A stretch of DNA of 35,075 nucleotides from Planctomycetota bacterium. Lineage in GTDB: Bacteria > Planctomycetota > Phycisphaerae > Phycisphaerales > SM1A02. The notes below the pieces were generated by a model, which worked only from the letters and a program-made list of their open reading frames with translations, made no database searches and was not told where the DNA came from. Made by a program: the position numbers and the translations under genes. The stretch spans positions 1 through 35,075 of the forward strand of contig JACNLO010000038.1 of NCBI GenBank assembly GCA_014381555.1. The letters run 5' to 3'. Below are positions 1 to 35,075 of this stretch, in pieces (position 1 is the first letter of the stretch; each line of letters begins with the position of its first letter).

Positions 1-407
1 TAAACCTCCTCTAGAAGCAAGGCTTCTACGGAGGTTTTTTAAAAGCGGGTGTGTGCCACTGCAAAGAAGCAGTGTCACGCATTCCTTCGGAATGCAAGGG
101 GTTCGCGGCGCATAAATTTGCTACGCAAATCAATGCGGCGTCAAACCCCTTCAATGTATTACTCTTAAAACCTCCTCTAGAAGCAAGGCTTCTACGGAGG
201 TTTTTTAAAAGCGGGTGTGTGCCACTGCAAAGAAGCAGTGTCACGCATTCCTTCGGAATGCAAGGGGTTCGCGGCGCATAAATTTGCTACGCAAATCAAT
301 GCGGCGTCAAACCCCTTCAATGTATTACTCTTAAAACCTCCTCTAGAAGCAAGGCTTCTACGGAGGTTTTTTAAAAGCGGGTGTGTGCCACTGCAAAGAA
401 GCAGTGT
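1..407. repeat. Tandem array of a 166-bp hairpin-rich repeat (about 2.45 copies, cut by left edge)
   Basis: Unit 1 spans 5-170 and unit 2 spans 171-336, and by eye they are identical base for base. Unit 3 starts at 337 and keeps the identity to 407, then breaks off into unrelated sequence. Positions 1-4 match the tail of a preceding unit except at base 1, so the array probably continues to the left. Each unit carries several inverted repeats. In unit 1 these are AAACCTCC/GGAGGTTT enclosing TAGAAGC/GCTTCTA (2-39, followed by six T), CACTGC/GCAGTG (57-74), GCATTCC/GGAATGC (79-95), and an outer AAGGGGTT/AACCCCTT (96-103 and 144-151) enclosing ATTTGC/GCAAAT (116-130). Short open frames run through the array, but the period is not a multiple of three, so I do not call them genes. 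There are no unique spacers as in CRISPR. Confidence 0.95.
333..372. terminator. Terminator-like hairpin of the last repeat unit
   Basis: A near-perfect inverted repeat (AAAACCTCC ... TAGAAGC-aag-GCTTCTA ... GGAGGTTTT) ends in a run of six T on the plus strand and four T on the minus strand. The same structure occurs at 1-40 and 167-206. It lies downstream of the minus-strand gene that ends at 483 and could stop its transcript. That role is inferred from structure only; the hairpin belongs to the repeat and may have another function. Confidence 0.45.
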
Positions 408-482
408 TAATTTATACTGACTGTCACTAGAAATATACGCTGGTGTTAAAACAAACCGCGGGATAGTTTATTCGTAGCTCGC

Positions 483-1877
483 CTACAACGTACAAGGTCC
501 CCAACTGCCAACAACTTCAAGAAGGTCAACTACGTCAACAACTCCATCACTATTGATATCTGCCATAGGGTCAGAACCACCCCAAGCATCTATAATAAGT
601 AGGAGGTCCGTTACGTTTACACTTCCGTCACCACTGACATCTGCAGGGCATGAACTATTGCCACATCCATCATCAAATGTGTTTCCGCCTCCATCAACCC
701 AGTCACCATAAAAATCATTCGGAGAATTATTACAGAATTGAGAATCTGAAATCTCTGGACCAGTAGTTCCATTTTGCAAGTGATACACTCCACCACCAAT
801 TTGAGCGACGTTATCCTTAATGATGCAATTTGTAATAACTGGAGAACCATCAGTTAAAATGCCACCGCCAATTGGATTATTACCATTTTGTAAAGTAAAA
901 CCATCAAGAACAGTACTCTGGCTTGGCTCACCGTACATCCAAACTACTGAACCATTAGCGCTTCCATCAATCACTGTAAGGTCAGGACCACTGGTGCTAG
1001 TTATAGAGATACCTCGTCCATCGTAATCAATATTTTCTGCATAGGTGCCAGGCATTACGAGGATTGAATCGCCCGTACCACAAGCTTCAATTGCTTCACC
1101 AATTGTTGCGTAATCACCCTTAGCTCCAACGACAAACTCATCTATCTGGCAATCGCCACTGTTGTGGTAATGTTTTTCCGCTTGATATACTTCAGCAGGA
1201 CCAGATGAATTCGTTGCTTGAGCCCATGCAATGTAATGTACGTCTCCTAAATTATTTTGGCTTGAACTATCCAGATCAAAGGTAAATGTAACTTCTTGTG
1301 TGTCACCAGCATTCAAAGTAATTGTTTGTACGTCTGCTTGTTTGAAACAACCGTAATTAAACGATGGAGTAGAAGGGTAGTTATGCAATACTTGCGAACA
1401 GTGCACCTTCATTGTTTTGTTAGATCCACCATTTTCAATTCCAACAATGGCTGAAACAGAGTAGGTATCGGTATCGACAGGTGAACCACACATCTCAATT
1501 GTGACGTCTGTAGCGGTTGCAATTCGTTGCAAATACTTTGTTCGAAGTTGCGTATAATTAGCTGAGGGGCTTCCGTAAGAACCAACTTGGCTACTTACTC
1601 CATCCATCCAAACTGTTGGAAAACCTGGGACACTGTAAAAAACCTGTCGTAAATCACCCCAACTAGTGGAATATGAATCCGATCCATGTACCTGCATAGA
1701 AAAACATGTATCAGGAAATTCATCCATGAGCATGATTAGACCATTGGCAACATCAGGGCAATAGGTACACCAAGTTGCTGTAAAATTTTCACAGATAACT
1801 TTTCTTGGGGCTGCTTCCGCACTTAAGAAAAGTGTTGAAACACAAATTAGTGATGCAATTATTGGTAATTTTTTCAT
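483..1877 (-). CDS. Secreted thioredoxin-like / beta-helix protein with C-terminal GC-type dockerin
   Basis: 464 residues. An N-terminal signal peptide (about 1-23, ending A-E-A-A) is followed by a thioredoxin-fold segment with a C37-T-Y-C40 motif. The continuation (V-P-G-F-P-T-V-W-M-D-G) has the cis-Pro style of Omp28/thioredoxin-like proteins. Around residues 245-400 there are short G-, N- and I-rich turns (for example G-T-Y-A-E-N, L-D-G-F-T-L-Q-N-G, I-T-N-C-I-I), typical of right-handed parallel beta-helices of the pectin-lyase fold. Residues 410-464 form two dockerin calcium loops (D-V-S-G-D-G and D-I-N-S-D-G) ending W-G-P-C-T-L. A redox or disulfide role for the front domain and surface attachment via the dockerin are inferred. 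The pseudopilin gene lies just upstream on the same strand (24-nt gap). Confidence 0.85.
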   Translation of the reverse strand: MKKLPIIASLICVSTLFLSAEAAPRKVICENFTATWCTYCPDVANGLIMLMDEFPDTCFSMQVHGSDSYSTSWGDLRQVFYSVPGFPTVWMDGVSSQVGSYGSPSANYTQLRTKYLQRIATATDVTIEMCGSPVDTDTYSVSAIVGIENGGSNKTMKVHCSQVLHNYPSTPSFNYGCFKQADVQTITLNAGDTQEVTFTFDLDSSSQNNLGDVHYIAWAQATNSSGPAEVYQAEKHYHNSGDCQIDEFVVGAKGDYATIGEAIEACGTGDSILVMPGTYAENIDYDGRGISITSTSGPDLTVIDGSANGSVVWMYGEPSQSTVLDGFTLQNGNNPIGGGILTDGSPVITNCIIKDNVAQIGGGVYHLQNGTTGPEISDSQFCNNSPNDFYGDWVDGGGNTFDDGCGNSSCPADVSGDGSVNVTDLLLIIDAWGGSDPMADINSDGVVDVVDLLEVVGSWGPCTL

Positions 1878-1901
1878 AGTTCTGTTACTTTCTCTCTTCG
1901 T

Positions 1902-2792
1902 TTATTCTGGATCATCCCATTCTAATTCGGGCATCAGTTGGTATGGAAACATGTCGCCGCCTGAATCAGAGAGTTCGCTCACTAAGACTAACCAAGTGTC
2001 ACCACCCCAAAAATTACATACTCCTGAAACACAATCTATATTGAAAAGGTTGTCCGAAACGTGCCCCTCAGAAGTCCTATACACACTCATATTAGGCTGA
2101 AATGTTTCTTCGTAGGTCATGTGGTTATCCTGCCAACAAACGTTGCCCACCCAAGTTCTTCCGCCGCCATGTATATCATAGGTAACAGAATGGTCGGGAT
2201 ACTGTCCAAATCTCGTACCGCGATTACTTAAGATTGCAAACTCTGAAGAGCCTGTGCTCGCCCATTCCTTCTCTTTTCGTGAGCCGATTAGTGGTATCGA
2301 TGAATAAGAAACGTGACAACCATCACCTCCATCATCCAAATCAACGTTTAATTCTTCGTCCCAGTAGGTATCTTCACTTGGATTGCGGGCGGTGTAATCA
2401 TAATGCTCCATAGCGAAGACATTGCCACTAGGTTCATTTTCGCTTAATAAACGATCTGCGTTGTATAGATTCTCCATGACTGAAAGCGAATGAACGTTGT
2501 CGGATGTGTTTGCAAGCCGATCTTCAGCTCCTCTTCCTCGCACCTCTTGACCAGTATCTATAGCCAACCTATTAACGTAACCAGGAGTTGGATAGCGACC
2601 CTGATGACCAGTAGCCCACGTAAGCCAACCTGAGTGAATCGACCTAATCCGAGCAGAATCTTTTACAAGCATTGCTTCCCTACGAGCTCGTCCAAGCGCT
2701 GGCATCAGAATGCTCAACAGAAGAGCGATAATCGCCATTACAACAAGTAACTCGATAAGAGTAAATGCGAATAGTTGTCTTTTATTCTTCAA
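1902..2792 (-). CDS. Type II secretion-type pseudopilin (prepilin N-terminal methylation domain)
   Basis: 296 residues. The N-terminus has a short basic leader, then F-T-L-I-E-L-L-V-V-M-A-I-I-A-L-L-L-S-I-L with the +5 Glu of type IV pilins and pseudopilins. It is followed by the planctomycete-style M-P-A-L-G-R-A-R-R-E amphipathic helix. The residue before the processing site is Ala (F-A/F-T-L-I-E) rather than the usual Gly. The remainder is a large soluble domain rich in Trp, Asp and Gly, similar in style to the many orphan pseudopilin-like proteins of planctomycetes; its ligand is not evident. Processing by prepilin peptidase and location at the inner membrane or periplasm follow from the family. 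No pilus assembly genes are nearby. Confidence 0.85.
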   Translation of the reverse strand: MKNKRQLFAFTLIELLVVMAIIALLLSILMPALGRARREAMLVKDSARIRSIHSGWLTWATGHQGRYPTPGYVNRLAIDTGQEVRGRGAEDRLANTSDNVHSLSVMENLYNADRLLSENEPSGNVFAMEHYDYTARNPSEDTYWDEELNVDLDDGGDGCHVSYSSIPLIGSRKEKEWASTGSSEFAILSNRGTRFGQYPDHSVTYDIHGGGRTWVGNVCWQDNHMTYEETFQPNMSVYRTSEGHVSDNLFNIDCVSGVCNFWGGDTWLVLVSELSDSGGDMFPYQLMPELEWDDPE

Positions 2793-2884
2793 TGTAAAAA
2801 GTCTCCTACTAAATACTATATAAGGTATTAGTTAGCAATCCAAATTAAGATTTCTCCAACTTCGAAGAAAAAAACGAAAAATGG

Positions 2885-3403
2885 CTATTCAGTCCTAGTT
2901 TCTATAGTATCGCTATACAAATCTAGGTAAAAATCTCGGAGTTGCCTGCCTTTTAAGTCTCGTTCTCTTCCTTGCAAAAAACCAAAAGTGTTAAACATGC
3001 TAATCGCAGGTCCTCTTTCTATTCGAACATCAAGCACCACTTTTAAATATTGTTTCTCTTTGCAAAACAAAATGGCATGTTGCATCAGTATAGTGCCTAC
3101 ACCTTTTCTTCGAAAAATATCGCGAACTCGAAGACGTCTAATCTCAGCGGAATCGTCACTGAGCCGCTGCACACCAATCATTCCAACTATCCACTCTTCA
3201 TACTCCGCAACCCAGAAGCAGCTGTCCTTACATTCAAAATAGCCCTCTGTTAAATAATCCAAATCTGCACCTGTATCATTTTCCCTAGTTTGTCCTTCTA
3301 AACGGCTCCGTTCAAACAAATCGCGTAACACTGAAACATCATCGCTTGTTGCTGAGCGAATGTTCATGAGGTCTGTGTGAAATTGAGATTCCTTTGAAAC
3401 CAT
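2885..3403 (-). CDS. GNAT-family N-acetyltransferase
   Basis: 172 residues from the first ATG; a second ATG at 3367 (residue 13, just before I-R-S-A-T-S-D-D-V) is an equally good start. It has the GNAT core: an N-terminal strand/helix with I-R-x-A-x-x-x-D, the acetyl-CoA pyrophosphate loop R-R-K-G-V-G (98-103) after the strand A-E-I-R-R-L-R-V, and motif B with M-F-N-T-F-G-F (137-142). The substrate cannot be read from the sequence. It is the last gene of a tightly packed minus-strand operon, two bases after the phosphoesterase stop, so it is probably co-transcribed with valS. Confidence 0.88.
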   Translation of the reverse strand: MVSKESQFHTDLMNIRSATSDDVSVLRDLFERSRLEGQTRENDTGADLDYLTEGYFECKDSCFWVAEYEEWIVGMIGVQRLSDDSAEIRRLRVRDIFRRKGVGTILMQHAILFCKEKQYLKVVLDVRIERGPAISMFNTFGFLQGRERDLKGRQLRDFYLDLYSDTIETRTE

Positions 3404-3405
3404 TG

Positions 3406-3894
3406 CTACGTGTCCAATTCATGAAAGACTAGAGACATCTTAACCGTATCAAGTATAGCAACAGTGTATCGAGGGGCTCGATGTAGTGCACCGGGATTAA
3501 TGCAACGCGTCTTTTCGACCACCTCATCGCGTATTTCATGGCTGTGGCCATGAGCGATTACATCGATATTGCTATCTTCTATAAAGGTTCTGTATTGCGA
3601 CAAATCATGTCCATGCAGGAAAGCTAATGTGATTCCGTCAATCTCCATTGTTCCAGCTGGGTGTTGCACATTAAGCCCAAGGGTAATTGCGTAGTCAAAC
3701 AAGCGGGTTACATAATCACAATTACCAAATACCAGAGTAACATTATGACCTGCGAGTTCATCAAGCACTTCGTGCGTTTCGATATCTCCAAGGTGAATAA
3801 TCCGGTCACAACCTAAAGTTGTCAGGAGTTCAATTGCGTGGCGGGTCCTAAGCCACTCACCATGAGAATCAGATAAAAAACCAATTAGCGCCAT
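3406..3894 (-). CDS. YfcE/MJ0936-type metallophosphoesterase
   Basis: 162 residues, the normal size for the small YfcE-like calcineurin-fold phosphodiesterases. The metal-binding motifs are all present: S-D-S-H-G (D9, H11), H-L-G-D-I-E (D37), G-N-C-D (57-60, the family's variant of G-N-H-D), H-G-H-D (94-97) and A-H-G-H-S-H (114-119), followed by I-N-P-G-A. A cytoplasmic two-metal phosphodiesterase is expected; the physiological substrate of this family is generally unclear. The start overlaps the end of the upstream lipoprotein gene by 10 bases, and the acetyltransferase follows after 2 bases. Confidence 0.92.
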   Translation of the reverse strand: MALIGFLSDSHGEWLRTRHAIELLTTLGCDRIIHLGDIETHEVLDELAGHNVTLVFGNCDYVTRLFDYAITLGLNVQHPAGTMEIDGITLAFLHGHDLSQYRTFIEDSNIDVIAHGHSHEIRDEVVEKTRCINPGALHRAPRYTVAILDTVKMSLVFHELDT

Positions 3895-4844
3895 TGGCTA
3901 CTTGGCTTTGCGTACTGAACTACCCATCTTTTATATTCACTTTCAAAGAAAGCTGGATCGGTTGAAAAATACGAGAGCCACCCTCGCTTTGGTTCTCGAA
4001 TTGTTCCGATGGCCGCTTCCTGAAGTAACCTTCGAAGATCAGGCAAATATTTCCCATTGTCATACTCGATTATAAAACTAACTAAGCCCCAAAGTTGAGC
4101 GTAATATCCAAGGAGCGAAGTTCTACCACTAGAAAGCAGTATCGAGGGATCTGACTGCATGAGTTCTTTCAAAGGAGTTAAACGATTTGCATTTACAATT
4201 TGCCTCAAAGTCGTCAAACGGTCCCAATTGCTGGCTGGTTGAAATTTGACTTCTCCCCGACGAAATCTAAATCCTTCCATCCAAGTTCCAATACCTTCAT
4301 CAAGCCAAGTCGGAAGGCAAGTTGCAAACGCTGCTTCTGCATATTGATGCCATCCCTCATGTGCAGCAATACGAAGCGTGACTCGACTTCTACCTCTCTC
4401 ATCTAAATGGTACAACACTGCTGTTCCATCAATTGTGAGACCACCAGATTCTAATTGAAACCAATGCTCAGCCTCGTCTCCAAGCATCAACTTCAATTGC
4501 TTTTGCCATTGCGCCTCGTGCGCAAACAAGTAGACATCCATTTTCTTCTTGGGATATGGCAATTTTCCAAATACAGTTGTGTATCGCTCAATAAGTGCAT
4601 CGTAGAAAGCTGGGAGAGAATCGATAATGTGCTGATACTTAATTGTTGTTCGTATGTCCCAAACATCTGACACAAAACGTTCACCTTTGTCTCCATCGTA
4701 CATCCAAGGCGACTCAAACATTAATTGCCTGTTTGTTTCAGTTGCGCGTAGCGGGGGCGTCTTCTTCTTAGTTTCCTGAATGGAGCAATTACTAAAGGCA
4801 AAGAATGCAAGAAACAAACTTAAAACAATTAAACGAGGTGTCAT
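3885..4844 (-). CDS. Putative lipoprotein gluzincin metallopeptidase (HExxH, peptidase-MA-like)
   Basis: 319 residues. The hydrophobic N-terminus ends A-F-S-N-C20, a plausible lipobox. The centre carries A-A-H162-E163-G-W-H166-Q-Y-A-E and, about 17 residues on, W-L-D-E183-G-I-G. This is the HExxH ... E-G arrangement of peptidase-MA-like gluzincins and DUF1570-type planctomycete proteins. Zinc binding by H162, H166 and E183 with E163 as general base is inferred from the family. The ATG overlaps the valS stop as ATGA, so translation is probably coupled to valS. A protease role outside the cytoplasmic membrane is likely but unproven. Confidence 0.75.
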   Translation of the reverse strand: MTPRLIVLSLFLAFFAFSNCSIQETKKKTPPLRATETNRQLMFESPWMYDGDKGERFVSDVWDIRTTIKYQHIIDSLPAFYDALIERYTTVFGKLPYPKKKMDVYLFAHEAQWQKQLKLMLGDEAEHWFQLESGGLTIDGTAVLYHLDERGRSRVTLRIAAHEGWHQYAEAAFATCLPTWLDEGIGTWMEGFRFRRGEVKFQPASNWDRLTTLRQIVNANRLTPLKELMQSDPSILLSSGRTSLLGYYAQLWGLVSFIIEYDNGKYLPDLRRLLQEAAIGTIREPKRGWLSYFSTDPAFFESEYKRWVVQYAKPSSQWR

Positions 4845-7800
4845 GTTTGTACAGCCGCCCTAGCTGATTCAAGATCTTTTTCTGCTTTTGAGAGCATGTC
4901 TTTCGTTTCTTGCACTACATGTTCTGGAGCATTGTTTACATACGATTCGTTCGACAAACGATTCTTGAATCCTGTGACTTTCTTTTCCAGAGAAGCAATC
5001 TCTTCTTTAAGGCGAGAATTGCTATCTTCTGCTTCTGATTCGTCGAGCATATTTGAGAGAATAATTGTTTCACCATCTACGAGAACAGCGAGGCCATCAC
5101 ATGAATCCTCAAGCAACGCGATGGATTGTAATCCAGAGAGAGAGGAAAGAACTTCAGCATGCTCTAGGGCGAGTGAGTGTATGCGTTCTGGAGCAAACAA
5201 ATCTATTTTTCGTTTTGGCTTCACTTTTTGCGATGCTCTAGCGCCTCGAATTGCTGTAACAAGTTCTTGAAGTTGACCGAAAGAATGAACAATATTCTCG
5301 TCAAGTTTCACACCAGACAGTTTTGGCCATGACGAAGTTGCTACAAGCAAGTTAGTTTCCAAAGCAATACCATCAACGCTTCCTGCTGGAAGTGCGTGAA
5401 TATGTGGCCAGATTGCTTCAGTTACAAATGGGCATACAGGATGTAACAAGCGGCTAATCAGATCAACGACTGTGAGCAAAATACGCTGTTGTTCTGGGCT
5501 TTCCTTAACTGTTGGCTTAATCGCTTCAAGATACCAATCACAAAAGTCTCTCCAAAGAACATCGTAGATAGCTTCAACCGCGAAGTTGAATTGATACTCC
5601 TTCAATGAAGCATTGATTTTATCTGTGGCAAAAATAACTCTTGACAACATCCACTGGTCTACTGGCTGCATGTCATTTACAGAAACCGATTCTGCAGGAG
5701 CTGAGATGTTCATCAACGCAAACCGGCATGCATTCCAAAACTTGTTTGCAAAGTTTCTACCAACATCAAAACGTGAGGAAGAATTAATTGCAAGAGGGGT
5801 TTCTTCATTATTCTCTGCTTCGCCAACAAGTAGACCGTAGAGAGTCGACATCTTTTTTGAGTCATCATCTGGAGAAATCTGTGTCGGAGCCATAACTTCA
5901 TGTCCAGTTTTTGACTGTACATATTTTGGCGTAAAAACTTTTCCAGAGTAAGGGCAAATCACATCAACAGCTAAACGCACATCTTGTGTCCCTGTTGCAA
6001 GTTGGACCATTATGTATCGCATCGCATCCGCGCCATGAGTAGCAATAATATCGCGAGGGTCTACGCCATTTCCAAGCGACTTACTCATTCGTTGCCCAAA
6101 ACCATCTTGAATCATTGGATTGATATACACATCGGCGAATGGCAGGGTGCCATCACGAAAGTATCGGTTAAACATCACCATCCTACTTACCCAAAGCGTA
6201 ATGATGTCTCGACCTGTGCAAAGCACGCTTGAAGGATTAAACTTCTCTAAGAGTCCCTCGGTTTGTGGAAAAGCATTTGGGTTTGGCCAACCCATCGTAG
6301 AAATTGGCCAGAGTGCAGAACTAAACCATGTGTCTAGTACATCTTCATCTCGAGCAAAACCATCCGCCTCTACATCCATTTCGAGTTGCTCGTTACCGCC
6401 AGAAATACATAAATAAACATTTGTAACATTCTCGCCTTCGTCAAATTCTCTACTCGAAGCTACTGCACAATTATCTTCATGTGGCCAAGTAACTGCTTCT
6501 TCTTTAGAGAATGCTTTTGACCAAACTGGAATTTGATGTCCCCACCAAAGTTGCCTAGAAATGCACCAATCTCTTAGGTTCTCGTGCCATGCCTGATAGG
6601 AATGTGCATACCGTTCTGGGTAGAACGTTAATCCACCATCGCCATCTATTTTGCCAGAAGATCGCCGAGGAGGAGTTCCATCATATTGTTCACTTGAGAG
6701 TGCACGAAGTGCTTCATTGCAAAGACGATCGTCTGTTACGCGGACATACCATTGGTCACTTAAATACGGTTCAATTGGGACATGGCTTCGATAACTGTGA
6801 CCAACACTATGTGCATATTCTTTGATGCCTTCAAGTAAATCGTTTAATCTAAACCACTCAACAATTGCTTCTCTTGCATCTTCTCTAGACAAACCAATAA
6901 ATGCTTTAGCTTCATCGCTTGCATCATCCCAACCGTAGTCAACACTGATAGACGCATCAGATGCCATGATATTTATCACGTCTAAATCATGTCGAGCCCC
7001 TATGTCCCAATCATTTGGATCATGCGCAGGGGTGACTTTCAAGAAACCTGTTGCATATTCTGCTTTTGGATTATCAGTTCCTGGCATGACAACATACTCG
7101 TCTTCGACGATTGGAATAGTTCTTCCGACGATTGGTAATCGAACTGATTTGCCTTGAAGGTCTTTTGCTCGAGGGTCGTTTGGGTTCACAGCAACCGCTG
7201 TGTCGCCAAGCATCGTTTCAGGACGCGTTGTTGCAACAGTAAGAATACCGCTACCATCTTCAAGTGGGTACTTGAGATAGTACATGTGCCCAGAAACTTC
7301 TTTCATTTCAACTTCATCATCAGCAAGTGCAGTAAGCGTGACCGGATCCCAATTCACCAATCGCTTACCACGATAAATTAAGCCATCTTTGTAAAGTTGA
7401 AAGAACGCTTCTCGAACAGCAGCAGCACAAACGTCATCCATCGTGAAACGCGTCCGTTCCCAATCACAGGAAGCTCCAATGGAACGCAACTGGCTTAAAA
7501 TTGTTGACTCGTACTCATCCTTCCAAATTCGCACTCTTGAAACAAACTCGTCACGGGTAAAGTCTGTTCGCTTTTTCCCCTCTTGCTGATGCAGACGTTT
7601 TTCAACAACGGTTTGGGTTGCAATGCCTGCATGATCAGTGCCTGGCATCCAAAGAGAAGCATCGCCTTGCATCCTGTGCCAGCGAATGAGGACATCTTGG
7701 AGAGTATTGTTTAGCGCGTGCCCTAAGTGCAGTGGGGCTGTCACATTTGGAGGGGGAATAAGAATTGAAAATGGCTTTCCTTGGGCATTCGTCTCGCAAT

Positions 7801-7903
7801 GCCCGACATTTGCTGTTTCCCATCGAGAGATAATTTCTGCTTCAATTGCAGAAGGAGCGTATGATTTAGGAATGAAGTCTGTTGAAAAAGCCGTGTCTGT
7901 CAT
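4841..7903 (-). CDS. valS: Valine-tRNA ligase
   Basis: Class I aminoacyl-tRNA synthetase charging tRNA-Val. The start at 7903 (M-T-D-T-A-F) gives 1020 residues; the open frame extends to 8083, but that extension is unlike ValS and overlaps the divergent gene. Signature motifs are P-L-H-L-G-H (HIGH, 59-62) and R-M-S-K-S-L-G-N (KMSKS, about 603-607). The editing domain (T-T-R-P-E-T-M-L-G-D-T-A-V) and the anticodon-binding domain (R-N-F-A-N-K-F-W-N-A) are present, and the C-terminal coiled-coil arm begins near residue 960. Between R-L-A-V-D and the anticodon-binding domain (about residues 645-708) lies an insertion of about 60 residues, starting C-P-Y-S-G-K, absent from the Escherichia coli and Thermus enzymes as I recall them. 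First gene of a four-gene operon. Confidence 0.97.
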   Translation of the reverse strand: MTDTAFSTDFIPKSYAPSAIEAEIISRWETANVGHCETNAQGKPFSILIPPPNVTAPLHLGHALNNTLQDVLIRWHRMQGDASLWMPGTDHAGIATQTVVEKRLHQQEGKKRTDFTRDEFVSRVRIWKDEYESTILSQLRSIGASCDWERTRFTMDDVCAAAVREAFFQLYKDGLIYRGKRLVNWDPVTLTALADDEVEMKEVSGHMYYLKYPLEDGSGILTVATTRPETMLGDTAVAVNPNDPRAKDLQGKSVRLPIVGRTIPIVEDEYVVMPGTDNPKAEYATGFLKVTPAHDPNDWDIGARHDLDVINIMASDASISVDYGWDDASDEAKAFIGLSREDAREAIVEWFRLNDLLEGIKEYAHSVGHSYRSHVPIEPYLSDQWYVRVTDDRLCNEALRALSSEQYDGTPPRRSSGKIDGDGGLTFYPERYAHSYQAWHENLRDWCISRQLWWGHQIPVWSKAFSKEEAVTWPHEDNCAVASSREFDEGENVTNVYLCISGGNEQLEMDVEADGFARDEDVLDTWFSSALWPISTMGWPNPNAFPQTEGLLEKFNPSSVLCTGRDIITLWVSRMVMFNRYFRDGTLPFADVYINPMIQDGFGQRMSKSLGNGVDPRDIIATHGADAMRYIMVQLATGTQDVRLAVDVICPYSGKVFTPKYVQSKTGHEVMAPTQISPDDDSKKMSTLYGLLVGEAENNEETPLAINSSSRFDVGRNFANKFWNACRFALMNISAPAESVSVNDMQPVDQWMLSRVIFATDKINASLKEYQFNFAVEAIYDVLWRDFCDWYLEAIKPTVKESPEQQRILLTVVDLISRLLHPVCPFVTEAIWPHIHALPAGSVDGIALETNLLVATSSWPKLSGVKLDENIVHSFGQLQELVTAIRGARASQKVKPKRKIDLFAPERIHSLALEHAEVLSSLSGLQSIALLEDSCDGLAVLVDGETIILSNMLDESEAEDSNSRLKEEIASLEKKVTGFKNRLSNESYVNNAPEHVVQETKDMLSKAEKDLESARAAVQT

Positions 7904-7910
7904 AGTACGC

Positions 7911-8708
7911 ATGATACCCGCCATCCTTTTTACTGCCTTTCTTGCATCATGCCAAGATGCAGATCCGCCTAAAACCCAACAAATTTCTGTAGAGCAGCGA
8001 GAGAGCGCTATAGAAAGTGCTATGGAACTTATCAACTCCAGAAGAACTGTAGAAGCTCTAGCGATTACATCAACCCTCATCAAAAAAGATTCCGCTTCAG
8101 CAGAATCGCAAGAAATTCATGCCCTTGCGCTAATTTCAGAAGGGGGACGGCTACAAAGTGTTGGAGATTTTAATCATGCTAGAGAGAAACAACTTGAAGC
8201 ACTTCAAGCATACATTATCGCGTGTGGGCAAAGCACTACGCCTGGATTACTCCAACTTTCAACAGCCCAACTCGCACATATGCTCAAAGAAAACAGTACT
8301 GCAATTGAGTATTACCAACTTGCACACGAGAATGTGCCCGAAGATTCACGAGCAGCATTTTTTCTTGGACAGATTTTAATGCTCGACAAGAATTGGAAAG
8401 AAGCAAAGGTTTGGATTTCTGAAAGTCTCAAGCGTGACCAAAGCCAGCCACCAGCTATTCTTTCACTTTCTCTAATTGAGGCGGAACTTGGCAACAGCGA
8501 AGTTGCGTTAGAACTTGCAACAAAAGGTTGCCAAATACAACCAAATGATCCAAAACTTCGTTTTATCCAAGCAAGGGTCTTGCGGCTTACAGGATATCCG
8601 AATCAAGCAATCGAAATTCTTCATCGCTTGCCAAGGGTAATGAGAGAAGACAAACTTTTCAAAGATGAGTTGGAAGCATGCGAAACTCAAACAAAGGTCA
8701 AAAAGTAA
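7911..8708 (+). CDS. TPR-repeat lipoprotein
   Basis: 265 residues from the ATG at 7911, chosen because it opens with a lipoprotein signal (M-I-P-A-I-L-F-T-A-F-L-A-S-C14). The open frame extends upstream to 7638 only as antisense of valS. The mature part is all-helical, with tetratricopeptide-like pairs of helices (A-I-E-Y-Y-Q-L-A-H, A-A-F-F-L-G-Q-I, A-L-E-L-A-T-K-G, A-I-E-I-L-H-R-L). It is probably a membrane-tethered scaffold; no enzymatic motif is seen. The start is only 7 bp from the divergent valS start. The stop overlaps the next gene as TAATG. Confidence 0.85.
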   Translation: MIPAILFTAFLASCQDADPPKTQQISVEQRESAIESAMELINSRRTVEALAITSTLIKKDSASAESQEIHALALISEGGRLQSVGDFNHAREKQLEALQAYIIACGQSTTPGLLQLSTAQLAHMLKENSTAIEYYQLAHENVPEDSRAAFFLGQILMLDKNWKEAKVWISESLKRDQSQPPAILSLSLIEAELGNSEVALELATKGCQIQPNDPKLRFIQARVLRLTGYPNQAIEILHRLPRVMREDKLFKDELEACETQTKVKK

Positions 8709-8917
8709 TGTCGCAATCCCTCCCAATCCTACTTATTCTTGCTGGGCTTGTAATAGTTCTTGGCATTGTTTCAATAATGGCTATCGCTCTTGTAGCAAAG
8801 CGCTGTAGGAGCGATCAACAATGCTCAGACTACCCTAACGACACAAAATCGGACCAGCGAGACCCATGGGAGGAGTCTGGAAAGCGCCTTCACGTCGATT
8901 ATGACGAACCTGAATAG
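8708..8917 (+). CDS. Small single-pass membrane protein
   Basis: 69 residues from the ATG at 8708, which overlaps the TPR gene stop by one base (TAATG). One hydrophobic segment (about residues 5-28, L-P-I-L-L-I-L-A-G-L-V-I-V-L-G) is followed by a basic K-R-C-R stop-transfer patch and a hydrophilic acidic tail with D-P-W-E-E. I do not recognise a family. The overlap with the TPR lipoprotein suggests the two are made together. An earlier in-frame ATG at 8678 would add ten polar residues and is less likely. Confidence 0.7.
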   Translation: MSQSLPILLILAGLVIVLGIVSIMAIALVAKRCRSDQQCSDYPNDTKSDQRDPWEESGKRLHVDYDEPE

Positions 8918-9024
8918 TCCGCTACCGTATCATGATCAATGTAATGTCTAAGAACCTCAAGATAGCGGTGAATAGTGCCGATTTACGAGTTACTTTACAT
9001 TTTCAGACAAAGGATCAAATTCGC

Positions 9025-11244
9025 ATGAAATTCAATCTAATAGGCAAAATAATACTCGCATGCAGTGCTGCTGTCCTCTTTCTTTCATCGTTAGCTCTCG
9101 CCCAGAGCCCAACTGCTGCAGAATGGTCAACTCGTGTTTGGGCTGCCGCTTCACAAGGTAATTGGGATGATGTCACCACTCTGATTGAAGAAGCCCCAAA
9201 AGGTGATCACCAAACCCTAAGAGATTTTAGAAGCCACCTCGATACTTTCAACGATCATCGTGAATCAGAAGCATCAAATATCATTGAAGCTCGAAACAAA
9301 GCGCTTGAGGAGATGAACACCCACAAACAAGACGGGAACATTGTAAAAGCGATGCAGTCAGCGGTTGAAGCGCAAACACTCAGCAAGAATCTTGATGACA
9401 TTATGTTACAAGAAGAAGTGCAAGACGTGCTAATAAAAACTATTGAAGAAATTAATTCGCAGTCTGAAGACGGGAATATTTTAACAGCACAAACTTTACT
9501 TTATTACTTGAGAACTTTTTATGAAGGAACTTCTCGCAGAGATTTATTTGACAAATGGAGCGATCGTCTAGAGAAAGTCGCTTTACAAGTTACATTACTT
9601 CGACAATATGCTCCAAAATATTTGCATTCTCTTTTCGTAGAACGAGCAGTGATACTTGGTGATGAACCACCTGAGGCATACAACGAACAAGCAGGCGACA
9701 ACTGGATTGAACGTGTCGAAGGCATAGATAAAAACATGATTGTTCGCTCTCTTGACATTGCTACGAGTGAGCATATCAATAACATTTCATGGGGTGAACT
9801 TATCAAAGGTGGGCTTGACTCCATTCGCATTCTAGCCAATGTGCCTGTTATTTCAGAAACATTCACCACTGTCAATGATCAACAAGCAAGAAGTTTGTGG
9901 CTTGAAGCTGTAGATGAGGAACTCAATTCCTACAGTGAGTATCTAAAACATGTGCAAGGCAAACGTGTTTTAATTCAGACTCTTAATAGACTCCTAGAAG
10001 CCAACAGCAAATCAATCAAACTTCCGGAAGGTGTCTTGTTAAGAGAATTTGGTGATGGTGCAATGGCCAAATTAGACAAATACAGCGCAATTATCTGGCC
10101 CGATGAATCTCGACGGTTTGAACAACAGACAGAGGGACGCTTTGTCGGAGTTGGTATCGTGATTAAGGAAAACAACAAGGGGGAAATTATGATTGTCAAT
10201 CCAATAGAAGGAGCTCCAGCGTATTACGGTGGAGTTCAACCAGAAGATGTAATCACAGGAGTCAACGGTAAATCAGCTAGCGGCTGGTCACTCAATGATG
10301 CTGTTGACAGAATTACTGGCCCTAAGGGAACAACTGTTACTCTCACCATACGAAGACCAGAGCAAGATGAGCCAGTCCGATTAACCCTCACTCGCGACTC
10401 TATCAAATTGCATTCCGTTCAAGGATGGTGGAAAAAAGAACTTGACAGCGAAGGGCATCCAATCTGGGACTGGTTCGTAGACCCAGAGAATAAAATTGGG
10501 TACATCAAACTCACTGGTTTTTCAGAAGAAACCTACTCTGATATGCTCGCTGCCATTCGTGAAATGCAAGCAGAAGGTCAACCTAATGGTTTGATTCTAG
10601 ATTTACGCTATAACCCGGGAGGCCTTCTTCCAACAGCGAGACGAATTGCGAATTTGTTTATACAGAATGGCACAATCGTAAGTGGCGAAAAAGCAGACGG
10701 AGAAGAATTGTTCCGAATGAAGGCTCTACCAAACAGAGCTTACTTATCTGAATGGCCAGTCGTTATCTTGATTAACCAAGGTTCTGCAAGTGCAAGTGAG
10801 ATTGTCTCTGGATGTGTACAAGCACATGATGCTGGTATTATTGTTGGTCAGCGAAGTTGGGGAAAAGGGAGCGTACAAACCGTTCATCAAATTTCTTCCG
10901 AAGCAAACGTAAAACTTACAACCCAATATTACCGTTTACCCTCACCTGACAATGGTGTAACACCCGGGCGTCTCGTTCACAAAAGACGAGGCTCATCGGA
11001 TTGGGGAGTTATCCCTGACGTTGAAGTACGTATGTCGCCGACCCAAATCACAGAGAGCAACAAGTTGCGCCAAAAGGCGGACATGATTCTGATCGAAAAC
11101 GAAGAAGAACGCCCAGATATCAATACACTCGTTTCCCTTGGGCTGGATCCTCAGCTTGAAACTGCGCTTCTTATTCTTAGAGCAAACGCAATTTCAAGAA
11201 TGATTTCCGACCATCGGCAGGCAAGTCTCGACGAAAAGAATTGA
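9025..11244 (+). CDS. S41-family C-terminal processing peptidase with PDZ domain
   Basis: 739 residues from the ATG at 9025, which opens a signal peptide (M-K-F-N-L-I-G-K ... L-A-L-A-Q) and has AAAGGA 11 bases upstream; the frame extends to 8932. Residues 30-360 form a long helical region without a recognised domain. A PDZ domain covers about 370-445 (G-V-G-I-V-I ... G-V-Q-P-E-D-V-I-T-G-V-N-G). The S41 domain follows with N-Q-G-S-A-S-A-S-E, in which S589 aligns with the catalytic Ser, and W-G-K614-G-S-V-Q, the catalytic Lys, at the usual spacing. The family performs ATP-independent cleavage from exposed C-termini in the periplasm. The N-terminal extension is long for CtpA-type enzymes and may recruit substrates. 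Confidence 0.93.
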   Translation: MKFNLIGKIILACSAAVLFLSSLALAQSPTAAEWSTRVWAAASQGNWDDVTTLIEEAPKGDHQTLRDFRSHLDTFNDHRESEASNIIEARNKALEEMNTHKQDGNIVKAMQSAVEAQTLSKNLDDIMLQEEVQDVLIKTIEEINSQSEDGNILTAQTLLYYLRTFYEGTSRRDLFDKWSDRLEKVALQVTLLRQYAPKYLHSLFVERAVILGDEPPEAYNEQAGDNWIERVEGIDKNMIVRSLDIATSEHINNISWGELIKGGLDSIRILANVPVISETFTTVNDQQARSLWLEAVDEELNSYSEYLKHVQGKRVLIQTLNRLLEANSKSIKLPEGVLLREFGDGAMAKLDKYSAIIWPDESRRFEQQTEGRFVGVGIVIKENNKGEIMIVNPIEGAPAYYGGVQPEDVITGVNGKSASGWSLNDAVDRITGPKGTTVTLTIRRPEQDEPVRLTLTRDSIKLHSVQGWWKKELDSEGHPIWDWFVDPENKIGYIKLTGFSEETYSDMLAAIREMQAEGQPNGLILDLRYNPGGLLPTARRIANLFIQNGTIVSGEKADGEELFRMKALPNRAYLSEWPVVILINQGSASASEIVSGCVQAHDAGIIVGQRSWGKGSVQTVHQISSEANVKLTTQYYRLPSPDNGVTPGRLVHKRRGSSDWGVIPDVEVRMSPTQITESNKLRQKADMILIENEEERPDINTLVSLGLDPQLETALLILRANAISRMISDHRQASLDEKN

Positions 11245-11263
11245 TTTCGTTATCATCGGTGCT

Positions 11264-12550
11264 ATGATTTTACAAACACTCGCTTTTACAACTATTCTTC
11301 TATCAGCATCCACGGACCATAAATTCGGACTCACCGAGGCAATGCCTCGAATTGATGGCACAATTCGGATTGGTTCTTACAATATGCTGAACTTCTTTGA
11401 TCAAAAAGATGACCCAACACTTCAAGGTGACTATGACGATTTTGGAGACAATCCGGGACCAACTTCACTAGATAGATGCAAAGAACTTGCAACAATTATT
11501 CGTGAACTTGATGCAGACGTTCTCTCACTTCAAGAAGTTGAAAGCCAAGAAGCCCTTGGTTGGTTTAATGATGAATATCTCAAAGACATGGGGTACAAAT
11601 ACGTTATCTCTGAAGAAGTAGGATATTACCGTGGTATTGAACAAAGTATTCTGAGTAGATTTCCTGTCACTGATGTGAAGACTTGGAGAAATGCTGATCT
11701 CACTAAAATCGAGCGAATAGGTGGGGGGTGGACTGAAATCCCAGCAGGTGAAGACTCCATCACATTTCAACGAAGCCCTCTTTGCGTCACAATCCAAACT
11801 CCAGAAGGTTACAAACTCACTATTCTTGGAGTTCACCACAAGGCAGGAAAAAATGCATGGCATCGCGAGTTAGAAGCGTTACAAATAGCTAAGTACATCA
11901 AATCAATGACAGAAGAAGACCCAGAAAGAAACATAGCTGTCATAGGCGATTTTAATGCTCAGCCGTGGGACAGATCTGTTCGCGTGTATTTGCGAAATGG
12001 GATGACCGATGCATTGTCTCACCGTGCTGTACATTTAAAGTGGGATGACAATTCTCCTCTTCGCAAAACACATACATCTGGAAGAGTCATAGACTTCATT
12101 ATGCTAAATGCACCAGCAGTTGGAGAACTTGTCGTCGACAGTGGTTTTGTATTAGGGTCTGACCACCCAGAATATGATTGGCGTAATGATCCTATTCCTA
12201 CTGGATATTCTTCTGACCACTGCGCTCTAGCGGTCGATCTGGTTCCTATTGAAGGGAAAGGATCAACACTCCATGGGGCACCCTGGCCAGACTCGCTCAC
12301 CAAAACTGCCTTAAGGAATAGCCCTCCAGAAAAAGCAATCGTACAAAGCAAACCAAAAACTGATTCTGAATCAATTCCTCCTGATGGTGCCCCATTCTTG
12401 GCATCAAAGCGAAGCAAAGTTTTCCATAAAGCAGATTGTGGAAACGCAAAACGAATCAGCGAAAAAAATCAAGTCGGCTTCCCATCATTTGAAGATGCTG
12501 AAGGTGCAGGAAAACGACCAGCTAAATGCTGCAAACCAACTGCTAACTAA
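11264..12550 (+). CDS. Exported endonuclease/exonuclease/phosphatase-fold protein with C-terminal Ada-like Cys module
   Basis: 428 residues. A short hydrophobic N-terminus suggests export, though a clear cleavage site is not obvious. The EEP (DNase I-like) core has all landmarks: I-G-S-Y-N-M-L-N, L-Q-E-V-E, G-V-H-H-K-A-G, I-G-D-F-N-A-Q-P and S-D-H-C-A-L. After a Pro/Lys-rich linker the last ~45 residues read A-S-K-R-S-K-V-F-H-K-A-D-C-G ... R-P-A-K-C-C-K-P. This matches the small Cys-based module related to the Ada metal-binding domain that is often found at the end of secreted nucleases. A metal-dependent phosphoesterase acting on DNA, RNA or phospholipid is expected; the substrate is unknown. 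The gene is convergent with trpB, with a 7-bp gap. Confidence 0.88.
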   Translation: MILQTLAFTTILLSASTDHKFGLTEAMPRIDGTIRIGSYNMLNFFDQKDDPTLQGDYDDFGDNPGPTSLDRCKELATIIRELDADVLSLQEVESQEALGWFNDEYLKDMGYKYVISEEVGYYRGIEQSILSRFPVTDVKTWRNADLTKIERIGGGWTEIPAGEDSITFQRSPLCVTIQTPEGYKLTILGVHHKAGKNAWHRELEALQIAKYIKSMTEEDPERNIAVIGDFNAQPWDRSVRVYLRNGMTDALSHRAVHLKWDDNSPLRKTHTSGRVIDFIMLNAPAVGELVVDSGFVLGSDHPEYDWRNDPIPTGYSSDHCALAVDLVPIEGKGSTLHGAPWPDSLTKTALRNSPPEKAIVQSKPKTDSESIPPDGAPFLASKRSKVFHKADCGNAKRISEKNQVGFPSFEDAEGAGKRPAKCCKPTAN

Positions 12551-12560
12551 GTAGTAGTTA
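12543..12560. terminator. Possible weak bidirectional terminator between convergent genes
   Basis: CTAACTA-agtag-TAGTTAG forms an AT-rich inverted repeat covering both stop codons in the 7-bp gap between the EEP gene and trpB. It has no following T-tract, so this is only a candidate. Confidence 0.2.
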
Positions 12561-13745
12561 GAGCTCTTGGAGCAGACGCTGGACTTCTTCGACGTCTTTA
12601 TCACCACGACCCGAGAGATTGATGAGCAAGTGTTCATCCTTATGCATTTGTTTGGCGATTTCAATTGCTCCTGCAACAGCATGTGAAGATTCAAGCGCAG
12701 GAATAATTCCTTCCTGTTCACTTAACAACTCAAAGGCTTGCAGCGCTTCTTTATCATCCACGATTACATATTCCACGCGATTGGCATCTTTCCAATACGC
12801 ATGCTCTGGGCCAACTCCAGGATAATCTAATCCTGCTGAACAAGAATGAACATCTTGCGTTTGACCATCTTGATCTTGCAATACATAACTTAAGGAACCA
12901 TGCAATACTCCCGGTGACCCTAGACAGAGCGGGGCAGCGTGTTCGCCAACACCAAGCCCAGTTCCGCCCGCTTCAACCCCAACAAGTTTTACCGCTTCAT
13001 CTTTAACAAAGGGGTAAAAAATACCTGCAGCATTCGAGCCTCCCCCAACACATGCGACAATACAGTTGGGAAGTTGACCAAACAATGCGACGCTCTGTTC
13101 TTTTGCTTCTATGCCAATTACAGATTGCAATTCACGAACAATTAATGGGAAAGGATGTGGCCCAACAACTGAACCGAGAATGTAATGCGTACTCTCAACA
13201 GAACCCATCCAATCTCGCATCGCTTCGTTCGTCGCATCTTTAAGAGTTTTTGAACCTGACTCCACAACGTTTACTTTGGCTCCGAGCAATTCCATTCGAA
13301 ACACATTGAGCGCTTGGCGGCGAGTATCTTCACTCCCCATGTAAACTTCGCAAGTTAGTCCTAATTTCGCACACGCTGTAGCTGTTGCAACACCGTGTTG
13401 TCCAGCTCCCGTTTCTGCAATAATTCTCTTCTTGCCCATTCGTTTTGCAAGCAGTGCCTGCCCGAGTGTGTTGTTAATTTTATGCGCCCCAGTATGTGCT
13501 AAATCTTCTCGCTTTAACCAAATATTTGCGCCACCAACATAGTCCGTTAAATGAGAGCCAAAAGTGATAGGAGTTGGTCTAGCCACATACTGCTCAAGCA
13601 ATTCATCGAGTTCTGATTGATAAGTGGAATCAGAAGACGCCGCACTCCATGCATCTTCAAGTTGAGTCAGAGCCGACATTAATGTTTCTGGTACATATTG
13701 CCCACCAAATTCTCCGTACCAACCGGTTGATTGCGTTGTTGTCAT
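12558..13745 (-). CDS. trpB: Tryptophan synthase beta chain
   Basis: 395 residues, the usual TrpB1 length. It catalyses PLP-dependent condensation of indole with L-serine to tryptophan. Visible landmarks are the N-terminal [26 protein letters not shown]89-I-N-N with the PLP-binding Lys, [12 protein letters not shown], and the phosphate-binding G-G-G-S-N-A-A-G. The start overlaps the hydrolase stop as ATGA. No trpA or other trp gene is in the window, so it is separated from its usual partner. Confidence 0.98.
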
Positions 13746-14530
13746 GGTGTTACCTTCTTCGTTTGTACTAGATGACGAGCGAGAAATTCTACTTGAGTTT
13801 CTTTAACAAAAGCAGTTTCACGACCAAAACCCATATGTTCATCTGGCGCTCCTGTGTGATCAAACGCAACGAGTTCAACATGCTCTGGATTTTGAGATTT
13901 CATTTTTATTGCATCGATAAATTCAGATTCAGCGGCAAATGGCATCCAAGCATCGTGCCTACTATGAAATGCTATCACGGGAATGTCCCTCCAATTGTCC
14001 AAACTATTGATTGGGTTCAAAGCGTGAAATTCATCATCGCTCAACGCTTCACAGATTGGAGAATGTCGCAAATGCGCCCAGGAGCCACCTGTTGCTTCAA
14101 GTACTGCTGATTGAAAGGGGTGAGGACGAAGTAATCTCAAAATTGCGGAAAGACCTCCTGCAGACATCCCCCCGATAGCTCCCGCACGCAATTCAAAACC
14201 AGGGTATTCGGCTAGTCCTTCTAAAACTGAATCTATTTCATTGGTCATTTGCAAGACTACTTCTAATACTCGATTGCTCGACTGTGACTCCTCTTCAAAG
14301 CGTTGCCCATGACCAGGCAAATCGACTGCGCAGACATTGATTCCGCGTCGCATGCATCGCAAATACCTTCCTGGGTCAAGTTCTTTGTCCGCTGTGCGAC
14401 CATGAATCCAAAAAAGAAAGGGGCGAGGGATTTCATCTCTCTGTACGATTAGGCACGGGACACCCGCTATTTCCTTCTCTTGAGAGCATTGGAGAAGACG
14501 ACTAGGCAATGAGTCAAACCTTGAGACCAT
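13742..14530 (-). CDS. Alpha/beta hydrolase (esterase/peptidase type)
   Basis: 262 residues with an alpha/beta-hydrolase fold. W-I-H-G forms the oxyanion region, D-L-P-G-H-G-Q-R follows, the nucleophile elbow is G-G-M-S123-A-G-G, the acid is R-H-D193-A-W-M-P and the base is D-E-H232-M-G-F. The substrate is not evident. Its stop overlaps the trpB start (ATGA), so both are probably co-translated. Its start overlaps the divergent rsmD start by 22 bases head to head; a TTG at codon 8 would remove the overlap, so the exact start is uncertain. Confidence 0.88.
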
Positions 14531-15156
14531 TCATACATCATACCGAGCCACCTAAGAGTAAACTACACTTTGTGCTTAAAATACTAGGTGGACAATTTCG
14601 ATCACGACGTCTTAAGACTCCTCGCGACAATGACATCACACGCCCCTGGACAGGTCGTGCCCGTGAGTCAGTGGCGAATCAACTCCGTGGTCATCTCCAA
14701 GATGCAGTTGTTCTTGATCTTTTTGCAGGTGTTGGCACAATGGGTTTAGAAGCAATCAGCCGTGGCGCTAAAACTGCCATCATGGTTGAAAAAGATCGCA
14801 AGATTTTTTCGATTCTTGAAGAGAATATTAAGAATCTTGATTGCTCCACCAAAGCTATTGCACTTCAAGCAGACGCACTCTCCTCAATTCCACTCCTTCG
14901 TGTGCCTAGACCAGTTGACATTGTATTCATCGACCCACCGTACATCATGATGTCTCAGGATTCTCTACGGAGGCGAATCTTAGAGCAAATTGCAAATATT
15001 GAACCGCTCCTCTCTTCTGATGGATTTATCGTTCTTCGAACACCAGTTAGTCCAATTCAGACGGACCATTCGATAGAACAACTTGAAGGCCCAGAGATTC
15101 ATAAAGAGGGTTCTGGCATGTGGATTCTCTTCTACGGGAAGAAAGTTGCAGCATGA
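14509..15156 (+). CDS. rsmD: 16S rRNA (guanine(966)-N(2))-methyltransferase RsmD
   Basis: 215 residues from the ATG at 14509. The canonical RsmD start is close to K-I-L-G-G-Q-F-R-S-R-R-L, so the GTG at 14572 is a real alternative giving 194 residues. The SAM-binding motif is V-L-D-L-F-A-G-V-G-T-M-G-L-E-A-I-S-R-G-A, and the catalytic motif is F-I-D-P-P-Y. The family methylates N2 of G966 in 16S rRNA during 30S assembly. The gene overlaps cca by ATGA, forming a small RNA-processing unit. Confidence 0.93.
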   Translation: MSQTLRPFIHHTEPPKSKLHFVLKILGGQFRSRRLKTPRDNDITRPWTGRARESVANQLRGHLQDAVVLDLFAGVGTMGLEAISRGAKTAIMVEKDRKIFSILEENIKNLDCSTKAIALQADALSSIPLLRVPRPVDIVFIDPPYIMMSQDSLRRRILEQIANIEPLLSSDGFIVLRTPVSPIQTDHSIEQLEGPEIHKEGSGMWILFYGKKVAA

Positions 15157-16379
15157 ACCCTGTTTGCCCAATTGAATGTCGCAAAGGTGCAATAGAGATT
15201 CTTGAAAAACTAAGGAGCGCAGGGTTTGAAACCTACTTTGCAGGTGGCTGTGTGCGAGATCGTTTGCTCAGCGGTTCTCCTTCGGAATATGACATTGCAA
15301 CTTCCGCTAGACCAGAAGATATTAAAAAACTTTTTCCTAAGGCAAGGAGCGTGGGCGAGTCATTCGGCGTCATGCTAGTCCGTATGCAGAATAGTATCTA
15401 CGACGTTGCGACATTCCGAAGCGATGGTCCATATAGTGACAAGCGCCACCCAGATGAAATCACGTTCAGCGATGCAAAGCATGATGCACTTCGTCGTGAT
15501 TTCACAATCAATGGAATGTTTGAAGATCCAATCGAAGAAAAAATAATTGATTTCGTTGGCGGAAAAGAAGACTTACAAAATAGAATTGTCAGAGCTATAG
15601 GTGACCCAAACAAACGAATCTCCGAAGATCATTTACGAATGCTCCGAGCTATTCGCTTTGCATCTAGATTTGAATTTTCAATTGAAACTGAAACAGCAAA
15701 CGCCATCCGAGAACACTCACACGAATTACGTGGCGTTTCTAGGGAACGCATTGGTGAAGAGTTACGAAAGATGTTGACAAACACAAACAGGGGAGTTGCT
15801 GCTTGGGAATTACAATACCTAGGACTTGACCGATTCATCTTAGAAGAAGAGTCCTGCATGAACGCGCCCACCCGAGTTGGAAGACTTCCAGCATCTGCAA
15901 CCTACGCAACTGCACTTGCCGCCTGGATTTTCGACCGATACACAAGTGATTCAGATGTCCAAGCAGCTGCTTCCAATTGGAGAAAGCGGTTACTTCTATC
16001 GAACAAAACGTATGATGATTTATCGATAATTCTAGAACTGCACCAGAAACTCTATTTTTGGGACAGCCTGGGAACTGCACAACAAAAGAGAACATCCGCT
16101 TCAAACCTTTGCAATAGTGCTCTTTCAATTATCCAATGCGAAGACCGATCTCACTTCGTTCACATTCGTAGAGAAATTTTAAATCTAGAACGTTCAGGGT
16201 TAGCTCCTGAACGCCTTATTAACGGAAATGACCTCCTTGAGGCAGGAATTCCACCATCATCTGTTCTAGGAGAGGTTCTAGAATCAGTCTATGACGCTCA
16301 GCTTGAAGGTTCTATCACCAATCGCACGCAAGCAATACAACTTGCACAAGCAATCTACCGCGATTTTCTAGACTCTTGA
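15153..16379 (+). CDS. cca: CCA-adding enzyme / poly(A) polymerase family nucleotidyltransferase
   Basis: 408 residues from the ATG at 15153, which overlaps the rsmD stop as ATGA; an upstream frame to 15120 exists but lies inside rsmD. The head domain has A-G-G-C-V-R-D (30-36) and S-E45-Y-D47-I-A-T, then T-F-R-S-D-G-P-Y, the R-R-D-F-T-I-N-G-M-F motif and the R-M-L-R-A-I-R-F-A motif of class II polymerases. The first catalytic carboxylate is Glu where relatives normally have Asp (D-x-D). The role is addition or repair of the 3' CCA of tRNA, or poly(A) addition; the two cannot be separated from sequence alone. No C-terminal HD domain was recognised. Confidence 0.92.
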   Translation: MNPVCPIECRKGAIEILEKLRSAGFETYFAGGCVRDRLLSGSPSEYDIATSARPEDIKKLFPKARSVGESFGVMLVRMQNSIYDVATFRSDGPYSDKRHPDEITFSDAKHDALRRDFTINGMFEDPIEEKIIDFVGGKEDLQNRIVRAIGDPNKRISEDHLRMLRAIRFASRFEFSIETETANAIREHSHELRGVSRERIGEELRKMLTNTNRGVAAWELQYLGLDRFILEEESCMNAPTRVGRLPASATYATALAAWIFDRYTSDSDVQAAASNWRKRLLLSNKTYDDLSIILELHQKLYFWDSLGTAQQKRTSASNLCNSALSIIQCEDRSHFVHIRREILNLERSGLAPERLINGNDLLEAGIPPSSVLGEVLESVYDAQLEGSITNRTQAIQLAQAIYRDFLDS

Positions 16380-16403
16380 TTCAGCAGTAGGTATACTAAA
16401 GAA

Positions 16404-17576
16404 ATGATTACACAGGCACGAACCCTAATAACCTTGCTCAGTTTAACTGCATTCCTGGCTTCTTCTTTTGCAGTTTCGGCACCTCAAGAAGCAAACTGGG
16501 CAGACTCCGTTGTTGAAACTGAATCAGAAGGTACTAGCATTCTCATAATCCCAATGGATGGCCAAATGCACACCGATATTCGTGCTGATTTATATAAGGG
16601 TCTTACCGAAAGAATTAAAGAAGCCAACCCTGATTTAATCATTGTAGAGTTGTACAGCCGAGATCGAAAAAACAATTTTGCATACCTAATGGGTTACGGT
16701 GACCCCAACGAATTCAACCCTTTCAACGATAATGATCTTGTTGACATAGCAAAAGTTTTTCAAATTCAATTGAAAGACATCCCACAAGTTCTTTGGGTTA
16801 AAGATTCGTCTGGTGCAAGTACTGTGCTTTCGTTCTCATGGCCAATAATGTATATGTCAGAAGGCGCATTCCTTCGAGCCACCACGCAAGTAGCCGATTT
16901 TAACAACATCGATGCTGAAGATACACGTGGAAAAATTAGAGAGTTTCGAACCATTCATTCAAAAATTGTTGCCGAATATGGTGACCGAAGCCATGCTCTC
17001 GTCCGAGCATTTGTTGACCCCGATGTGCCATTATCTGGAACATGGAAAGGGCAAAAAGTTGTTTGGGAAGAAAATACCTTGGGAGATTTTAAAGTTGACC
17101 AAGGTGAAGACGATATGCCTCAACTAACTGCAATAACTGCAACGGAGTTAGATATCAGTAAGGGTATTGTTGCTAGCATTCAAGATGTTTTACTCGCTCA
17201 AGGAATTCGAGGGGATTACCACATTGTCGGGAAGGACATTACTGCGGAAATTATCAAAAACAAAGAGGACTGGCGAAAAAAATTAGAAAGAGCCCACGAA
17301 TTGTGGAATGATGCACTGCAATTTGAAGAGTGGGCCGGGTCAGCCGATGCTCGTAAAAATCGGATGAATGAACTTCGTTCGCTTAAACAACTCCTGAATA
17401 TTCTTGAAAAGTCGACTCCAGTAGAAGTACGTATGAGGAGACCATTCCGACCCGGAGTCACTATTCCATATCTGAAACAACGTATAAAAGGCGTTGAACA
17501 ATTGCTTGAAGATATGAAAGGTGGCGGAGGTAGAGGTGGTGGACGTGGTGGTGGCGGCGGCGGAGGCCGAGGTTAA
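16404..17576 (+). CDS. Exported ClpP/crotonase-fold (NfeD-like) protein with Gly-rich tail
   Basis: 390 residues with a signal peptide (about 1-26, ending F-A-V-S-A). The strand/helix order and phrases I-L-I-I-P-M-D-G-Q-M, A-N-P-D-L-I-I-V-E-L, G-A-S-T-V-L-S-F-S-W-P-I-M-Y-M and L-T-A-I-T-A-T-E-L-D-I-S-K-G-I-V-A-S-I-Q-D-V-L resemble the membrane-bound ClpP-class (NfeD N-terminal / S49-like) proteins. The usual Ser/Lys dyad is not clear, so it may be catalytically inactive. The C-terminus is a charged helix followed by a tail of Gly and Arg only. The next gene starts two bases downstream and has the same fold, suggesting a functional pair. Confidence 0.65.
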   Translation: MITQARTLITLLSLTAFLASSFAVSAPQEANWADSVVETESEGTSILIIPMDGQMHTDIRADLYKGLTERIKEANPDLIIVELYSRDRKNNFAYLMGYGDPNEFNPFNDNDLVDIAKVFQIQLKDIPQVLWVKDSSGASTVLSFSWPIMYMSEGAFLRATTQVADFNNIDAEDTRGKIREFRTIHSKIVAEYGDRSHALVRAFVDPDVPLSGTWKGQKVVWEENTLGDFKVDQGEDDMPQLTAITATELDISKGIVASIQDVLLAQGIRGDYHIVGKDITAEIIKNKEDWRKKLERAHELWNDALQFEEWAGSADARKNRMNELRSLKQLLNILEKSTPVEVRMRRPFRPGVTIPYLKQRIKGVEQLLEDMKGGGGRGGGRGGGGGGGRG

Positions 17577-17578
17577 AA

Positions 17579-18880
17579 ATGAAAGTACACATGAAAATAA
17601 TAACTCGAGCACTTATTTGTTTCACCATCGGACTCAGCGCACTTGCGTATGCTGAAGATGTTCAACTTAATTTAAAAAATGGAGTTACCTGGAACGGTGA
17701 AATCGGGCAAACCATTTCCGTAACGTATAAAGACCGTGGAAAAGAAGTTGTCCATGAAGGCAAAATAACTCGAGCGACAAACAGTTATATCATCATCGAT
17801 GGATCATTTTTGTTCATAGATAATATTGTCTCTATCACTAGTGATGCAACCGAATCTGATTCCTCGGAAACAGAAAAGACATCAGATTCCAATAATGAAG
17901 TTCCACCTTCAGATGCTGATGAAAATCCTTTACTGAAAAAAACTGCTAAGGAGGGTGATTTGCCAAAAGGCGTATTTTGCCTACCGCTTCATGAAATGGT
18001 AGGGACGTATTTTCGAGACAACGAAATTACCCAACTGATTGAACACATCGAAGAGAATTACGGGCTTGGTCAGATAATTGTTTTAGAAATTCATTCAGGC
18101 GGAGGTGCCGTTCATATTTGGGACAAAATTCGGGAAGCTATTTTTGAGGCGAGGGACCGCCATCGCTTTATTGCGTGGATTGAGAGTGCTGGTTCAGGAG
18201 CTGCAGCAACTGCATTTCTCTGTGATGAAATTTATTATCGATCATATGGGTACGTAGGGGCAATCACCATGTACTCAGGCGATATTGAGAACGTAGCTCC
18301 AGATTGGCAAATGGATGGTTGGGTCAAGGAATTGGAAAGCGTTCTTGCAAAAACAAGCCACACTCCGATGATTGCTGGTTCAATGGTTCGAAGCAAGTAT
18401 AACTTTTCATACGATGTCGATCCCGAAACTGGCGAGTTCACTTATTACAACCATGAATTCGGTGATCATGTTCTCAGTAAAACCGGTAGGAATATGATGC
18501 TTTCTCCAGAAGAAGCGGTGCAGTGTGGCATGAGTGATGGCACTGCAGATGACGGCGAAGAACTTGCAAAATTTTTAGACTTAGAAGAATGGGTTGAAAT
18601 CGATTCTTATGGTAGAGACATTGCGAAGAAATGGACTAAAACTCTAAAAGAGTTTGAACTCTTGTTCCCAGAACTCATGGCACAGTTTGGAGGCAATGTC
18701 CAAGCAGATACTGAAAAGAAAGCACTCTCTGAGCGAATTGCAGCTGGCAAAAAATTGCTGCAATGGCATAAGAAAATTGGCGAAGATACTTGGCCAATGG
18801 TTGCTAATGGAGCAAGTGTTGAAGCCATTAAACGAGAAATTAAAAATCTAGAGTTTCAGAAGAAAATACTAGAAGACTAA
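17579..18880 (+). CDS. Exported ClpP/crotonase-fold (S49-like) protein
   Basis: 433 residues. Signal peptide about 1-25 (ending A-L-A-Y-A). A beta-rich N-terminal region (V-Q-L-N-L-K-N-G-V-T-W-N-G-E-I) precedes an acidic Ser/Glu/Asp linker (residues 90-120). The ClpP-like core has V-F-C-L-P-L near 131, L-E-I-H-S-G-G-G-A-V near 170 and I-E-S-A-G-S-G-A-A-A-T-A-F-L-C-D-E-I-Y-Y near 200, matching signal-peptide-peptidase-type arrangements in which a Ser in S-A-G-S-G-A would be the nucleophile. A charged helical C-terminus follows. Protease activity is inferred. The gene is convergent with the FHA gene, with a gap of 3 bases. Confidence 0.7.
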   Translation: MKVHMKIITRALICFTIGLSALAYAEDVQLNLKNGVTWNGEIGQTISVTYKDRGKEVVHEGKITRATNSYIIIDGSFLFIDNIVSITSDATESDSSETEKTSDSNNEVPPSDADENPLLKKTAKEGDLPKGVFCLPLHEMVGTYFRDNEITQLIEHIEENYGLGQIIVLEIHSGGGAVHIWDKIREAIFEARDRHRFIAWIESAGSGAAATAFLCDEIYYRSYGYVGAITMYSGDIENVAPDWQMDGWVKELESVLAKTSHTPMIAGSMVRSKYNFSYDVDPETGEFTYYNHEFGDHVLSKTGRNMMLSPEEAVQCGMSDGTADDGEELAKFLDLEEWVEIDSYGRDIAKKWTKTLKEFELLFPELMAQFGGNVQADTEKKALSERIAAGKKLLQWHKKIGEDTWPMVANGASVEAIKREIKNLEFQKKILED

Positions 18881-18883
18881 GGG

Positions 18884-19189
18884 TTAAATACCTGAATCGT
18901 AAAAACGTAATAACGCAGGACCCACTACAACTTCAAGTCCATCTTCAAGTCGAATTGAATCGATTTTATTATCTTCTACGAAGGTTCCACCTGTTGAACC
19001 ACAATCTGTCAAAATAAGCCCACCATTTCCATTCTGCTCGATTGTGCAGTGTTCGCGAGAAACAACTGGCGACTTAATACGAATGTCACACTCTTCATCT
19101 CGTCCGATGATTACTTCTTCAAGGTCACCTAAGGCGAACTTTCGAAGCACAACCCCGTTAGCACGAGAGCATATATGTAATTCCATCAT
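18884..19189 (-). CDS. FHA-domain protein
   Basis: 101 residues, essentially a single forkhead-associated domain. It shows I-I-G-R-D-E-E-C-D-I-R-I, V-S-R-E-H-C-T-I, then D-C-G-S-T-G-G-T-F-V and L-E-D-G-L-E-V-V-V-G-P. FHA domains bind phosphothreonine peptides. Two adjacent ATG codons begin the frame, and either could be used. No kinase or phosphatase gene is in the window, so its partner is unknown. It is divergent from waaA across about 170 bp in which I see no other gene. Confidence 0.9.
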   Translation of the reverse strand: MMELHICSRANGVVLRKFALGDLEEVIIGRDEECDIRIKSPVVSREHCTIEQNGNGGLILTDCGSTGGTFVEDNKIDSIRLEDGLEVVVGPALLRFYDSGI

Positions 19190-19359
19190 TGTTTTAAGGG
19201 TACTTTTTTGGCGGGGATAGAGGGTGGGATAAAAGGTAGCATCTCTAGTGTTACACGTAATTCGTTGTTAGACCAGTAGAAGATTCGAAAAAAACCAAAG
19301 AATGTTCCTCATTTATCGGAACGAAGTGCATTTTTACCTCTTCAAGATACACTACGTCT

Positions 19360-20586
19360 GTGTTTGTACTTATCGATATCGCATATTTTATCGCATTACC
19401 ATTTTTACTCGTCTTTGCGCTCATTTCCCGCTTGAAGGGGCATCCACGGCGACAGGACCTTGCAGCTCGGCTAGGAATTGGTGAATCTCTACCTCCTTCG
19501 AGGAATAGAATTTTACTCCACGCTGTTTCAGTTGGAGAAGTCAACGCAATCCGCTCCTTAGTGCAAGACCTGCAAAATAGCGGTTATGAGGTTGTTGTAT
19601 GCGTTACGACTGATACTGGATTAGCACGGGCTGATGAATTATTCTCGGAATCGTGCCATGTCACACGTTTCCCGTTTGACTTTAGTTTTTCAATGAAACG
19701 TTTCTTGCAAAGAATTAAACCAAATCTAGTCGCGCTCGTTGAACTCGAAGTTTGGCCCAACCTCATTAGAACTTGTCATGGAAATTCTATCCCTATTCTT
19801 GTCATCAATGGAAGACTTTCACTCCGTAGTTTTAAACGGTACAAACTTGTAAAAGTATTATTACAAAGCACATTCAAAAAACTCTCTGCTATCGGGATGC
19901 AAAGCGAAGTGTACGCTAGCAGAGTAAAACAACTTGGTGCAACACGTGTATCCATCGAGGGAACAATGAAATGGGATAACGCAATTATTGCGGATTCAGT
20001 TGAAGGGTCTGCAGAACTCGCAGAAAGTCTTGGCATTGATTTGACCAAGGCGCTCATTGTTGGTGGATCAACGACCCCATTTGAGCACGAGCTATTAAAG
20101 TCCGCCACACCCTCAGGTGCACAGTTACTTTGCGCTCCACGTAGACCTGAATGGTTTGATGATGCAGAAAAAACACTTTCACCATGTAACCGCCGAACGA
20201 GTAGTTCTCGTAAAGACACGGAATATTTTTTACTTGACACTTTTGGCGAACTTGACAAAGCATACTCACTTGCAGATATTGTCGTAATCGGAAGAAGTTT
20301 TTCTCCATTGCATGGATCAGATCCAACTGCTTCCATTGCGCTAGGTAAGCCAACCATCATAGGTCCCAATGTAAGCGACTTCCAAGACATGGTGCAACTC
20401 CTCGTCAAGGGCAAAGGAATTATTCAATGTTCAAAGGAGGAACTCGCCTCGCAAATTTCATCGTTGCTTGAAGACAAAGAATCACGCAATTCCATAACAA
20501 ATGCAGGTAGAAAAGTTATTTCTTCTCTACAAGGCGCAACTAAAAGATACGAAGACCTCATTGCGGAATATATGCCAAGTGCATGA
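19360..20586 (+). CDS. waaA: 3-deoxy-D-manno-octulosonic acid (Kdo) transferase
   Basis: 408 residues beginning with a GTG codon; no better ATG lies upstream of the hydrophobic N-terminal anchor (I-A-Y-F-I-A-L-P-F-L-L-V-F-A-L-I). The GT-B glycosyltransferase carries H-A-V-S-V-G-E-V, V-E-L-E-V-W-P-N-L, G-R-L-S, G-S-T-T-P-F-E-H-E, A-P-R-R-P-E-W-F and the late S-F-S-P-L-H-G-S-D-P motif of the KdtA family. It transfers Kdo from CMP-Kdo to lipid A precursors at the cytoplasmic face of the inner membrane. Its presence supports an LPS-type outer membrane. First gene of a three-gene operon; thiL overlaps its end. Confidence 0.95.
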   Translation: MFVLIDIAYFIALPFLLVFALISRLKGHPRRQDLAARLGIGESLPPSRNRILLHAVSVGEVNAIRSLVQDLQNSGYEVVVCVTTDTGLARADELFSESCHVTRFPFDFSFSMKRFLQRIKPNLVALVELEVWPNLIRTCHGNSIPILVINGRLSLRSFKRYKLVKVLLQSTFKKLSAIGMQSEVYASRVKQLGATRVSIEGTMKWDNAIIADSVEGSAELAESLGIDLTKALIVGGSTTPFEHELLKSATPSGAQLLCAPRRPEWFDDAEKTLSPCNRRTSSSRKDTEYFLLDTFGELDKAYSLADIVVIGRSFSPLHGSDPTASIALGKPTIIGPNVSDFQDMVQLLVKGKGIIQCSKEELASQISSLLEDKESRNSITNAGRKVISSLQGATKRYEDLIAEYMPSA

Positions 20587-21424
20587 ACTTGAAATACTAA
20601 AATCTATTTACGCTGCAAAATCTACTCACTCACAAGTAACCATTGCTCCTGGAGATGACATGGGCGAAGTGCGCGTTGGAAACCAGCGTGTGCTTTGCTC
20701 CGTTGATCAACTTGTCATCGGCCGTCATGTCACCCCCCGAACTAACCCCAGTTTGATTGGTCGCAAGGCAATTGCACGCTGTTTTAGTGACATCGCAGCA
20801 ATGTGCGCGGTACCTGTTGGTTCTTTATTCACGGCGTGCGTGCCAACAACAACTGATAACGCTTGGTGCCAAGCGGTTTTTGCTGGGGCAAATGAAGTTG
20901 CCCAGAAGTGGGGGGGACCTATTTTTGGTGGTGATATTGCATCAAGCGAAGGACCTGCAATTTTTACAGTAACTGCAATCGCAACCCCAGGAAGTAGAAC
21001 CATTAAACGTACTGGTGCAGAAGATGGCGATTATATTTGCGTTACCGGAGAACTTGGAAATTCCATTGCAGGTCACCATATTTCGTTTACGCCACGCATT
21101 GCAGAAGCCCAAGAACTACTCAAAGTTCTTGGCGACAACCTGCATTCGATGATTGACATTAGTGATGGTCTTGGTCAAGACGCTTCGCATTTAGCGACCC
21201 AAGAGTTACAACTAGTCATCGATACAACTTTGCTTCCGCTTCGTAAAGGAGCAACCGTAGACAATGCAATTTCAGACGGCGAGGACTACGAATTGTTATT
21301 TACCAGTTCAACTAAGCCACCAGAGGAATTAGCAACTGTGATTGGCAGGGTAGAATCCGGAACAAATAAAGTAATCACTCTCGATGGAAGCATCATTGCA
21401 AATTGTGGCTGGAACCATCAATGA
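20579..21424 (+). CDS. thiL: Thiamine-monophosphate kinase
   Basis: 281 residues from the proposed GTG at 20579. The frame stays open to an ATG at 20501, but that would overlap waaA by 86 bases, and the added residues do not resemble ThiL. From the GTG the protein reads H-E-L-E-I-L-K-S-I-Y-A, the expected family start. Landmarks are P-G-D-D-M-G (24-29), S-D-I-A-A-M, F-G-G-D-I-A-S, V-T-G-E-L-G and D-I-S-D-G-L-G-Q-D, with the late D-G-E-D-Y-E-L-L-F motif. It phosphorylates thiamine monophosphate to thiamine diphosphate using ATP. The stop overlaps tsaE as ATGA. Confidence 0.94.
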   Translation: MHELEILKSIYAAKSTHSQVTIAPGDDMGEVRVGNQRVLCSVDQLVIGRHVTPRTNPSLIGRKAIARCFSDIAAMCAVPVGSLFTACVPTTTDNAWCQAVFAGANEVAQKWGGPIFGGDIASSEGPAIFTVTAIATPGSRTIKRTGAEDGDYICVTGELGNSIAGHHISFTPRIAEAQELLKVLGDNLHSMIDISDGLGQDASHLATQELQLVIDTTLLPLRKGATVDNAISDGEDYELLFTSSTKPPEELATVIGRVESGTNKVITLDGSIIANCGWNHQ

Positions 21425-21840
21425 CTACAACCAACAGTGAACAAGAAACGATTGACTTTGCAAAACAATTTGCACTTTCAACACAAACGCCGACAATCAT
21501 TCTCTTGGAGGGAGAATTAGGTGCAGGAAAAACTTGTTTTGTTCGAGGACTTTGCGAAGGTCTAGGTGGCGATCCCAGACAAGTAAGTAGCCCAACTTTT
21601 GCAATCATTCAAGAGTACACCATTGAAAAAGGCAAGCGGCTCATACACATTGACGCGTACAGACTCTCTGGCGAGGAGGAACTTGAATCCATTGGATGGG
21701 AGGAGTTGCTTCAGGATAACGACGCAATAATCGCTATTGAATGGGCATCGCGAATCAAAAACGCAACTCCTACTACTGCCATCACCATCGATATTGCCCA
21801 TCTTGACATTTCTTCTAGAGAATTAACAATCAGTCATTAA
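21421..21840 (+). CDS. tsaE: tRNA threonylcarbamoyladenosine biosynthesis protein TsaE
   Basis: 139 residues from the ATG at 21421, which overlaps the thiL stop (ATGA). P-loop G-E-L-G-A-G-K-T (31-38), then S-S-P-T-F-A-I-I-Q-E-Y, the H-I-D-A-Y-R-L motif and I-E-W-A-S-R, all standard for TsaE. It is the ATPase of the TsaBDE complex that makes t6A37 in ANN-decoding tRNAs. tsaB and tsaD are not in the window. Confidence 0.96.
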   Translation: MTTTNSEQETIDFAKQFALSTQTPTIILLEGELGAGKTCFVRGLCEGLGGDPRQVSSPTFAIIQEYTIEKGKRLIHIDAYRLSGEEELESIGWEELLQDNDAIIAIEWASRIKNATPTTAITIDIAHLDISSRELTISH

Positions 21841-21845
21841 TTACT

Positions 21846-21873
21846 TTGAATTCGAGGTTATTCATGCTATATT
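21846..21873 (+). promoter_or_regulatory. Candidate sigma-70-type promoter
   Basis: TTGAAT (21846-21851) and TATATT (21868-21873) are separated by 16 bp, about 40 bp before the start at 21914 and just after the tsaE stop. This is a visual match only. Confidence 0.35.
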
Positions 21874-21913
21874 TTTGTTCACACTCAAAACCCCTTTAGA
21901 GAGAGAATTAGAA

Positions 21914-23062
21914 ATGAAATCAACAATAACTTTAACAGCTATAGCAGTACTTACTTCAGTCGTGTCAGCCCAACCAATTATGGACGGATATGTTGATGTT
22001 GTGGAATACGGCGATGTATGTGTTTATCAAAACAATGGAACTAATTTTGGTGACAGTTTATCTGGTGACATTGCATACGCTGATGGTTCTGAACTTGACA
22101 GCGCTAACGCCGTTATTTCTGGTGACCACTTATATATTCATTTGGCTGGCAATCTTCAATCCAACTACAACAAACTTCAACTCTTTATAGATGCTCGTGA
22201 TGGCGGACAAAACACAATTTTAGGGACGAATCCGGACGTAAGTTACGGTGCTCTACAACGCATGGGCGACGATGGAAGTGGTAACGGTCTTTCATTTGAT
22301 GAGGGTATCACGCCTGACTTTTACCTTGACGTCACCTGCGGTGATAATGGGTTTGGAACAGGCATCTACTCGTACGTTAATTACGCTGAACTTCGAACGA
22401 AAGGTAATGGTTTTGGAGCATATGCTGGCAGCGGTGGCTCCTACTGGTACCAAGATGAGTTTGGCGATTGGCTTCCGTACATCTATCCATCGACTGGCGA
22501 TTACGGTATTGAAGTTGCAATAAATAACTCCAACTGGGGCGGGGTTGTTTCCGGCGCTGGCGAAGATTGCGGTGCACCAGAAAATGCTGTTGTTCTAACA
22601 GGAATCGAAATTAAAATTCCACTTGCGCTGATTGACTGGGATGCAGAAGGACTTCCATTTGACAACGTACAAATCTGTGCATTCATAACTTCAGGCGACC
22701 ACAGTTACGTGTCCAACCAAGTCCTTGGCGGACTTGGCGGCATGGACAATCTAGGTGAAGTTCGAGATGTTAATTTCTCAACTATTGATGGACCTCAATA
22801 CTTCGCAGTTGGCGATGCTGGCGAAAGCTGCGTTGCACTTCCAACTGGCGCTTGCTGTTTTGCAAACGGCGAATGCTGGGAAGATCTTACTGATGATAAT
22901 TGTTTCGCAAGCCGCGGCGCTTGGGGTGGCGAAGGTTCAGCATGTGCTGATTGTGATCTTGGTGGTGGCAACGATTGCCCATCCGATGTTAATGGTGACG
23001 GCATTGTGAACGTTGCAGACATCCTGGAACTCATCGGCGCATGGGGAACTGTCTGCCCGTAA
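21914..23062 (+). CDS. Secreted beta-sandwich protein with Cys-rich module and C-terminal GC-type dockerin
   Basis: 382 residues from the ATG at 21914, which opens a clear signal peptide (M-K-S-T-I-T-L-T-A-I-A-V ... V-V-S-A-Q); the frame extends 13 codons upstream. About 300 residues are rich in Gly, Asp, Tyr and aromatic strands (for example G-D-H-L-Y-I-H-L-A-G-N-L). They match a family I know from planctomycete and other surface proteins with a C-terminal sorting domain, probably a DOMON/CBM9-like sandwich. A G-A-C-C-F ... C-W-E ... C Cys-rich module comes next, then one dockerin loop D-V-N-G-D-G-I-V-N-V-A-D ending W-G-T-V-C-P. It is likely secreted and surface-attached; the ligand is unknown. 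Confidence 0.82.
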   Translation: MKSTITLTAIAVLTSVVSAQPIMDGYVDVVEYGDVCVYQNNGTNFGDSLSGDIAYADGSELDSANAVISGDHLYIHLAGNLQSNYNKLQLFIDARDGGQNTILGTNPDVSYGALQRMGDDGSGNGLSFDEGITPDFYLDVTCGDNGFGTGIYSYVNYAELRTKGNGFGAYAGSGGSYWYQDEFGDWLPYIYPSTGDYGIEVAINNSNWGGVVSGAGEDCGAPENAVVLTGIEIKIPLALIDWDAEGLPFDNVQICAFITSGDHSYVSNQVLGGLGGMDNLGEVRDVNFSTIDGPQYFAVGDAGESCVALPTGACCFANGECWEDLTDDNCFASRGAWGGEGSACADCDLGGGNDCPSDVNGDGIVNVADILELIGAWGTVCP

Positions 23063-23081
23063 ACGACCGGCGGTCAATTAA

Positions 23082-23522
23082 TTATTCGTCTTCTGGCGAC
23101 AGAGCGTAAATCACGACTCGGTGTCCGACGGGCTCCCAGCCGTGTTCTTTGCAAATCGCATCGCGCCAACCAACGAGTTCGCCTGACGAGAACTCTATTC
23201 GTTTACCGGTGCGCATACAAACAATTGCGTCGATTGGTTTACGTCCGTAGATCAATTGATAATGTGATTGCTTGCCGTCAATCATCACTTCTTGGATAAT
23301 GCCGGCTTCGCGAAGCAGCTTTACCGTGCGATATAGAGTTGCCTTTGAAACGTTGTACCCACCAAGGCGCATACTATCCATCAAAGTTTCGGCTTCAAAC
23401 AAACCATCTTCTTCGATGATTGCATTTAAGATGTCCGCTCTTTCTGGGGTGTACTTTAAATCTTGCGATTTCAAGTACCTCCGAAAAACAGAACAAAGTG
23501 GTGCCATAACATCTTGACTCAT
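23082..23522 (-). CDS. Fur-family transcriptional regulator lacking typical metal ligands
   Basis: 146 residues, the normal Fur size. The winged-helix half is well conserved (Y-T-P-E-R-A-D-I-L, F-E-A-E-T-L, V-S-K-A-T-L-Y-R-T-V-K-L-L). In the dimerisation half, the H-H-x-H segment of classical Fur is replaced by R-K-P-I-D-A-I, the first C-x-x-C is reduced to C102-M-R-T, and the C-terminal Cys pair is absent (ends L-S-P-E-D-E). G-H-R-V and I-E-F remain. So it is a Fur-fold DNA-binding protein that may sense metal poorly, or sense something else. It is divergent from the queuosine-mannosyltransferase-like gene with a 23-bp gap, so it could control both itself and that gene. Confidence 0.88.
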   Translation of the reverse strand: MSQDVMAPLCSVFRRYLKSQDLKYTPERADILNAIIEEDGLFEAETLMDSMRLGGYNVSKATLYRTVKLLREAGIIQEVMIDGKQSHYQLIYGRKPIDAIVCMRTGKRIEFSSGELVGWRDAICKEHGWEPVGHRVVIYALSPEDE

Positions 23523-23545
23523 AAAAAGTATCTTACCATGTATAG

Positions 23546-24625
23546 ATGGCGTCTATCCTTGCATTTGAATCGTTTGACGGTGGTTCACATAAACAGTTTC
23601 GTGAAACAATCACAAAGCACTCTTCGCACGAATGGTCGTGGGTAACTAGACCGCCTCGATCGTGGAAGTGGCGTATGGCAGTTAGTGCTTTGGAGATGGT
23701 GGATGAAGTAAAACAACAGGGGATTACCAAGCCAGACGCCATTTTTTGCACGTCGCTTACAGATGCCGCAGCGATTCGGGCGGCGTTACCAAGGGGCTGG
23801 CGAGATTTTCCTATTGTTCTTTACATGCATGAAAACCAGGTTGCGTATCCAACAAATGATGCTCGCGATGCTTCCTTTGCGTTTACAAATTTGCACAGCG
23901 TGTTAACTGCGGACCTCACTATCTTCAACAGCAAGTGGAACCTAGACTCGTTCATTTCTGGGATTGAAGCATTGCTAGAAAAGTCATGGGATACAACATT
24001 GAAAGACATAGGCAACCGCATTCGCGAAAACTCAACGGTAGCTTGGGTGCCTGTTGAACTTCCACCTGATGAATTGGCAAATTCGAGAGTTTTACATAAC
24101 TCTGATAACGAAGGACGTACATTTGGCTCAGAGCCAACACGAATCGTCTGGCCACATCGCTGGGAACACGACAAAGGGCCGGAAGAATTGCTTGCACTCG
24201 CAAGAAAACATTCGCATGATTTAAACCTCCGCTGGATAATCCTCGGGGAACAATACAAACAAGTACCAAGTGCCATATTGCAATTTAAATCCGAATTCAC
24301 TGATCGGATAGATCACATGGGGTTTGCCAAGTCGAAAGGGGAGTACTGGCAGTGGCTTTCTAAGGCCGATTGGGTGCTTTCCACAGCTAATCACGAATTT
24401 TTCGGTATTGCAGTCATCGAAGCACTTTTTGCAGGTTGCCTGCCGTGGCTCCCCGATAAACTAAGTTACCGCGAACTTTTGCCAGCTTGTGCAAGGGGAC
24501 TGTCCCCAGGTCTGCCCAAAGGTCTGCCAAAGAAGCTGACATCAGAAATAAATGCCCATCTTCGTATGGCACAGGCACCCCAAGCCAGCAAACGGATCGA
24601 TTCACTCATTTCTAGCGTTTTGTAA
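23546..24625 (+). CDS. tRNA-queuosine alpha-mannosyltransferase-like glycosyltransferase (DUF3524/GTDC1 family)
   Basis: 359 residues, GT-B fold. The N-terminus F-E-S-F-D-G-G-S-H-K-Q-F, then W-K-W-R-M, L-Y-M-H-E-N-Q-V-A-Y-P, V-F-like F-N-S-K-W-N-L-D-S-F, W-P-H-R-W-E-H-D-K-G-P-E and H-E-F-F-G-I-A-V-I-E-A are the fingerprints of the GTDC1/DUF3524 family. The human member (QTMAN) adds mannose to queuosine-34 of tRNA-Asp. I infer a similar tRNA modification here; queuosine synthesis genes are not in the window. The C-terminal ~50 residues, starting at R-G-L-S-P-G-L-P-K-G-L-P-K-K-L, are less conserved. Confidence 0.88.
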   Translation: MASILAFESFDGGSHKQFRETITKHSSHEWSWVTRPPRSWKWRMAVSALEMVDEVKQQGITKPDAIFCTSLTDAAAIRAALPRGWRDFPIVLYMHENQVAYPTNDARDASFAFTNLHSVLTADLTIFNSKWNLDSFISGIEALLEKSWDTTLKDIGNRIRENSTVAWVPVELPPDELANSRVLHNSDNEGRTFGSEPTRIVWPHRWEHDKGPEELLALARKHSHDLNLRWIILGEQYKQVPSAILQFKSEFTDRIDHMGFAKSKGEYWQWLSKADWVLSTANHEFFGIAVIEALFAGCLPWLPDKLSYRELLPACARGLSPGLPKGLPKKLTSEINAHLRMAQAPQASKRIDSLISSVL

Positions 24626-24818
24626 CCGGTTGCCGCTAAAGGGCTACTTTTAATTAGGTACGCATGTGTAACAATTGCCAAAAACGCCATTTCGCTCTCC
24701 CTTTCCATTATTTTGATGAATCTGTACCGCCTTTTTTAACGAATAAACTTCTATTACAACCCTTATTTGGCTATATTGAGTGATTGAATAATCCTTTATC
24801 AACTGCTTGGAGACAGAA

Positions 24819-27128
24819 ATGAACTTTAGAATTCGAACCCTTATAACAACTACCCTGACCCTTGCGCTTTGCAACATGATCCATGGCGAAACCGTCATAG
24901 ACAATAATCTTATACAACGCATGGATGAGGTTGGACCAAAGGGGACTGTCTCGACACTAGTTTATTTAGTAGATCAAGTGGATGTTAAATCTCTATCCGA
25001 TTCAATTGCCCGATCCAACATGCGTTTTGTAGACAGACATCAGCTTGTCGTAGAAACTTTACAAGCTACTGCATCGAGCACACAGGGTTCAATTCTAGCT
25101 TCACTGAAGAGCCAACGAGGGGCAACAGGTATTACACCGTTTTGGATTTCAAATGTTATTCGTGTGGATGCACGCCCTGATGTCATCCATGAACTCGCAA
25201 ACCGAAGCGATGTGCTTCATATTTATTTGAATTATGAAATTGAACTCGTCGAACCTGTTCGCATGGGACCCGTTGAACAAACAGACAACCGTGGTGGAGC
25301 TGAGCAAGGGATTATCGCAATCCGCGCAACCGAAGCATGGCAGATGGGGTTCACTGGCGATGGCGTACTTGTTGCAACTTTAGATACTGGCGTCGATGGA
25401 AACCATGAAGCATTGGCAAGTCGTTGGGCTGGTCTTCGACCTGAATACGCTGGACATCCTGAGTGGGCATTCCTTGATCCTTATACCTACAACCACAACT
25501 TTCCCTTTGACTCTGGCAGTCATGGTACCCATACTATGGGTACTGTTTGCGGCGGTTCGCCCGGACTTGGCATTGGCGTTGCACCAGACGCACACTGGAT
25601 TACTTCTGCAGGTATAGACCGCAGTTCCATTGCTGAAACAGTGGCCGATGCAATCGAAACTTTTCAATGGTTCCTTGACCCAGATGGCAATCCTGCAACC
25701 GCTTGGGACGTACCACGAGTATGTTCCAACTCTTGGGGCTTAACATCCGGTCATGGCTACCCAAACTGCGACCAAACTTTCTGGACATACCTCGATGCAC
25801 TTGAAGCAGCGGGCTGTGTTGTTCTGTTCTCTGCAGGTAACGAAGGTTCTTCGGGTTTGCGTCGCCCTGGCGACCGTGCAACCGATGATTATCGCACATG
25901 CGCAGTTGCTGCGATTGACCCATACAACGCAAGTTTCCCCATCGCGAGTTTCTCTTCGCGTGGACCAACAAACTGCACACCTTCTGGTGCTTCTGCAATT
26001 AAACCAGACATTTCTGCTCCGGGCGTAAGCACATACTCCAGCGTTCCTGGTGGATACTCTTCGTACGATGGCACTTCGATGGCGTCGCCTCACATTAATG
26101 GCGCCGTTGCTTTAATACTTCAGGCTAACCCTAATCTTTCCGTTGAAGAAGTAAAAGAAATTCTTTACGTCACTGCTGTTGACCTAGGTTCCGCCGGCGA
26201 AGACAACGACTACGGCCACGGGATTATTGATTGCGTTGAAGCAGTTAATTTGGCAATCGAACTATCAGATCCTTGCGAGGCACCACTTGGATTTTGCCCA
26301 CAGGATATTGACGGCGACTACAGCGTTAACGTTATAGATTTACTTTCAGTCATCGATACGTACGGTGTATGTGGAGATGGTTCATTTAAACCCGCCGGTG
26401 ATGTTGATGGAGATTGTTGCGTCACTGTTGCAGACATACTTTCTGTTGTTGATGCTTGGGGAAATGACTGTACCCCAGTTGGCGCGTGTTGCCTTCCAGA
26501 AGGGGGCTGCTCAGAGGCAGAAACTGAAGCGGATTGCTTACAAGCAGGTGGCGAATACAACGGCGATGACTCAACTTGTGATTTTTCCAACTGCCCAGAC
26601 AATGGCGCTTGTTGTTTCGATGATGGTTCATGCACGTATGGAATGCCAGACCAATGTATCGCACAGGGAGGTGCATTCCAAGGCAATGGTACCGCCTGTG
26701 ACACGACTAATTGTCCTATTGCTGGCGCTGGCGATGAATGCACAGGACCTTTGATAGCAAACATCGGAGCAAATTCCTTTGAAACGAATACCGCTACTCC
26801 AAGTTCACCTGAGCCAGATGAAGCACAATGCGCTGGAACGTATTTGGACTGGGATGGCTCACCAGATATTTGGTTCATTTACGTAGCTGGGGAGTCTGGA
26901 TCAACACATTTCACGACCTGCGATTCATCAAGTTACGACACCTCAATGGTTTTATATGAAGGAACTTGTGACAACCAGGTGGCATGCAATGGTGATGCGA
27001 GTAACGATACTGGTTGCCAATCGTATCACTCTGAGATTGATTACACAGTACAAGCCGGTTCAACGTACTACATCCGTATTGGTGGTTGGATAGGATCTAC
27101 TGGCTCTGGAACGCTTACGATCAATTGA
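24819..27128 (+). CDS. Secreted subtilisin-family (S8) serine protease with internal dockerin and Cys-rich modules
   Basis: 769 residues from the ATG at 24819, which has GGAG about 7 bases upstream; the frame begins 4 codons earlier. Signal peptide about 1-25. A propeptide-like region is followed by the S8 domain: L-D189-T-G-V-D-G, G-S-H235-G-T-H-T-M-G and D-G-T-S420-M-A-S-P-H, with C-S-N-S-W-G for the oxyanion region. Then come two dockerin loops (D-I-D-G-D-Y and D-V-D-G-D-C), two G-A-C-C Cys-rich modules and a C-terminal beta-domain resembling pre-peptidase C-terminal domains (D-I-W-F-I-Y-V, S-T-Y-Y-I-R-I-G-G). The dockerin is internal, unlike in most neighbours. Extracellular protein degradation is the likely role. 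Confidence 0.93.
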   Translation: MNFRIRTLITTTLTLALCNMIHGETVIDNNLIQRMDEVGPKGTVSTLVYLVDQVDVKSLSDSIARSNMRFVDRHQLVVETLQATASSTQGSILASLKSQRGATGITPFWISNVIRVDARPDVIHELANRSDVLHIYLNYEIELVEPVRMGPVEQTDNRGGAEQGIIAIRATEAWQMGFTGDGVLVATLDTGVDGNHEALASRWAGLRPEYAGHPEWAFLDPYTYNHNFPFDSGSHGTHTMGTVCGGSPGLGIGVAPDAHWITSAGIDRSSIAETVADAIETFQWFLDPDGNPATAWDVPRVCSNSWGLTSGHGYPNCDQTFWTYLDALEAAGCVVLFSAGNEGSSGLRRPGDRATDDYRTCAVAAIDPYNASFPIASFSSRGPTNCTPSGASAIKPDISAPGVSTYSSVPGGYSSYDGTSMASPHINGAVALILQANPNLSVEEVKEILYVTAVDLGSAGEDNDYGHGIIDCVEAVNLAIELSDPCEAPLGFCPQDIDGDYSVNVIDLLSVIDTYGVCGDGSFKPAGDVDGDCCVTVADILSVVDAWGNDCTPVGACCLPEGGCSEAETEADCLQAGGEYNGDDSTCDFSNCPDNGACCFDDGSCTYGMPDQCIAQGGAFQGNGTACDTTNCPIAGAGDECTGPLIANIGANSFETNTATPSSPEPDEAQCAGTYLDWDGSPDIWFIYVAGESGSTHFTTCDSSSYDTSMVLYEGTCDNQVACNGDASNDTGCQSYHSEIDYTVQAGSTYYIRIGGWIGSTGSGTLTIN

Positions 27129-27252
27129 GTAGGTAAGCTTTCAAACATGCTCTAAGTGTTATCAGTGAATTTAATGCAGTAATTCCCTGTTTTAATGTTG
27201 GATGTTTTAAAAAATGTGTAACAATGAATAGACACATTGAGGAGCGAGATTC

Positions 27253-29769
27253 ATGATATTCAAACCTAGTTATATTGTTATATGTCTAATTATTGGTGGC
27301 AGTGTTCAGGGCGCCCAACCCAAGGGTGATAACACAATTGTAGAAGACCCGACAGCGCTCATTGTCAAAATTCCTGCAAAGCAAAGACCGTATACGAAAC
27401 AAAGTACATTTGGCATTGGGAACAAACAATTAGAAAGACCTTCCTATACGAATAGCCCAACAGGCGAAAAGGTAATTGCTAACGATGGAACAAACGAAAG
27501 CAACAATTATCTTGGGGGTGAACCACTGGGATGCGTTTGCTCAGCTCAATACGTAGTTGGCGATCGAGTTGTTTCGCTCGTTGATTCTCCAGACAACAAT
27601 AATCAAATCATGATTGGTTCTATGGGAACTGTTGTTTGCGGTGATGTAGAAAATCCATGGGATTTACCACTCTTAGTTGAATGGGATGACATTACAAATG
27701 GCCACGACGGTGTTGATTATTGTGATTGTGGCGATAGTGGCGCGGAACCTGGTAGCAATCAGTCTTGGCTTGTTCAGTGCGACTGGGTAGAAATTGTTGT
27801 CCAAACAATCGATTGTGTTTGCGATTCTACATATACAAAGGGCGATAGAGTCCGATTGCTTGTGGACAATCCACACGACGAACCGGGATTACTTGCAGGT
27901 GCAATGGGCACAGTCGTTTGCGGCTGGTCTCTTTTCGACCAACCGTATGTGCGCTGGGATAACTGGAACGATGGAAATGAGAATGCAGATATGTGGTGCG
28001 ATTGTGAAACTGAAACTGATATTGGAGTTACAAACCAATTACCCGTCTATTGCGACTGGTTAGAATTAGTTCCCGCCATTGATTGTGTATGTGATTCAGA
28101 ATACATCAAAGGAGATCGAGTCCAACTTCAGGTCGACAATCCATGGAACGCCTCGCTCCTTGCGGGAGATGTTGGAACAGTTGTTTGTGGTTGGTATGAC
28201 TTTTTATATGGCGAACAACTCTTTGTTCGTTGGGACTCCTATGCAAACGGACACGAGAATGTAGAGGCTTGCACTTGCGAAACAGAAGACTATCTGGGTA
28301 TTTACAATATCTCAGCAGTTCTATGCGAGTGGGTACTCCCCTTAAACGAGAATTGCTCCGCAGACCTCAACGCTGATTCTACTGTTGATGTTTCGGATTT
28401 ACTTTCGCTCATTGCAGCATGGGGGCCATGCGGTATACCCTGTAATGCTGATCAAAATGGAGACAATATTGTTGACGTTTCGGATCTCTTGACCCTCATC
28501 GCCGCTTGGGGTTTTTGCCCTGCTGTGAGCGAACCAGATGGAGCATGTATGTTGTTAAACGAGCAAATCTGTACCATTGTGACCCAAGACATCTGCATAG
28601 GATACGGTGGCTTCGGATGGGCAGAAGGCGGCACATGTGTGGACACAGACCTCGACAGAATTCCAGACGTCTTTGAACTTGGAAACTGTTCGATTCCAAG
28701 TAATGGATATTCTGGCAGTTTTTCTAACGACGCTGATTCGGACAACGATGGCATCAACGATGGTGACGAAGTGTACGGAACGCTCGATGGTCTTGACCTA
28801 CCGCTTTTCGGATGCAATCCATGCAGATACGATATTCTTGTAGAGTCCGACTGGGTATATGGAACTGGGATTAATGAAGATGCATATAAGTTGCACGCGA
28901 ATCAAGTTGCAAACGTAGTCGCTTCTTTTGCAAATTCTCCAGTGTTAAATTATGACTGGACACTTGGAGTGAATTTAATTCTTGACATTGGACAAGCACC
29001 TTACGGTGGAGGTAATAGCGTCGCAGATCCTAACGGTAACAATGTTGTAGATATGGATAACTGGGATCTTGATGGTTCAGAATATCAATCGATAAAAGAT
29101 GCTAACTTTGCCGCAAATCGTGTAGGGTATTTCCATTATAGTTTGTCCGTCTGGAAATTTAGTGTATTAGGTACTTCGTATAATTACTCAGGCGTAGCCG
29201 AGATTAATGGAAACGATTTCTTCCTTGCAACGGGGCAATACTTCGCAGGCGATGATGACCGTATTGGCAATACCTTCATGCACGAACTCGGGCACAACTT
29301 GAATTTGCGCCACGGTGGTGATGAAAATCTTAACTATAAACCCAACTACAACTCTGTGATGAATTATCGATTCCAAATGTGCGGTGTTGACGTTGATGGC
29401 GACACGTTCCCCGACTTGGCGCTCGATTATTCAAGCGGAAGTTATATTGACTTAAACGAGAGCGATCTCGATGAGACTGTTGGAGTAACTGGCTGGGGTC
29501 CTGCAATAGACTGGGACTTAGACGGTAATTCAAACGAGACCGGTATCACGAGAAACATCAATTGCAAAATCTGGGATGCATGGGATTGTGGACCGTATGA
29601 TTTAACTACTAAAACTTGTGGTTCTGGCAGCAATTGTGGAGACAGCAGTTGCAACGTGATAAGTGATTACAACGATTGGATCAATATTGTTTATTCTGGC
29701 ATAGCAGACGGTGATTTCGCTCCTAAGGAAATTATTTTCTGTGGACCAGAGGGCAAAACCAGCAGATAG
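27253..29769 (+). CDS. Secreted metzincin-type zinc metalloprotease with three Cys-framed SH3-like repeats and dockerins
   Basis: 838 residues; GAGGAG (27239-27244) is a good ribosome-binding site. Signal peptide about 1-21 (ending V-Q-G-A-Q). Three repeats of about 90 residues begin at C94, C188 and C278; each has C-V-C, G-D-R-V, G-T-V-V-C-G, a V-x-W-D strand, a C-x-C and a final C-D/E-W. The G-D-R-V ... G-T-V-V ... W-D core recalls small SH3-like barrels such as DUF4314. Two dockerin loops follow (about 367-425, each ending A-A-W-G), then thrombospondin-3-like Asp-rich loops. The catalytic motif is H677-E678-L-G-H681-N-L-N-L-R-H687, the metzincin HExxHxxxxxH, with the Met-turn S-V-M-N-Y. 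The usual Gly at position +7 is Asn. Confidence 0.88.
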   Translation: MIFKPSYIVICLIIGGSVQGAQPKGDNTIVEDPTALIVKIPAKQRPYTKQSTFGIGNKQLERPSYTNSPTGEKVIANDGTNESNNYLGGEPLGCVCSAQYVVGDRVVSLVDSPDNNNQIMIGSMGTVVCGDVENPWDLPLLVEWDDITNGHDGVDYCDCGDSGAEPGSNQSWLVQCDWVEIVVQTIDCVCDSTYTKGDRVRLLVDNPHDEPGLLAGAMGTVVCGWSLFDQPYVRWDNWNDGNENADMWCDCETETDIGVTNQLPVYCDWLELVPAIDCVCDSEYIKGDRVQLQVDNPWNASLLAGDVGTVVCGWYDFLYGEQLFVRWDSYANGHENVEACTCETEDYLGIYNISAVLCEWVLPLNENCSADLNADSTVDVSDLLSLIAAWGPCGIPCNADQNGDNIVDVSDLLTLIAAWGFCPAVSEPDGACMLLNEQICTIVTQDICIGYGGFGWAEGGTCVDTDLDRIPDVFELGNCSIPSNGYSGSFSNDADSDNDGINDGDEVYGTLDGLDLPLFGCNPCRYDILVESDWVYGTGINEDAYKLHANQVANVVASFANSPVLNYDWTLGVNLILDIGQAPYGGGNSVADPNGNNVVDMDNWDLDGSEYQSIKDANFAANRVGYFHYSLSVWKFSVLGTSYNYSGVAEINGNDFFLATGQYFAGDDDRIGNTFMHELGHNLNLRHGGDENLNYKPNYNSVMNYRFQMCGVDVDGDTFPDLALDYSSGSYIDLNESDLDETVGVTGWGPAIDWDLDGNSNETGITRNINCKIWDAWDCGPYDLTTKTCGSGSNCGDSSCNVISDYNDWINIVYSGIADGDFAPKEIIFCGPEGKTSR

Positions 29770-29829
29770 AAACGTTCACATTTCTTTGTTAATCTCTACG
29801 CTAAGACTCAATATTTTAGATGTACAGCA

Positions 29830-31563
29830 TCAAAGTTGATCTTTAATAACATCAGTGTACGTTTTTGCATCAAGCAAACAATTTTCAACCGCCGGCAAAG
29901 CCCAGTTGTCTTGCTGGACAAAAAACATGCGGTCGTTCATTGTTGGCCTTCGAACTTCTTCGCAAGTTCCATTTGAGATAAGACCTTGCGCGTGAATTGG
30001 CATAGCATGTCCCCAACGCGTCATGCGTACTTGTTTCACCTTTGTATCTGGAATGTCTAGCAACTTCAGTATTTTTCGGACTTGCGGCGCAAGCATGCGT
30101 GAATAGTTATTCCAATTTGCTTCATGTAGTAAAGTCCACCGGCCAAAATCAAATGGCAACGGCCAATACAAAGTTAGCACATTGCTCATTCCATGTTGAA
30201 TTGAGCCAGCCGCGTAATTACCATCGACTACGTCACAGACAAAACGGTCGTCTTCAGCCGCAATTTGGTCCATTGGGTAGATGCCATCGCCAAGAAGGAA
30301 GATGTCGTAAAAGTCACGTTTAATTGGCGCATCAAGAAGTATGTTTGCAACAAGATAACCACGGTATTCAAGTGAATCCATCGCGTCATACTTCGCAACA
30401 TCCTCAACAATAAGTTCATTAATGATGCCTTTACAAATGAACTTTGGACACGCCATCACAACTTTTTTCGCAAGTAAGGCGCGGCATCTTCCATCGGTTC
30501 CTACCCAAGTTACTTGCGATTTATTTCCAGGCCCTGAAACAGCACGCACATCAACTACTCTGCAGCCGCCACGTATGTGGTATGGGCGACATGGTTCTGG
30601 CACGTTGTCATCCAATACTTTAAGTGCTTCCCACATTTTTTGGGCCATAAAACTGTTGCCACCGGGACAAACCCAGCGCCCAAATTCTTCGGCCGCTAAA
30701 AAGTTCCAGCCACCTGCTGCAGAAATTTCTTCCCAGCCAGCGGCAAAGGAAGAGTAACAATAGGACTGAATTGCAGCAGCAAGCACATCAGGAATTGGCA
30801 TCCCCATGCGATCTTGAATATCTTGCTTCAAAGTTTTTTGATCAAGCTCATACACCCAAGCATCTTCGCTTCCGCCTACAAGTGGAATCTCTGGGTAATC
30901 GATGTTTGCCATTTGCGTCACTATTTTTCGGTATTTTGCAATTGCAAGAGCAGTATTAAAGTCTACACCTTGTCCATCAAAGAACCCAGGCAGCACTTCA
31001 CCTTCGAGTTCAACAGGCGATTGGCTTTGATCAACTCGGACAACTTCGTTCATTCCTAATTCTTGATATATATCTTCTAAGAAAGTTCCCGGATCAGGCG
31101 TAATGACATAAGCGTTGCCAAGAGAGTAGGGGACTCCATTCCATTGCTCACCTCGCGCAGCGCCTCCGAATTGATTATGCATTTCAAAAATAACGGGGTT
31201 ATGTTCGCGAAGAAGATACGCAGAAGTTAACCCAGAGATTCCACCTCCGACAACAGCAACGTCAATTTCTTCGCTTATTGGAGGGGGGTTACCCGCGAAA
31301 CAATTTGGTGTTGGCATTGGGTGATGAAGTCCAGGAAAATCATCTCCCGTGTACCAAGAAGCGAATGGAAGTCCCTCGACGAGCTGAGTTGGATTGTTCA
31401 TTACAAGTTGCACTGGTGAAGATGCACCGTAGGTTGTCGCGCCAGTATCAACACAATCTCCTCGCAAATTGCCGGCAATTGATCTAGCAAATGTATTTCG
31501 CCGAAGAGCTATTGCTGATAACACCCCAAGTCCTGTACCTATAAATTCTCTGCGATTCTGCAT
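29830..31563 (-). CDS. Tat-exported FAD-dependent amine-oxidase-like oxidoreductase
   Basis: 577 residues. The N-terminus R-R-E-F-I-G-T-G-L-G-V-L-S-A-I-A-L is a twin-arginine type signal. The FAD Rossmann motif is V-A-V-V-G-G-G-I-S-G-L-T-S-A-Y-L-L-R, with an acidic strand end (V-I-F-E) and the G-G-A-A-R-G segment typical of flavin-containing amine oxidases and phytoene-desaturase-like proteins. The region F-F-V-Q-Q-D-N-W-A-L-P-A-V-E-N near the C-terminus closes the FAD site. The substrate is not evident. It is convergent with the metalloprotease, with a 60-bp gap lacking an obvious strong terminator. Confidence 0.85.
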   Translation of the reverse strand: MQNRREFIGTGLGVLSAIALRRNTFARSIAGNLRGDCVDTGATTYGASSPVQLVMNNPTQLVEGLPFASWYTGDDFPGLHHPMPTPNCFAGNPPPISEEIDVAVVGGGISGLTSAYLLREHNPVIFEMHNQFGGAARGEQWNGVPYSLGNAYVITPDPGTFLEDIYQELGMNEVVRVDQSQSPVELEGEVLPGFFDGQGVDFNTALAIAKYRKIVTQMANIDYPEIPLVGGSEDAWVYELDQKTLKQDIQDRMGMPIPDVLAAAIQSYCYSSFAAGWEEISAAGGWNFLAAEEFGRWVCPGGNSFMAQKMWEALKVLDDNVPEPCRPYHIRGGCRVVDVRAVSGPGNKSQVTWVGTDGRCRALLAKKVVMACPKFICKGIINELIVEDVAKYDAMDSLEYRGYLVANILLDAPIKRDFYDIFLLGDGIYPMDQIAAEDDRFVCDVVDGNYAAGSIQHGMSNVLTLYWPLPFDFGRWTLLHEANWNNYSRMLAPQVRKILKLLDIPDTKVKQVRMTRWGHAMPIHAQGLISNGTCEEVRRPTMNDRMFFVQQDNWALPAVENCLLDAKTYTDVIKDQL

Positions 31564-31619
31564 TTATACATAGAATAATGGATATTAGATTGAATTCAAA
31601 GCATAATTCCTAGTATCGG

Positions 31620-31635
31620 AGAGTTTTACATAACA
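31620..31635 (+). repeat. Copy 1 of an AGAGTTTTACATAACA motif
   Basis: This 16-nt sequence recurs exactly on the minus strand at 32982-32997, and with one change at 33879-33894. In each place an AGGA or GGAGG sequence follows within a few bases. It sits just after a possible -35/-10 pair (TTGAAT at 31590, TAGTAT at 31611, spacing 15), so it could lie at the start of a transcript. Confidence 0.6.
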
Positions 31636-31648
31636 TAGGAGTAACAAA

Positions 31649-31690
31649 ATGCAAAGTGGATGGTTATATGTTACAAAACACAGAAGTTAA
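31649..31690 (+). CDS. Possible 13-codon leader ORF
   Basis: ATG at 31649 follows TAGGAG by about 7 bases and opens a 13-residue frame (M-Q-S-G-W-L-Y-V-T-K-H-R-S) ending at TAA 31690, 44 bp before the start of the acidic protein gene. It may be a leader peptide or chance; only the ribosome-binding spacing supports it. Confidence 0.2.
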   Translation: MQSGWLYVTKHRS

Positions 31691-31734
31691 CTGTTTCAAA
31701 CATTTGAAGTACACATAATACAAAGGAGTGAATC

Positions 31735-32121
31735 ATGTACTACTTAGATGAAATAATGGACAGAACGTTTGATTCGTGGAGCAAGATGCTTGGTGCAAAT
31801 GATGTTTCGTTTTGGGGAAGTTCAATAGTAGAGATTAAGCAAGCTCCCGAAACAGAAACAACTATTGAAACACCTGCATGGGAACCTGCTGATTCGAACG
31901 ATTGGGAGCTTGAAGACAAAACTCAAGTTGATATCGAAACTAAAACTCAAGTTCAAGAAACAACTGGAGTAATGGAAACTCACTGTGAAACTGAATCGGT
32001 GCATAGAAACCAGATTTCAGATGGCGACGTTTCATCTACTTCAGCAATTTACAATCTTACTGACACAGCGAGGGGTGCCGTGGAAGATCTATTACCTTTT
32101 GATGATGAAACTGAGAACTAA
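31735..32121 (+). CDS. Acidic hypothetical protein
   Basis: 128 residues with a strong ribosome-binding site (AAAGGAG at 31722-31728). No signal peptide, no membrane segment and no family I recognise. The first 40 residues are mixed (D-S-W-S-K-M-L-G-A-N-D-V-S-F-W-G-S-S). The middle is dominated by Glu and Thr with T-Q-V-repeats (K-T-Q-V-D-I-E-T-K-T-Q-V-Q-E-T-T), suggesting a disordered acidic segment. The end is again acidic (F-D-D-E-T-E-N). After the TAA the same frame stays open for 23 more codons to a TGA at 32193. A terminator follows at 32207. Confidence 0.65.
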   Translation: MYYLDEIMDRTFDSWSKMLGANDVSFWGSSIVEIKQAPETETTIETPAWEPADSNDWELEDKTQVDIETKTQVQETTGVMETHCETESVHRNQISDGDVSSTSAIYNLTDTARGAVEDLLPFDDETEN

Positions 32122-32206
32122 ACACTAGCAGAAGTTCGAGAGCTGTTACCAAAAGAAGCAGCACTTACGAATTTAGAAGCAACGTGCCAATGAGCCATGC
32201 TTCGGG

Positions 32207-32234
32207 GCCGCTTTCAAAAGAAAGCGGCTTTTTT
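32207..32234 (+). terminator. Rho-independent terminator
   Basis: GCCGCTTTC-aaaa-GAAAGCGGC is a perfect 9-bp stem followed by six T. It lies 86 bp after the stop of the acidic protein gene. The remainder of the 239-bp gap (32122-32360) holds the 23-codon in-frame extension and an AT-rich stretch in which I see nothing else. Confidence 0.92.
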
Positions 32235-32346
32235 AAATCACCACCCCGCTTCGCCGATAATACATATTATGTTAAATTGTACGCTAGCGAACAAATAGGG
32301 CGCTTGGTTCTTAATGCCCTTTTGTGTGGATTGATATGTTAAACGG

Positions 32347-32463
32347 CAGAAAATTATTACTCAGGAACATGGTCCCCATGCTGCAATGAGTTCAAGAAGG
32401 TCTGCTACTTGCACAGTACCATTGCCATCTAAATCACTTGGGCACGCTGCGACTCCACAACAC
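32347..32463 (-). repeat. Dockerin cassette, copy A
   Basis: These 117 bp match 33026-33142 with only two differences by eye (32370 and 32373). The block covers the 3' coding end (from C-G-V-A-A-C to the stop) and 14 bp past the stop. Both differences are synonymous third-position changes (GGA/GGT, CCA/CCG). The flanking coding sequence is unrelated at the DNA level. Confidence 0.95.
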
Positions 32464-32969
32464 TCATCTAGTTGCATTTGAAGTTTAAATAGTTGCATTT
32501 GAAGTAGATCAACTTCGGCCGTCAGGAAATCAATACTATCGGTGTTATATACCACTTGTTCACTATCTTGTACTTGGGCGTTATATAAATCAAAGATGTT
32601 GAAACTCTCGCCACTTATCATGTTAGTAAAGAGTACCTCTTCGCTCATGAGATTTATGTTTTGACTAGCCTGAAGGTTCATGAAGAGAGCATTAAGATTA
32701 ATGTCATAGCTATCAATAAAGGTTTGAAAACCGGATACGTTGAGGTCTCCAAAGGCATTGAGGCCACTGTTGAAGTCAGCTGGACCTACTTGGGATAAAG
32801 GACCGGTGATAATTACGCCATAGGGGTGAACATCAGGACCTCTGGGTTCGCCTGAAGTTGCTGCGAGTGTTGCCATCCCTGCCGCCACTGCCATTGCTCC
32901 TATGGCAAAAATTCGCATTCGTTTATTATTTTTTTCTAGTTTCGTTAATCGTTCTTGTATATCACTCAT
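32361..32969 (-). CDS. Membrane-anchored protein with C-terminal GC-type dockerin (paralogue A)
   Basis: 202 residues with AAAGGA 11 bases before the ATG. The architecture is unusual: a short charged coiled-coil (I-Q-E-R-L-T-K-L-E-K-N-N-K-R) precedes one hydrophobic segment (about 19-37, rich in A, G and M), so it is a signal anchor with a small cytoplasmic head. The outer part has alternating N-I/L-N motifs (I-N-L-N-A-L-F, N-I-N-L-M) suggesting beta-helical stacking. A helix L-L-Q-M-Q-L-F-K-L-Q-M-Q-L-D-E-C-C follows, then dockerin loop D-L-D-G-N-G-T-V-Q-V-A-D ending W-G-P-C-S. No enzymatic motif. It is paired with the similar gene just upstream on the same strand. Confidence 0.85.
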   Translation of the reverse strand: MSDIQERLTKLEKNNKRMRIFAIGAMAVAAGMATLAATSGEPRGPDVHPYGVIITGPLSQVGPADFNSGLNAFGDLNVSGFQTFIDSYDINLNALFMNLQASQNINLMSEEVLFTNMISGESFNIFDLYNAQVQDSEQVVYNTDSIDFLTAEVDLLQMQLFKLQMQLDECCGVAACPSDLDGNGTVQVADLLELIAAWGPCS

Positions 32970-32981
32970 ATTCTTATCCTT

Positions 32982-33001
32982 TGTTATGTAAAACTCTTAC
33001 G
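32982..33001 (-). repeat. Copy 2 of the motif, upstream of paralogue A
   Basis: On the minus strand this reads CGTAAGAGTTTTACATAACA and is followed directly by AAAGGA and the start of paralogue A at 32969. It therefore occupies the 5' untranslated or promoter position. Confidence 0.6.
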
Positions 33002-33025
33002 ACGGGCACACTCCCCTTAAACAAT

Positions 33026-33142
33026 CAGAAAATTATTACTCAGGAACACGGACCCCATGCTGCAATGAGTTCAAGAAGGTCTGCTACTTGCACAGTACCA
33101 TTGCCATCTAAATCACTTGGGCACGCTGCGACTCCACAACAC
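33026..33142 (-). repeat. Dockerin cassette, copy B
   Basis: Partner of 32347-32463, including the same 14 bp beyond the stop codon. See copy A for the differences. Confidence 0.95.
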
Positions 33143-33675
33143 GAATCCACCTGAGTTTGCAGTGCATCGACCTGAGCCTTGAGTGCAAACAAACTGAAAT
33201 CTTCCCACGCGTTTAAATCTCTTACAATCACATCAGTATACGATTCCAGAACCAAATCATTGAAAGAACCAATGCTCGCACTCGATGTTCCATAGAGGCT
33301 CAAATTATTCCATGCTTGAATATCAATATCCGCCGCTTGTTGACGAATCATCAAGTTGCTATTCAGTTGCAACCAATTCGTTGCCCAATCTCCAAGATCT
33401 ATATAATCTCCACCATATCTACTCGTAGACGCAGAAGTCATTTCGATTGAATCGCTTACATCTACTTCAAATGTAGCGCCCGACCAAAGCCAGCCACCTC
33501 GCTCGCCACCCGCTGCAAGCATCGTTGCGCAAACTCCAAGGACGAGTGTACATGCACCAAGAATTTTCATTCTTCGGTACCCTTTCTGTAATTTTGTATT
33601 TTGCTGGCAAAGCAACAAGTTCTTTTCTTCTAACTTATCTAGCCGTTCATTCATAGATTCCATTTCAATCTCCAT
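33040..33675 (-). CDS. Membrane-anchored protein with C-terminal GC-type dockerin (paralogue B)
   Basis: 211 residues with the same plan as paralogue A. An N-terminal coiled coil (M-N-E-R-L-D-K-L-E-E-K-N-L-L-L) precedes one transmembrane segment (about 37-55, I-L-G-A-C-T-L-V-L-G-V-C-A-T-M-L). The exposed region has short strand-like repeats (Y-I-D-L-G-D-W-A-T-N-W-L-Q-L, D-I-D-I-Q-A-W-N-N-L-S-L-Y), then a coiled coil A-Q-V-D-A-L-Q-T-Q-V-D-S-C-C and the dockerin ending W-G-P-C-S. The last residues (C-G-V-A-A-C onward) are identical to paralogue A, while the rest diverges strongly. A later start at M5 or M8 is possible. Function unknown; surface display is inferred. Confidence 0.85.
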   Translation of the reverse strand: MEIEMESMNERLDKLEEKNLLLCQQNTKLQKGYRRMKILGACTLVLGVCATMLAAGGERGGWLWSGATFEVDVSDSIEMTSASTSRYGGDYIDLGDWATNWLQLNSNLMIRQQAADIDIQAWNNLSLYGTSSASIGSFNDLVLESYTDVIVRDLNAWEDFSLFALKAQVDALQTQVDSCCGVAACPSDLDGNGTVQVADLLELIAAWGPCS

Positions 33676-33878
33676 TTATCTCAATAACTACATTAGTACT
33701 TAAAATAACTCACCAAAAATAATATATCTTCTAAATTTCCAAAAGCAAGTATTTTATTCTTTTACCATCGCTAGCTTGATTAAATGGGGTCTCATAGCCC
33801 TCAAATCAATTTTATTGAAATAGCAGACTACTTTTTATGTATTTTCTTGAATGTGCATAAATACTAGGACCACCCTCC

Positions 33879-33898
33879 TGTTATGTGAAACTCTTACG
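33879..33898 (-). repeat. Copy 3 of the motif, in the gap upstream of paralogue B
   Basis: On the minus strand this reads CGTAAGAGTTTCACATAACA, one base different from copy 2, and is followed by GGAGGG. It lies about 200 bp upstream of the start of paralogue B, with only a 7-codon frame after the ribosome-binding-like sequence. It may be a remnant of a lost gene start. Confidence 0.6.
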
Positions 33899-33906
33899 TC
33901 AAATGA

Positions 33907-33929
33907 AAAACCCTGCTACAAGGGGTTTT
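33907..33929. terminator. Terminator-like hairpin
   Basis: AAAACCCT-gctaca-AGGGGTTTT pairs with one bulge. T runs flank it on both strands (TTTT plus-strand, TTTTT minus-strand), so it could act in either direction. Confidence 0.5.
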
Positions 33930-33996
33930 GCGTACTCATAAAAACTTTTTGCACTAGATTTGCACCAAACTTAGTTAATTGTGATTAAATACACCC

Positions 33997-34350
33997 ATGG
34001 AAAATAATCTTTCGGATGATCTCAAACATTTCATAGATACTGTCGAGTGGACTTGGGCAAAAACATATGCTGACACCTGGCCACACCATTACATTGTGAA
34101 AGAACGAGTTGATGAAGAATTATTTCTCAAATTCGTCCTTCATATTAGAGAGTACGGCAAGTGGGAGCTTTTTTACAACACTCCCCTCAAATATTTTAAA
34201 CAAGATGAAAATGTCTACTGGACCATGGTACCTAAAGAGAATGATTCTAAATGGTACCCACCTGAAGAAGAAGATATCATCAACTGTTGCTCGGCTAATG
34301 ACACCTATGCAACACGATTACATAATGGAACATTGCCCGAAAATACGTAA
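33997..34350 (+). CDS. Small conserved-type protein next to a nuclease gene
   Basis: 117 residues, no signal peptide. There is no ribosome-binding site, and the ATG sits close to a possible -10, so a leaderless mRNA is possible. The sequence is rich in Trp and Tyr, with F-I-D-T-V-E-W-T-W-A-K-T-Y, T-W-P-H-H-Y-I-V and V-Y-W-T-M, and ends D-T-Y-A-T-R-L-H-N-G-T-L-P. I recall a family of similar ~110-residue proteins of unknown function seen in accessory regions; this is memory, not a search. It precedes the interrupted nuclease gene by 15 bp on the same strand, suggesting a two-gene unit. Confidence 0.75.
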   Translation: MENNLSDDLKHFIDTVEWTWAKTYADTWPHHYIVKERVDEELFLKFVLHIREYGKWELFYNTPLKYFKQDENVYWTMVPKENDSKWYPPEEEDIINCCSANDTYATRLHNGTLPENT

Positions 34351-34365
34351 TGATAGAAAATAAGA

Positions 34366-35075
34366 ATGAATTCTAATTTAATCAGCCAATCTGATTGGGG
34401 CGCGTGCGACGATCTTGTTTCCGCATACTCGGCAGTTATTAATCAAAAATATGAATCGCTATTAAATCTAGTAGAAACGTGGGACAATATTCTTTCTGAC
34501 CTTGGAGGCGATCCTACACATATTGATTGGAACTCATTTCATGTGCTGCGCCTAACTCGTGAAGAGGACTGGTCAGATTAGCTATCCTTTCTCATCAAAA
34601 GATCGGTAACTGGCGTTTTTGCAAGCAATTTGTTTGAAACAAATAAACGTACCACTCAAAATTATTCAAAGCCAAAAATGATTCTTCGCGAAGTACCTCA
34701 AGATCAATATCGCGCAGACCTAATTGTCCAATGGGCAGATGAATATTTCTCTCACATTGAGGTTAAGGTTGGGGACTCAAATCTATTCAAGACATACGCT
34801 ACTAGTCGAGCAATGCAGTCAAAGTTCGGCCAATCATCAGATCGATGGACAGATTACATCCTCCTTCTTTCGAGCCAGATTCCTGATTGGGAATCGATGC
34901 AAAGTCACAAAGATCGCACCATTCATTTGCTGACATGGGAGGATGTATCAGTCTCATTACGATTAGCATTGCAAAGCAATGAATCAATTCTTTGGAAATC
35001 ATGGGCTTACAGTTTTATTGGTGCAATTGAACAGTTACTCATTGGATATAACGGACATTTGCTCCACGAACGACA
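34366..35075 (+). pseudogene. PD-(D/E)XK nuclease-like gene interrupted by one in-frame TAG; right end cut by window
   Basis: The first 71 codons (M-N-S-N-L-I-S-Q-S-D-W ... R-E-E-D-W-S-D) end at TAG 34579-34581. The same frame then stays open for 164 more codons to the window end and is clearly protein-like. Just after the stop it reads L-S-F-L-I-K-R-S-V-T-G-V-F-A-S-N-L-F, and later R-A-D118-L-I-V ... H-I-E132-V-K134-V-G-D and D-Y-I-L-L-L-S. The D ... E-x-K pattern is that of PD-(D/E)XK nucleases. The context E-E-D-W-S-D-stop-L suggests a Trp codon TGG changed to TAG. TAG ends other intact genes here (27253-29769, 8708-8917), so reassignment is unlikely. An internal ATG at 34678 could restart a shorter product that includes the active site. 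The full length is unknown. Confidence 0.72.

Follow-up and report, generated by a model that had tools for sequence, protein, structure and literature searches.

The DNA analysed here (the window) is an entire contig of 35,075 bases, from a genome of 2.0 Mb in 91 contigs. Near its end, a nuclease-like reading frame is interrupted by a single amber codon and preceded by a gene for a small protein. This locus raises the question of whether the two parts of the frame are one gene, whether that gene can still work, and which protein would be its partner. We consider it probable that the frame is gene 1 of a rare two-gene, restriction-like nuclease module, which is switched off by the amber codon in the sequence as assembled.

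The interrupted frame and its homologues

The coordinates of the features are given in Table 1. The preliminary description had reported a nuclease frame split by one TAG, a D118 ... E132 ... K134 signature behind it, an in-frame ATG at 34678 and a small gene located 15 bp upstream, and all of these were confirmed. The TAG is the sole stop in the frame, the three residues are at the positions given, and the small gene is intact. The frame beyond the TAG is open for 164 codons; none of 20000 base-shuffled versions of this segment was open throughout, showing that the open frame is not due to chance.

Table 1. Positions of the small-protein gene, the nuclease frame and its landmarks in the window.
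Feature	Positions	Strand	Remarks
Small protein gene, 117 aa, unnamed family	33997..34350	+	Pattern W-x-(F/W)-A-K-T ... P-H-x-Y ... Y-W-x-M ... I-N-R
Nuclease frame, first 71 codons and amber stop	34366..34581	+	W11, W39, D49, P50, E66, E67, W69 and S70 inside
In-frame TAG, residue 72	34579..34581	+	Within predicted helix 66-79; Trp in 19/21 and Gly in 2/21 homologues
Rest of the PD-(D/E)XK-like core, truncated by the contig end	34582..35073	+	E109, D118, E132, K134
In-frame ATG (M105), possible restart	34678..34680	+	Product from this ATG lacks the E66/E67 helix

Homologues were sought with the joined frame, in which the TAG was read as Trp. A tblastn search yielded four haloarchaeal plasmid proteins (27-31% identity to the window nuclease). 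A genome scan based on their alignment yielded 18 loci, of which 12 are bacterial, with identities of 47% at most, and 6 are haloarchaeal. The bacterial hosts are labelled Leptospiraceae, Bacteroidales, Acidobacteria, Myxococcaceae, Archangium, Spirochaetaceae, 'delta' and unplaced. Two pairs of loci each come from one genome (L020 with L021, and L023 with L025), and L026 was left out as the same record as L008, so that the four plasmid records and 18 genome loci make 21 distinct homologues.

All 21 aligned homologues cross the position of the TAG; none of them ends at residue 71 and none has a stop in frame. Trp occupies the corresponding column in 19 of them and Gly in the other 2, in agreement with the earlier proposal of a single change from TGG to TAG. 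One of the two patterns used in the genome scan covered this column, so that the count leans to Trp or Gly; among the ten homologues that are independent of that pattern the numbers were 8 and 2, respectively. These ten comprise three seen by tblastn only and seven matching the other pattern, as judged from the aligned letters (P0002, P0003, P0005, L011, L019, L023, L025, L026, L027 and L028). A more distant relative, found as a profile match (L131), reads REEVYSDWLAW in this region, with Trp at the TAG column by eye.

The residues E66, E67, W69, S70 and L73 before or next to the TAG, and E109, D118, E132 and K134 after it, are invariant in all 22 aligned rows (21 homologues plus the window), and the six acidic and lysine residues among them are thus all retained. 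The window keeps 11 of 12 columns that are invariant in the 12 bacterial homologues before the TAG and 19 of 19 after it; for the columns common to at least 90% of all 21 homologues it agrees at 10 of 11 and 17 of 19, respectively, the deviations being P60, A74 and V106. Judged from these alignments, the frame on either side of the TAG is one gene. Apart from the TAG the nuclease shows little decay, and the intact state of the other catalytic residues suggests that the stop either arose recently by mutation or reflects a base error.

The second of these, an error in the assembled consensus with an intact nuclease in the living cell, is a serious possibility, to which we give about one chance in three. 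The position of the TAG, ∼0.5 kb before the contig end, and the full set of bacterial-invariant columns behind it both speak for an error; on the other hand, the gene upstream is undamaged, the TAG is the only stop in the frame, and a genuine mutation of recent date would look no different. The homologues run 22-38 residues past the last nuclease residue of the window, and the window is the whole contig, which indicates that the 3' end of the gene is lost at the contig end. A search of the source genome found the last 210 bases of the contig only once, and no overlapping contig to which they could be joined.

Read-through of the TAG, which the preliminary description had suggested and by which the full-length protein would be made at a low level, appears very unlikely. 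The frame and the catalytic residues are intact on both sides of the stop, and a suppressor could have been missed, as the tRNAs read do not form a full set (that for Asn is lacking). Yet the genome contains an RF1-like and an RF2-like gene, distinguished by their motifs and each with a score under the curated RF1 cut-off. Of 29 long frames taken as genes, 4 terminate in TAG, and the 31 tRNA matches included no CUA anticodon; two of them gave no anticodon, one being truncated at a contig end and the other unclear at this site. In addition, none of the 21 homologues has an in-frame stop.

The nuclease was found in none of 60 relatives of the source genome and in none of 391 other genomes of the phylum, a sample that partly overlaps these relatives; in the phylum of L019, one distant match was obtained among 395 other genomes. 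In viral contigs none of 77 and none of 4 pattern matches was confirmed, and a phage collection gave no match at E 0.01. The family is rare and scattered over bacteria and haloarchaea. These two genes of the window, nuclease and small protein, have lower G+C contents (38% and 40%, in either order) than bases 1-31600 (44%); together with the rarity of the family, these values would fit a mobile accessory module.

Predicted fold and downstream partner of the nuclease

The window protein, with Trp in place of the TAG, was modelled with AlphaFold2 together with 18 homologues (pLDDT 88.7, pTM 0.84). The modelled core consists of helix 66-79, strands 105-112, 115-122 and 128-133, helix 142-153 and strand 161-167. 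It is the first core helix, with the invariant E66 and E67, that contains the TAG. This placement bears on a restart at the internal ATG, from which a shorter working nuclease might be made. Such a product would keep E109, D118, E132 and K134, but it would lack helix 66-79 with the five residues E66, E67, W69, S70 and L73 that are invariant in 22 rows, and no aligned homologue begins at this point. The internal start, also raised in the preliminary description, is therefore improbable, to nearly the same degree as read-through.

Comparison of the model with known structures by Foldseek gave no match at E ≤0.001 (the best was 1.8e-3, with TM-scores of ∼0.2-0.35), and the 21 best rows are all proteins that we take to be of the PD-(D/E)XK type: NucS/EndoMS, SduA, Can2, EcoO109I, SfsA, MspJI and PspGI. 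With VIA, Z values of 8.7 to 1y88 (109 residues, rmsd 3.0), 8.6 to the small subunit of R.BspD6I (122 residues, rmsd 3.4) and 8.1 to EndoMS (112 residues, rmsd 3.6) were obtained, to be read with the caution that top values of 7 to 8 often occur in the absence of a clear match. The model has the alpha/beta core fold of the PD-(D/E)XK enzymes, and the conserved D ... (D/E)-x-K residues are present. Taken jointly, fold, structural rows and residues suggest that the gene product is PD-(D/E)XK-like, and it would then be expected to cleave DNA in a metal-dependent manner.

Sequence-based searches matched the nuclease and its partner (see below) to described families weakly or not at all. None of the 22 nucleases and 18 partners matched Pfam at E 0.01, and PADLOC-DB 2.0.0 matched single members only (E 0.0038-0.0052, to SduA, LmuA or PDC-S26). 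NCBIfam, tried with the window nuclease only, gave no match above a cut-off, and PHROGs gave none for the nuclease or the partner from L011 and Halorientalis (one each). Sequence matches of the nuclease, the partner and the small protein in the PDB were taken for chance; the best had an E of 0.0095, between the partner and a nanobody.

The predicted core and the order of the acidic and lysine residues resemble those of NucS/EndoMS, the R.BspD6I small subunit, the FokI cleavage domain and Can2/Card1. However, the aligned parts are only 5-15% identical in most rows, and the window family has its own E-E-x-W-S-x-W-L helix motif, an N-terminal helical part and an adjoining partner gene. Shedu (SduA, DUF4263) is also a PD-(D/E)XK nuclease and is among the structural matches to the model. 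The SduA profile matched 1 of the 22 nucleases weakly (E 0.0052) and 21 of 22 not at all at E 0.01. Shedu is a one-gene system, whereas the window family has a conserved second gene.

This second gene (gene 2) is a frame on the same strand that directly follows the nuclease in 21/21 homologous loci and overlaps it in 20 of them. It starts between -32 and +1 bases from the nuclease stop, with an 8-base overlap in 11 loci (the starts were chosen by us). The product measures 156-171 aa in bacteria (11 complete loci) and 183-200 aa in haloarchaea (7 loci whose frame is full-length); these 18 sequences are diverged and can still be aligned. In L013 gene 2 is cut off by the contig end. In two haloarchaeal loci, it is split over two frames (L024:4802-5370) or shortened by a stop and perhaps broken (L006:6863-7414), and in both the frame of gene 1 is open. 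No obvious partner was seen within the stretch examined around the distant relative L131. Gene 2 of the window would begin beyond base 35075, past the contig end, and a profile search of the rest of the source genome (run without a positive control) gave no match; the gene may lie on sequence missing from the assembly, be too diverged, or be absent.

Genes of defence type were seen near some homologues, namely DUF262 (L007), an N-6 methylase (L008), cas genes (L009) and AbiEii (L013), which are examples rather than a survey of all loci. An N-6 DNA methylase is located ∼0.1 kb past gene 2 in one of the four annotated plasmid loci; the incomplete gene tables of the other three list none.

From these data we propose the following mechanism. 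The protein of gene 1 would be a PD-(D/E)XK-type endonuclease and the DNA cutter of the module. Gene 2, encoding ∼155-200 aa directly after gene 1 and nearly always overlapping it, would supply target recognition or restraint; the two proteins would act jointly as a restriction-like unit, presumably in defence, and an extra small protein lies beside the pair in some hosts. In the window the amber codon takes the place of a conserved Trp in the first core helix. Translation of the gene as assembled would end after 71 residues, giving a fragment that lacks the D118/E132/K134 site, and the module would thus be off; the amber would have arisen recently in the population, or else be a consensus error of the assembly.

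Two small overlapping genes, located on plasmids in four haloarchaea, could serve for addiction, as toxin and antitoxin, and not as a restriction-like barrier. We find this unlikely: gene 2 has no Pfam family and only one weak PADLOC match, and in such pairs the toxin gene less often comes first. Moreover, gene 2 looks broken in L024 and perhaps in L006 while gene 1 remains open, which a lethal toxin would not easily allow. A restriction-like pair remains our preferred reading. A lone stop codon in a gene of this kind is commonplace and holds limited interest, less than the two unnamed families. The first is this nuclease family, with its constant partner gene, its thin spread over bacteria and haloarchaea and its lack of a Pfam match.

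The small protein in bacterial loci and phage cassettes

The second family is that of the small protein encoded upstream of the nuclease, which was modelled with confidence and for which no structural match was found. An alignment of 39 rows, with the window protein as row 1, has W18, A21, T23, P29, H30, W75 and N96 invariant. The AlphaFold2 model has a pLDDT of 91.3; Foldseek against the PDB and BFVD gave no match at E ≤0.001, and the best VIA Z of 3.5 was not convincing. The window protein had no match in Pfam, PADLOC, NCBIfam or PHROGs, and 0/39 family members matched Pfam. When ten proteins were tried against PHROGs, nine had no match and the viral small protein of L074 matched phrog_13345, of unknown function, weakly (E 0.0027). 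Homologues are present in 3 of the 60 relatives of the source genome, and the profile found the family in 2 of the 391 other genomes of the phylum, one of these being a 33-residue match.

The preliminary description had paired the small protein with the nuclease as a possible accessory or defence unit, and this pairing was borne out in part. The 18 genome loci of the nuclease come from 16 genomes, of which 15 were searched, and two of them carry the small protein, located in both cases ∼0.5 kb past the nuclease. It lies on the nuclease strand and forms the start of a longer protein in L015, and is encoded on the opposite strand in L019; both hosts are labelled Acidobacteria and may not be independent. 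With the window included, all three searched genomes that have both genes show the small protein near the nuclease. As the arrangement differs each time, the small protein is a recurrent neighbour and not a fixed member of an operon, and the constant partner of the nuclease is the downstream gene.

Eight loci of the small protein (L003, L004, L005, L010, L061, L062, L065 and L066) were neither reached by way of the nuclease nor part of the phage cassette described below, and in five of these (L004, L005, L010, L065 and L066) a restriction-type or nuclease-like gene is located beside or near it. In L005/L126 (L126:5944-8684), the small-protein gene begins on the final base of a full-length gene of the GmrSD type, so that the two overlap by one base. 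In L010, one WYL gene separates the small protein from McrC of a McrBC system, whose AAA protein also has an EVE domain. The window nuclease itself has no match to GmrSD, AAA or McrBC models. The neighbours in L004 and L066 are nuclease-like by a D ... E-x-K pattern alone; those of L004/L127 and L066 are similar to one another in sequence (BLASTP E 4e-6), have no Pfam family and match the window nuclease profile weakly (hhalign probability 7.7 and 1.9, respectively). No restriction-type or nuclease-like neighbour was recognised in L003 and L061, where the neighbours scanned had no Pfam match. The L062 locus is a 33-residue partial match, and its adjoining DUF2779 gene was not counted as restriction-type.

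Two further observations concern the make-up of these loci. The gene that overlaps in L005/L126 encodes the small protein in its first half and a C-x2-C ... C-x2-C pattern in its second. In L065:2164-4303 a C5 cytosine methylase, an HNH endonuclease and the small-protein homologue adjoin; this contig, like that of L066, is classed as viral.

A scan of viral contigs (IMG/VR) confirmed 60 small-protein loci out of 106 pattern matches (L063-L122); several of these contigs are near-identical, and the 60 loci are not 60 independent events. A PP-loop gene like that of L093, which matches Pfam PAPS_reduct and DUF3440, was found in the examined flanks of 55 loci, a ParB-like gene in those of 54, and one or both in 56. 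The four loci with neither are L065, L066, L090 and L120; the last two, which are outside the list of eight given above, have no nuclease beside the small protein by eye. Four loci (L100, L106, L113 and L116) show a fusion of the small domain with a methyltransferase. A collection of named phages yielded no small protein at E 0.01. The window thus has the small protein family in common with phage cassettes of the PAPS-reductase-like/DUF3440 and ParB-like (IbrA/IbrB-like) type, but none of the four window genes scanned upstream is PP-loop/DUF3440 or ParB-like, and none of the viral contigs scanned carries a confirmed nuclease.

The phage PP-loop/ParB-like pair presumably resembles IbrA/IbrB. 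The latter are described in two reports as coactivators of prophage gene expression (PMC4490671, PMC5874904). A literature search returned nothing specific to the nuclease pair or the phage cassette, and no direct study of the role of the cassette.

The occurrence of one small protein family both in phage cassettes and in bacterial restriction loci raises a further, speculative reading, which we hold to be rather doubtful as a whole. The small protein would have an undescribed fold tied to nucleic-acid modification on the phage and the host side. In the phage cassette of PP-loop/DUF3440, ParB-like and methyltransferase genes, it might help to make or mark modified nucleic acid. Bacteria would have taken it over next to nucleases of the modification-dependent or restriction-like kind, and there it might read or tune the same mark. 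Nuclease, partner and small protein would then form an undescribed three-component defence module. If the link to modification were true, the small protein would offer a simple handle on the role of the phage PP-loop/ParB-like cassette.

Upstream of the small-protein gene, the minus strand of the window carries two tandem paralogous genes (32361-33675) that are 42% identical and have a coiled-coil-like start. The last ∼30 residues of the second paralogue (33040-33675) are repeated many times per genome in 13 of 13 genomes of the same genus that were searched, and are probably a sorting or dockerin-like tail.
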